From: Sedimenticola sp.
GTDB taxonomy: Bacteria; Pseudomonadota; Gammaproteobacteria; Chromatiales; Chromatiaceae
Assembly: GCA_011051655.1 (NCBI GenBank)
Contig: DRKS01000061.1
Location: 1-52,725, forward strand
Reading direction: 5' to 3'
Length of the DNA: 52,725 bases
A program made the position numbers and the translations under genes. The notes beneath the pieces are model-generated. The model was not told the DNA's origin. It was given only the letters and a program-made list of their open reading frames with translations, and searched no databases. Within the stretch, counting starts at the first letter, position 1; every line of letters starts with the position of its first letter. Positions 1 through 52,725 of this stretch are shown here, piece by piece.

Positions 1-572
1 ATGGTGGAGATGATCTCCTTGGTGTCGCCGTCGACGATGGAGACCTTGCCGGCGTCACGCTGGACCACGCCGAAGAAGTTCTGCCAGTTGCGCGCGGGCG
101 GCTTGGTGGGACGCTTGTCCACCGGCACGTGCACCTTCCAGGAGGCCATCATCTCCTTCAGACCCCAGGGCGGAGGCTGGGGAGGCTCGTTCTGCACAAA
201 CTTGGCCAGCAACTGGGTCTCGGCCTTGGTCAGCTTGCCGTCCTTGCCCCAGCCCGGCATACCGCCGTCGGTGCCTTCCCACAGGATCTTCTCCAGCTTG
301 GCCAGCGATTTCTTGCGGGTCTTGGCGGGCGTGATGTTGGGTCCGGTGGCGCCCTGCCTCAGCGCGCCGTGGCAGCCGGAACAACGGTCAAAGTAGATGT
401 ATGCCGCCTTATCCATTTCCTCCTGGGTCAGGGAAGGCACGGGTTGCAGCCCCGGCACCTTCGCCTTTGCCACGGAGGCCGCGGCCTCTTCTTTGACTTG
501 GGTTGATTGTTGGCATGCCGTGAGTCCGACAGCCACGATAGGTAGCAGTAGAAAACCTAAACGCCTGTTCAT
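1..572 (-). CDS. nirS: Cytochrome cd1 nitrite reductase, N-terminal part (cut by window start)
   Basis: NirS reduces nitrite to nitric oxide in denitrification; it carries a heme c and a heme d1 and acts outside the cytoplasm. About 190 codons are visible and the gene runs off the window, so the d1 propeller is mostly missing. The cytochrome c part shows CSGCH (C65, C68, H69), a later GGMPGWG carrying the likely axial Met, then the family link PPQPPPWGLKEM and the start of the d1 domain (DAGKVSIVDGDTKEI). The ATG at 572 has AAGGGG upstream. The N-terminus ends in LTAC, a good lipobox, whereas most NirS proteins have a plain Sec signal. The partner denitrification genes must lie outside the window. 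Confidence 0.9.
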   Translation of the reverse strand, partial: MNRRLGFLLLPIVAVGLTACQQSTQVKEEAAASVAKAKVPGLQPVPSLTQEEMDKAAYIYFDRCSGCHGALRQGATGPNITPAKTRKKSLAKLEKILWEGTDGGMPGWGKDGKLTKAETQLLAKFVQNEPPQPPPWGLKEMMASWKVHVPVDKRPTKPPARNWQNFFGVVQRDAGKVSIVDGDTKEIIST

Positions 573-764
573 TCATAATCCCCTTAACTTTTTGGAGCGG
601 CCTTATTTTAGAGGCAATAAGAAACGCCTTTATCGGAACGATGAATTTAACAATCGCTTCTGGAAAAATCAACTTTTGCCAAACGCCGGCCCGGCCTAAT
701 ACTTAACCTTTTCAATATATTAGCGTAATAGTCAGGCAATAAGCGGTGTTTCGCCGGCGGCCCT

Positions 765-1307
765 TCAGGGCATAGGGCCGAATCCCGCTGCCGCCTGCAT
801 CACGATCAGGCCATAGACGCCCGCCAGCACGTCATCCAGCATGATGCCCAGGCCCCCGCCCACCCGGCGGTCCAGCCAGCCAATGGGCCAGGGCTTCCAG
901 ATATCGAACAGGCGGAACAGCACAAAACCGGCCGTCAGCCAGAGCCAGCCGGAAGGCGCCCAGGCCATGGTGATCAGGAAACCCACCCATTCGTCCCAAA
1001 CGATGCCGCTGTGATCGTGCACCCCCAGGTCCCGGGAGACCCGGCCGCACAGCCAGATGCCGAACAAAAACATGGCCAGCACCACGAATACATAGGCCGT
1101 TGAACCCAGCGGCAACAGCAACCCGTACAAGGGCACGGCCACCAGGGTGCCGGCCGTGCCGGGGGCCCTGGGCAGGCCGCCGGAGCCCAGGCCGAAGGCC
1201 AGCAGGTGCAGGGGATTGCGCCAGTCGGGGCGGGGCCGCGACGCCAGACCTGCTTTAAGACGAGAAGTGCTCATACCCACGGGAGGGTTTTTCCAATTCT
1301 GTTCCAT
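765..1307 (-). CDS. pgpA: Phosphatidylglycerophosphatase A
   Basis: Removes the phosphate from phosphatidylglycerophosphate to give phosphatidylglycerol in the inner membrane. The protein (180 aa) carries the family signatures NPLHLLAFGLGSG, PRAPGTAGTL, HDHSGIVWDEWVGF and FRLFDIWKPWPI, with three to four hydrophobic segments. It follows thiL in the usual nusB-thiL-pgpA order and overlaps it. The ATG at 1307 (53-nt overlap) has GAGAG upstream. A second ATG at 1274 gives 169 aa and a 20-nt overlap, and fits the length of the E. coli protein better, so the start is uncertain. Confidence 0.93.
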   Translation of the reverse strand: MEQNWKNPPVGMSTSRLKAGLASRPRPDWRNPLHLLAFGLGSGGLPRAPGTAGTLVAVPLYGLLLPLGSTAYVFVVLAMFLFGIWLCGRVSRDLGVHDHSGIVWDEWVGFLITMAWAPSGWLWLTAGFVLFRLFDIWKPWPIGWLDRRVGGGLGIMLDDVLAGVYGLIVMQAAAGFGPMP

Positions 1308-2217
1308 CGGCTCTCAGGCAGCGAATGCCGGGGCGGGGCTCCATGACGCCGATTCGGGTCAGGCCGCATTCGAAGCCGGCGGCGAGTCTCTCCACCTCGG
1401 GTTGCCGCCCGGGCGGCACGGTGACGCAGAGTTCATAGTCGTCCCCGGAGGACAGAAGCAGACTCCAGTCTCCGGTTTCGTCCAGCCAGGCCTGGCCCGC
1501 CGGCGAGCGGGGCAGCCGCTCCAGCTCCAATCGCGCGCCCAGGCCGCTGGCCTCGCAGATGTGTCCCAGGTCGGAGATCAGGCCGTCGGAAATATCAATG
1601 GCCGCCCCCGCCAGGCCGGCCAGGGCCCGGCCCTCCCCCAGGCGCGGGCTGGGCCGCTGGAGCCTGGATTGCAAATAGGGCAGGCATCCGGCGGGGGCGG
1701 GAATATCCTCTATCCCGCGCAGGGCCAGGCCGGCATCGCCCAGTGTGCCCGTGACATAGACCAAATCCCCGGGCCGGGCGCCGTCGCGCCGCAGGGCCCG
1801 GCCCGCCGTCACAAAGCCGTGGGCCTGAACGCTGATGGTCAAGGGGCCCCGGGTCGTATCTCCGCCAACCAGCTGCACATGATACGCCGCCGCCAGGCGG
1901 GAGAATCCCCGGCTGAAGGCCGCCAGCCAGTGCGGGTCGGCCCCGGGCAGGGTCAGCGCCAGGGTCGCCCAGGCGGGCTCCGCCCCCATGGCCGCCAAGT
2001 CGCTCAGGTTCACCGCCAGGGCCTTGTGGCCGAGAGATTCGGGATCCGCCCCCTGATGAAAATGAACCCCCTCCACCAAGGTATCGATGGTGACCGCCAG
2101 CTCCTTGCCCGCCGGGACCCGGAGCAGGGCGCAGTCGTCGCCCACGCCCAGGCGGACATCGTCCCGCCAGGGGCCGACGCCATCGAAAAAGCGGTGAATG
2201 AGTTCGAATTCTTTCAA
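1255..2217 (-). CDS. thiL: Thiamine-monophosphate kinase
   Basis: Phosphorylates thiamine monophosphate to thiamine diphosphate with ATP. From the chosen start the protein is 320 aa, close to the family norm. Motifs are GVGDDCA (24-30, metal/nucleotide binding), VTIDTLVEGVHF (42-53), NLSDLAAMGA (70-79), the GGDTTRGP loop, and a late AIDISDGLISDLGH. The family N-terminus is normally xEFxLI, which matches MKEFELI if translation starts at the TTG at 2217. The only in-frame ATG, at 2340, would add 41 unrelated residues and overlap nusB. No clear Shine-Dalgarno precedes the TTG, so expression may depend on coupling to nusB 70 nt upstream. Confidence 0.9.
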   Translation of the reverse strand: MKEFELIHRFFDGVGPWRDDVRLGVGDDCALLRVPAGKELAVTIDTLVEGVHFHQGADPESLGHKALAVNLSDLAAMGAEPAWATLALTLPGADPHWLAAFSRGFSRLAAAYHVQLVGGDTTRGPLTISVQAHGFVTAGRALRRDGARPGDLVYVTGTLGDAGLALRGIEDIPAPAGCLPYLQSRLQRPSPRLGEGRALAGLAGAAIDISDGLISDLGHICEASGLGARLELERLPRSPAGQAWLDETGDWSLLLSSGDDYELCVTVPPGRQPEVERLAAGFECGLTRIGVMEPRPGIRCLRADGTELEKPSRGYEHFSS

Positions 2218-2287
2218 GGGGGCGGTCGATAGTGCTCGGTTGCCGTGGTGTGCAGCGTTGTCCGCCCCGGCGGCCTTCCCTGCGCCG

Positions 2288-2710
2288 TCAGGCCGTCTCC
2301 ACCGGGCGAAGCCTCTTCGCCAGCTTGTCCAGCACACCATTGACGTACTTGTGACCCTCTTCCGCGCCGAAGGTCTTGGCCAGTTCCACCGCCTCGTTGA
2401 TGACCACGCGGTAGGGCACTTCGGGATGATGGGCCAGCTCGTAGGCCCCCAGGCGCAGAACCGCCCGCTCCACCGGGTCCACGCTCTTTATGGCACGGTC
2501 GAGGCAGGGGGCGAGCGCTTCGTCCAATTCATTGAGGCGGGCGGGCACGCCGCGCAGCAGTTCCCTGAAATAGTCCACGTCAAAGGCGCCGGCGTCCTCT
2601 CTATCCAGGAACTGGTTGATGATGTCGCGGATATCCTGGCCGGCCATTTGCCACTGGTAAAGCCCCTGCAGCACATGCCGCCGGGCCCTGCTGCGCTTGC
2701 CGCTCATCAA
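2288..2710 (-). CDS. nusB: Transcription antitermination factor NusB
   Basis: RNA-binding all-helical factor that acts with NusE (S10) on boxA in rRNA antitermination. The 140-aa protein has the family features [16 protein letters not shown] near the N-terminus, then [16 protein letters not shown] and [18 protein letters not shown], and ends in [11 protein letters not shown]. Its start overlaps the stop of ribH (ATGATGA at 2704-2710), which indicates translational coupling in the rib operon. ATG codons at 2710 and 2707 are both possible. Confidence 0.96.
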
Positions 2711-3174
2711 AGCCGGCGCAGCAGATTGACCATTTCTATGGCGGACAGGGCGGCATCCGCCCCCTTGTTACCCGCCTTGGTGCCGGCCCGCTCCACCGCC
2801 TGCTCGATGGTGTCCGTGGTCAGCACGCCGAAGGCCACGGGCACCCCGTGCTTCAGGGTGACCTGGGCTATGCCCTTGACGCATTCGCTGGCCACATAAT
2901 CGAAATGGGGCGTGCCGCCGCGGATTACGGCGCCCAGGGCGACGATGGCGTCATAATCGCCGCCGGCGGCGATCTTTTCCAGGGCCAGGGGCATGTCGAA
3001 AGCGCCGGGCACGCGCACCACAGTGAGATCGGCCTCTTCGGCCCCATGCCGCTTCAGGGTGTCCAGCGCCCCTTCCAGCAGGCCTTCCACGACGAAACTG
3101 TTGAACCGCGAGACCACCAGACAGAATCTGGCGTTGCACACCTGCAGTTCGCCTTCGATGGTTTTTATGCTCAT
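2707..3174 (-). CDS. ribH: 6,7-dimethyl-8-ribityllumazine synthase
   Basis: Condenses 5-amino-6-ribitylaminouracil with 3,4-dihydroxy-2-butanone 4-phosphate to make lumazine, the precursor of riboflavin. The 155-aa protein has the substrate-site segments [31 protein letters not shown] (with the catalytic His) and [17 protein letters not shown], and ends in the usual [17 protein letters not shown]. It lies 149 nt downstream of ribBA and overlaps nusB. Confidence 0.97.
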
Positions 3175-3323
3175 AACGTTTTGTCCTTTGACAGAATTGG
3201 CCCGGAAACCTCACACCTTTGCGCAGGGATCGCGCGGGCTTCGGCGATTACGGGCGATGGGGGAAATGTCTCCCGGGAAAGCAGCAGACAAGCGGGATTG
3301 CGCATCATTCATGCATCTTCCGG

Positions 3324-4460
3324 TCAGGGCTCCTCGATATGGACGCCGCATTCGTGGCATACATATTCCACCACCTCCAGGCCGAATCCCGAAATCCCGT
3401 GGAAGCTCTTGGGGGCGCTCAGCACCCGCATCTTGCGCACGCCGAGATCGGACAGAATCTGGGCGCCGACGCCGAAGGTGCGCAGTTCCTTGCCGCGGTC
3501 GCGCCTCGGCGGCTTGCCCTTTTCCTCGCGGATCTGGTAGTCCCGGATGCGCTGTATGATCTCCCTGGAGGAATCATGGTTGCGCAGCACCACGATGATG
3601 CCGGCCCCCGCATCCGCCACCCATTTCATGGCGCTGCGCAGGTGCCAGCCGTGATCGAAACGAATGGTGCCGAACAGATCGTAGAGGGAATTCTGCATAT
3701 GCACCCGCACCAAAGTCGGCTCCTCCGGATCCACCTCGCCCAGCACCAGGGCCAGGTGGAGTTCGTCGTCGATGCAGTCCTGGTAGGCCACCAGGTGAAA
3801 GTCGCCATACTCCGTCGGCAGCTGGCATTCGGTCACGCGCTCCACGGTTTTCTCATGGCGCACCCGGTATTGGATCAGGTCGGCGATGGTCCCGATCTTC
3901 AGGCCATGCTCCGCAGCGAAGGCCTCCAGGTCAGGGCGCCGCGCCATGGTGCCGTCCTCATTCAGGATCTCCACGATCACCGCCGCCGGGGTCAGCCCGG
4001 CCAGCCGGGCCAGGTCGCAGCCGGCCTCGGTGTGACCGGCCCGTACCAGGACGCCGCCGGGCAGCCCCATGAGGGGGAAGACATGGCCGGGCTGGACCAG
4101 GTCGTCCGGCCGGGCGTCCGGGGCCACCGCCGCCAATATGGTGGTGGCCCGGTCAGCGGCGGATATGCCGGTGGTCACCCCTTCCGCCGCCTCGATGGAG
4201 ACAGTGAAATTGGTGGCGTACTGGGTGTCCAGATCGCTCACCATCATGGGCAGGCGCAGCTGCTTGCAGCGCTCCTCCGTCAGGGTCAGGCAGATCAGGC
4301 CACGGCCGTAGCGGGCCATGAAATTGATGGCCTCCGGCGTGACCTTGTCCGCCGCCATGAGCAGATCGCCCTCGTTCTCACGGTCCTCGTCATCCATGAT
4401 GATGACGATTTTCCCCTGACGGAGATCTTCAATGATTTCTTCAGTGCTGTTCAGGGCCAT
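3324..4460 (-). CDS. ribB: 3,4-dihydroxy-2-butanone 4-phosphate synthase with degenerate GTP cyclohydrolase II domain (RibBX type)
   Basis: The N-terminal half (about 1-200) is a complete RibB, which converts ribulose 5-phosphate to the four-carbon riboflavin precursor. It shows [10 protein letters not shown] (23-32) and the [14 protein letters not shown] site. The C-terminal half (about 205-378) aligns with GTP cyclohydrolase II but lacks its chemistry. The zinc region normally reading SLRCDCG is TIRFDHG here, the first zinc Cys is absent, and the HQEGR loop is NHDSSR. This is the RibBX form described in Proteobacteria, so a separate ribA is expected elsewhere. The start is set at the ATG at 4460 (MALNSTEEI); a longer frame to 4547 adds 29 unconserved residues. 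Confidence 0.93.
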
Positions 4461-4577
4461 AGGGTCAAGGTCGAATCGCGCCCGCCGCGGGGCGCGCAAA
4501 ATGATTTCATTGCAGCGAACGGGATAGTCTACCAAAGGGCCGGGCATTCAAACAAAAAGCCCCCGCTCCGCGGCCGT

Positions 4578-5237
4578 CTATTTCAGAAAACCATGCTCCG
4601 CCAGGAAAGCACGGCTGATGCCGGCCGCATTGGCGCAGCCGGCCTTTTCCCCGAGCAGCAGGCGCTCCAGGTAGCGGGCGATCAGGTCCACCTCCAGATT
4701 GACCGCCGTCCCCGCCCGGTAGCCGTCGATGATGGTCTCTTGCAGGGTATGGGGAACGATGTTGAGCCCGAACACCCGGCCCGCCACCTCATTGACCGTC
4801 AGGCTGGTCCCGTCCACGCAGATGGAGCCCTTGGGGGCGATGTAGCGGGCCAGCTCCTCCGGCGCCTCGATGCGCAGGCGCACCGACCGGGCGTCATCGC
4901 GGCGCTCCAGCACCCGGCCCAGGCCATCCACGTGGCCGCTCACCAGATGCCCCCCCAGGGGGGTGCTCAGGGTCAGGGCCTTCTCCAGGTTGACCGGGGT
5001 GGCGGCGCGCAGCCCTCCCAGGGTGGTCAGCGACAGGGTCTCGTGCGAGACATCGGCGGCAAAGCCGTCTCCCGCAAGCTCCACCGCCGTCAGGCAGACA
5101 CCGTTGACCGCGATGCTGTCACCCGGATTGGCGCCCTCCAGATCCAGCTTGCCGGCATTGATGCACAGGCGCACGTCACCGCCCCGCTGCTCCAGATTGG
5201 CCACGGTGCCGATGGCCTGAATGATGCCTGTGAACAT
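4578..5237 (-). CDS. ribE: Riboflavin synthase, alpha chain
   Basis: Dismutates two lumazine molecules to riboflavin. The 219-aa protein has the two homologous lumazine-binding barrels: MFTGIIQ and VNGVCLTAV in the first (about 1-97), ICVDGTSLTVNEV in the second. AGGGAACGG at 5243-5251 is a good ribosome binding site for the ATG at 5237. It directly follows the T-run of a terminator-like hairpin (5252-5313), so ribE expression may depend on readthrough or structure there. In related genomes ribE follows ribD directly; here a membrane glycosyltransferase gene and a mobile element lie between them. Confidence 0.97.
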   Translation of the reverse strand: MFTGIIQAIGTVANLEQRGGDVRLCINAGKLDLEGANPGDSIAVNGVCLTAVELAGDGFAADVSHETLSLTTLGGLRAATPVNLEKALTLSTPLGGHLVSGHVDGLGRVLERRDDARSVRLRIEAPEELARYIAPKGSICVDGTSLTVNEVAGRVFGLNIVPHTLQETIIDGYRAGTAVNLEVDLIARYLERLLLGEKAGCANAAGISRAFLAEHGFLK

Positions 5238-5251
5238 AAAATCCGTTCCCT

Positions 5252-5313
5252 AAAAAAATATGGAGCCTGGATGGCAATTCCGGTGGATCCGCTGCGCCTG
5301 GTCCAGCCTCCAT
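5252..5313 (-). terminator. Hairpin plus T-run between the glycosyltransferase gene and ribE
   Basis: On the minus strand an outer stem pairs ATGGAGGCTGGAC (5301-5313) with ATCCAGGCTCCAT (5260-5272), with one internal mismatch and a long loop, followed by ATTTTTTTA (5251-5259). It begins at the stop codon of the glycosyltransferase gene. Its T-run touches the ribE ribosome binding site, so it is either a terminator that isolates ribE or an attenuator. Confidence 0.6.
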
Positions 5314-6842
5314 CAAAAATCCGCGCTGAAAGATGGAGTAGAAGTTATCTGGCGTTTTTTGTAAAGGATCACCTTCGGCGCATCCGTCACAGTCCGGTAC
5401 CTGTGGTAGAAGGGGTCCGGCCTGTTGCCCCAGGGGATGTCCGGGTAGTCGATGCGAATCGGCCGGTAGCCCCGGGCCAGGTAGCGCAGAAAGCCCTCGT
5501 TCGGCCGCCCCCGCCTGGGGATGATCCAGTCCGCCTGCTCCGGCACCCGCAGATCCTGGCCGAAGCCGATGGCCCGCATGCCGGTGTAGAACATGATGGG
5601 CAACTGCCCGTAGTTGGTGATGACAAACTGGTCCGCATCGCCATGTTCCTTCAGATAACGGACGATCCCCTCGTTGGGGCCATCGTAGTCGTGGGTTATT
5701 TCGTAGAGAAAATCCGGGAAATCGAATTTCAGCCGGTGGGGCGGCAAGGCCAGCGTAAAGACGTTGGTAAAGATCAGCAATGCCAGCACGACGGTGGCGG
5801 CCGCCCGGTTGAAATCCCAGATGCGCCATACCACCAGGCCCAGCAATATGGCGCAGACCGGCGTCAACCCAATGAGGTAGCGGAAGTAGGCCCAGGGCAG
5901 CACCGACAGGACCGCCACGGTGGCCAGCACCGTCAGAAGCAGCAGAAAAAAATTGCCCCGGCCGATGCCCGCGCCGTTCCAGGCGCTCTTCTTCCGGCGC
6001 CAGAAAAGGAGGGGGATGAGCAGGAAGGGGAAAAAGTAGCCGTTCAGATTGATGATGTTTTTCCCCACAAACAGCTTCAGCCGGTCAAAAAAGCCCAGGG
6101 CGTACTCTTCGAAGACATTGGACTTGTCCCAGGCCTCGGTATAGAAAATCCAGGGCAGGGTAAACAGGGAGACGACCAGCACCGACGCCAGCACCGACTT
6201 GAAGGCCGGCCGCCCGGCCTTGAAGACGAAACATCCCAGATAGTGCAGCAGGATGCCTCCCGCCACACCGAAGAGGATGACAAAATTGCTGTAAAACAGC
6301 GTCACCGCCGACAGCGCCACCTGGAGAACGGCGCCCTTCTCCCGGTCCCGCAGTCTCAGACAGGCGTAAAGCAGCCAGAGGGTCGCAAAAACCGCCAGCA
6401 CATACCACCGGGCCTGGCGGGTATGCAGCAGAAAGGGAATGGAGGTGACGAACAACAGGGTCGAGATGCGGGTCAGGGTCTCGTTGCGGCCCAGCCGCAG
6501 GGTAAAAAAATAAAACAGCACGACGGCGGCCAGCCCCACCAGCGCAAAAGGGAGCCGGGCGGCGAACGCATTCATCCCAAGCAGCTTGAACGAGAAGGCC
6601 GCGGCATAGAATTGCAGCCAGGGGCTCCAGGTCCAGACATGGCCTTCGTTGGAATCCAGCCCGGCATTCTGGGTGATCAGGTTCTTGCCGTCCCAGGCGC
6701 TGGGATAGCCCTTGGCCAATATGCTCTTGGCCAGCAGGGCGGTCTCGGCCTCGTCCTGCCACAGGTACTGGTTGCCGAGGTTGGTGAAAAGCAGGAGCCC
6801 GGCGATGGCCAGGATGGCGACCAGGAAGAAGTGTCGCGCCAT
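5313..6842 (-). CDS. Membrane glycosyltransferase, GT39/ArnT-like (GT-C fold)
   Basis: A 509-aa polytopic inner-membrane protein, probably using a polyprenyl-linked sugar to modify an envelope target; the substrate cannot be told. After the first membrane segment (about 5-20) comes LWQDEAETALLAKSI, which holds the acidic residues of the first periplasmic loop typical of GT39/ArnT enzymes. About ten further hydrophobic segments and a soluble C-terminal part (from about 390) follow. The gene splits the riboflavin operon between ribD and ribE. Its ATG at 6842 directly abuts the TTAA target site of the MITE-like element, so its ribosome binding region now comes from the element (GAGAAATGCGGGTTA before ATG). 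The next in-frame Met is about 90 residues in. Confidence 0.82.
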   Translation of the reverse strand: MARHFFLVAILAIAGLLLFTNLGNQYLWQDEAETALLAKSILAKGYPSAWDGKNLITQNAGLDSNEGHVWTWSPWLQFYAAAFSFKLLGMNAFAARLPFALVGLAAVVLFYFFTLRLGRNETLTRISTLLFVTSIPFLLHTRQARWYVLAVFATLWLLYACLRLRDREKGAVLQVALSAVTLFYSNFVILFGVAGGILLHYLGCFVFKAGRPAFKSVLASVLVVSLFTLPWIFYTEAWDKSNVFEEYALGFFDRLKLFVGKNIINLNGYFFPFLLIPLLFWRRKKSAWNGAGIGRGNFFLLLLTVLATVAVLSVLPWAYFRYLIGLTPVCAILLGLVVWRIWDFNRAAATVVLALLIFTNVFTLALPPHRLKFDFPDFLYEITHDYDGPNEGIVRYLKEHGDADQFVITNYGQLPIMFYTGMRAIGFGQDLRVPEQADWIIPRRGRPNEGFLRYLARGYRPIRIDYPDIPWGNRPDPFYHRYRTVTDAPKVILYKKRQITSTPSFSADF

Positions 6843-7161
6843 TAACCCGCATTTCTCACCAGGCGGACCCGGTTAATTGAGAAATTTATGAAATTCAATG
6901 TACTTAGCCTCATAAAGTGATGGCGGTTAATTTATACTCTGTCCTATTTGGTTTTTGGAACACAAATTCGCCTGGAGCGAATTTGGACCGCGCAGCGACC
7001 CCGAAGGGGTAGAATACAGGGATGTATTCCATCAATCTGGCTTCGCATCTTGAACGATCAGCCTTGAATCATAGCTGCGGCTATGCTTCGGCGGCCGATC
7101 GTCCAACCTGCTTCGCCAGCTTGCCCCAAAAATCCAAATCCTGGTGAGAAATGCGGGTTAA
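6842..7161. mobile_element. MITE-like element, complete copy
   Basis: Perfect 18-bp terminal inverted repeats, CCCGCATTTCTCACCAGG at 6846-6863 and its reverse complement at 7140-7157, enclose 312 bp without a credible gene. TTAA flanks both ends (6842-6845 and 7158-7161), consistent with a 4-bp target duplication. A second copy begins at 52577 in opposite orientation, with only three differences over the shared stretch apart from an indel. This copy has an extra 72-bp segment (6961-7032). Without the element and one TTAA, the ribD stop and the glycosyltransferase start would form TAATG. No transposase is in the window, so it must be mobilised in trans if active; I cannot name the parent IS. 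Confidence 0.85.
6961..7032. repeat. 72-bp module of three short palindromes inside the MITE copy
   Basis: This segment is present in the first copy and cleanly absent from the copy at the right end of the window. It consists of three perfect hairpins in a row: AAATTCG/CGAATTT (6964-6984), ACCCC/GGGGT with loop GAA (6998-7010), and GAATACA/TGTATTC (7012-7029). Confidence 0.8.
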
Positions 7162-8315
7162 ATCCCCCCTTGCCCCCCCTTGGCAAAGGGGGGCCGGGAG
7201 GATTTGACAGCACGGATCCGCCAGTCCCTGCCTATGGGCCGGACATCCAGGATGTCCAATTCAATGCGTTCCTGCATCCTCTCCAGGCCGGGCAGGTGAA
7301 ACAGCCCCTTGCCGCCATCCCCCATCAGGTGCGGCGCCATATAGATCACCAGCTCGTCCACCAGCCCCGCCTGCAGCGCGCTCCCGGCAAGGGTCGGCCC
7401 GGCCTCCAGCAGCACCTCGTTGATCTCCAGTCCGGCCAGATATTCCAGGGCCGCCCGCAGATCCACCCGCCCGTCCCGCTCTCCCACCGCTGCGACAGAG
7501 GCGCCGGCGGCCTCCAGGGCGGCGCGGCGATTGTCGCCGGCATGCGCGCACAGGATGAGGGTTTGGCCGGGGAGATCCAGCATCCGGGCCTCCGGCGGCG
7601 TCCGCAACCCGGAATCCAGCACTACGCGAAGAGGCCGCGGCAGCTCCGCATCGGACTCGATGCCTTCCAGCTCCGGCGGCGCCAGCCTGACGTCGAGGGA
7701 AGGATCATCAGCGATCACCGTCTCCACGCCGGTCATCACCGCCGAGCTGCGCGCCCGCAGGCGGTGCACGTCCCGCCGGGCCGCCTCCGAGGTGATCCAC
7801 TTGCTCTCACCGCTGGCCATGGCGGTGCGGCCATCCAGGCTCATGGCCAGCTTGCAGCGCAGATGGGGCAGGCCACGGCTCATGCGCTTGATGAAGCCTG
7901 GGTTCAGCCCCCGCGCCTGGGACTCCAGCAGGCCGGACTCCACCTGAATCCCGGCCTGGCGCAGCCGCGCCAGCCCCTTCCCGGCGACCAGGGGATTGGG
8001 ATCTCGCATGGCCGCCACCACCCGCCCCACGCCGGCCGCGATCAGGGCGTCGGCGCAGGGCGGCGTGCGCCCCCGATGGGAACAGGGCTCCAGGGAGACA
8101 TAGGCGGTGGCACCCCGGGCGCGCTCACCCGCGGCCGCCAGGGCATTGACTTCGGCATGGGGTCCGCCGGCGCGGCGGTGAAAGCCCTCGCCCAGGATTT
8201 CCCCCGCGCGCACAAGGACACAGCCGACACGGGGATTGGGATGCGTGCTATAGAGTCCTTTGCGCGCCAGCCGGATGGCCCGCGCCATGAAGCGGTAGTC
8301 CAGGGAGCATGTCAT
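7158..8315 (-). CDS. ribD: Bifunctional diaminohydroxyphosphoribosylaminopyrimidine deaminase / 5-amino-6-(5-phosphoribosylamino)uracil reductase
   Basis: Carries out the deamination and ribose-reduction steps after GTP ring opening in riboflavin synthesis. The deaminase domain (about 1-145) has the zinc site HAE (53-55) and [11 protein letters not shown] (77-87). The reductase domain (about 147-365) has [12 protein letters not shown] and [11 protein letters not shown]. The last residues, [12 protein letters not shown], are the translation of a G/C-rich palindromic repeat (7162-7205). The TAA stop is part of the TTAA next to the MITE-like element. The start overlaps nrdR by 4 nt (ATGA), so nrdR and ribD are coupled. 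Confidence 0.95.
7162..7205. repeat. C-run/G-run palindromic repeat forming the ribD 3' end
   Basis: Runs of C (7164-7180) separated by TTG are followed by GGCAAAG and runs of G, giving an imperfect palindrome that reads as [12 protein letters not shown] at the ribD C-terminus. From general knowledge, peptides such as [10 protein letters not shown] recur at ORF ends in many unrelated bacteria because the DNA is a dispersed repeat. That is recognition, not a search result. Confidence 0.55.
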
Positions 8316-8812
8316 GTCTTGCCCGGAAGATCCAACTGCTTCTGTCCGGCCTCCGGCACAAGCTGGCGCTCAAGCCGCTCGATCTCCTCCCGGAAGGCGT
8401 TCACATCCTCGAACTTGCGGTAAACGGAGGCAAAACGCACATAGGCCACCTCATCCAGACTGCGCAGCTCCTCCATCACCCACTCACCAATCTGGTTGGT
8501 GGGCACCTCGGACTCACCTGTCGCCATCAGCCTGCGCCGGATGTGGTTGAGGGCGGCGTCCACCTGCTCGGTGCTCACCGGCCGCTTCTCCAGCGCCCGC
8601 ATGATGCCGGAGGCCAGCTTGCGGCCGTCGAAGGGCACCCGGCTGCCGTCCCGCTTGACCAGGCGCGGCAGGTTCAGCTCGGCGGTTTCGTAAGTGGTGT
8701 AGCGCTCCTTGCAGACGGTGCACTCCCGGCGGCGGCGCACCTGATCACCCTCCCCCGACAGGCGGGAGTCGATGACCTTGGTATCCTGGGCGCCACAGAA
8801 AGGACAACGCAT
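8312..8812 (-). CDS. nrdR: Transcriptional repressor NrdR
   Basis: Zinc-ribbon and ATP-cone repressor of ribonucleotide reductase genes, which senses dATP/ATP. The 166-aa protein starts MRCPFC and has the second Cys pair CTVC (C3, C6, C31, C34). The ATP-cone follows ([19 protein letters not shown] to [13 protein letters not shown]). It overlaps ribD by 4 nt and lies 63 nt downstream of glyA, the common glyA-nrdR-ribD order. Confidence 0.97.
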
Positions 8813-8875
8813 ATTTTCAGCTTCGGGTTTCCGGTGACGGGTTTCGGGAAAAGGCCCCGCAACCCGCCAGCCTGG

Positions 8876-10129
8876 TTACTGATAGACAGGGAAACGCCGG
8901 CACAGCGCCAGCACTTGCTCTTTCACGCGCTGAATCGTCGCCCCGTCCCCGCGGCTGTCGATCACATCGCACATCCAGCCGGCCAGCTCCCGGGCCTCGG
9001 CCTCGCCGAAACCACGGGTGGTCATGGCCGGGGTGCCGATGCGGATGCCGCTGGTGACGAAGGGGGATTGGGGGTCGTTCGGCACCGCATTCTTGTTCAC
9101 CGTGATGTTGGCGCTGCCCAGCCAGGCGTCCACGTCCTTGCCGGTGAGGCCGGCCTGGATGAAGCTGACCAGGAACAGGTGGTCGTCGGTGCCGCCGGAG
9201 ACCACGTCATAGCCCCGCTCGATGAACACCCCGGCCATGGCCCGGGCATTGGCCACCACCTGCTGCTGGTAGTCCTTGAACGCCGGCTCCATGGCCTCCT
9301 TGAAGGCCACCGCCTTGGCGGCGATGACGTGCATCAGGGGGCCGCCCTGGGTGCCGGGAAAGACCAGGGAGTTGAGCTTCTTCTCGATCTCGGGGTTGGA
9401 CTTGGCCAGGATCAGGCCGCCGCGGGGGCCGCGCAGGGTCTTGTGGGTGGTGGTGGTGGTCACATCGGCGATCTGCACCGGGCTGGGATAGATGCCGGCG
9501 GCGATGAGACCCGCCACATGGGCCATGTCCACGAACAGCCAGGCGCCCGCCTCATCGGCGATGGCGCGGAAGCGCTGCCAGTCCACCACCCGGGAGTAGG
9601 CGGAGAAACCGGCCACGATCATCCTGGGTTTGTGCTCCCGGGCCAGGCGCTCCACCTCGTCATAATCGATCTCGCCCGTATCCGGGTTCAGGCCATATTG
9701 CACGGCGTTGTAGAGCTTGCCGGAAAAGTTGGGCCTGGCGCCGTGAGTCAGGTGGCCGCCGTGGGCCAGGCTCATGCCCAGCACCGTATCCCCCGGCTGG
9801 CACAGGGCCATGTAGACGGCGGCGTTGGCCTGGGATCCGGAGTGGGGTTGAACATTGGCGTAATCGGCGCCGAACAGCTCCCTGGCCCGGTCGATGGCCA
9901 GTTGCTCGGCGATATCCACATACTCGCAGCCGCCGTAATAACGCTTGCCCGGATAGCCCTCGGCATACTTGTTGGTCAGCACCGAACCCTGGGCCTGCAT
10001 CACCCGGGGGCTGGCGTAGTTTTCCGAGGCGATCAGCTCGATATGCTCCTCCTGGCGTTTCTCCTCGGCCTGAATGGCCGCCCAGAGTTCGTCGTCATAG
10101 CCGCTGATCTGCATCGTTTTACTGAACAT
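8876..10129 (-). CDS. glyA: Serine hydroxymethyltransferase
   Basis: PLP enzyme interconverting serine and glycine with tetrahydrofolate, the main source of one-carbon units. It is 417 aa, the normal bacterial length. Visible motifs are [10 protein letters not shown] (31-40), [15 protein letters not shown] (53-67), [13 protein letters not shown], and [15 protein letters not shown] with the PLP lysine at K230. GGAGA precedes the ATG at 10129 at good spacing. A transcription terminator for the upstream gene lies at 10170-10193, so glyA probably has its own short promoter region. Confidence 0.98.
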
Positions 10130-10169
10130 CGAAACCGTCTCCGCCGGGGAAAAGGATGCATTTTAACCT

Positions 10170-10193
10170 AAAACGGCGCCCGAAGGCGCCGTT
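10170..10193 (-). terminator. Rho-independent terminator behind the VPLPA-CTERM gene
   Basis: On the minus strand AACGGCGCC and GGCGCCGTT form a perfect 9-bp stem closed by a UUCG tetraloop (10172-10193), followed by TTTTAGG. It lies 38 nt after the stop of the VPLPA-CTERM gene and before glyA. Confidence 0.8.
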
Positions 10194-10231
10194 GTTCCGG
10201 GTGAATACGTCACCCCCGGACTGGGCAAACC

Positions 10232-10894
10232 TCAGCGCCGGCGCCGCGTCAATCCCACCAGCCCCACCAGGGCGGAACCGAACAGCCATACGGCCGCCGG
10301 CACCGGCACCGGGCTGATATCACCGTCACGGACGGCCAGCGCAGCATACTTATAGCCCTTGGAACCCGCCTCCTGCTTGCCATTATTGAAGAAGAAGTAC
10401 CAGGCGTTACCGGGAGCAGGATATTCCGTGCCAGACCAGTAACCGCCGGAGCGGAAATTGCTGAACGGGCCGGTGTTGCTCAATCCATAGCCCGACTGGG
10501 CATGGCCATCGGTATCGTAATAACCCAGGTTGCCCAGGGTCTCGTAAAACAGGTGGGCCATCTCGCTGGTGGATGGATCGACGTTATAGCCGACAATACC
10601 CGGATTCACGGCGGGTAAACGCCAGCCGGTGACGCCGTTGATATCCAGCCCGCCCGCCCAGGCGGTGGCGGTGCTCCAGGTCATCAGGCTGTTGACGTTG
10701 GCGTTCGCCAGCCAGGTAACATCGAGCTCGGTGTCGTAGTAGGCCTCGAAGGTGGCCGCGTTCCCATCCAGGTCACGACCCAGCAGGGTGGTTTCCCAGG
10801 TGCCCTGGCCACTGACCGGCGCCGCATCGACCATGGCTGCCATTCCCAGGCCCAATAAACCGGCGCATAGCGCCCCTTTCCAGTTTTTGTTCAT
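10232..10894 (-). CDS. VPLPA-CTERM sorted exported protein with DUF1566-like domain
   Basis: A 220-aa exported protein with a Sec signal (about 1-24, cleaved near VDA-AP). The body resembles DUF1566/Lcl-type domains: LTW..A..W, GWRLP, YWSGTEY, AWYFFFNNG, ALAVRDGD. The C-terminal sorting tail is VPVPAAVWLFGSALVGLVGL followed by TRRRR, the VPLPA variant of PEP-CTERM. Such tails are processed by an exosortase, which must be encoded elsewhere. The partner function is unknown. It has its own terminator and a 341-nt upstream gap, so it is probably monocistronic. Confidence 0.85.
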   Translation of the reverse strand: MNKNWKGALCAGLLGLGMAAMVDAAPVSGQGTWETTLLGRDLDGNAATFEAYYDTELDVTWLANANVNSLMTWSTATAWAGGLDINGVTGWRLPAVNPGIVGYNVDPSTSEMAHLFYETLGNLGYYDTDGHAQSGYGLSNTGPFSNFRSGGYWSGTEYPAPGNAWYFFFNNGKQEAGSKGYKYAALAVRDGDISPVPVPAAVWLFGSALVGLVGLTRRRR

Positions 10895-11235
10895 TGCTTC
10901 TACCCGTTTATTCGAATCGGCAGCCCTGGGGCCCGGATGCGCCGAATCCCGCCCCGGCGCACAGCCCTGAATATTTCATCAAGAAACCTGTTTAGCAAAA
11001 TCTATTCCATACAGCAATAAGACCAACTATCAATTGGTTGCAAAAACTGATGCGCGGGCAACCCCCCCGGATGTAAAAAAACCTGACACCAGAAAAGGCC
11101 CTTTTCCCAGCGACCGCCTGGATCATCACCGACCCTTGAATAATAAATTCCAGCAAAAACAAGCCGTTTCGATTTTGACCGATCGGCGACCGGGGCCAAA
11201 ACAAGTGTAAAATTTTCTGACAAGGCCCTGCTCCT
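10895..11235. other. Gene-free stretch upstream of the VPLPA-CTERM gene
   Basis: 341 nt, more A/T-rich in its right two thirds (about 10980-11220) than the surroundings. It must hold the promoter of the VPLPA-CTERM gene and the 3' end of the gene at 11236. I see no convincing promoter, RNA or repeat. Short open frames such as 10992-11279 (minus) have no protein-like features. Confidence 0.5.
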
Positions 11236-13239
11236 TCATCCGGAGGCCGCCCCGGCGGTCCTTTCCAACACCACCACATCCCCCATGTTCAGGGCCGGCC
11301 GGTAAGTCCGCCGCAAGTACTCGACCACCTCCGGCGCCTGGATGGTTTCCCTGATCTCATCCATACGCCAGGTCTTCAGGCTGTAGACGACATAGCGCGG
11401 ACGATTACGCTCCAGACCGGCCACCAGTTCCTTCCTGTGCTCCGCCGTTATGGCGATGTAGGGACTGGCGTAACGGGTCGGGTTTTTGCGGTTGAACAGA
11501 AAATAATAAACGGCCTCGTTGGGGAAAAAGTAGACATAGTCCTCCGGCTTGGTTCTCTTCTCCAGGAACCGCTGGATCTTCCGTATGGATGCCGCCGTTT
11601 GCGGGGGGAAATAGATGCCGCCGCGGGCAAGCGCCGGAAGCCTGGTCCCCCAGGGGACAAGATTCCACTTTGCATCCATCGACATGAGATCATCCCGGGT
11701 CGCCGTCACCATGCTTTTCAGGAACGGGGTTGCCCCAATCCAGGCCACGACGGACCCGGCGACAAAGAACGAGAAAAACAAACCTGCCACTCTTGGCCCC
11801 ACCTGGGCATGAGACCTGAACAGGCAGAAGCCATCTTCGATATAAAGGATGATCAGGAGTATTGCCGGCGGCGCGGCCAGCAAGGCATGAAAATCGTCCG
11901 AACGCCCGAGGGCGGAACGAAACAACAGCACACCGAATACCAGCAGGGTGATACGGATCAAAAGCCCAGGCGAAACAGGCCCCACCATCAGCCGCGACAA
12001 AAGCTGGATAGCGGCGAATATATAGATAAAGATAATGCCAAACTGCAAATAGGCCGCATTTGAATCCAGGTTGTCGATGAACCAGTTGAAAGAGGGAAAG
12101 GGCATGGCGCTGTAGCCCAGCATGAACAGCCTTGGGTAGCCGACCATGCTGTCGATGAAAGGGCCGAATGCGTCGTTCATAAAAAGATAAAAAAGCATCG
12201 GGGCAACGGAAATCACCACCCCGGCCAGAAACAAAAGACAGGCTTGGCCGGCCCTTTTCCACTCACCCCCGGCGCCGTGGTAGAGCAGGAACAGCACCAG
12301 CAGCGCAAGCAGGGAACAAAGCCCCGCCTCCTGGCTGAACAGCAGGCTCTGCCCCACCACCAATCCACAGACCGGCAACAGATACGGCCTGCGGCTGTCC
12401 ATGTAGCCGTAGGCAAAAATCATGGGCAGGATGGCGAGGGCCACCCGCAGATAGCTGCCGCTCGGATGCACCGCCAACTGGGCCGGAAACAGAAAGAGAT
12501 AAAAGACGCCGCCCAGAAGAAAGACCGTCCTGGAACACACCACCCGGTACAGAAAGAAAATAACAATGGCGTGGGCCACGAGATTGAGGGCCAGGGCATA
12601 GGCCCTCTCCACCAGCACGGTTTCGCCGAAAAGCCGCATGGCCCAGGCGAGGGGATAGATCAGCATGGGGCCGTACACGCAGGCGAAATCCTTCCCGTAG
12701 ACCCCGCCGGAGAGGATGCTCTGCACCCAGGCGAGATTCAGCCCTTCCTCTCCCAGCAGCGTCCAGGCGCCGACAAAAGGATCATACGCCGTCAGGTACA
12801 GGCGGCCGACGGAAAAGGCGCAATAGAGCGCCAGCAGCAGCAAAACCGCCAGCTCCGCCCTCCAGGCCGCGGAGGCGGGCCGGCCCTCTGGTTGTGAACC
12901 GGCCGAAAGCTGCCGCAACTCCCGGCGTCTTGCGCGGCCCCATGGCCACCAGACAGCCATAGCCGACAGGACCGGCAGGCCCAGGGTGATGAGATAATCA
13001 AGGACATCCCTGGATTTGGGATAGCCCTCCAGGACGGTCAGGCTGACGATCCCCAGCCGGCGCGCCTCCTCGACATCAGCGGAAAAATCGAACTCCATCG
13101 AAGTGAGCCAATAGGCGGCGGCAAAACCCAGGACCGCGCCAGCCGTCAGCAAAGCGGTGTGCCGGAAGAAAAGCAACCACCCCGGCAGGTGCTGATGCGG
13201 CCCCGCCTGCCGGAGGTTGCCCGGGTTCATACGGACCAT
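11236..13239 (-). CDS. Large polytopic membrane protein, glycosyltransferase GT-C-like, unknown substrate
   Basis: A 667-aa protein with about 12 hydrophobic segments and a soluble C-terminal part (from about residue 530), an architecture shared by GT39/GT83-type enzymes. An acidic first-loop motif is not obvious; LYLTAYDPFVGAWTLLGEEGL is the nearest candidate. The C-terminal domain contains EDYVYFFPNEAVYYFL. The ATG at 13239 is preceded by AAAGAGG and lies 7 nt after the xfp stop, so it is cotranscribed with ackA-xfp. A longer frame to 13317 would overlap xfp and is less likely. The link to central carbon metabolism is unexplained. Confidence 0.7.
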   Translation of the reverse strand: MVRMNPGNLRQAGPHQHLPGWLLFFRHTALLTAGAVLGFAAAYWLTSMEFDFSADVEEARRLGIVSLTVLEGYPKSRDVLDYLITLGLPVLSAMAVWWPWGRARRRELRQLSAGSQPEGRPASAAWRAELAVLLLLALYCAFSVGRLYLTAYDPFVGAWTLLGEEGLNLAWVQSILSGGVYGKDFACVYGPMLIYPLAWAMRLFGETVLVERAYALALNLVAHAIVIFFLYRVVCSRTVFLLGGVFYLFLFPAQLAVHPSGSYLRVALAILPMIFAYGYMDSRRPYLLPVCGLVVGQSLLFSQEAGLCSLLALLVLFLLYHGAGGEWKRAGQACLLFLAGVVISVAPMLFYLFMNDAFGPFIDSMVGYPRLFMLGYSAMPFPSFNWFIDNLDSNAAYLQFGIIFIYIFAAIQLLSRLMVGPVSPGLLIRITLLVFGVLLFRSALGRSDDFHALLAAPPAILLIILYIEDGFCLFRSHAQVGPRVAGLFFSFFVAGSVVAWIGATPFLKSMVTATRDDLMSMDAKWNLVPWGTRLPALARGGIYFPPQTAASIRKIQRFLEKRTKPEDYVYFFPNEAVYYFLFNRKNPTRYASPYIAITAEHRKELVAGLERNRPRYVVYSLKTWRMDEIRETIQAPEVVEYLRRTYRPALNMGDVVVLERTAGAASG

Positions 13240-13246
13240 CGCCTCT

Positions 13247-15643
13247 TTACGGCGACAGCCGGGTGCTGTCCGGCCCCTTCCAGCGCCAGTTCCTGATCTC
13301 CGGCATGTCCTCGCCATAAGTGGTGATGTATTCCCGGTGCTCCACCAGCCTGTCGTGCATGGCCTGATGCAGGTGGCCGGCGCGGTCCTTCAGCGCCGGC
13401 ACCCGGTCGGCCACGTCCATCACCAGGTGGAAGCGGTCGAGATCGTTGCGCACCACCATGTCGAAGGGTGTCGTGGTGGTGCCTTCCTCCTTGTAGCCAC
13501 GGACATGCAGATGATGATGGAACTGCCGCCGGTAGGTCAGGCGGTGGATCAGCCAGGGATAGCCATGGAAGGCGAAGATCACGGGAATGTCGGTGCCGAA
13601 CAGGGCGTCGAAGTCGGCATCCGGCAGGCCGTGGGGGTGCTCCTCGTGGGGTTGCAGGGTCATGAGGTCCACCACGTTGATCAGGCGGATGCGCAGTTCA
13701 GGGGCGTGCCGGCGCAACAGATCCACCGCGGCCAGGGTTTCGAGGGTGGGCACGTCACCGCAGCAGGCCATGATGACATCCGGCCCGCCATCCTGGTCGT
13801 TGCTGGCCCACTCCCAGATGCCGATGCCGGCCGAGCAGTGCTTGATGGCCGCGTCCATGTCCAGCCACTGCGGCTCCGGCTGCTTGCCGGCGATGATGAC
13901 GTTGACCAGGTTGCGCGAGTCGAGGCATTCGTGGGCCACGTACAGCAGGCTGTTGGCGTCCGGCGGCAGATAGACGCGCACGATGTCGGCCTTTTTGTTG
14001 ACCACGTGATCGATGAAGCCGGGATCCTGGTGGGAAAAGCCGTTGTGGTCCTGGCGCCAGACGTGGGAGGTGAGCAGGATATTGAGGGAGGCGATGTCGG
14101 CGCGCCAGTGGATTTCGCTGCACACCTTGAGCCACTTGGCGTGCTGGTTGAACATGGAATCGACGATATGGATGAAGGCCTCGTAGCAGGAAAACAGGCC
14201 GTGGCGGCCGGTGAGCAGATAGCCCTCCAGCCAGCCCTGGCAGGTGTGCTCGGACAGGATCTCCATGACGCGGCCGCCGGGACCCAGGTGATCGTCATCG
14301 TCATGGCGCTCGGCCTCCCAGGTCCGGTCGGTGACCTCGAGCAGGGCGCCGAGCCGGTTGGACACGGTCTCGTCGGGCCCCATGACGCGGAAGTTGGCCG
14401 CTTCTTTGTTGAGACTCATCAGGTCACGCAGATAATCACCCATGCGCCGGGTGGCCTCACCCAGGCCGGCGCCGGGCCGCTTGACCGCCACCGCATAGTC
14501 ACGGTAGTCGGGCAAGTGCAGCGGCTTCAGCAGCAGGCCGCCGTTGGCGTGGGGATTGGCGCCCATGCGGCGCTCGCCCTCCGGGGCCAGGGCCGCGATT
14601 TCCGGCTTGAGCCGGCCGCTGTCATCGAACAGCTCCTCCGGCCGGTAGCTCTTCATCCACTCTTCCAGGATGCGCAGGTGCTCCGGTTTGGTGACATCCG
14701 GGATGGGCACCTGGTGGGCGCGCCAGCAGCCCTCCACCTTGAGGCCGTCCACCTCCTTGGGGCCGGTCCATCCCTTGGGGGTGCGCAGGATAATCATGGG
14801 CCAGCGCGGCAGGCCCGCCTCTCCGTCTTCGCGGGCGCGCCGCTGAATGCCACGGATTTCGTCGATGACCGCATCCAGGGTCGCGGCAAGCCGCCGGTGC
14901 ACCGCCATCGGCTCGTCACCGGCGACCACGTAGGGGTGATAACCATAACCCTCGAACAGCCTGATGAGATCCGCCTCCCCGATGCGGGCCAGCACCGCGG
15001 GGTTGGCGATCTTGTAGCCGTTGAGATGCAGCACCGGCAGGACGGCGCCGTCACTGGCGGGATTCAGAAATTTGTTGGAGTGCCAGGCGGTGGCCAGCGG
15101 CCCGGTCTCCGCCTCGCCGTCGCCCACCACACAGAGTGCGATCAGGTCCGGGTTGTCAAACACGGCGCCGAAGGCATGGGCGATGGAATAACCGAGTTCG
15201 CCCCCTTCGTGGATGGAGCCGGGCGTCTCCGGCGCACAATGGCTGGGCACCCCGCCGGGAAAGGAGAAGCGTTTGAACAGGCGCTTCATGCCGGCCTTGT
15301 CCCGGGAAACCCCGGGATAGCATTCGCTGTAGCTGCCCTCCATCCAGGTATTGGCCACCAGCGCCGGGCCACCGTGACCCGGGCCGGTAATGAAGATCGC
15401 ATTCAGGTCTTCGCGCCTGATGACCCGGTTCATGTGGGCATAGAGCAGGTTCAGGCCGGGGGTGGTGCCCCAGTGGCCGAGACGGCGCGGCTTGATGTGC
15501 GCGGGTTTCAGCGGTTCTTCCAGCAGGGGATTGTCCATCAGAAAGATCTGCCCGGCACAGAGATAATTGGCGGCGCGCCACCAGGCATGCAGGTTTTCCA
15601 GCTCTTCGGCGTGCAGGGGTGGGCTTGTGGTGGTATCGGTCAT
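13247..15643 (-). CDS. xfp: Phosphoketolase (xylulose-5-phosphate/fructose-6-phosphate)
   Basis: Thiamine diphosphate enzyme splitting xylulose 5-phosphate or fructose 6-phosphate with phosphate to acetyl phosphate plus a C3 or C4 sugar phosphate. At 798 aa it is full length. Signatures are GHWGTTPGL (56-64), EGGELGYS, the ThDP/Mg site GDGEAETG (174-181) with [12 protein letters not shown], then GEMD-less C-terminal motifs such as [10 protein letters not shown] and [16 protein letters not shown] precedes the ATG at 15643, which overlaps the ackA stop by 4 nt (ATGA). With AckA it gives a direct route from sugar phosphates to acetate and ATP. Confidence 0.97.
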
Positions 15644-16830
15644 GATGGCTCCTTTCCGGCAGTCAGGCGCATGGTGTGCCTGGCGATGATTGACTCTTCG
15701 TTGGTGGGAATGCGCCATACCGACACGGCGCTGTCAGGCAGGCTGATGCGGGGGCGGTTTTCGGCATTGGCCTTCGTATCGAGTCCGATGCCCAGCCAGG
15801 CCGATTCGCGGCAGATCCGTTCCCGGACGGCCGGGGCGTTTTCGCCGATGCCGGCGGTAAAGACCAGGGCGTCGAGTCCGCCCAGCACCGCCGCCAGCGA
15901 ACCGATGGCGCGGCGGGTGTGATGAATGAAGTAGTCGATGGCCGCGGCGGCCCCGGGTTGATCGCTGGCCAGCAGTTGGTGCATGTCGCCGCTGATCCCC
16001 GACAACCCCAGCAGGCCGCTGTGATGATTGAGCAGGTCGTCCACCTGGCCGACGGACAGATGCCGCTCACGCATGAGCCAGGTGACAGCACCCGGGTCCA
16101 GCGCGCCCGGCCGGGTGGCCATGGGGATGCCGTCCAGGGGGGTGAAGCCCATGGTGGTGGCAACCGAACGCCGCTTGCGCATGGCGCAGAGACTGGCGCC
16201 ATGGCCGAGGTGGGCGACGATGACCCTGCCCTCGGCGGCCTCGCCCAGACAGCCTGGCAGGACCGAGGCGATGTATTCGTACGAAAGCCCGTGGAAGCCA
16301 TAACGGCGCAGGCCCAGGTCGAACCACCGCCGCGGCAGGGCGTAGCCCCGTTCCTGCCGGGGCATGCTGTGGTGAAAGGCGGTATCGAAACAGGCGACCT
16401 GGGGCAGGCCGGGCCGCTGCCTGTGCAAAATCTCCATGGCGGCGAGGTTGTGGGGCATGTGCAGCGGGGCCAGCGGCACGAATTGACCCAGTTGCCGAAG
16501 GACCCGGGCATCGACGAGGACGGGGGCCTCGAACCTGCCGCCGCCGTGCACCACCCGGTGCCCGACGGCCCCGATGGGCAGGCCGGGGAATTCGCCCGCC
16601 AGCCAGTCGAGCAGGTGCGCGAGTGCCGCCTCGTGTCCCCCACTGGGGCATTGGGCCTCGAACAGGGGCCTGGCGTCGTCATCGAATACGGTGAAACGCG
16701 GCCTGCCGTCCAGGCCGGACAGGCCGCCGTAGACCTGTCGCACGGGGCCGCCCCCGGCAACATGGAACAGGGCAAACTTCAGGCTGGAAGAGCCGGCATT
16801 CAGCGTGAGAATGGCGGCCCCGGCGTTCAT
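15640..16830 (-). CDS. ackA: Acetate kinase
   Basis: Converts acetyl phosphate and ADP to acetate and ATP, or the reverse. The 396-aa protein belongs to the ASKHA fold: [10 protein letters not shown] (10-19), [37 protein letters not shown], and [14 protein letters not shown] near the C-terminus. It starts at the ATG at 16830; the upstream frame to 16881 lacks conservation. It is the first gene of an ackA-xfp-membrane protein operon and consumes the phosphoketolase product. No pta is present nearby. Confidence 0.96.
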
Positions 16831-16960
16831 GCCTGCACCAATGCCTCCAGCAGCAGCCGGAATTCGCCGCCGATGAGCCATCCACGCCGGTCACAGAAAT
16901 CATTTACCCGATCAGGTAAGATCATCCGGTCCCCCTGTCGTGAAGGACCCTCTCTGAAAA

Positions 16961-18247
16961 ATGGACAAGAAAATCGGCCTGTGGCAGGCCGTCTCCATCG
17001 CCGTGGGCACCATGATCGGCGCCAGCATCTTCTCCGTATTCGGGTTGGGGGCGCGCATCGCCGGCCACAATCTGCCGCTGGTGTTTGTGATTTCGGGCGC
17101 GCTGGCATTGCTGGTGGCCTACTCCTACGCGACGCTGGGGGCAAAGATCGTCTCCAACGCCGGGCCCATGGAGTTCATCCTGCGCGGCCTGGGAGACGGG
17201 GTGCTGACCGGGGCATTGAGCATACTCTCCTGGCTCACCTATGTCATCTCCATCGCCCTGTTCGCAAAGGGCTTTGCCGGTTATCTGCTGCCGCTGCTTC
17301 ATCTGCCTGCCACCGGCCTGGCGGTGGGTGTCACGGAGGCAGGGATAATCGGGCTCTTCCTGGCAGTCAACTTTCTGGGGCCGGCCGCCGTGGGCAAGGC
17401 CGAGTTTTTCATCGTCCTGATCAAGGTGGGCGTGCTGGGGGTGTTTGTCGTCCTCGGGCTGTGGACCATCCGCCCGGGCTGGCTCAGCCCCGGTTTTGAC
17501 CCCGCCCAGGTGAAAGGCACCCTCTACGCCGTCGCCGTCTTTTTCCTCTCCTACATGGGGTTTGGCCTGGTCACCAACGCCTCGGAAAACATGGTGAACC
17601 CCAGGCGCAATGTGCCGCGGGCCATCTATCTGAGCATCCTGATCGTCACCCTGATCTATGTCGCCGTGGCGACCGTGGCGGTGGGCAACCTGCCTTTGAA
17701 TGCGCTGGTCAGGGCCCAGGACTTCGCCCTGGCCGAAGCGGCCAAACCCTTTCTCGGCAGCGCCGGTTATCTGCTGGTCTCCCTGGGCGCCCTGTTTTCC
17801 ATCGCCTCGGCCCTCAACGCCACCCTGTACGGCGGCGCCAACATCGCCTACGCCCTGGCCAGGGATGGCGAGCTGCCGGAGTTTTTCGAGCGCAAGGGCT
17901 GGTTCCAGGCCTCCGAGGGGCTCTACATTACAGCGGGGCTGAGCCTGCTGTTCGCCCTCGCCTTCGATCTCAACGGCATCGCCGCCATCACCAGCGCCGT
18001 CTTCATGGTGATCTATCTCTTCGTGCTCGTCGCCCATTACCGCCTGGCCCCCCGCTTCGGCGGCAACCGGCCCTTTATCGTCTTTGCCCTGGCAGCGGTG
18101 CTTGCCGTATTTGTGCTGTTAATGCTCTACCAGTGGCGCACCGATCAGAGCGCTTTTTACACGACCCTGGCCGCCTTTGCCGCCAGCCTGGGGCTGGAGG
18201 CGATCTACCGTGGCATCAGCAGGCGGGCGCTTCAGGAACGGGAGTGA
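16961..18247 (+). CDS. APC-family amino acid permease
   Basis: A 428-aa inner-membrane transporter of the amino acid-polyamine-organocation superfamily with about 12 hydrophobic segments. The family start GLWQAVSIAVGTMIGASIF (6-24) contains the substrate-binding GTMIGASIF unwound helix, and NPRRNVPRAI follows the sixth to seventh segments. The substrate cannot be assigned. It is transcribed divergently from ackA across a 130-nt gap and ends 21 nt from the convergent ATPase gene. Confidence 0.88.
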   Translation: MDKKIGLWQAVSIAVGTMIGASIFSVFGLGARIAGHNLPLVFVISGALALLVAYSYATLGAKIVSNAGPMEFILRGLGDGVLTGALSILSWLTYVISIALFAKGFAGYLLPLLHLPATGLAVGVTEAGIIGLFLAVNFLGPAAVGKAEFFIVLIKVGVLGVFVVLGLWTIRPGWLSPGFDPAQVKGTLYAVAVFFLSYMGFGLVTNASENMVNPRRNVPRAIYLSILIVTLIYVAVATVAVGNLPLNALVRAQDFALAEAAKPFLGSAGYLLVSLGALFSIASALNATLYGGANIAYALARDGELPEFFERKGWFQASEGLYITAGLSLLFALAFDLNGIAAITSAVFMVIYLFVLVAHYRLAPRFGGNRPFIVFALAAVLAVFVLLMLYQWRTDQSAFYTTLAAFAASLGLEAIYRGISRRALQERE

Positions 18248-18268
18248 AGAGCGCATGGGGCATCACCT

Positions 18269-20872
<2,604 letters not shown>

Positions 20873-20971
20873 GGCATTCCCCGTTTTTTCGCTTCTGAAA
20901 AACCGTTTATCCTGTTGCGGTTTCGGTTCCGTTGCCCGCGGGTGCCGCCCCACGGCAACCTCATCCGCCAG

Positions 20972-21229
20972 TCAGTGAGATTTCTTTTTGGCGGGAACGG
21001 AGACGGCCCATCTGCCCAGCACCCGCAGCAGCAGCGGCACCACCCAGGGCTGGTCCAGCAGGGGTTTCAGCTTACCCTTTCCCGCCGCATAGCCGCTGAC
21101 CAACGCCACCGTCAGCAGCGGCCACGGATGGCGCGCCACCACCGCTTTCGAGGTGATGCGCCCGGCGGCTTCACGCAAACGGGCCTTGGCCTGCTCGGGC
21201 GTCAGCGAAGGAGCCGGCTCGTCAGCCAT
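20972..21229 (-). CDS. Small membrane-associated protein, unknown (YqjK-like position)
   Basis: An 85-aa protein starting MADEPAPSLTPEQAKARLRE, with a basic amphipathic helix, then HPWPLLTVALVSGYAAGKGK, which could be a short membrane segment, and a Lys-rich C-terminus. GGAGG lies at ideal spacing before the ATG at 21229. It overlaps the preceding gene by 28 nt and is the third gene of an ElaB/YqjD-like set. By position it resembles yqjK of the E. coli yqjDEK operon, but sequence identity cannot be judged by eye. Confidence 0.75.
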   Translation of the reverse strand: MADEPAPSLTPEQAKARLREAAGRITSKAVVARHPWPLLTVALVSGYAAGKGKLKPLLDQPWVVPLLLRVLGRWAVSVPAKKKSH

Positions 21230-21447
21230 GCAAAACCTCCCGCCACGGCGATGATCACCAGGCCGCAAATCAGGCTCGCAGCGATCGGCCCGCTGACGAG
21301 CGCCAGGTATTGATACCCGGCCCACAGGCAGAAGCCGATACCGACCAGGGCCAACACCCCGGCCACGGCGACACAGGCCATGGCAACAGCCGTGCGCACG
21401 GCCGAGTGTTTCAGCGCCCGACCCTCCGCCTCCAGCAGATCGGTCAT
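21202..21447 (-). CDS. Small inner-membrane protein, YqjE/phage-holin superfamily III-like
   Basis: An 81-aa protein with two hydrophobic segments (about 17-42 and 50-75) after a short amphipathic N-terminus (MTDLLEAEGRALKHSA). This layout is typical of YqjE-like proteins that sit between an ElaB/YqjD protein and YqjK. It follows the DUF883 gene by 26 nt and overlaps the next gene by 28 nt. No strong ribosome binding site is seen, which suggests coupling. Confidence 0.75.
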   Translation of the reverse strand: MTDLLEAEGRALKHSAVRTAVAMACVAVAGVLALVGIGFCLWAGYQYLALVSGPIAASLICGLVIIAVAGGFAWLTSRLLR

Positions 21448-21473
21448 GGCGATGATCAGTTCCGCCAGGCTGT

Positions 21474-21797
21474 TCAGCGCCGTTCCCCCCCGTCGAGCAA
21501 CTTGGCAACGATGAATCCCACACCGAACGCCGTCAACAGGCTGGTCCCGGGGTGTTCGGAAATCTGTTGCTCCGCCTTTTTCGCCACTCCCGAACCCTGC
21601 TCCAGCAGCTCCTCGAGCTTGCCCTCGATATCCTCCACCGTGCTGTTCGCACGCTGCCGGGCCTGGCTTTTGGTCTCATCGATCTTCTCTCCCGCCACGG
21701 TTTTCACCGCATCGGTCAGGCCGCTGATGTCCTTGCGAAGTTGAGCGATATCTTTTTTGAGGGCGTCAAGCTCTTTGCGTATCTGATCTTCTGCCAT
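21474..21797 (-). CDS. ElaB/YqjD/DUF883 family membrane-anchored protein
   Basis: A 107-aa protein. Residues 1-85 are a long charged helix with heptad character (ELDALKKDIAQLRKDI to EGKLEELLEQGSG). A C-terminal hydrophobic anchor follows (HPGTSLLTAFGVGFIVAKLL) with a basic tail. In E. coli such proteins anchor to the inner membrane and bind ribosomes in stationary phase. AGGAG precedes the ATG at 21797. It is the first gene of the small membrane trio upstream of the P-type ATPase. Confidence 0.85.
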   Translation of the reverse strand: MAEDQIRKELDALKKDIAQLRKDISGLTDAVKTVAGEKIDETKSQARQRANSTVEDIEGKLEELLEQGSGVAKKAEQQISEHPGTSLLTAFGVGFIVAKLLDGGERR

Positions 21798-21850
21798 GGT
21801 CGTGCTCCTGTTTGATTGATTGGCTCGCGCCATCGCCCCGGGCGGCATCA

Positions 21851-21890
21851 AGGGGCGGGCGCATGCGGTTGTGCTTTCCTTCCCGCCCCT
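21851..21890. repeat. Inverted repeat upstream of the DUF883 gene
   Basis: AGGGGCGGG (21851-21859) and CCCGCCCCT (21882-21890) form a perfect 9-bp stem with a 22-nt loop, 54 nt upstream of the DUF883 start codon. It could be leader structure or an operator; nothing further can be read. Confidence 0.4.
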
Positions 21891-22057
21891 GACGAAGCTG
21901 CCCTGTTCGGCCGATGGCCGGGATAAGCATAATCTGCCACTCCCTGTGGCCGGTTTCTGTCACCTATGTTACACCTCTGCATCGGCAATGCCAGGGAGGA
22001 CCGGTTCAGGCGCCAACGGCGCGCTCACATCGGGATGGGCGGGAACGATGCGCGGCG

Positions 22058-24178
22058 CTACAGCCCCGCCAACACGCATCTCAGAACCCCATAGTCGTAC
22101 CTTCCCTCCAGGGCCTCGTAGACGGGTTTCATGGAGCTCTCCTCCCCGGCGTCCAGCATCTCCATGGCGGTGACGATTTCCGCATATTGGGCGTCGTCCA
22201 GGGGCAGGGCCTCACGGGCGCTCAGCAGGCCCGCGGCCACCGCCTCCGCCAGGTGGGTATAGATGGTGGAAGGCTTCAGGTTGCGCTCGCTTGCAATGGC
22301 CCCGGCATCCTTGCCCTGCCGGTGCAGGGCCAGGGTTTCATTGATGGTGTCGCTCAGGTTGTTGTCCAGCAACCCGGGCAGGGGGTGTTTGGCGATCTCG
22401 GCCAGAAACCGTTGTCCATAGTGTTTGAGCTTCTGCTCGCCGACGCCGGATATATAGCGCATGGTCTCCCTGGTTGCAGGCCGGGTGCGGGCCATCTCCA
22501 TCAGGGTCGAGTCATGGAAGATGACATAGGGCGGCACGCCCTGCTCCCGGGCAAGTTCAAGGCGCAGGGCACGCAGGGCTTCAAACAGGGGCTCATCGAC
22601 AGAGCGCAGGGCCTGTTGTTTGCGTTCGGCCTTCTCCTTTTTGATCTTTTCCGGCCTGGTCGCCTTGCGCAGCTCCAGGCCCGCCTCGCCCCGCAGCACG
22701 GGGCGGCATTTTTCCGTGAGCCTGAGGGCGCCATAGCCCTCATCGTCCACACTGAGATAGCCCTGGGCGATGAGCTGGCGGAAGATGCCGCGCCACTCCG
22801 CCCCCTTGTGCTCGCCGCCAATGCCATAGGTGCTGATTTGATCATGCCGGTTGTGGCGGATGCGCTGGTCATCCTTGCCGGTCAACACATCGATGACATA
22901 ATTGACGCCGAAACGCTGGCCGGTGCGGTAAACGGCAGAAAGCGCCTTCTGGGCGGAGACGCTGCCATCCCAGGTCTCGGGGGGGCGCACACAGTTATCA
23001 CAATTGCCACAGGGCTCGCTCAGGGTTTCACCAAAGTAGGCCAGCAGCGCCTGGCGGCGGCAACCTGTAAGTTCACACAGGCCCAGCATGGCCTCCAGCT
23101 TGTGGTGGGCGACACGCTTGAACTGCTCGTCGGCATCACCGCCCTGCACCATCTGGCGCAGCATGATGACATCCTGCAGGCCATAGGCCATCCAGGCGTC
23201 GGCCGGTTCGCCGTCGCGGCCGGCGCGGCCGGTCTCCTGGTAATAGGCCTCGATGCTCTTGGGCAGGTTAAGGTGGGCCACGAAGCGCACGTCCGGCTTG
23301 TCAATGCCCATGCCGAAGGCGATGGTGGCCACGATGATCAGCCCCTGCTCCCGCAGAAAGCGCTGCTGGTGCTCACGGCGCATCCCGTCCGGCATGCCGG
23401 CGTGGTAGGGCAGGGCCTCACGCCCTTTGGCGGACAGCCAGGCCGCTACACTCTCGGTCTTCTTGCGCGACAGGCAATAGACGATGCCGGCGTCCCGCGG
23501 ATGCTCCCGCTGGAGAAAACGCCATAGCTGCTCGCGGGCATTTTGCCCCTCGCTGATGGCATAGTGGATATTGGGCCGGTCGAAGCTGTTGATGAAGACC
23601 GCCGCCTGCTGCAGCCTCAGCTGTTCAATGATTTCAGCACGGGTGCGTTGATCGGCCGTGGCGGTCAGCGCAATCCGCGGCACCTCCGGATAGCGTTCAT
23701 GCAGGATGGAAAGCTGCTGGTATTCTTTGCGAAAATCATGTCCCCACTGGGAGACGCAGTGGGCCTCGTCGATGGCGAACAGGGCGACCCGGGCTTGGCC
23801 CAGCAGACCGAGCATGCGCTCGGTCAGCAGCCGCTCCGGGGCGATATAGATGAGGTCCAATCCGCCCTCGAGCAAGGTCTGCTCAACCTGTTGCTGGCTG
23901 CAGCGGTCCAGGGTGGAATTGAGGAAGGCAGCCCGGATGCCCAATTGCCTGAGCGCATCCACCTGATCCTGCATCAGCGCGATGAGGGGCGAAACGACCA
24001 CCCCCACGCCGTCCCGGATAAGGGCCGGGATCTGATAGCAGAGGGACTTGCCGCCGCCTGTGGGCATCAGGGTAAAGACATCCCCGCCCTGCACCAGGGT
24101 CTGGATGATCCCGGCCTGGTTGTGCCGGAATTCGCTATACCCGAATGTATTTTCGAGGATCTCTTGGGCGGAGGGCAC
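22058..24178 (-). CDS. recQ: ATP-dependent DNA helicase RecQ
   Basis: 3'-5' DNA helicase of recombination and fork repair, 706 aa. Motif I is MPTGGGKS (38-45), motif [16 protein letters not shown] (137-150), followed by [25 protein letters not shown] and [10 protein letters not shown]. The zinc domain shows CELTGCRRQ and CGNCDNC, then come the RQC winged helix and an HRDC domain ([16 protein letters not shown]). It ends in a helix-turn-helix extension ([19 protein letters not shown]) found in longer RecQ proteins. It is followed by a 260-nt gap. Confidence 0.97.
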
Positions 24179-24190
24179 GATTTAACCCGT

Positions 24191-24251
24191 TACGGTTGAC
24201 GGTTTACGGCCATCAACCGTAAACCGCCAACCGCAAACTGTAAACCGTAAT
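24191..24251. repeat. Facing heptamer repeats (TTKRCGG family), recQ-amtB gap
   Basis: On the plus strand TTGACGG and TTTACGG are followed by inverted units CCGTAAA, CCGCCAA, CCGCAAA and CTGTAAA in exact 7-nt phase. The core arms CGGTTGACGGTTTACGG (24193-24209) and 24217-24233 pair at 16 of 17 positions around a 7-nt loop. It may serve as a terminator-like structure behind amtB, though no T-run follows. Confidence 0.75.
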
Positions 24252-24252
24252 T

Positions 24253-25560
24253 TTAAAGATCGTAGCCCCGCTCCCCATGCTGATTGAGGTCCAGTCCTTC
24301 GATCTCTTCCTCCTCGGTGACGCGCAGCCCCAGCAGGGCATCGACAACCTTCAGGATCCCGAAGGTCACCGCCGCGGTATAGATAACGCCGGCAAGCACC
24401 CCCATCAACTGGACGCCCAGTTGTTCACCCACGGACTCGATACCATCGGCAAAACCGTAACCGCTGAACACCCCCAGGCTGGTGGCGGAGAAAATACCCG
24501 CCATCAGGGTGCCCAGCATGCCGCCCACGCCGTGGACCGGGAACACATCCAGCGACTCATCGATCTTCAGGACCCGCTTGAGATAGCTGGTGGCGGCATA
24601 ACAGACCCCACCCGCCATAATGCCGATCAGCAGGGCGCCGCCGGGGCCCACGAAACCGGAGGCCGGGGTGATGGTGCCAAGACCCGCAATCACGCCGGTC
24701 AGGGTACCCAGGGCGCTGGGCTTGCCATAGCGCTTCCATTCAATGGCGCCCCAGGTAACGGCTCCCGCCGATGCGGATATATGGGTCACCAGCATGGCCA
24801 TGGCAGCATCACCATTGGCGGCCAGGGCGCTGCCGCCGTTAAAGCCGTACCAGCCCACCCAGAGCATGCCGGCACCGGTGGCGGTCATGGTCAGGTTGTG
24901 CGGCGGCATCGCAGTGGTGGGAAAACCCTTGCGCGGCCCTATCATCAGAGCGGCAACCAGGGCCGCCACGCCGGCGGTGATGTGCACCACTACGCCGCCG
25001 GCAAAGTCATACAGGCCCATGGCGCCAAGCCAGCCGCCACCCCACACCCAATGGGTGACAGGGGCATAGACCAGCAGCAGCCAGATGGCGCTGAACAGGA
25101 GCATGGAGGAGAACTTCATGCGTTCGGCGAAGCCACCCACCACCAGGGCGGGGGTAATGATGGCGAATGTCATCTGAAACAGCATAAAGAGCGATTCGGG
25201 GATATCACCGGAGAGCGTCTCCTTGCCGATCCCGGCCAGCATCACCTTGCTGAAATCGCCAATCACGGCATTGCCTTCACCAAAGGCCAGGCTGTAGCCG
25301 AGAACGAACCACAGTATCGAGGCCATGCCGGCAATGGAAAAGCACTGCATAATGACCGACAGCACATTCTTGGTGCGCACCAATCCGCCATAGAACAGGG
25401 CCAGGCCCGGCAGCGTCATGAACAGCACCAATGCCGTAGACATCAGAATCCAGGCCGTATTGGCGCCGTTCATGGCCGCCTCCCCCGCCAGCGCCGCGCC
25501 TGGAAGAAACAACAACAAGGCTGCTGGGAAAACAGGCCCTTTAATATTCATCAACCGCAT
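24253..25560 (-). CDS. amtB: Ammonium transporter
   Basis: Inner-membrane ammonium channel, 435 aa, with a signal peptide (about 1-25, ending ALAGEA) and 11 membrane segments. Family motifs are GLALFYGGLVRTKNVLS, the FAIITPALVVGGFAERMKF segment, DFAGGVVVHITAG with the first pore His, and FPVHGVGGMLGTL with the second. AAGGGG lies 8 nt before the ATG at 25560. Upstream are two NtrC sites and a sigma-54 promoter, so nitrogen limitation should induce it. Unusually, no glnK is adjacent. Confidence 0.96.
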   Translation of the reverse strand: MRLMNIKGPVFPAALLLFLPGAALAGEAAMNGANTAWILMSTALVLFMTLPGLALFYGGLVRTKNVLSVIMQCFSIAGMASILWFVLGYSLAFGEGNAVIGDFSKVMLAGIGKETLSGDIPESLFMLFQMTFAIITPALVVGGFAERMKFSSMLLFSAIWLLLVYAPVTHWVWGGGWLGAMGLYDFAGGVVVHITAGVAALVAALMIGPRKGFPTTAMPPHNLTMTATGAGMLWVGWYGFNGGSALAANGDAAMAMLVTHISASAGAVTWGAIEWKRYGKPSALGTLTGVIAGLGTITPASGFVGPGGALLIGIMAGGVCYAATSYLKRVLKIDESLDVFPVHGVGGMLGTLMAGIFSATSLGVFSGYGFADGIESVGEQLGVQLMGVLAGVIYTAAVTFGILKVVDALLGLRVTEEEEIEGLDLNQHGERGYDL

Positions 25561-25675
25561 CAGTACACCCCTTGGTCAATAGCCGGACAGCGTAAAATAA
25601 TCATCGACAGGAAGTCTTCAATAGCGCCGGCGCCCCATAGTTGCGCCTGCAACATGAATCAACGCACCGACAAGA

Positions 25676-25692
25676 AGCACAATTCATGCCCA
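25676..25692 (-). promoter_or_regulatory. Sigma-54 promoter of amtB
   Basis: Minus-strand TGGGCATGAATTGTGCT has the invariant GG (25690-25689) and GC (25678-25677) separated by exactly 10 nt, with CA-G after GG and a T before GC as in the consensus TGGCACG-N4-TTGCT. Transcription would start near 25666, about 105 nt before the amtB ATG. Confidence 0.75.
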
Positions 25693-25755
25693 AATCACAT
25701 CCGCTTTAAGATCATGAAGTTAAGTTGCAACACAGGCGGTACGCGAGCCGCGCCC

Positions 25756-25770
25756 GCACCTGCTTGGTGC
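25756..25770. promoter_or_regulatory. NtrC binding site 1 upstream of amtB
   Basis: GCACCTGCTTGGTGC is a dyad of GCACC and GGTGC with a 5-nt spacer, the NtrC consensus. It is centred about 97 nt upstream of the predicted sigma-54 start. Confidence 0.75.
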
Positions 25771-25787
25771 GAGCGGCAGACATGGCC

Positions 25788-25802
25788 GCACTCTTTTAGT
25801 GC
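25788..25802. promoter_or_regulatory. NtrC binding site 2 upstream of amtB
   Basis: GCACTCTTTTAGTGC is a second perfect dyad with a 5-nt spacer. Its centre is 32 bp from that of site 1, three helical turns, the spacing of classical cooperative NtrC enhancers. It lies in the 354-nt gene-free gap 25561-25914, in which I see no further elements. Confidence 0.75.
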
Positions 25803-25914
25803 GACCATGTTGAAAAACACTGGGGCCGCTATGAAGACGGGCAGGGGGAAACGTCAAAAAATATGCGGGGAACAAACACCAAGGCCTCTTGCCGGTTCAG
25901 GCACCGGCATGATG

Positions 25915-26367
25915 CTAATGCAAGGCCACCACCAGGTTCTGTTCAAAAGCAACCGTTCTGAACCTGGCTATCTCTTGGGTTAATTCATCCAGACGGGCGG
26001 TTACATTATTCAACTTCTCCACCGCCAAGTGATGGCGCTGTTGAACGATGGCGGCATAAAGGAATCCGCCCGGCATGACCACGGTGATGAGGCCATCGCT
26101 GATATTGAATTTACGGGCCTCCGCCATGCGAGACAATTCCGCTTTATGCGCCTGGAGGTTGGAACGGACCTCTCCCATTTCCTCGAAAAGCCCGTTAACG
26201 CTAACGGCAGGCAGGCTTATGATCAATCCGCTTTCTCTATTTGTCTGCAGCAGGATATAGCCTTTCGAATCCGCTGACGACGATGCCGGTGCGCCTGCAT
26301 CGCTGGCCTGCAAGGCAACAGCAATCTGCATAAGCACTATAAAAGAGCCAAGACGAAACAGTGGCAT
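25915..26367 (-). CDS. Hypothetical exported protein
   Basis: A 150-aa protein not recognised as a known family. The N-terminus (MPLFRLGSFIVLMQIAVALQA) is a Sec signal with probable cleavage after LQA. The mature part has a low-complexity Ala/Ser stretch, then VNGLFEEMGEVRSNLQAHKAEL and a C-terminal helix with heptad pattern (LAVEKLNNVTARLDELTQEIARF) that could form a coiled coil. It stands alone between the amtB control region and tRNA-Met. Confidence 0.65.
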   Translation of the reverse strand: MPLFRLGSFIVLMQIAVALQASDAGAPASSSADSKGYILLQTNRESGLIISLPAVSVNGLFEEMGEVRSNLQAHKAELSRMAEARKFNISDGLITVVMPGGFLYAAIVQQRHHLAVEKLNNVTARLDELTQEIARFRTVAFEQNLVVALH

Positions 26368-26533
26368 AATTTCTCTCCGGCATTTATTTGCCTGACTTAG
26401 ATCTAGGGTCGACTAGGGAATTAAAATCTTTAGACTCATGTCTCTTTCGGCCCAGAGATACATGCTGAGGCAACCCGTGATGACTGTCGGCCATCAACGG
26501 ATTCCGTTGGACAAAGGGGCGGGAACACCAAGA

Positions 26534-26559
26534 CAAAAAAAGCCCGCTGTCAGGCGGGC
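26534..26559 (-). terminator. Rho-independent terminator behind tRNA-Met
   Basis: Minus-strand GCCCGC and GCGGGC (26542-26559) form a 6-bp stem with a 6-nt loop, followed by seven T (26535-26541). It begins 20 nt after the CCA end of the tRNA gene. Confidence 0.85.
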
Positions 26560-26579
26560 GCTATGGATTTCTGTGGATT

Positions 26580-26656
26580 TGGTAGCTACGGGTGGACTTG
26601 AACCACCGACCCCAGCATTATGAATGCTGTGCTCTAACCAACTGAGCTACGTAGCC
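26580..26656 (-). tRNA. tRNA-Met (anticodon CAT), elongator type
   Basis: 77 nt including an encoded CCA. The anticodon stem CAGCA/TGCTG encloses loop TTCATAA, the T arm is GGTGG-TTCAAGT-CCACC, and the D arm is GCTC...GAGC. The acceptor is GGCTACG/CGTAGCT, so the first pair is G-U rather than G-C. The elongator type is inferred from similarity to E. coli metT and the absence of the initiator GGG/CCC anticodon stem pairs. Confidence 0.95.
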
Positions 26657-26715
26657 AGAGGGATGGGAAATTTACCGGAAAGCCTGATTTGTTGCAAGTA
26701 ACTGCCCGGAACGGA

Positions 26716-26742
26716 TAAAAATAAAGCCGGGGAACTCCCGGC
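26716..26742 (-). terminator. Rho-independent terminator behind rmuC
   Basis: Minus-strand GCCGGG and CCCGGC (26726-26742) form a 6-bp stem with a 5-nt loop, followed by TTTATTTTTAT. It starts 13 nt after the rmuC stop. Confidence 0.85.
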
Positions 26743-26754
26743 GCGGGGACCGGC

Positions 26755-28188
26755 TCAGTCAGATTCCCCGGCCGTTTGTGCGGCCGGCTGATTCGCCTCT
26801 TCCGGGGATGGCTCCGGCCCTTCCCTGGCCGGAAGGGCCGCCAACCCCGCCTCTTCCAGCTCCACCTTTTCGATCTTCTCGAAGCGGCTGCTGATCTTGC
26901 GCGCCGAGATGTCCACGTCCTCCACGTCCCTGTGGGCCAGGCGTATATGCTTGGCCAGCTTGGCCATGCGATCCTGGAAGCGGCCGAAATCCTTGGACAG
27001 GGCGCCGAGATGCTGCTGGATGATATGCACCTGCTCCCGGGTGGCCGCATCCTTCAGCACGGCACGGGCGGTGGTCAGGATGGCCATCATGGTGGTGGGC
27101 GAGACCATCCAGACCCGCCGCCGGTTGGCCTCTTCCACCAGATCAGGATAGTGGGCGTGGATCTCGGCGAACACCGCCTCGGCGGGGATGAACATCACGG
27201 CGCCGTCCGAGGTCTCGCCGGGCACGATATACTTGTCCGCGATATCGCCGATGTGCTTGCGGATATCCTGGCGGAACTGGTTGCCCGCCTTCTCCCGCTC
27301 GCTCCCGGACAGTTGAAGATCGGTCATGCGCCGGAAGCTCTCCAGCGGGAACTTGGCGTCCACTGCGACGTGGCCCGTGGGCTCGGGCAGGAACAGCATG
27401 CAGTCCACCCGCTTGCCGTCCTTGAGGGGGTATTGCAGCGCAAAGCTGTTCTCCGGCATCAGGTTGCGTACCAGGGCGTTGAGCTGCACCTCGCCAAAGG
27501 CGCCGCGGGAGCGCTTGTCCGCCAGCACCTCTTGCAGGCTGACCACGTTGCTGGAGAGTTCGGTGATTTTCTTCTGGGCCTCGTCGATGCGCGTCAGATG
27601 GGTCAGCACCTGGGTGAAGGTCTCGGTGGTTTTCTCGAACCCCTCACTCAGGCGCTTGTCCACCTGGCCGCTGATCTCCTGGAGACGTTTGTCCGTGGAC
27701 TCGGTCAATCCCTCCACCCGCTTGCTCAGGTCTTGGGTATTTTTCGCCAGAACCTCGCTCACCTGTTTGCCGACGCCGGTGATGCCCTCATGCAACGCCG
27801 ACTGAAGGGCCTCCCGCAGCTCATGCAAGGACCGCTGCTGGGCCAGGCGGCCATCGGCAAGGCTTTCCGCTATGGTCTTTTGCAGGGTTTCGAAACGCTC
27901 CACCAGGCTGGTGCGCAGCGCACCGGCATCTTCCGTGATCCGTTTCTGCATCTCCCCGAGGCGGCGCTCCTGGGCCTGGCGGTCTTCCATCAGCTCACGC
28001 CGGAAGACCCGCTCCTGTTCGCGCAGCAGCTCCTCGATGCGGGCCAGCCCCGCCTCCCGGGCGGCCCGTTCCTGCTCCGCCCCACGCTGCACGCGGGACT
28101 GGCGCAGCCACAGCAGGCCGACCAGAACCAGCGTCAACAGGCCGGACAGGAGCAGCGCGACATCAATAAGCGCAACGGATTCCAACAT
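26755..28188 (-). CDS. rmuC: DNA recombination protein RmuC
   Basis: A 477-aa RmuC family protein, which limits recombination at inverted repeats by an unclear mechanism. It has an N-terminal membrane anchor (about 6-27), a long coiled coil (about 35-190), then the conserved PD-(D/E)XK-like domain: RSRGAFGEVQL, VDCMLFLPEPTGHVAVDAKFPLES, and DGAVMFIPAEAVFAEIHAHYPDL. The 3' part carries an acidic tail rich in Pro and Glu. Its terminator lies 13 nt downstream. It is divergent from mtaB. Confidence 0.94.
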   Translation of the reverse strand: MLESVALIDVALLLSGLLTLVLVGLLWLRQSRVQRGAEQERAAREAGLARIEELLREQERVFRRELMEDRQAQERRLGEMQKRITEDAGALRTSLVERFETLQKTIAESLADGRLAQQRSLHELREALQSALHEGITGVGKQVSEVLAKNTQDLSKRVEGLTESTDKRLQEISGQVDKRLSEGFEKTTETFTQVLTHLTRIDEAQKKITELSSNVVSLQEVLADKRSRGAFGEVQLNALVRNLMPENSFALQYPLKDGKRVDCMLFLPEPTGHVAVDAKFPLESFRRMTDLQLSGSEREKAGNQFRQDIRKHIGDIADKYIVPGETSDGAVMFIPAEAVFAEIHAHYPDLVEEANRRRVWMVSPTTMMAILTTARAVLKDAATREQVHIIQQHLGALSKDFGRFQDRMAKLAKHIRLAHRDVEDVDISARKISSRFEKIEKVELEEAGLAALPAREGPEPSPEEANQPAAQTAGESD

Positions 28189-28328
28189 GAACGGTTGTCA
28201 CCTGAATCACATGAATCAGGCCCCATTATGACCCAGCCTGAGGCATAAACCTAAATTCATCCCTTGAAACCAGGCGCAACCGCCACTACCTTTGCATATC
28301 TTTTTTCCACTCCCGGCCGGTTTGTCCC

Positions 28329-29612
28329 ATGCGTGTCTATCTGAAAACCCTCGGCTGCCGGCTCAACGAAGCAGAGCTGGAGACCTGGTCCCGCGGCTTC
28401 CAGGCCCTCGGCCATGGGCTCACCCGGGAGCTGGAGCATGCGGATCTGGTGGTGGTGAACACCTGCGCCGTCACGGGCGAAGCGGTGCGCAAGTCCCGCA
28501 AGCTGATACGCCGGGCGCAACGGGCGAATCCCAGGGCCAAGCTGGTGGTCAGCGGCTGTTACGCCTCGCTGGATCCCACCGACACCGCCGGCATCGATCT
28601 GGTGGTGGACAACCGGGACAAGGACCGTTTGGTGGAAATCGCCACCAAACGGCTCGATCTCCACGCCATGCCCGAAATGGCCACCGAGCCGGGAGAGAGC
28701 CCCCTGCTGGCGCAGGGCCGCCAGCGGGCCTTCGTAAAGGTGCAGGACGGCTGCCGTTACCGCTGCAGCTTCTGCATCGTAACCGTGGCGCGGGGGGAGG
28801 AACGCAGCCGTCCCGTCTGCGACATCCTGGACGAAATCAACCGCCTCCATGCCGAAGGGGTGCAGGAGGCGGTGCTCACCGGCGTGCACATCGGCGGTTA
28901 CGGCAGCGACCTGGGCACCGACCTGCATCATCTCATCCGCGCCATACTGGCGCGGACCGAAATACCCCGCATCCGGCTGGGCTCGGTGGAGCCCTGGGAT
29001 CTGCCGGAAAATTTCTGGTCCCTGTTTGAAAACAGGCGGCTCATGCCTCATCTGCATTTGCCGCTGCAGAGCGGCGCCGATTCGGTACTGCGGCGCATGG
29101 CCCGGCGCTGCGCCACCGCCGATTTCAGCCGCCTGATCGAGCAGGCCCGGCTGGAGGTGCCGGATTTCAATGTCACCACCGACATCATCGTAGGCTTTCC
29201 GGGGGAGACCGATGACGAATGGCGCCAAACCCTGGATTTCGTGGAAAGGACCGGGTTCGGCCAACTGCACATCTTCACCTACTCCCCCCGCCCCGGCACC
29301 CGGGCGGCCGGTCTGCCCGGCCAGGTGGACAGGGAGACAAAAAAGGCCCGCAGCCAGGAATTGCACGCCCTGGGACAGCGCCTGAAAACGGCCAACATGG
29401 AGGCCTGTGTGGGGCGGCGGTTCCCGGTGCTGATCGAGGGGAAACCCCTGACCGGCAAGGACGGCCGTGAGATCTGGGGCGGTTATACCCCCAACTTCCT
29501 GCGCGCCGCCGTCAGCGCCCCGGCCGGACTGGAATTGGAAAACAGCATCCGGGAGGTACGCCTGGAGCGGGTGGCGGACGCCGGGGAACGGATCATGGCA
29601 ACCTTAGTGTGA
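28329..29612 (+). CDS. mtaB: tRNA t6A37 methylthiotransferase MtaB
   Basis: Radical-SAM methylthiotransferase that converts t6A37 to ms2t6A in tRNAs reading ANN codons. The 427-aa protein has the N-terminal cluster cysteines (C10, C46, C77), the radical-SAM motif CRYRCSFC (C142, C146, C149), the GVHIGGYGSDLG segment typical of MtaB, DIIVGFPGETDDEW, and a C-terminal TRAM-like stretch. MiaB would instead read C-NxYCTYC-VPxxRG. Its 3' end overlaps the convergent Mut7-C gene by 9 nt. Confidence 0.94.
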   Translation: MRVYLKTLGCRLNEAELETWSRGFQALGHGLTRELEHADLVVVNTCAVTGEAVRKSRKLIRRAQRANPRAKLVVSGCYASLDPTDTAGIDLVVDNRDKDRLVEIATKRLDLHAMPEMATEPGESPLLAQGRQRAFVKVQDGCRYRCSFCIVTVARGEERSRPVCDILDEINRLHAEGVQEAVLTGVHIGGYGSDLGTDLHHLIRAILARTEIPRIRLGSVEPWDLPENFWSLFENRRLMPHLHLPLQSGADSVLRRMARRCATADFSRLIEQARLEVPDFNVTTDIIVGFPGETDDEWRQTLDFVERTGFGQLHIFTYSPRPGTRAAGLPGQVDRETKKARSQELHALGQRLKTANMEACVGRRFPVLIEGKPLTGKDGREIWGGYTPNFLRAAVSAPAGLELENSIREVRLERVADAGERIMATLV

Positions 29613-30344
29613 GCAGATCCTCTCCACCAGTCTTCGCATGCGCTGGTAGTGGCCGCCCTTCCAATAGACCTGCCCGCAGCCGGCGCAACGCCAGAACTCG
29701 CTGAAGATCCTGCGGGCATCATCCGGCAGCCGATGCTCGACATCGGCCTTGGCTACGGCTTCCAGATCCCCATTGCAGCGCATGCAACGGGAAAACGGCC
29801 GGATGCAGCGGCACAGGTCCAGCCGCCGGACAATGTCTTCCAACTGACCCAGGGGCCTGCGCGCCCGCACGTAGCAACCGTGGGTCACGATACGGCGCAT
29901 CAGCAGGGCGCGGTCACGGGTCAGTAGGATACGGTGCTGTGCGGCGGCGATGGCGGCCAGCTCCCGGTCAGGGCAATCGCTGGCGAGGAGGGTGTCGAAC
30001 CCCAGCATGCGCAGGTAATGGGCCAGTTTGCCCAGATGGGCATCGGCCACAAAGCGGGGTTCGCGCAGGGGCCGCCGCCGGATCCGCAGCAGCGGGGAAA
30101 TATCCAGGGATTCAAACATGGGGTAGACGCTGACCCGGTCCCCATCCGCCACCCGCTGATCCAGGCCGGCAGACTCGCCATTGATCAGGATCAACTCCAC
30201 CTCAGTGTGAGGTACGCCCAGGGTCTCGATGAGATGCCGCACCGGCGCCGGCGGGGTGAATGCCAACCGCAGGTCCCGCTTGCGCCGGGCCGGGGGCAGG
30301 AAATCATTCAGCTCTTCGTAGAAGCGAAAAACGGCGGAAGCCAT
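29604..30344 (-). CDS. Mut7-C RNase-domain protein with N-terminal ubiquitin-like domain
   Basis: A 246-aa protein. The N-terminal part (about 1-85) matches the Mut7-C ubiquitin-like fold (FRFYEELNDFLPPARR to GDRVSVYPMFE). The C-terminal part is the PIN-like Mut7-C RNase domain (RFVADAHLGKLAHYLRMLGFDT, ILLTRDRALL). It ends in a zinc ribbon, CMRCNG and CAGCGQVYWKG. Cytoplasmic RNA cleavage is inferred from the family and not shown in bacteria. It overlaps mtaB convergently and lies 9 nt downstream of a small gene in the xthA group. Confidence 0.85.
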   Translation of the reverse strand: MASAVFRFYEELNDFLPPARRKRDLRLAFTPPAPVRHLIETLGVPHTEVELILINGESAGLDQRVADGDRVSVYPMFESLDISPLLRIRRRPLREPRFVADAHLGKLAHYLRMLGFDTLLASDCPDRELAAIAAAQHRILLTRDRALLMRRIVTHGCYVRARRPLGQLEDIVRRLDLCRCIRPFSRCMRCNGDLEAVAKADVEHRLPDDARRIFSEFWRCAGCGQVYWKGGHYQRMRRLVERICSH

Positions 30345-30353
30345 TACAGCGGT

Positions 30354-30734
30354 TCAACCGTTATTGCAGACCTCCAGCTCCGCCAGCAGAAAACGCAACT
30401 CGTCGGCAAAGATATTGGAACCGTCCGCGCTGCTGCCCAGGCGCCCCTTTTCAAGGCGGTGCCGCAGGGCCTCGATGAGGGTCTCCTCCGGCTCCCACTG
30501 GCCCGCCATGCGTCCCATGGAATCATGGCTGGCGTTGACCTCGTAAAGCCTGCCGTCCCGCTGCAACAATACAAAGGCCTCACCGCATAACTCATCACGC
30601 ACATAAGAGGCGAGCAGGATTTTCGTCCCCGCCAATTCACCGCCGCTGAGGCCAAACTCTCTCTTCAATAATTCCTCGTCGCCTCCCTGCCATTCGTTCA
30701 GGAACATGTGGGTCTGATAGGTATCCATGGTCAA
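30354..30734 (-). CDS. Hypothetical protein coupled to xthA
   Basis: A 126-aa soluble protein of no family I recognise. It is acidic, with a predicted beta region ([31 protein letters not shown]) and helical ends; it has no signal or membrane segment. The start overlaps the xthA stop by 4 nt (ATGA at 30731-30734) and the stop is 9 nt from the Mut7-C gene, so xthA, this gene and the Mut7-C gene look like one operon. A role linked to nucleic acid turnover would be guilt by association only. Confidence 0.75.
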
Positions 30735-31546
30735 AATTCAAAAGTCGCCCACACGGGGCAATGATCGGACGGCCTTTCCATGCTCCTGATATCGTAGGCT
30801 ATGCCGGCATCAATGCAAGAGCCGATCAGCGATTCGGTGGCGAGGATCAGATCGATACGCAGCCCCCGCTTGGGCTCCCGGTCGAAACCGCGGCTGCGGT
30901 AATCGAACCAGCTGAAGCAGTCATCGGCTTCAGGGTGCAGTTTGCGAAAGGTATCATGCAATCCCCAGTCGGTAAGATCCTGCAGCCATTCCCTCTCTTC
31001 CGGCAAAAAACAGCACTTGCCATCGCGCAGCCAGCGTTTTGCGTTATCCGCGCCTATGCCGATATCCAGATCCAGAGGCGCGATGTTCATGTCCCCCATA
31101 ATCACCAGCCTGTCATCGGGCGTGAAATGATTTCTGAGATAGTCCATCAAATCCTCATAGAACTTACGCTTGTTGGGGAACTTGGTCTCATGGGACCGGT
31201 TCTCTCCCTGGGGGAAATAACCATTGATGATGGTGATGTCCTCACCCGCCGGGGTCTTGAAAACGCCGCTGATCAGGCGACACTGGGCCTCTTCCCCGTC
31301 AGAAGGATAGCCCTTGCGCACCGACAGCGGCTCGGCCTTGGACAAGAGGGCAACCCCATAATGCCCTTTTTGCCCATGATAAGAGGCCCGATAACCCAAC
31401 TCCTCCACCATCGCCTCCGGAAACTCGGAATCCTGCACCTTGGTTTCTTGCAGCCCGATAATGTCGGGATCATATTTTGTCTTGAGCGCCAGAAGCTGGT
31501 GGGGGCGGGCGCGTATGCCATTAACGTTGAATGAAACGATTTTCAT
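30731..31546 (-). CDS. xthA: Exodeoxyribonuclease III
   Basis: AP endonuclease and 3'-5' exonuclease of base excision repair, 271 aa. Motifs of the EEP superfamily are [23 protein letters not shown] (catalytic Glu), [33 protein letters not shown] and [14 protein letters not shown] with the terminal catalytic His. It probably heads an operon with two downstream genes, with 13 nt separating it from the upstream small gene. Confidence 0.96.
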
Positions 31547-31559
31547 ATATTCCCGGATC

Positions 31560-31952
31560 TCAGGAGTCTGGCGCGGCCCCGTCTCTCTCCAGCTTGTTCA
31601 GTATCTGGATCAAGGACATGGCGGCGGTAAAAAAATCAACAGTGGGGCGTTCATCGCAATGAATCTGAATGCGCCGCATGGCCCCCTCTATTTCCACACC
31701 GCGCAGCATGTCCTCACCCATCGCCAGATTGAGGCCCGAGACAAAGCCGGCCAGCCAATCCCGGAAGCGCAAGTACTGCTCGATATGTTCCTCCTGACCC
31801 AGATCCCAGCCTTCATAGGCCGTCAGGTAGGCCTCGCACGGCTTGACACCATAGCCCAGAAGCTGAGGCTTTTCCGCATTGGCAGGCGCCAATGGCAGCA
31901 ACAGGCATGCCAACAGCAGGTATTTACCCAGCGACGAATCTGTATTCATCAA
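31560..31952 (-). CDS. Small exported protein, Rap1a/Tai-like
   Basis: A 130-aa protein with a Sec signal (about 1-26, cleaved at ANA-EK). The mature part has two Cys, in VKPCEAYL and QIHCDERP, and the pattern [12 protein letters not shown] followed by [17 protein letters not shown]. This resembles the small periplasmic Rap1a/Tai-type immunity fold and several HdeA-like exported proteins. No type VI effector gene is nearby, so an immunity role is not supported. It lies 13 nt upstream of xthA. ATG codons at 31952 and 31949 are both possible. Confidence 0.7.
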
Positions 31953-32132
31953 TCAACGCCTCAGAGGCCCTTCTGACATCCCGGAAACAAATAAAGGGGG
32001 TGGAAACATCTGACCAATCCATCCCTCAGGCAGGGTTTGCGGGGATGGTTTTTATTATGCATCCGGCTTCTCCACACTGCAATCAACGCCGCCGGCCATC
32101 TTCAGTGCATGCAGGCATGCCGGCGCTTCGGA

Positions 32133-34148
32133 TCACTCTTCGAGCCTGTTCTTTCCTCCGTTCTTGGCTGCGTACAGGGCCTTGTCCGCATGACTGATCA
32201 GGTCATCCGGATATTCTGCATCTTCTGGAAAGCTGGCCAGTCCCATGCTGACCGATATGCATCCGAGAGGTTGTTTTTCCCGATGTTCAAACGGGTGCTC
32301 ACTGATAATCCTGATCAGCTTCTGCGCCAGCTTCCTGGCTCCCTCTTTACCCGTTTCCGGCAAGATGATAACCAACTCCTCGCCACCATACCGGCAGGCG
32401 ATATCATTCTCCCGGATGGAGGCTGTTATGAGGGAGGCCATCTCTTTCAGCAAATTATCACCCGCCTGATGCCCGTTGGTGTCGTTGTAATGCTTGAAGT
32501 TGTCAATATCCATCATAAAGATGGACAGCTTTTGATGACTGCGCCGGGCTCTCGCTATTTCAGAGTTTATGACGTCCATGAAGAAACGCTTGTTGTAGAG
32601 GCCGGTAAGGCCATCGGTAATGGCCATTTGCTTGGTCTGCTCAAACATCCTGGCGTTTTCGAGGGCCACGGCCAGATGCTCCGCCACACTGTTGAACAGG
32701 TTCATGTCCGCCGGCCTGAATTTCTCCGGCTTATCTTTGTAGGCACATATCAGCCCCAGCACTTCCCCCCTTCTGTGAAAGGGCACTGCAATAATCGAAT
32801 TGATGGCTTCGCCTGCAATCTCGTCCTTCCTGATGCCGTTGCTTTTGGCCACCTCTTCCACCAATACACATTTTCCCGCGAGCACTACGGACTTATAAAA
32901 TCCGTCATCGAGGTGTTGTTGGAGCCGCATGACTTCGGCATCATCAAAACCGGTATGGGATGCAATCCTGAGGGCACCTGTCTCTTTGTCCAGCAGGATG
33001 ATCATCATGCGGTCCACTTCCATGCTTCTGCTGATATCCTTTACAAGCCCGAGCAGCAATTGCTCGGTCTCAAAGCTTGCATTCAACGTCTTGCTGACAT
33101 TGTACAGGGCGTAGATCTCCAGCAAGCGCCGGTCCAGTTCCTTTTTCGTCTCCTCCAGGGAGGAGGCCATTTTGTTGAATCCAACGGCCAGTTTGCCTAT
33201 TTCATCCTCTGTCTTGACGGGGGCCCTTACCGCCAGGTTCCCATCCGACACCTTATCGAAAATCTTCACCATGTGATGAAGATTCTTTGTAATGATAATG
33301 GATACGAGAAGGGTGATGATCCCGAGATATATGATGAACCTGACCGCCCATATTCCCGCCATGGCTACATTGTTGGCCCTGATCGCCTCATTGATTTCCT
33401 GCAGGGAAAACTTGATGCTGATCGCCCCCAGCACATCGCCCGGCCGTCCATATTTGTGGCATCCCGCCTCCTCCGCACAACCTTTCTCTCTGATCTTGTA
33501 GGGAATTACAACCCGGGCATCATCCTCTTCGAATTGATAAAGGGCCTCCCCCGTATCCAGCACCCGCCGGTCGAGCTCGTCTCTGGGCCTTTCCATGTCA
33601 TTGACGGGGGCGAATTCACTTTCCTTCGCCACCTCTTCATCGATCGCCTCAATATCCCCTCTCAACTCATTGATCTGCTCCGCCAGCTCTTCCTTCTCAT
33701 CCTCCCGCGTTGCCCTGTCGAGCCGGGCCTCCAGTTCCTGCAGCTCTTGGCGCATGCCCTCTTTCTCGTACAGCAACTGGGGGATAATGTCTCTTTCGGC
33801 GACCAGCCGGAACAGCTCATTGATTTTCTCACCACGGATGACGCGCACCTCTTTCAACCCCTGCAGCTCATCAGCCATGGACTGGAACAGCGCAAAACGC
33901 ACATCCATCTTGTCTTCGCGCATCAGGGTATTGAGGGAAATCCGGACATTTTCGGCAAAGAGATATGTCCATTCCCTGACGGCCTTGCGGGTAATCTCGG
34001 TCTCTTTGTGGGCGTTGTACCAGATGTCGAGCGCCGTGGAGACAAGCAGCACCACTCCCAAAGCGATAATGAACTTTGTGTTCAGCTGCAGCTTCCTGAA
34101 TCTTCCCAGGAATCTATCCGCTCTGTCTGGCTCAACTGTATCTTGCAC
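32133..34148 (-). CDS. Membrane diguanylate cyclase with periplasmic sensor, HAMP, GAF and GGDEF domains
   Basis: Makes cyclic di-GMP in response to an unknown signal; 671 aa. A transmembrane segment (about 26-44) precedes a periplasmic region with a charged coiled coil (about 130-175) and C224-x5-C230-H231, then a second segment (about 262-285), HAMP (LAVRAPVKTEDEIGKLA), GAF (about 350-500) and GGDEF. The active site reads GGEEL (588-592) and the upstream RENDs residues 579-582 are a product-inhibition I-site (RxxD). All residues needed for activity appear present. The CxxxxxCH motif is not a standard heme c site. It is followed by 180 nt of non-coding DNA. Confidence 0.93.
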   Translation of the reverse strand: MQDTVEPDRADRFLGRFRKLQLNTKFIIALGVVLLVSTALDIWYNAHKETEITRKAVREWTYLFAENVRISLNTLMREDKMDVRFALFQSMADELQGLKEVRVIRGEKINELFRLVAERDIIPQLLYEKEGMRQELQELEARLDRATREDEKEELAEQINELRGDIEAIDEEVAKESEFAPVNDMERPRDELDRRVLDTGEALYQFEEDDARVVIPYKIREKGCAEEAGCHKYGRPGDVLGAISIKFSLQEINEAIRANNVAMAGIWAVRFIIYLGIITLLVSIIITKNLHHMVKIFDKVSDGNLAVRAPVKTEDEIGKLAVGFNKMASSLEETKKELDRRLLEIYALYNVSKTLNASFETEQLLLGLVKDISRSMEVDRMMIILLDKETGALRIASHTGFDDAEVMRLQQHLDDGFYKSVVLAGKCVLVEEVAKSNGIRKDEIAGEAINSIIAVPFHRRGEVLGLICAYKDKPEKFRPADMNLFNSVAEHLAVALENARMFEQTKQMAITDGLTGLYNKRFFMDVINSEIARARRSHQKLSIFMMDIDNFKHYNDTNGHQAGDNLLKEMASLITASIRENDIACRYGGEELVIILPETGKEGARKLAQKLIRIISEHPFEHREKQPLGCISVSMGLASFPEDAEYPDDLISHADKALYAAKNGGKNRLEE

Positions 34149-34554
34149 AAGCGAAATCTTTGGTCATTGCCGTAATTTCGGAATCCGAACCTCTTTCACA
34201 GGATTACCGTGAAAGCCATTGCCGGCTCAATACAAAATCACGGCTCCGTTATCCGGGATATAAGACAGCCCGGCTGGCGGCCACGGCTTTGGCAGGCCTG
34301 CAGCAGGCGATGGGACGGTGACGGCCGACAGCCTGGGGCCGAACCGGTCGTCACCCTGGGCCCCATCCTTTTGTATCCGATCAGTTCTTTTTTCGGCGAA
34401 TCACGGCGTTACTTGAATCGAGCCTCCCGCCCCCGTCGCCCGGTGGAAGGAAGATTTCGGCGGATGCGCCATGGCGGGGCGGGAGCCCGGCGGACAGGCA
34501 GGGAGTGAATGAAAGAGGGATCAGGCGGTATCGCCTGATCTCCAATGGCTTGCA
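34149..34554. other. Gene-free stretch between tRNA-Lys and the diguanylate cyclase gene
   Basis: 406 nt holding the cyclase promoter or leader. It contains one strong hairpin: GGTGACGGCCG (34317-34327) pairs with CGGTCGTCACC (34345-34355) over 11 bp with a single G-U. An open frame at 34209-34508 (plus) has no conserved-looking content and no ribosome binding site, so I do not call it a gene. I see no riboswitch that I can name. Confidence 0.5.
34519..34540 (-). terminator. Terminator hairpin behind tRNA-Lys
   Basis: GATCAGGCG and CGCCTGATC form a perfect 9-bp stem with a 4-nt loop, 15 nt after the CCA end of the tRNA gene. On the minus strand it is followed by CCTCTTTCATT, so the T-tract is weak. 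Confidence 0.65.
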
Positions 34555-34630
34555 TGGTGGGTCGTGTAGGAATCGAACCTACGACCAATGGATTAAAAAT
34601 CCACTGCTCTACCGACTGAGCTAACGACCC
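34555..34630 (-). tRNA. tRNA-Lys (anticodon TTT)
   Basis: 76 nt with encoded CCA. Acceptor GGGTCGT/ACGACCC pairs fully, the anticodon loop is TTTTTAA within stem GTGGA/TCCAT, and the T arm is GTAGG-TTCGATT-CCTAC. Confidence 0.96.
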
Positions 34631-34745
34631 AGGTCTGGGAGATGCCGGCCCGGGAATGCAACGCAACCTCGATAGGCCAGGCATTTGAAGGAAGGCGATG
34701 ATACCGTAACTGCTGGTTTCTGAAAAGCCAAAATCGCCGGCGGCT

Positions 34746-35426
34746 CTATGTCTTGTAGCGGGTCGGGTCCGGCAGCCCGGCCTGCTCGAATCCCTGGATG
34801 CGGTAGCGGCAGGAGTCGCAGGCCCCGCAGGCCCGGCCTTCACTGTCGGCCTGGTAGCAGGAGACCGTGAGGCCGTAATCCACCCCCAGCCGGGCGCCTT
34901 CACGGATGATCTCCGCCTTGCTGAGATCAATCAGCGGCGTCTGGATGCGAAAGCGCCTGCCCTCGACACCCGCCCTGGTGCCCAGGTTGGCCGCCGCTTC
35001 GAAGGCCCGGATGAATTCCCCGCGGCAATCCGGGTAGCCGGAGTAGTCTACTGCCGTCACGCCGATGAATATATCCCGGGCGCCGATCACCTCGGCCCAT
35101 CCCAGGGCCAGTGAAAGAAATACCATGTTGCGGGCCGGCACATAGGTGGCGGGGATACCCTCTTCCGGCTGCTCGGGCACCGCAATGGCGCGGTCGGTCA
35201 GGGCGGAGCCGCCGATCCCGCCCAGGTCGATGCCGATGACCTTGTGCTCGCGCACGCCGAAGGACTCGGCGACCCAATGGGCCGCCTTCAGCTCCACCCG
35301 GTGGCGCTGGCCATAGTCCAGGCTCAGGGCATGGCAGTCATAGCCCCGCTCCCGGGCGATGGCCAGGGTCGTGGCGGAATCCAGCCCCCCGGAGATCAGG
35401 ACAACGGCTTTTGGCTTGTCAATCAT
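34746..35426 (-). CDS. queC: 7-cyano-7-deazaguanine synthase
   Basis: Makes preQ0 from 7-carboxy-7-deazaguanine with ATP and ammonia for queuosine synthesis. The 226-aa protein has the PP-loop [12 protein letters not shown] (9-20), the [18 protein letters not shown] segment, and the C-terminal zinc site SCYQAD...CGACDSC. It overlaps queE by 4 nt, so both enzymes of the branch are coupled. Confidence 0.96.
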
Positions 35427-36064
35427 CTTCCCCTCTCATCCCCCCAAAGGTACTTGTGCAGCTGAATCTGAAACCTTACCGGCAGACGGTCGCGCAGGAT
35501 CCACTGAGCCAGTTCTTTTGCATCCTGGCGGCCGTGGCAGGGCGAAAACAGCGCCTCGCAGCGCTGCGGCAGGCGCCACTGTTGCAACTGCTCCCTGGCC
35601 CAGCGGTAATCCGCCTCGTCGCAGATCACGAACTTGACCTGGTCCCGCGGCCGGAGATGGCGGATATTGTCGTAGCAATTGCTTTCACATTCCCCGGAGG
35701 CCGGGGTCTTCAGATCCACCACCCTGACCACCCGGGGATCCACCCGGGAAATATCCAACATCCCGCCGGTTTCCAGGGACGTCTCATAGCCCGCGTCACA
35801 GAGGGCGCTCAGCAGCTCCAGGCAGCGGCCCTGCGCCAGGGGTTCGCCCCCGGTAACCGTCACATGGCGGGGTTCGAATCCGGCAACGGCGGCAAGGATC
35901 TCCGGAATCTCCATCCATTCGCCCCCGGTGAAGGCAAAGCCGCTGTCGCAATAGCCGCATCGCAGCGGACACCCGGTAAGGCGCACGAACACCGTCGGCA
36001 ACCCCGCGCTGCGCGACTCCCCCTGAAGGGAAAAGAAGATCTCATTGACGCGCAGCTGTGGCAT
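35423..36064 (-). CDS. queE: 7-carboxy-7-deazaguanine synthase
   Basis: Radical-SAM enzyme that contracts 6-carboxytetrahydropterin to 7-carboxy-7-deazaguanine. The 213-aa protein has FFSLQGES at the N-terminus and the cluster motif C32-x3-C36-x2-C39 ([13 protein letters not shown]), then [11 protein letters not shown] and DLKTPASGE. It is the first gene of a queE-queC pair and is divergent from the 2-phosphoglycerate kinase gene. Confidence 0.96.
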
Positions 36065-36205
36065 AGGGGGCGGATGGAAGCTGTCCCGGGGATTTGAAAA
36101 AGGCGCAAGATATCACAAGATGACGGGGCCGGTCTCACCGCCCTTCACATTGAACCCCGATGGCCGTACAGTGTGCCCAGGTTCACCCATCATGATTGCG
36201 CGGCC

Positions 36206-37390
36206 ATGGCGAAGATCCTGATCATCGACTCGACGGAGGGCAAACGGACCCCCTTTCTGCGGGGCATCCTCACGCGTTCCCTGCAGGCTGCGGGGCTGCC
36301 CTTTGAAGAGGCCTTCGGCATGGCCTCGAAAATCCGCCAGGAGCTGGCCGACACCCCGGAGATAACCACCAGCGAGTTGCGCAAAATGGTGACCCGGCAC
36401 CTGAACCAGACCTACGGCGAAGCCACAGCACGGCGCTATCAGACCCCCTCCCGCGCGCCCGCGACCATATTGGTGGAACGCACCAACCAGCAGGCGACGC
36501 CCTTCTCCCGGGGGGAACTCCGGCGCAGCCTGGAGTGCTGCGGCCTCCCCGAGGAGGAGGCCATGCTGATCGTGGCGGAAATCTACAATCATCTCGTCGG
36601 CAAAGGCATCGCCAAAATCAGCTCCGCCGAACTGGGTCTGATGACCTACCGCTACCTTCGCCGTGAACTGGGCCCGGACGCCGCCAAGCGCTATCTGGTG
36701 TGGGCGGACTACCGGCACGGCAACCGCCCCCTGCTGATCCTGATCGGCGGGGCGCCGGGCTGCGGCAAAAGCACCCTGGCCACCGAGTTGGCCACCCGGC
36801 TCGACATCGTGCGCACCCAGTCCACCGACATGCTGCGCGAAGTGATGCGGGTCATGCTGCCCAGCCGCCTCCTGCCCGTGCTGCACACCTCCTCATTCGA
36901 CGCCTGGAAGGCCCTGCCGGCGCCGGTGGAATCCCTCACCGACCGCAACAGCCTGCTGGCGGACGGCTACCGCACCCAGGCGGAGCTTCTGTCGGTGGCC
37001 GCCGAGGCGGTCATACAGCGGGCCCTCAAGGAACGGGTCTCATTGATACTGGAGGGGGTCCATGTGAACCCCGGCTTTCTCGAAAACATCCCCAAGGAGG
37101 CGGACGCCATCATAGTGCCTGTCATGCTCGCCGTCATGGACCCGGACCTGCTGCGCCAACGCTATAAAGGCCGGGGCCAGCAGGCGCCCAACCGCCGGGC
37201 TGAGCGTTACCTGGAGAACTTCGACGCCATCTGGCGGCTGCAATCCATCCTGCTTTCGGAGGCGGAGCGCACCGGCGTCCGCATCGTCACCAACGACAAC
37301 CGGGAAAAGGCCATTCAGGAGGTCATGGAGACCACCATCAACGCCCTGACCCAAGACTTCTCCGGCACTCCGGAAGAGGTATTCGTATGA
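36206..37390 (+). CDS. 2-phosphoglycerate kinase with two tandem ATP-cone domains
   Basis: Predicted to phosphorylate 2-phosphoglycerate to 2,3-bisphosphoglycerate, an activity known from methanogens that make cyclic 2,3-diphosphoglycerate. From MAKILIIDST (ATG at 36206) the protein is 394 aa. Two ATP-cones lie at about 3-79 (TPFLRGILTRSL) and 88-166 (TPFSRGELRRSL). Then comes a P-loop kinase with GGAPGCGKST (181-190), STDMLREVMR and LILEGVHVNPG. A GTG at 36173 would add 11 residues. The stop overlaps the next gene by 4 nt (ATGA), so they are coupled. The doubled cone suggests allosteric control by adenine nucleotides. The activity itself is inferred from family resemblance. Confidence 0.82.
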   Translation: MAKILIIDSTEGKRTPFLRGILTRSLQAAGLPFEEAFGMASKIRQELADTPEITTSELRKMVTRHLNQTYGEATARRYQTPSRAPATILVERTNQQATPFSRGELRRSLECCGLPEEEAMLIVAEIYNHLVGKGIAKISSAELGLMTYRYLRRELGPDAAKRYLVWADYRHGNRPLLILIGGAPGCGKSTLATELATRLDIVRTQSTDMLREVMRVMLPSRLLPVLHTSSFDAWKALPAPVESLTDRNSLLADGYRTQAELLSVAAEAVIQRALKERVSLILEGVHVNPGFLENIPKEADAIIVPVMLAVMDPDLLRQRYKGRGQQAPNRRAERYLENFDAIWRLQSILLSEAERTGVRIVTNDNREKAIQEVMETTINALTQDFSGTPEEVFV

Positions 37391-38670
37391 GCCCGCGCCG
37401 CAAGGGCCTGCTGCTCATCCTGGATGGGCTGGGAGACCGGCCGGCCGCCCTCTTTCATGGCGCCACCCCCCTGGAGGCCGCCCACACCCCCCGGCTGGAC
37501 CGGCTGGCGGCAGCCGGGCTCTGCGGCATGGTGGACCCACTGTTTCCCGGCGTCCCCGTCGCCACCCATACCGGCACCGGCATCCTGCTTGGACTGGCCC
37601 CGGGCGACGCCGTCCGCTTGTCCCGGGGACCGGTGGAAGCAGCGGGCATAGGGCTGCCCATCGAGCCGGGCGACGTGGCCATTCGCTGCAATTTCGCAAC
37701 CCTGCGGGCCCGGGGCGACAAGCTGACCGTAGTGGACCGGCGTGCCGGCCGCATCCGTGAAGGCACCGGGGAATTGGCCGCCGGACTGCAACAGCTCCCC
37801 GTCGGAGACGGCATCCTGGCCAGCCTGCAGCCCTCTACCCAGCACCGCGCCGTACTGCGGTTGTCCGGGCCCGGGCTCTCGGCCGCCATCACCGACACGG
37901 ATCCGGAGGATGACGCCAATCCCGGAAAGGAACTCCTGAGCCGGCCACTCGTTCCCGGCGACCCGGCGGCCGCACGCACCGCCGAGGCCCTCAACCGGTT
38001 CATCCGCGAGGCCCACAAGCGGCTGCGGGACCATCCGGTCAACCGGGAGCGCAAGCGGCGGGGACTGCCACCGGCCACGGGGATCATCACCCGCGGCGCG
38101 GGCATGCTGCACCAGGTCCGCAATCTCGTCCATCATCTCAACCTGCGGGCGGCCCTCATCGCAGGCGAGGGAAGCGTGCGCGGGCTGGGCAGGCTGTTCG
38201 ACTATACGGTCATCACCGAGCCGGGGTTCAGCGCGCTGCCCGATACCGACCTGGCGGCCAAGGTCAGGGCGGCGCGCATGGCGCTGGATGAGCACGACCT
38301 CGTATTCATGCATGTGAAGGCGCCGGACATCTGCGCCCACGATCTGGCGCCGGACAAGAAAAGGGACTTCCTGGAGCGCTTCGACGAAGCGATATCGCCA
38401 CTTTTCACGGACGACCTGGTCATCGGCGTATCAGGCGACCACTCCACAAACTCCACCACCGGCAACCATTGCGCGGACCCCGTGCCGACGCTGCTCCACT
38501 ATCCGGGGACCCGCCGGGACGGCTGCCGCCATTTCGGCGAAAGCGACTGCATAGGGGGCGGCCTGGGCCGCATCCCTGCAACCGGCTTCCTGTTGACGCT
38601 GCTGGATGCAATGGGGGCGATGCACAACCTGCGGCCGGATGACCGCATTTTCTTCACCCCAGGGCTCTAG
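37387..38670 (+). CDS. ApgM-like 2,3-bisphosphoglycerate-independent phosphoglycerate mutase (archaeal type)
   Basis: A 427-aa member of the alkaline phosphatase superfamily of the archaeal ApgM branch. Matching elements are LLLILDGLGDRP (metal Asp at D13), GDVAIRCNFATLRARGD, TGIITRGAGM, HVKAPDICAHD (metal His/Asp) and SGDHSTNSTTGNHCADPVPTLL. The nucleophile region, usually containing a Ser-Asp pair, reads VATHTGTGILLG, so Thr60 or Thr62 would have to serve. Coupling to the 2-phosphoglycerate kinase points to 2- or 3-phosphoglycerate or 2,3-bisphosphoglycerate as substrate. Mutase or phosphatase activity cannot be settled. Its 3' end overlaps the convergent nuclease gene by 4 nt. Confidence 0.82.
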   Translation: MSPRRKGLLLILDGLGDRPAALFHGATPLEAAHTPRLDRLAAAGLCGMVDPLFPGVPVATHTGTGILLGLAPGDAVRLSRGPVEAAGIGLPIEPGDVAIRCNFATLRARGDKLTVVDRRAGRIREGTGELAAGLQQLPVGDGILASLQPSTQHRAVLRLSGPGLSAAITDTDPEDDANPGKELLSRPLVPGDPAAARTAEALNRFIREAHKRLRDHPVNRERKRRGLPPATGIITRGAGMLHQVRNLVHHLNLRAALIAGEGSVRGLGRLFDYTVITEPGFSALPDTDLAAKVRAARMALDEHDLVFMHVKAPDICAHDLAPDKKRDFLERFDEAISPLFTDDLVIGVSGDHSTNSTTGNHCADPVPTLLHYPGTRRDGCRHFGESDCIGGGLGRIPATGFLLTLLDAMGAMHNLRPDDRIFFTPGL

Positions 38671-39554
38671 CCGGGAATCAGGTTCATGGCCGCCACCGCC
38701 TCCCCCACACCCTGGGGCCAGATGAAGATGCGGTCATAGGGCTTCACCTTGTGATAATCCTGGGGTTCATGGATGCAGCGTGTGGTCATGTCCACGCAGT
38801 AACGCCTTACCCAGCCCGAGCGTTCGCGGGTGCTCAACCTCTTCCCCTGCACCAGTTTTCTGGTCAGGTCCCAAAGCCGGTAACACATCCGGAACTCATA
38901 ACCGGTGAGCACGTGATGGGCCTCCTCCCAGGCGCCAAGGCCGTTCTCAAAGGCCTTTTTACCGCCCTCCCGCAACATCACCATGTCCCTGTATTTCGGC
39001 AGGCTCGGATAAATCGGGAAGGAAGCGGCCCAACCCGACTCCACCATCAGCAGGTTGAAGGTTGCCCGGTCGTGATAGGACATGCCGGCCTGCTCCCTGC
39101 TGTTGTACGATGGCGCCATATAGGCAAGCAGGCGGCCGTATTGATCGAAGGGCTGATCCGCCGCCCGCAGGAAGACGGTGCGCTTGGAACCGTTCGGCTT
39201 GGTCAGTTTCAGATCCAGTAGCTGCTGGAACGCCTGGGTGGCCTTCTCCCCCTGCTGCTTTTGCAAGGTGCCCGCGGTCCCCGTGGCCAGCCTCGGGAGC
39301 AGATAGGCCGCCAGTTCATCACTGACCGGCGCCCGGCCCGCCTGGATCCAGCCGGCGAGATCCACGAACTTCTCATCATGCCTTTGCGGATTCTGGTTGC
39401 CGGGATAGTGCACCTCCGGCGTATCGATGCTCAGCATCCGGATGGGCATCTCCACATAAGGCGTGTCGCCGTCGGTGATGCGCCGGAATTTCTTCTTGCC
39501 CAGGCTGTCCAGCACCAGTCCGTTGGGATCCCAAAAAATATCGACTTCGGACAT
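38667..39554 (-). CDS. Staphylococcal nuclease-like (SNase/thermonuclease) protein
   Basis: A 295-aa protein with an SNase OB-fold core. The catalytic set is conserved: Asp in ITDGDTP (D30), Arg and Glu in RMLSIDTPE (R39, E47) and the second Arg in QYGRLLAYM (R141), followed by NLLMVESGWA. Between the catalytic Glu and second Arg there is an insertion of about 50 residues relative to the small staphylococcal enzyme, and about 110 residues follow the core. No signal peptide is seen, unlike the secreted prototypes, so it may act inside the cell. AAGGAGGAGGG precedes the ATG at 39554. Confidence 0.85.
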   Translation of the reverse strand: MSEVDIFWDPNGLVLDSLGKKKFRRITDGDTPYVEMPIRMLSIDTPEVHYPGNQNPQRHDEKFVDLAGWIQAGRAPVSDELAAYLLPRLATGTAGTLQKQQGEKATQAFQQLLDLKLTKPNGSKRTVFLRAADQPFDQYGRLLAYMAPSYNSREQAGMSYHDRATFNLLMVESGWAASFPIYPSLPKYRDMVMLREGGKKAFENGLGAWEEAHHVLTGYEFRMCYRLWDLTRKLVQGKRLSTRERSGWVRRYCVDMTTRCIHEPQDYHKVKPYDRIFIWPQGVGEAVAAMNLIPG

Positions 39555-39587
39555 AGCTCCCTCCTCCTTATCTTGTTTTGGAAAATA

Positions 39588-39974
39588 TCAGTTGCCGAGC
39601 TCCATGACCGCATCCATCTCCACCTGCGCATCCCGGGGCAGGGCGGCCACGCCGACGGCGGCGCGGGCCGGATAGGGTTCGGTGAAATAGTCGGCCATGA
39701 CCCGGTTGACGACGGGAAAGTGGCCGAGATCCGTCAGATACACATTGAGCTTGGCCACATCGGCCAGTTCGCCTCCGGCGGCGCGGGCCACCGCCTGGAG
39801 ATTATCGAACACCCGCCGGATCTGGGCCTCGATACCGCCTGCCACCATTTCCATGGTCTCCGGCACCAGCGGTATCTGTCCGGACAGATAAACCGTGGTG
39901 CCGGTCTTTACCGCCTGAGAGTAAGTGCCGATGGCCCGGGGGGCCTGGTCGGTGCGGATGATTTCGCGGGGCAT
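39588..39974 (-). CDS. ridA: RidA family reactive intermediate deaminase
   Basis: Hydrolyses reactive enamine/imine intermediates from PLP enzymes such as threonine dehydratase. The 128-aa protein has the family motifs [46 protein letters not shown], and [24 protein letters not shown], including the substrate-binding Arg of the PARAAV loop and the C-terminal Glu. It lies downstream of spoT, a common order in gammaproteobacteria. Confidence 0.95.
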
Positions 39975-40020
39975 GGATCACTCCTCGGATTGTTTCTGGA
40001 AAAAACTCAATGATTAAGTG

Positions 40021-40078
40021 GTTTACGGCTGACGGTAAAAAGCAGTGGGGTTGAGACTGCCCGCCGTCAACCGCAAAC
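40021..40078. repeat. Facing heptamer repeats (TTKRCGG family), ridA-spoT gap
   Basis: GTTTACGGCTGACGG (40021-40035) holds two forward 7-nt units. CCGTCAACCGCAAAC (40064-40078) holds two inverted units and pairs with the first arm at 13 of 15 positions across a 28-nt loop. The same units occur in the recQ-amtB gap. Confidence 0.65.
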
Positions 40079-40084
40079 GGGCGT

Positions 40085-42262
40085 TCAGCCCTGCACCCTG
40101 GTTATGCGCATAACGGTCGGCAGGCCGCGGAGCTGGCGTATGATCCGGGCCAGGTGCTTGCGGTCATGGACGGCCAGGACGAAGTCCATGGTGGAGGAGA
40201 GGCCGTCCCGCTCCTCGATGCTGACGTTCTCGATATTGGAGCCCTCCTCCGCAATGGCCGCCGCCACCGTCGCCAGCACGCCGCGCTTGGAGCCGACCTC
40301 GATGCGGATCTCGGCGCTGAACTCCGCATCCACGTCCTCTTCCCAGCGGACGTCCAGCCAGTTCTCGCCGCTCTTGCGGAATTCCCCCAGGTTGGGACAG
40401 CCGTGCCGGTGCACCGCCATGCCACTGCCCGGGTTGAAAACGGCGACAATGGCGTCGCCCGGGATGGGGCGGCAGCACTTGGCGAAGCTCACCACCATAC
40501 CCTCGGTGCCCTTGATCGCCAGTTGTCCGGCCGGGCCTTCCTGGTCCGCAAGCTCCTTCGCCCGCTCCGCATCCGGCCCCGCCAGGCGGCGCGCCACCAG
40601 CCGGGCCAGACGGTTGCCCAGCCCGATATCCGCCAGCAGGTCATCCACCTTTTGCAGCTTGAATTCATCCACCAGCCGCTGCAGCTCGTCCTCGGGAATG
40701 CCGGCCAGGGACTGGTCATAGGCGTGCAGTTCCGTCTCCAGCAGGCGCCGCCCCAGGCTCACGGCCTCCTGCCGCCGGAGGTTTTTCAGATAGGCGCGGA
40801 TATTGGCCCGCGCCTTGGCAGTCGCCACGAAATTCAGCCAGGCCGGGTTGGGGGAGGCGCCGGGGGAGGAAATCACCTCCACCGTCTGGCCGTTGTACAG
40901 CCGGCTGCGCAATGGCGCCAGCCGGCGGTCCACCCGGGCCGCCACGCACTGATTGCCAACGTCCGTGTGGACGGCATAGGCGAAATCAATGACGGTCGCC
41001 CCCTTGGCCAGCACCATGATTTCACCGCGGGGGGTAAACACATAAACCTCATCCGGAAACAGATCGACCTTGACGTGCTCCAAAAATTCCAGCGAGTTGC
41101 CGGCGCCCTTCTGCATCTCCAGCAGGTTCTTCAGCCATTCGGAGGCCCGCGCCTGGGCGGTGCCGTTGCCGCCTTCACCGGTCTTGTACATCCAGTGGGC
41201 GGCAATGCCCGACTCCGCCAGCCGGTGCATCTCTCCGGTCCGGATCTGTATCTCGATGGGCATGCCGTGGGGACCGAACAGCACCGTATGCAAAGACTGG
41301 TAGCCGTTGGCCTTGGGGATGGCGATAAAGTCCTTGAAGCGGCCCGGCATGGGCTTGTAGAGATTGTGCACCGCCCCCAGCACCCGGTAGCAGGTATCCA
41401 CCTTGTCCACGATGATGCGGAAGGCGAAGACGTCCACCACTTCGGTAAAGGCCCGTTTCTTGAACCGCATCTTGTTGTAGATGCTGAACAGGTGCTTCTC
41501 CCGCCCCACCACCTCGCAGGGCAGCCCCTCCTGGCGCAGGCGCTCGCCGATGGCGGTTTCGATATTGGCCACCGCCTCCTTGCGGTGCCCCCGGGCCGTG
41601 GCCACCGTCTTCTTGAGCACCCGGTAACGCATGGGCCACTGGGCCTCGAAGCCCAGCTCCTCCAGCTCCAGGCGAATGGTGTTGATGCCCAGCCGGTTGG
41701 CGATGGGGGCGTAGATCTCCAGGGTCTCCCGGGCGATGCGCCGGCGCTTCTCGGGGCGCATGACCCCCAGGGTGCGCATGTTGTGCAGCCGGTCCGCAAG
41801 CTTGATCAGGATGACCCGGATGTCCTTGGTCATGGCCAGCAGCATCTTCTGCAGGCTGGCGGCCTGGGCCTCGGCGTGGGTCTTGAAGTCGATCTGGGTC
41901 AGTTTGCTGACCCCGTCCACCAGCTCGGCGATTTCTTCGTCGAAGATCTCCGCAAGCTGCTCCTTTGCGGTGGCGGTATCCTCGATCACATCGTGCAGTA
42001 TGGCGGCCATCAGGCACTTGTGGTCCATGTGCATCTCGGCCAGGACGCGCGCCACCGCCAGGGGATGCTGGATATAGGGCTCGCCGGTCAGGCGGGTCTG
42101 GCCCTTGTGGGCCTCGGCGCCGAACAGAAAGGCCCGGCGGACCTCCTGAATCTGTCCGGGGGCGAGATAGGATTCCAGCAGGGCGCAGAATTCGTCTATG
42201 GAATAATGCGCATTGTCCGTGGCCGCATTATGGGGAAGGGTGGCGGGAGCCGTCTGTTGCAT
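40085..42262 (-). CDS. spoT: Bifunctional (p)ppGpp synthetase/hydrolase SpoT
   Basis: Sets the level of the alarmone (p)ppGpp. The 725-aa protein has the complete HD hydrolase domain (PYIQHPLAVARVLAE, ILHDVIEDT with H90-D91), the synthetase domain (FSIYNKMRFKKRAF, RFKDFIAIPKANGYQSLHT), TGS (VYVFTPRGEIMVLAKGATVIDFAY) and a C-terminal ACT domain (RIEVGSKRGVLATVA). The RxKD motif (RFKD) in the synthetase domain marks the bifunctional SpoT/Rel type rather than RelA. It lies 134 nt downstream of rpoZ, behind a terminator. Confidence 0.97.
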   Translation of the reverse strand: MQQTAPATLPHNAATDNAHYSIDEFCALLESYLAPGQIQEVRRAFLFGAEAHKGQTRLTGEPYIQHPLAVARVLAEMHMDHKCLMAAILHDVIEDTATAKEQLAEIFDEEIAELVDGVSKLTQIDFKTHAEAQAASLQKMLLAMTKDIRVILIKLADRLHNMRTLGVMRPEKRRRIARETLEIYAPIANRLGINTIRLELEELGFEAQWPMRYRVLKKTVATARGHRKEAVANIETAIGERLRQEGLPCEVVGREKHLFSIYNKMRFKKRAFTEVVDVFAFRIIVDKVDTCYRVLGAVHNLYKPMPGRFKDFIAIPKANGYQSLHTVLFGPHGMPIEIQIRTGEMHRLAESGIAAHWMYKTGEGGNGTAQARASEWLKNLLEMQKGAGNSLEFLEHVKVDLFPDEVYVFTPRGEIMVLAKGATVIDFAYAVHTDVGNQCVAARVDRRLAPLRSRLYNGQTVEVISSPGASPNPAWLNFVATAKARANIRAYLKNLRRQEAVSLGRRLLETELHAYDQSLAGIPEDELQRLVDEFKLQKVDDLLADIGLGNRLARLVARRLAGPDAERAKELADQEGPAGQLAIKGTEGMVVSFAKCCRPIPGDAIVAVFNPGSGMAVHRHGCPNLGEFRKSGENWLDVRWEEDVDAEFSAEIRIEVGSKRGVLATVAAAIAEEGSNIENVSIEERDGLSSTMDFVLAVHDRKHLARIIRQLRGLPTVMRITRVQG

Positions 42263-42292
42263 GACCTTTCCTCCCTACACCGGGAAGATCGG

Positions 42293-42318
42293 TAAAAAAA
42301 AGCGCCCTTGCGGAGGGC
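42293..42318 (-). terminator. Rho-independent terminator between rpoZ and spoT
   Basis: Minus-strand GCCCT and AGGGC (42304-42318) form a 5-bp stem with a 5-nt loop, then GC and nine T (42293-42301). It would end yicC-gmk-rpoZ transcripts or limit readthrough to spoT. Confidence 0.75.
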
Positions 42319-42396
42319 CTCCGCTCTCAAGCATCGGCGGGCGGAGGCCGCCGTCCAGCTTTTTATGGCCGTAGCCCGGGGAATATCCGGTAACGA

Positions 42397-42699
42397 TCAT
42401 TCCTGTCCGGCGTTCCCCTCGCCACCAGCGGGGGGAGCGCTCGCCTCAACCGCCCCGGCGATTTCTTCCTCCACCGCCAGCTCCACGTCCGCAAACTCTT
42501 TCGGCGCCTGGATGGTCGAATCGTCCACCAGGCCTTCCGCAATCTCGCGCAAGGCCATGACCGTGGGCTTGTCATTCTCCCAGGGCAGCAGGGGGTCGAC
42601 CCCGTTCGCCAGTTGGCGCGCGCGTTTGCTGGCCAGCAAAACCAGGGCAAACCGGTTGTCCACATTTTCCAAACAATCTTCGACCGTGATGCGCGCCAT
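42397..42699 (-). CDS. rpoZ: RNA polymerase omega subunit
   Basis: Small RNA polymerase subunit that helps assemble beta-prime and forms part of a ppGpp site. The 100-aa protein starts [17 protein letters not shown] and has [15 protein letters not shown] and [14 protein letters not shown], with a Glu/Ala-rich acidic tail. GGAG lies 7 nt before the ATG at 42699. It is in the usual gmk-rpoZ-spoT order. Confidence 0.96.
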
Positions 42700-42816
42700 A
42701 ATCAAACTCCGGAGAAAACGGCCCTGCCCCCTGGCAGGGAGGAAGGCCTCAAAACAGATAGCGGGACCGGAAACGGCCCTCGTTGACTTGGTAAAAGTGT
42801 AACGTATTCAGGCCAT

Positions 42817-44308
<1,492 letters not shown>

Positions 44309-44449
44309 CGATATCCCCTATACTTGAACCAGATTGAAGGCCCGGGCCGTAACGGGGCCCATGCCCGTTTCCCGGCGGCCGGCCGCGAACCCCTGTATGA
44401 TAGTGCCCCGGCAGCCTCCTTGCATCCGCAATTCAAAGACCACCCTCCC

Positions 44450-45373
44450 ATGGCGCACCCCCGAGACAGCCTCCCCGCCGGCACCATTATAGACTGCTAC
44501 TGCATCATCAAAACGATCGGCAGCGGGGGATTCAGCCTCATCTATCTGGCGGAAGATGAAGACACCCGCGAGCGGGTGGTCATCAAGGAATACCTTCCCA
44601 GAAAAACCGCCGCCCGCAAGAACGGCACCCGGGTAAAGGTGATCGGCGGGGAAAAACAGTGGAACGACTTTCAGCATGGACGGAAGCTCTTCTACCGGGA
44701 GGCCAAAACCCTGGCCACCATGCAACACCCCAATGTGGTCAGGGTCCGAAACTTTTTTCTGGCCAACGACACCGCCTACCTGGTCATGGACTACGAGCCG
44801 GGCAAGAACCTGGGCAGCTACATCAAGCAGCGCGGCGGCGGCCTGAGCACCCGGTTCATCATGACCGTCTTCCCGCCGATTCTGGATGCCCTCAGCCTGA
44901 TCCACTCCCGTAACCAGCTTCACCTGGACATCAAGCCCGGCAATATCCATCTGCGTCCCGGCGGCAATCCCCTGCTGCTGGATTTCGGGGCCGTGCGCCA
45001 CTATGCGAAGGGCCCCGGCACCAAAACCAGCCAGGTTGTCACCGCCGGTTTCTCCCCGCTGGAGCAGCATCGCGGCTCCGGCCATATCGGCCCCTGGAGC
45101 GACGTCTACGCCATCGGCGCCACCATGCGGGCCTGTATCGAGGGCAAGCCGCCGCCGTCGGCCGTCAAACGCCACGCCAGGGAGGTCATGCCGGCGGCGG
45201 CCAGCCGCTTCAAACGGCGCTACCCGCCCAGCCTGCTGGAGGCGGTGGACTGGGCCATGGAGATGGATCCGCGGCTGCGTCCGCAAAACGCCGGAGACCT
45301 GCTGAAGGCCCTGACCGGCCAATGCAGCCGCCCTCCGGCGCCTGACCCCAGGCCGGGCAAGGGACCGGGATAA
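44450..45373 (+). CDS. Eukaryotic-like Ser/Thr protein kinase
   Basis: A 307-aa soluble kinase. The glycine loop is IGSGGFS (23-29), the ATP lysine K46 in VVIKEYLP, helix-C Glu E84 in REAKTL, the catalytic loop HLDIKPGN (D160, N165), and DFG at 178-180. The activation segment is TAGFSPLEQ. The usual HRD Arg is Leu, so activation-loop control may differ. No transmembrane or sensor domain follows, so it is cytoplasmic. It is followed 5 nt later by a PP2C phosphatase gene; a kinase-phosphatase-rph operon is the likely unit. The start at 44450 is chosen by homology; no strong ribosome binding site is seen. Confidence 0.9.
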   Translation: MAHPRDSLPAGTIIDCYCIIKTIGSGGFSLIYLAEDEDTRERVVIKEYLPRKTAARKNGTRVKVIGGEKQWNDFQHGRKLFYREAKTLATMQHPNVVRVRNFFLANDTAYLVMDYEPGKNLGSYIKQRGGGLSTRFIMTVFPPILDALSLIHSRNQLHLDIKPGNIHLRPGGNPLLLDFGAVRHYAKGPGTKTSQVVTAGFSPLEQHRGSGHIGPWSDVYAIGATMRACIEGKPPPSAVKRHAREVMPAAASRFKRRYPPSLLEAVDWAMEMDPRLRPQNAGDLLKALTGQCSRPPAPDPRPGKGPG

Positions 45374-45378
45374 GAGAC

Positions 45379-46269
45379 ATGCGCTACGAAGCGGCCCATG
45401 CCACCTCCACAGGAGACCGGGCGGTCAACCAGGACAGATGCGCCCTGGCCGAATCCGCCGGCAGCGTCCTGATGTGCCTGGCGGACGGCATGGGCGGACA
45501 TCCGAAAGGCGAGGCCGCCGCCCAGATCCTGATCGACACCGGCAGGCGGATGTTCCGCGAGGCGCCCAAGCCCGTCGCGGACCCGCCGGCCTTCCTTGCC
45601 CGCCTCATACACGCAGCCCATGAGGCCATCGTCGCCTATGGGAAAAGCCAGGGACCGGGCATCGAACCCCGCTCCACCGCCGTCATCGCCCTGATCCAGA
45701 AGGGCGCGGCCTGCTGGCTCCACGCGGGCGACAGCCGCCTCTACCTCTTCCGCCACGGCAGGATCCTGACCCGGACCCTCGACCATTCCTATGTCGAGCT
45801 CCTGCGCCAGCAGGGTGCAATCTCCCGGGATGAATGCATCCACCACCCCTATCGCAACTATGTGACCCGCTGCCTGGGCGGCAAGATGCCACCCATGGAT
45901 TTAACCCCCGGAGGCCCCATCCCCCTCCAGCCGGGCGACATCCTGCTGCTCTGTTCAGACGGACTCTGGGGCCCCATGGATGATGCGGCGCTGACCAAAA
46001 ACATGCAGGCCGGGCAGCCGTTATCGGATATCATTGAGCGCATGGTCGGGCAGGCGCAGGCCGCCGCCTCCCCCGGCAGCGACAACATCACCGCCATGGC
46101 CCTGCGCTGGATCCAGGGGGCACCAGCCGGGCCGGCCCGTGGAAAAGGCGGGAAACCAGCCGCTGCGGCGGCCGGCGGGCCAGAGGACGAGGATGCCAGA
46201 CTGGCGCAAGCGGTCGAGCACCTCAGAAACACCATACAATCCTTCAAAATTGAACAGGAGAACCCATGA
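45379..46269 (+). CDS. PP2C-type protein phosphatase (PppA/Stp-like)
   Basis: A 296-aa metal-dependent Ser/Thr phosphatase expected to reverse the adjacent kinase. Motifs are [18 protein letters not shown], the STAVIALI strand, [21 protein letters not shown] and [10 protein letters not shown], which cover the Mn/Mg ligands. After the catalytic domain come a Gly/Ala/Lys-rich linker (about 245-268) and a C-terminal helix of about 25 residues. Its stop overlaps the rph start by 4 nt (ATGA). Confidence 0.93.
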
Positions 46270-46982
46270 GACCCAGCGGCCGCAGACCCGACGAGCTTCG
46301 CCCCATCCGCATCACCCGCCATTACACCAAGCACGCCGAGGGCTCCGTACTGGTGGAGTTCGGCGACACCAGGGTGCTGTGCACCGCCTCGGTGGAGAAC
46401 AAGGTGCCCCGGTTCCTGAAAGGCAAGGGCCAGGGCTGGGTCACCGCCGAATACGGCATGCTGCCCCGTTCCACTCACGAGCGCATGGGCCGCGAGGCCT
46501 CCCGGGGCAGACAGGGCGGCCGCACATTGGAAATCCAGCGCCTCATCGGCCGCTCCCTGCGGGCCGCCGTCGATCTCAACGCCCTGGACGAGTACACCAT
46601 CACCCTGGATTGCGACGTCATCCAGGCCGACGGCGGCACCCGCACCGCCTCCATCAGCGGCGCCTACGTCGCCCTGCACGATGCGATCAGCGGCCTCCGC
46701 AGAGAAGGCAAAATCAAGACCGATCCCATTTTCGGCATGGTGGCCTCCGTCTCCACGGGCATCTACCGGGGCGTGCCCGTGCTGGACCTGGACTATGCCG
46801 AAGACTCCAACGCCGAGACCGACATGAACGTGGTCATGAACGACGCCGGCGCCTTCATAGAACTGCAGGGCACCGCCGAAGGCCACGCCTTCCGCACCGA
46901 CGAACTGGAGGCCATGCTGGAACTGGCCCGCGGCGGCATCAAGGACATACTCGAACACCAGCGCACGGCGCTTAGCGCTTAG
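46266..46982 (+). CDS. rph: Ribonuclease PH
   Basis: Phosphorolytic 3'-5' exoribonuclease that trims tRNA 3' ends; 238 aa. Family signatures are [51 protein letters not shown], and [16 protein letters not shown], with the catalytic TDMNVVMN region. The last residues, ALSA, and the TAG stop are encoded by the first units of a heptamer tandem array (46970-47039). It is coupled to the phosphatase gene. Confidence 0.97.
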
Positions 46983-47039
46983 CGGTTAGCGGTTAGCGGT
47001 TAGCGGTTAGCGGTTAGCGGTTAGCGGTTAGCGGTTAGC
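46970..47039 (+). repeat. Heptamer tandem array A: 2 GCTTAGC + 8 GGTTAGC
   Basis: Ten contiguous 7-nt units without any phase slip: two GCTTAGC then eight identical GGTTAGC. The rph stop codon (46980-46982) lies in the second unit. Array B, 53 nt downstream, carries related units in opposite orientation. Confidence 0.95.
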
Positions 47040-47092
47040 GGCATGATGGGGCTTATTTGAAAATGTGCAACTGATTGTTGAACCTCGCCCTC

Positions 47093-47183
47093 TGACAACC
47101 GACAACTGACAACTGATAACTGACAACTGATAACTGATAACTGATAACTGACAACTGACAACTGACAACTGACAACTGATAAC
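47093..47183 (+). repeat. Heptamer tandem array B: 13 units of TGAYAAC
   Basis: Thirteen contiguous 7-nt units, seven TGACAAC, five TGATAAC and one CGACAAC, ending 4 nt before the rdgB ribosome binding site AAGGA. Read on the minus strand the unit is TTRTCAG, related to TTAGCGG of array A. The peptide QLSVVSCQLSV read from it is a by-product, not a protein. Confidence 0.95.
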
Positions 47184-47199
47184 GTAAGGAACCAAGCCA

Positions 47200-47808
47200 T
47201 TGAGCGACAAGCACCAAAGCGAGCGCATCGTGCTCGCCAGCAACAACCCCGGCAAGGTCCGCGAGATCGCCCAGCTGCTGGCGGACCGGTGGGTCCAGGT
47301 GATTCCACAGTCGGAGTTCGGCGTCCCGGACATCGAGGAGACCGGCCTGACCTTCGTGGAAAACGCCATCCTCAAGGCGCGCAACGCCGCCCAGCACAGC
47401 GGCCTGCCCGCCATCGCGGATGATTCGGGCCTCGAGGTGGACACCCTCGACGGGGCCCCCGGCATCCGCTCCGCCCGCTACGCGGGGCCGGGCGCATCGG
47501 ACCGGGACAACAATGAAAAGCTGCTGGAAGCATTGAGAGAGGTGCCGGAAGAGGCGCGCGGCGCACGTTTCCAGTGCCTGCTCGTCTACCTGCGCCACCC
47601 GGCCGATCCCACGCCGCTGATCTGCCAGGGGACCTGGGAGGGCCGCATCCTCTTCCAGCCGCGGGGGCGGCAAGGTTTCGGCTACGATCCCCTGTTTTTC
47701 GTACCGGACCAGAATTGCACCTCGGCGGAACTCCCCCCCGAAGTAAAAAACCGCCTCAGCCACCGGGGCCGGGCGCTGCGGGAACTGGCGGCCCGGCTGC
47801 TGGACTAA
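47200..47808 (+). CDS. rdgB: XTP/dITP pyrophosphatase
   Basis: Hydrolyses non-canonical purine nucleotides such as dITP and XTP to monophosphates. The 202-aa protein has [61 protein letters not shown] and LSHRGRAL. The start is a TTG at 47200 with AAGGA 9 nt upstream; a GTG ten codons later is the alternative. The tandem heptamer array ends just before this ribosome binding site. Confidence 0.95.
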
Positions 47809-47929
47809 AGTTTACGGGGAACCCGACCGATGCGTTGGGAACAACCCCAAAGGCCCGATCTTTCCAGCCGGACGCACGCCGTTATATAGTTGCCGCCTTT
47901 TACAGACAAACCACCGGAGCCACCCGCCC

Positions 47930-48565
47930 ATGAACAGACTGCTTTTCATCCTGACCCTTTGCGCCAGCGCCCCCTTCGCCATTGCCGGGGCGCCGGAAGG
48001 CCATCCCGCCGTCACCGCCGCGGACAGGGCCCTGCATTCCGGCGGCAGCACCGGGCTGCCCAACGTCGGCAAGGTGCTGGAAACCATGAATGCCGGGGGC
48101 TACACCTACCTTTATGTCGAGGACAAAGGCAAAAAGCAGTGGATCGCGGGCAACCAGATAAATGTGAAAGAGGGTGACGTCGTCAGTTTCAGCAAAGGCA
48201 GCCTGATGCGTAATTTCCACAGCAAAACCCTGGACAGGACCTTCCCCGAGATCCTCTTTACCGCAAAGATCCAATTGGAGGGAGCCCATCCGACCCCCTC
48301 GTCAATGCAGGCGGCCGCGGGCGGCGCCCAGAACCTGAACCGGGGCCGCGTGCTGAACACCATGAACAGCGGCGGTTACACCTATATCGAGGTGGATCAG
48401 GATGGCCAAACCCATTGGCTGGCATCGCCCCAGGTCACGGTGAAAACCGGCGACACCATCGTCTATGCCGACGGCTCGGTGATGAAGAACTTCCGCAGCA
48501 AGACCCTCGACCGGGAGTTCCCGGAAATCATTTTCGTAGGCGAGGTGCGGGTGGTCGCCCAATAG
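47930..48565 (+). CDS. Exported protein with two NrfJ-like repeats
   Basis: A 211-aa protein with a Sec signal (about 1-20, ending AIAG-AP). Two 70-residue repeats (47-116 and 139-208) each read GKVLETMNAGGYTYLYV or GRVLNTMNSGGYTYIEV, then W(I/L)A, VKxGD, FHSKTLDRTFPEILF or FRSKTLDREFPEIIF. The single form of this domain is known as NrfJ, linked to nitrite reductase maturation in some bacteria. A maturation or binding role here is possible but unproven. A stand-alone gene behind rdgB, it ends 10 nt from the convergent YqgE gene. Confidence 0.8.
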   Translation: MNRLLFILTLCASAPFAIAGAPEGHPAVTAADRALHSGGSTGLPNVGKVLETMNAGGYTYLYVEDKGKKQWIAGNQINVKEGDVVSFSKGSLMRNFHSKTLDRTFPEILFTAKIQLEGAHPTPSSMQAAAGGAQNLNRGRVLNTMNSGGYTYIEVDQDGQTHWLASPQVTVKTGDTIVYADGSVMKNFRSKTLDREFPEIIFVGEVRVVAQ

Positions 48566-48574
48566 GCGGCGCCA

Positions 48575-49231
48575 TCAGCAGGCCGGCAGGCAGCCCCCCT
48601 CCACCCGCACCCAGCGGGAGGGGGCGGCGCTGGCCGGAAGCAGTTCCCGCCACAGACCCTCCGTGCGCTCGCGAAACAGGACTTCGGAACCGGCCGACAC
48701 CAGGTGCCAGCCGCCGCGCTCCAACTCCCGTTCCAGTTGCCCCGGCGCCCAGCCGGCATAGCCTGCAAAAACCCGCAGCGCCGATGGTGACGCGCCGGCG
48801 CCCTGCTCCAGCAACGTCTGCTCGCTGCGGCTGAAAAAGACATCATCCAAAACAGGCTCGCTACGGGGCGGCGAACCGGAGCTGCGGAACAGCACCTGAA
48901 GCCGCCTGGGCTCCACCGGCCCGCCTGCAAAAACGGGGCTCGCGGCCACCTTCAGCCCCTTCAGCCGGGGCACGACATCCCCCAGGGAGTGGGGGGTGGG
49001 GCTGTTGATGATCAACCCCACGGCACCGCCCCTGCCCGCCTTTACCAGCAGAATGACCCGGCGGGCGAAGACCGGACTGAGCATCTTCTCGCTCGCCACC
49101 AGGAAAAGCCCCCTGGCGGGCGCCTTGGGGGCGGCGTAACCGGGGACCGGGCCGGCAGGGGCGCAACCCCAGCAGAGCGCCCACAACAGAAGAAACCAGA
49201 GCCCTTTGCCCAACAGCCTGTCCCACATCAC
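48575..49231 (-). CDS. YqgE/AlgH family protein with export signal
   Basis: A 218-aa protein of the YqgE/AlgH fold (GLFLVASEKMLSPVFARRVILLV, GAVGLIINSPTPHSLGDV, VFAGGPVEPRRLQVLF, VFAGYAGWAPGQLERELERGGW). Normal YqgE proteins are about 185 aa and cytoplasmic. Here a hydrophobic N-terminus (KGLWFLLLWALCWGCAPAG) precedes the domain and looks like a signal, perhaps a lipobox around WGC. So this is an exported relative of unknown role. The start could be 49231 or 49228. Confidence 0.8.
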   Translation of the reverse strand: MMWDRLLGKGLWFLLLWALCWGCAPAGPVPGYAAPKAPARGLFLVASEKMLSPVFARRVILLVKAGRGGAVGLIINSPTPHSLGDVVPRLKGLKVAASPVFAGGPVEPRRLQVLFRSSGSPPRSEPVLDDVFFSRSEQTLLEQGAGASPSALRVFAGYAGWAPGQLERELERGGWHLVSAGSEVLFRERTEGLWRELLPASAAPSRWVRVEGGCLPAC

Positions 49232-49249
49232 CTGATTTCACTCCCGGGT

Positions 49250-50635
49250 TCAGCCGCCATAGAGGGCGTTTGGCAACCAGGTCGCCAACCCCGGCTGCCA
49301 GGCCAGCAGGCCCAGCATCAACAGCTGGATAACGATAAAAGGGGCCACGCCCCGGTAGATCTGGCCGGTGCTGACCTCCCTGGGCGCCACCCCCCGCAGA
49401 TAAAAGAGGGCGAAACCAAAGGGCGGCGTGAGAAACGAGGTCTGCAGATTGATGGCGATCATCACCCCCAGCCAGACCGGGTCCAGCCCCATGGCCAGCA
49501 GGATGGGACCGACGATGGGCACCACCACGAAGGTGATCTCGATGAAATCGAGGATGAAACCCAGCAGGAACATCACCAGCATGACAATGAGCACGGCGCT
49601 GAACACGCCGCCGGGCAGATCCGTCAGCAGGCCGGTCACCAGTTCATCCCCCTCATAGCCGCGAAAGACCAGGGAGAATATGGCGGCGCCGATGAAGATC
49701 ATAAACACCATGCTGGTCACCCGAGTGGTGTTGCGCATCACCTCGCGCAGGGTGGCGAGGTTGAACCGGCGCTGGCCGAGGGCCAGCAGGATGGAGCCCA
49801 CCGCCCCCACAGAAGCGGCCTCCGTGGGCGTGGCCAGGCCGCCCAGGATGGAACCCAGTACGGCGACGATGAGCAGCAAGGGCGGCAGCAGCACCCTGAG
49901 CACCCTGCCCCAGAGGGCGGCCCCGGTCCGCGCCCGCTCCTCCGGCGGGATCGCCGGCGCCGATTCCGGCCGCAGGATGGCCACGCCGGCCTGATAGAGC
50001 AGGTAGAGGATCACCAGCAGCAGCCCCGGAATCAGCGCCCCCACGAACAGATCCCCCACCGAGACCGTCTCCGGCGAGAAGATCCCCATGTCGAGCTGGG
50101 CCTGCTGGTAGGCCGCCGAGAGTACATCCCCCAGCAGCACCAGGATGATGGAGGGCGGGATGATCTGACCCAGGGTGCCCGAGGCGCAAATGGTGCCGGC
50201 GGCCAGGCCGGGATCATAATTGCGCCGCAGCATGGTGGGCAGGGAGAGCAGCCCCATGGTCACCACCGTGGCCCCCACGATGCCGGTGCTGGCCGCCAGC
50301 AGCATGCCCACCAGGGTCACCGATATGCCCAGCCCGCCCCGCAGCGGGCCGAACAGGGCCGCCATGGTGTCCAGCAGATTCTCCGCCACCTGGGAGCGCT
50401 CCAGCATCACCCCCATGAAGACGAACAGGGGCACGGCGATCAGGGTCTCGTTGGTCATGATGCCGTAGAGGCGGTTGGGCAGCGCCTCCAGGAAAACCGC
50501 ATCGAAGTGGCCGGTCATGCCGCCGATCCAGGCAAAGGCCAAAGCGGTGCCCCCCAGGGAAAAAGCCACCGGATAGCCCAGCAGCAGCACCAGGCAGACG
50601 CTGAGAAACATCAGCAGCGGCAGAAACTCCGCCAT
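49250..50635 (-). CDS. TRAP transporter large permease (DctM)
   Basis: A 461-aa, roughly 12-segment membrane subunit of a tripartite ATP-independent periplasmic transporter, driving sodium- or proton-coupled uptake of an organic acid. Family motifs are PLFVFMGVMLERS, GLGISVTLVGMLLAASTGIVGATVVTMGLLSL, and ASGTLGQIIPPSIILVLLGD. Its start overlaps the DctQ stop (TGATG). No DctP binding protein is in the window. Confidence 0.93.
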   Translation of the reverse strand: MAEFLPLLMFLSVCLVLLLGYPVAFSLGGTALAFAWIGGMTGHFDAVFLEALPNRLYGIMTNETLIAVPLFVFMGVMLERSQVAENLLDTMAALFGPLRGGLGISVTLVGMLLAASTGIVGATVVTMGLLSLPTMLRRNYDPGLAAGTICASGTLGQIIPPSIILVLLGDVLSAAYQQAQLDMGIFSPETVSVGDLFVGALIPGLLLVILYLLYQAGVAILRPESAPAIPPEERARTGAALWGRVLRVLLPPLLLIVAVLGSILGGLATPTEAASVGAVGSILLALGQRRFNLATLREVMRNTTRVTSMVFMIFIGAAIFSLVFRGYEGDELVTGLLTDLPGGVFSAVLIVMLVMFLLGFILDFIEITFVVVPIVGPILLAMGLDPVWLGVMIAINLQTSFLTPPFGFALFYLRGVAPREVSTGQIYRGVAPFIVIQLLMLGLLAWQPGLATWLPNALYGG

Positions 50636-51201
50636 CAGACACCCTCCTCCCCGGCGGAGGGGCTCTCATCGTAAAGCCGCTCGATATGACCGCCCAGCAG
50701 CAGCCGGCAGCGCAGCACCATGGCCAGCCCCTGCATCACCAGCAGGCCCGCCATCACCAGGATCATGCTCTTGAGCAGCCAGACCCCGTCCAGCCCCCCC
50801 GCCTCGCGGGAACCCTCCCGCAACGCCCAGGACTGGGCCACGTAGTCCCAGCTCACATAGAAGATGAACAGGCACACCGGCAACAGCAGAAACAGGCTGC
50901 CGAACAGGTCCACCCAGGCCCGGGCGCGGGGGGAAAAGCGCTGATAAAAGATGTCCACCCGCACATGCCCCTGGTGCTTCAGCGTATAGGCGGCGCCGGC
51001 CAGAAACAGCGCCGCATGCATGTAGGTGACGGACTCCTGCATGGCGATCCAGCCCAGATCGAAGGCGTAGCGCAACACCACCACGGCGAAGGTGACCAGC
51101 ACCATGAACAGGGACAGCCAGGAGGCCGCCCGGCCGATCCATTCGTTCAGCGCCTCCAGTACGCGGGCGCTGGCCAGAAAAAAGCGGTCGACGGAATTCA
51201 T
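50635..51201 (-). CDS. TRAP transporter small permease (DctQ)
   Basis: A 188-aa four-segment membrane protein of the DctQ family, partner of the adjacent DctM. Features are VVVLRYAFDLGWIAMQESVTYMH (the family RY...GW..E pattern) and LKHQGHVRVDIFYQRFSPRARAWVD. The ATG at 51201 lies 10 nt after the thrB stop. A frame to 51240 would overlap thrB and is less likely. The ribosome binding site is weak. Confidence 0.9.
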   Translation of the reverse strand: MNSVDRFFLASARVLEALNEWIGRAASWLSLFMVLVTFAVVVLRYAFDLGWIAMQESVTYMHAALFLAGAAYTLKHQGHVRVDIFYQRFSPRARAWVDLFGSLFLLLPVCLFIFYVSWDYVAQSWALREGSREAGGLDGVWLLKSMILVMAGLLVMQGLAMVLRCRLLLGGHIERLYDESPSAGEEGV

Positions 51202-51211
51202 AAACCGGCTT

Positions 51212-52162
51212 TCATACCCAAATATGGGCGTACTCTTCATGGCGGGCCACCCGGTCCCGCAGGATGCGGGCGTACTCCCCGGGATCCTTGGTGTGGGTCA
51301 TCTCACCCGGGCGGGGGAACAGCTTGTCCTGGGTGCGCGACAGCCAGAACCGCAGGGCCCCGGCACGCAGCATCACCGGCCAGCCCCTTTGCTCCCGCCC
51401 CGTGAGGGGGCGCTCGGCATGATAGGCCCGCAGCAGGGCGCGGGTGCGGGATTCCTCCAGCCCGCCCTCGGCGGTGGAGCACCAGTCATTGGCGATCACC
51501 GCCAGGTCATAGAGCAGCACGTCGGTGCAGGCGTAGTAGAAGTCGATCACGCCGGTCAGTTCATCCCCCTGAAACAGGGCGTTGTCCCGGAACAGGTCCG
51601 CATGGATCACCCCCCGGGGGAGATCATCCCTGCGGTGACCGGCCTGGAAGGCGATCTCCTGTTGCAGCAGGCGGGCGTCCGCCGCGGGCAGGCGCTGCAT
51701 CACCCGTTCCGCGGTGGTCCGCCACCAGTGGGGGCCGCGGCTGTTCTCCCGCCGCTGGGGAAACGCCAGGCCCACCCGGTGCATGCGGCCGACCATGGCC
51801 CCCAGGGCCGCGATCTGGGCCTCGTTGGGAGCGGGGGCCCAGGCACCGGAAAGCCGCTGCACCAGGGCCGCCGGGCGTTCATTCAGGGTGCGCAGGTAGC
51901 GGCCCTGCCGGTCCGCCATGGGATGGGCGCTGGGCACCTGGCGGTCGGCCAGAAAGGCCATCAGGTCGAGATAGAACGGCAGCTCTTCGGCGCGCAGGGA
52001 CTCGAACAGGGTGAGGACATACCTGCCCTTCGTGGTAGTGACGAAATAGTTGGTATTCTCGATGCCGGCGGAGATGCCCTGCTGCTCCACCAGTTCTCCG
52101 AGATCATAGCCTGTCAGGAATTCTTCGAGCTGCTCGCGCTCGACGCGGGTATAGACGGACAT
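51212..52162 (-). CDS. thrB: Homoserine kinase, ThrB2 type
   Basis: Phosphorylates homoserine in threonine synthesis. The 316-aa protein belongs to the APH-like kinase fold (not the GHMP fold of E. coli ThrB), the type usual in Pseudomonas and relatives. Motifs are GIENTNYFVTTTKGRYVLTLFE (ATP lid and Lys region), LPRGVIHADLFRDN (catalytic Asp) and GVIDFYYACTD (Mg Asp). It lies between a DUF2782 gene and the TRAP genes. Confidence 0.94.
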   Translation of the reverse strand: MSVYTRVEREQLEEFLTGYDLGELVEQQGISAGIENTNYFVTTTKGRYVLTLFESLRAEELPFYLDLMAFLADRQVPSAHPMADRQGRYLRTLNERPAALVQRLSGAWAPAPNEAQIAALGAMVGRMHRVGLAFPQRRENSRGPHWWRTTAERVMQRLPAADARLLQQEIAFQAGHRRDDLPRGVIHADLFRDNALFQGDELTGVIDFYYACTDVLLYDLAVIANDWCSTAEGGLEESRTRALLRAYHAERPLTGREQRGWPVMLRAGALRFWLSRTQDKLFPRPGEMTHTKDPGEYARILRDRVARHEEYAHIWV

Positions 52163-52204
52163 CGGATTCAGTACAAAGGCGGTCGGCCGGTGTCGGCTAC
52201 CCGG

Positions 52205-52555
52205 TCAGTCCCAGCTGAAAATCGTCCATTGCTGTATGGCGGAATTGGTGGGGCTGTCTTCCCGTGTATCCAGTTCCCCGTCGCCGTCCGTATCCAGCAG
52301 ATAGTAGGGAGGGCCTGCCGCGGGGGTGATCTTCACCATGTAGAGCCGCCCTTCGATGCGGTATTCCTCGATCACCTCTTTTTCCTTCTTGATGATGGTG
52401 ACCTCCGGCTCCAGGGCCTCGCCGCTCTGGACCGGTGGCGGGATCTCCGGCGGCTCCGGCGCAATCATGGGCTCCATGGCCTCCTCGCCTTCCTCGGCCG
52501 CCAGGGGAGAGCCGATTAACAGCAGGATCAGTCCCGCTCCAAATATTTTTCTCAT
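52205..52555 (-). CDS. DUF2782 family exported protein
   Basis: A 116-aa protein with a Sec signal (about 1-19, ending PLAA-EE). A Pro/Glu-rich linker follows, then a compact domain EYRIEGRLYMVKITPAAGPPYYLLDTDGDGEL, which matches DUF2782, found next to thrB or polA in gammaproteobacteria. Function is unknown. AGAG precedes the ATG at 52555; the MITE-like element begins 21 nt upstream and may supply part of its promoter. Confidence 0.85.
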   Translation of the reverse strand: MRKIFGAGLILLLIGSPLAAEEGEEAMEPMIAPEPPEIPPPVQSGEALEPEVTIIKKEKEVIEEYRIEGRLYMVKITPAAGPPYYLLDTDGDGELDTREDSPTNSAIQQWTIFSWD

Positions 52556-52576
52556 AGGCTTCTCTTTGTTTTTCGG

Positions 52577-52725
52577 TTAGCCCGCATTTCTCACCAGGAT
52601 TTGGATTTTTGGGGCAAGCTGGCGAAGCAGGTTGGACGATCGGCCGCCGAAGCATAGCCGTAGCTATGGTTCAAGGCTGATCGTTCAAGATGCGAAGCCA
52701 GATTGTTCCAAAAACCAAATAGGAC
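52577..52725. mobile_element. MITE-like element, second copy (cut by window end)
   Basis: TTAG (52577-52580) is followed by the 18-bp terminal repeat CCCGCATTTCTCACCAGG (52581-52598) and then the same sequence as the first copy read from 7139 downward. Only two other substitutions occur up to the window end, and it lacks the 72-bp palindrome module. It is inverted relative to the first copy, 45.4 kb away. The flanking four bases are TTAG here and TTAA there, so they belong to the target, not the element. Confidence 0.85.

Follow-up and report, generated by a model that had tools for sequence, protein, structure and literature searches.

A kinase of the 2-phosphoglycerate kinase (2PGK) family and a protein related to the phosphoglycerate mutase ApgM are encoded by an operon in the window, i.e., the whole stretch of 52,725 bases analyzed here, and their pairing is a conserved bacterial module, not a product of chance. 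Since relatives of the pair often adjoin genes for phosphate uptake and polyphosphate synthesis, the two proteins probably help cells manage phosphate, beyond mere sugar breakdown. The reading that we favor, with a probability of roughly 40%, is that the kinase and its ApgM-like partner, which has a threonine at the nucleophile position, form a phosphoglycerate cycle that operates as a dedicated module for phosphate and polyphosphate homeostasis.

The gene pair and its products

The two genes overlap by ATGA, as the initial annotation had stated and as the open reading frames (ORFs) and the sequence confirm, and the ORFs, together with Pfam and NCBIfam profile matches, bear out that a single operon encodes a kinase of the 2PGK family and a protein of the ApgM family. 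The features are the following, all on the same strand.

36206..37390, + strand: 2-phosphoglycerate-kinase-like protein of 394 aa (ATG at 36206, TGA ending at 37390), with two ATP-cone-like domains at its N-terminus and a P-loop kinase domain at its C-terminus (ORF, Pfam, NCBIfam, structure model)
36215..36442, + strand: ATP-cone-like domain 1, residues 4-79 (separate match to the N-terminal portion of PRK04220; one of two Pfam ATP-cone stretches)
36473..36718, + strand: ATP-cone-like domain 2, residues 90-171 (best stretch of Pfam PF03477)
36746..36772, + strand: Walker A motif GGAPGCGKS, residues 181-189 (alignment of 43 homologues)
37372..37379, + strand: Shine-Dalgarno-like GGAAGAGG, ahead of the ATG of the ApgM-like gene (sequence)
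37387..37390, + strand: ATGA overlap between the start of the ApgM-like gene and the stop of the kinase gene (sequence)
37387..38670, + strand: ApgM-like protein of the alkaline phosphatase superfamily, 427 aa, Thr-nucleophile type (ORF, Pfam PF10143 and PF01676, TIGR00306, structure model)
37564..37569, + strand: Thr60-His61, replacing the catalytic Ser-Asp of canonical ApgM (55 clade rows against 2zkt, 3idd, and 30 PRK04200-type rows)

The kinase matches the ATP-cone family of Pfam in two stretches (E 8.3e-14; 52.3 bits for a cut-off of 25.8), in agreement with the two ATP-cones first annotated, as well as AAA_18, AAA_17, and Zeta_toxin. It resembles the archaeal 2PGK of Methanothermus fervidus and PRK12337 proteins in being a P-loop kinase with long matches, ATP-cone included, to the two NCBIfam profiles for 2-phosphoglycerate kinase, PRK12337 (301.1 bits, E 1.2e-89, residues 9-385) and PRK04220 (291.2 bits, E 9.6e-87, best stretch at residues 90-383). 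It differs from them in that both scores fall below the curated equivalog cut-offs (603 and 343 bits, respectively), as do those of two related kinases (L027 and L048), in its pairing with an ApgM-like protein, and in the phosphate context of its relatives, where no synthetase for cyclic 2,3-diphosphoglycerate (cDPG) was recognized. Residues G182, G187, K188, S189, T207, D208, R211, R323, and R330 do not vary among the 43 kinases aligned, and the alignment suggests that the P-loop and likely catalytic residues are intact. In the structure model (pLDDT 87.1), the kinase domain is closest to UMP/CMP and adenylate kinases, with tied ranks (Z 14.0-13.7), and a sequence search of the PDB returned generic P-loop and ATP-cone matches and nothing more specific. 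The typical nucleotide-binding motif of ATP-cones is VxKRDG, with a Lys-Arg pair; no conserved Lys-Arg is present at positions 91-93 (after V90) or 7-9 (after V/I6) of the kinase.

The ApgM-like protein comprises PhosphMutase (PF10143) and Metalloenzyme (PF01676) domains. Its match to TIGR00306 (ApgM; 329.8 bits) is the only one among the four best NCBIfam matches of the pair to pass its curated cut-off, set at 320 bits, on either side of which four of its relatives fall (276-323 bits). The closest structure to its model (pLDDT 93.9) is PDB 2zkt (Z 45.9, rmsd 2.7, 375 aligned residues), and the protein is 34-37% identical to three solved ApgM structures (2zkt, 3idd, and 3kd8). Besides the fold, it shares with ApgM the conserved residues of the two-metal site, D13, D314, H318, D351, H352, and H361, which we take to be the metal ligands, as well as the phosphoglycerate-site residues of 2zkt and 3idd; the latter make it likely that the two proteins act on related metabolites, in support of what had been proposed. 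In contrast with ApgM, it has a kinase partner, scores below the equivalog cut-off of PRK04024 (354.7 versus 489 bits), and carries Thr-His where ApgM has its nucleophile Ser-Asp. T60 is found in 55 of 55 rows of its clade and H61 in 54 of 55, whereas Ser-Asp occupies this site in 2zkt, in 3idd, and in all 30 PRK04200-type rows. The first comparison set consisted of 30 Pseudomonadota loci, two scanned members of which are of the PRK04200/TIGR02535 type, so that many of the residue differences listed from it are differences between subfamilies; for this reason, the statement on the nucleophile was verified a second time with 2zkt, 3idd, and homologues carried on plasmids. Thr, followed by Asp, is also found in ApgM-like proteins that have no kinase nearby, namely a plasmid-borne copy of Macrococcus and that of locus L210.

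The hydrolases NPP and phosphonoacetate hydrolase typically use a Thr nucleophile, and both were matched in the structure search with the ApgM-like model (Z 19-20). This would fit with a rather unlikely alternative, according to which the kinase does belong to a phosphate module but acts on some other phosphorylated metabolite, the ApgM-like protein being the cognate phosphatase. The sub-threshold scores of the kinase argue in the same direction, as does the existence in the wider family of another named specificity, the mevalonate-3-phosphate 5-kinase PRK12339. The latter profile, however, matches the kinase at 73 bits, far below the 291-301 bits of the 2PGK profiles, and the retention of the phosphoglycerate site in the partner also speaks against another substrate. 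A further precedent is the plant protein LPA1 (low phytic acid 1), which is weakly homologous to 2PGK and affects phytate, the phosphate store of plants (PMC6417671); it is proposed, by docking, to be an Ins(3)P kinase, and its biochemical role is described there as unsettled (PMC6417671; PMC7020182). Judging by published descriptions, LPA1 is comparable to the kinase of the window in being a P-loop kinase that resembles 2PGK and has ties to the storage of phosphate, but it is eukaryotic and linked to phytate (PMC6417671; PMC7020182). Gene context reveals neither the substrate of the kinase nor the direction of the reaction. We know of no ApgM partner of LPA1.

Conservation and genomic neighborhoods

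Among the best 80 of 185 kinase loci confirmed by scan, an ApgM-like gene lies directly downstream on the same strand in 56, with estimated gaps of -9 to 468 bp. A convergent histidine phosphatase gene is found just downstream of the kinase in seven of these 80 loci, all in one kinase subclade devoid of ApgM, and 13 have neither ApgM nor a counted histidine phosphatase. In this same sample, the five closest kinases (71-76% identical) are from loci labeled Gammaproteobacteria (three), Sedimenticola (one), and Candidatus Polarisedimenticolaceae (one), for the most part in keeping with the host named in the initial annotation. Across 55 genomes, seven of the eight PF10143 matches are kinase-linked copies. 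The pair had initially been regarded as an archaeal-style oddity of one gammaproteobacterium, a view that is not supported, as the module is present in loci labeled Gammaproteobacteria and Planctomycetota and bacterial 2PGK and ApgM genes had already been noted in Thermus and Deinococcus (PMC1274311).

The phosphate and polyphosphate context of the relatives is what the initial annotation could not see. In 68 of the best 80 of 185 loci, the kinase has a phosphate gene no more than 8 kb away, versus one of 60 control segments, the counted families (Pst, PhoU, Pit, Na/Pi, PPK1, and PPK2) having been picked after inspection of the neighborhoods and the queries taken from those same loci. The controls, drawn from six genomes that carry the kinase and equal to the loci in mean length, were searched with the same queries. 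After removal of near-duplicates the figure is 42 of 49 (Fisher p 4e-26 and 1e-21 for the full and reduced sets, each versus the 60 controls), and it is eight of nine for loci labeled as planctomycete. Representative neighbors were identified with NCBIfam and Pfam, and PstB was counted at 48% identity or more only, as neighbor family 2 mixes PstB with other, Mla-like ABC ATPases. When neighbors are called by position with a fixed rule, 61 of the best 80 of 185 loci have a phosphate gene immediately next to the kinase. The category of phosphate gene changes at least 16 times on the kinase tree, which looks like repeated association rather than the inheritance of a single block. CorC/CNNM-like proteins, response regulators, and Mla-like proteins are also recurrently encoded near the kinase.

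On the other hand, 12 of the same 80 loci have no phosphate gene within 8 kb, including five that cover the full 17 kb, and there is none in the 52,725 bases of the window. Among its closer relatives (L014-L026), a core phosphate gene is present in three of 13 kinase loci only (p 0.016 versus 1/60 controls), at least five of these 13 being the same stretches as loci of the 80-locus set and several lying on short contigs. The 2PGK-like sequences matched on plasmids of Deinococcus and Meiothermus are distant, partial hits, and no phosphate gene is annotated within 6 kb of them. A scan of 81 regions upstream of the kinase with the E. coli consensus for the Pho box gave no clear excess over shuffled sequences; the promoter may be located before an upstream gene.

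Mutases and a variant PhoU in the host genome

The only match of the core families among the controls is the Pst operon of the host genome itself. In this operon, PhoU is extended by a low-molecular-weight-phosphatase-like domain, and one PstB carries LSLEEQQ, with LSLEE replacing LSGGQ. Pst-PhoU, the phosphate uptake and signaling system, recurs next to the kinase in relatives and is present as a variant in the host, from which the canonical system differs in both respects. The variant PhoU domain is strongly matched in eight of 55 genomes, including that of the host, and seven of these eight carry the kinase (Fisher p 6e-5; 0.002 in the family of the window alone), while any match to a PhoU model is found in 48 of 55.

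A full canonical gpmI is encoded elsewhere in the host genome (737 bits), and no gpmA was found above cut-off in the assembly, which lacks 4% of the genome, the one weak match scoring 23.6 versus 81.7 bits. Together, these two results, which answer a check suggested initially, indicate that neither housekeeping nor the supply of a cofactor to GpmA explains the pair. A role of the ApgM-like protein as a stand-in for a missing mutase was rejected, given gpmI.

It is distinctly unlikely that the pair belongs to ordinary central metabolism, with the ApgM-like protein, which had been annotated as an ordinary mutase, serving as a second phosphoglycerate mutase, the kinase draining 2-phosphoglycerate, and the phosphate context being indirect. 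The TIGR00306 score, the fold shared with 2zkt, and the conserved metal and substrate residues are what one would expect of a mutase, but the presence of gpmI, the Thr and His that replace the catalytic Ser and its adjoining Asp throughout nearly the whole clade, the fact that PF10143 tracks the kinase in related genomes, and the excess of phosphate genes over controls all argue against it. Synthesis of cDPG as in methanogens, with an unlinked synthetase, is very improbable; 2PGK catalyzes the first step of that pathway, but cDPG is described as exclusive to hyperthermophilic methanogens (PMC10690619). No cDPG synthetase was recognized by eye among the recurrent neighbor families. 2,3-bisphosphoglycerate (2,3-BPG) is the established cofactor of GpmA, and the idea that the kinase provides it to this mutase, one form of the cofactor role suggested earlier, is hardly tenable, given gpmI and the lack of a gpmA above cut-off.

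A possible role in phosphate homeostasis

In the phosphate homeostasis reading that we favor, the substrate of the ATP-cone kinase would be a small acid that already bears a phosphate, most probably 2-phosphoglycerate, which it would convert to 2,3-BPG, possibly under allosteric control by its ATP-cones. The Thr-type ApgM-like enzyme would strip or shift phosphate on the same set of substrates, a histidine phosphatase presumably taking its place in one kinase subclade, and the two enzymes together would set the level of the bis-phosphorylated metabolite. The latter might be a phosphate buffer, or else a cue of phosphate or energy status to which polyphosphate synthesis and uptake by the variant Pst-PhoU system would respond. 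The effect of LPA1, a weak homologue of 2PGK, on the phosphate store of plants is in line with this reading. That 2,3-BPG might be a signal had been left open in the initial annotation, and we count this idea as supported. A specific version of it appears quite improbable, in which 2,3-BPG or a close analogue is a soluble bacterial signal of phosphate and ATP status, made by the ATP-cone kinase, read by the phosphatase-like sensor domain of the variant PhoU, and erased by the Thr-type ApgM-like enzyme or the histidine phosphatase. If true, bacteria would have their own equivalent of inositol-phosphate signaling and of the plant 2PGK homologue LPA1.

In the open-licence literature of PubMed Central, no bacterial paper was found in which phosphate, polyphosphate, or PhoU is linked with 2-phosphoglycerate kinase. 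To our knowledge, the way in which Pst-PhoU lets bacteria sense their internal phosphate is still an open question. For this clade of kinases and ApgM-like proteins, the automatic names "2-phosphoglycerate kinase" and "phosphoglycerate mutase" may be misleading. An operon that joins a 2PGK-family kinase and an altered ApgM, in the company of varied phosphate-uptake and polyphosphate genes, represents a small, testable system for both Pst-PhoU sensing and the role of LPA1.

The gene pair and its distribution

The pair consists of a gene resembling 2-phosphoglycerate kinase (2PGK) and one resembling archaeal-type phosphoglycerate mutase (ApgM).

36206-37390, + strand: kinase ORF, 394 aa (ORF call)
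37387-38670, + strand: ApgM-like ORF, 427 aa (ORF call)
Seven bases 5' of the second ATG, + strand: ribosome-binding-like GGAAGAGG (sequence)

The end of the first ORF and the start of the second have ATGA in common, as proposed in the initial annotation, and the two ATP-cones it assigned to the kinase were recovered by Pfam as two ATP-cone stretches, together with a P-loop kinase; the second protein matched PhosphMutase and Metalloenzyme. Its protein names are approximate, since the top NCBIfam names (2-phosphoglycerate kinase and 2,3-BPG-independent phosphoglycerate mutase) came mostly with scores below cut-off: the kinase fell under both curated thresholds (301 vs 603; 291 vs 343), and the ApgM-like protein exceeded that of the subfamily model TIGR00306 (330 vs 320) but stayed below that of PRK04024 (355 vs 489). 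In the kinase alignment, no conservation was found of the ATP-cone motif examined, which we take to be nucleotide-binding.

The suggested check for canonical mutases in the window's genome (95.8% complete) yielded a full-length gpmI (G000:C89, 737 bits) and no gpmA over cut-off. The ApgM-like protein is thus not needed for glycolysis; gpmI over cut-off also occurs in each of the other six genomes whose kinase-linked ApgM copy is strong.

Overall, few genomes carry the kinase. When the proteins of 55 genomes, the window's and those of 54 relatives, were searched, it matched strongly in 13 and at E 1e-3 or better in 16; PF10143, the ApgM domain, was found in eight, in seven as the kinase-linked copy and in the eighth only weakly. 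With the archaeal kinase model at 1e-10, the window's genome was the sole match among 398 Pseudomonadota genomes, in a first look scoring at most five candidates per genome. A contig scan confirmed 185 kinase relatives, the best 80 of which constitute the named loci. Most of these carry the label Gammaproteobacteria (Sedimenticola, Thiodiazotropha, tubeworm symbionts, sediment MAGs); for nine the label is Planctomycetota or Planctomycetia. An ApgM-like homologue lies next 3' of the kinase on the same strand in 56 of these 80 loci (estimated gap -9 to 468 bp). Among the other 24, eight have a counted histidine phosphatase nearby (seven convergent just downstream of the kinase, one upstream), 13 have neither, and three end too early. 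In locus L044, one of the 13, ApgM is missing and another histidine phosphatase, fused to NUDIX, lies directly downstream of the kinase (3977-4951).

The nucleophile loop of the ApgM-like protein

Judged from its sequence, the second protein departs from the standard ApgM type. In an alignment of 55 kinase-linked proteins (the window and 54 of the 56 loci, two fragments < 350 aa having been dropped), the catalytic serine is replaced by threonine in all 55 rows and the following aspartate by histidine in 54 (Thr60-His61), while the metal-site residues are kept. PDB entries 2zkt and 3idd have Ser-Asp and share with this clade R80, N102, D117, R118, R119, R122, H153, R154, R236, K292 and K311, each found in at least 52 of the 55 rows; from iPGM structures, we take these to be the phosphoglycerate site. 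A branch supported at 98 separates the clade from the remaining rows (FastTree, 62 rows, seven outside the clade). Thr-Asp, a state intermediate between Ser-Asp and Thr-His, occurs outside it in a Macrococcus plasmid protein and in locus L210, both without a kinase nearby. On that plasmid, typed as mobilizable, the Thr-type gene adjoins a DASS anion symporter and a LysR regulator (L215:2499-6191), and in L210 (6025-8697; genome G089) it lies near a SixA-like histidine phosphatase, with no kinase in the 15 kb covered. The AlphaFold2 model (pLDDT 93.9) matches 2zkt with Z 45.9; its remoter matches are iPGM, phosphopentomutase, NPP and phosphonoacetate hydrolase. Because the ApgM fold and substrate residues are kept and the nucleophile loop is rebuilt, the protein could act either as a phosphatase or as an altered mutase.

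Phosphate genes around the kinase

When ORFs within 8 kb of the kinase were clustered regardless of function, the larger families included PstB (mixed with other ABC ATPases), PhoU, PstS, PstA/C, PPK1, DUF47, Na/Pi cotransporter, Pit and PPK2, as well as CorC/CNNM-like, response-regulator, sensor-kinase and Mla-like families; antisense shadow ORFs were also numerous. Phosphate families were identified by naming representatives with NCBIfam and Pfam, the other families by eye or domain match. At least one core phosphate gene (Pst, PhoU, Pit, Na/Pi, PPK1 or PPK2) was found in 68 of the best 80 of 185 loci vs one of 60 control segments (Fisher p 4e-26), and in 42 of 49 vs 1/60 after removal of kinases at least 75% identical (p 1e-21), with families named after looking and queries taken from the loci themselves, the same being used for controls. 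The controls came from six kinase-bearing genomes and were searched with fixed queries, mean length being 13 kb in loci and controls alike; one further segment had a SixA-like match only, outside the core set. Among the best 80 of 185 loci, the rate was 46/56 with ApgM and 22/24 without.

On the kinase tree (FastTree, 87 rows, many open forks), the phosphate-gene category, in which Pst took precedence, needs at least 16 changes among the 68 loci, and single traits need 15 (Pst), nine (Na/Pi), eight (Pit/DUF47), six (PPK2) and three (PPK1), counts that loci cut at contig ends can inflate. These changes indicate that the module acquired different phosphate genes on repeated occasions, a pattern that favours function over a frozen block. 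Beside Pit/DUF47, a small P-loop protein and a calcineurin-like phosphoesterase (neighbour families 37 and 57) recur in six loci (L098:5633-7781, L053, L040, L047, L056, L083); the L098 copy of the P-loop protein matches no Pfam family at E 1e-5.

The Pst-PhoU neighbours are themselves variant. LSLE[EQ]QQKLCIAR replaces LSGGQQQRLCI[AG]R in 24 of 26 PstB-like neighbours recognised by a pattern that missed further PstB copies from these operons; such PstB genes (L096:4753-5568, L101, L158 and other loci) in some cases lie directly upstream of the kinase. Of 24 PhoU neighbours, 19 exceed 300 aa and have tails that look alike by eye, and the one tail tested, that of L096, matches the low-molecular-weight phosphatase family.

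L096:1052-2125: PhoU with low-molecular-weight-phosphatase-like domain
L158, about 3689-4771 (G000:C1), minus strand: the same; also in other loci

The phosphatase loop of this family is expected to hold a cysteine, in whose place acidic residues seem to stand in the extended PhoU, which suggests a sensor rather than an enzyme. The sole core-family control match was the Pst operon of the window's genome (contig C1), which has the variant PstB as well as the extended PhoU. The tail is strong in eight of the 55 genomes, seven of which carry the kinase; six have the kinase without a strong tail, one the tail without the kinase, and 41 neither, the tail matching weakly in two further genomes, only one of which has the kinase (Fisher p 6e-5; 0.002 in the 34 genomes of the window's family; uncorrected for relatedness). 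Any match to the PhoU model occurs in 48 of the 55 (41 over cut-off), and PPK1 scores 969 bits in the window's genome.

Several observations speak against a phosphate link. No phosphate gene lies in the 52,725 nt of the window, and none is near the kinase in 12 of the best 80 of 185 loci, of which seven are represented by less than the full 17 kb. Only three (L016, L018, L021) of 13 kinase loci of closer relatives (L014-L026, at least five being the same stretches as named loci and several, not all, lying on short contigs) have a core phosphate gene (p 0.016 vs control). The distant kinase group L022-L025 has none, with a histidine phosphatase in two of four, and no clear enrichment upstream of the kinase was seen for a Pho box of the E. 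coli consensus.

A putative phosphate-homeostasis cycle

We infer a phosphoglycerate-like substrate solely from family profiles and pocket residues. The main rival is a kinase substrate other than phosphoglycerate, given the parallel with LPA1, a weak 2PGK homologue of plants that reportedly affects phytate, the plant phosphate store; proposals for its activity include 2,3-BPG formation as well as an inositol-phosphate kinase role (PMC6417671; PMC7020182). Synthesis of cyclic 2,3-diphosphoglycerate, for which no synthetase was recognised by eye among the recurrent neighbour families, is less likely, as is priming of GpmA with 2,3-BPG, against which stands the lack of a gpmA match over cut-off in the window's genome. 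No report tying a bacterial 2PGK to phosphate control was found among the matches listed from the open-licence part of PubMed Central.

As the most economical explanation, we favour a phosphate-homeostasis cycle of the kinase and the Thr-type ApgM. The kinase would add phosphate to a phosphoglycerate-like acid, the Thr-type ApgM, or a histidine phosphatase in its place, would remove or move that phosphate, and the amount of bis-phosphorylated product would buffer phosphate or inform uptake and polyphosphate synthesis.
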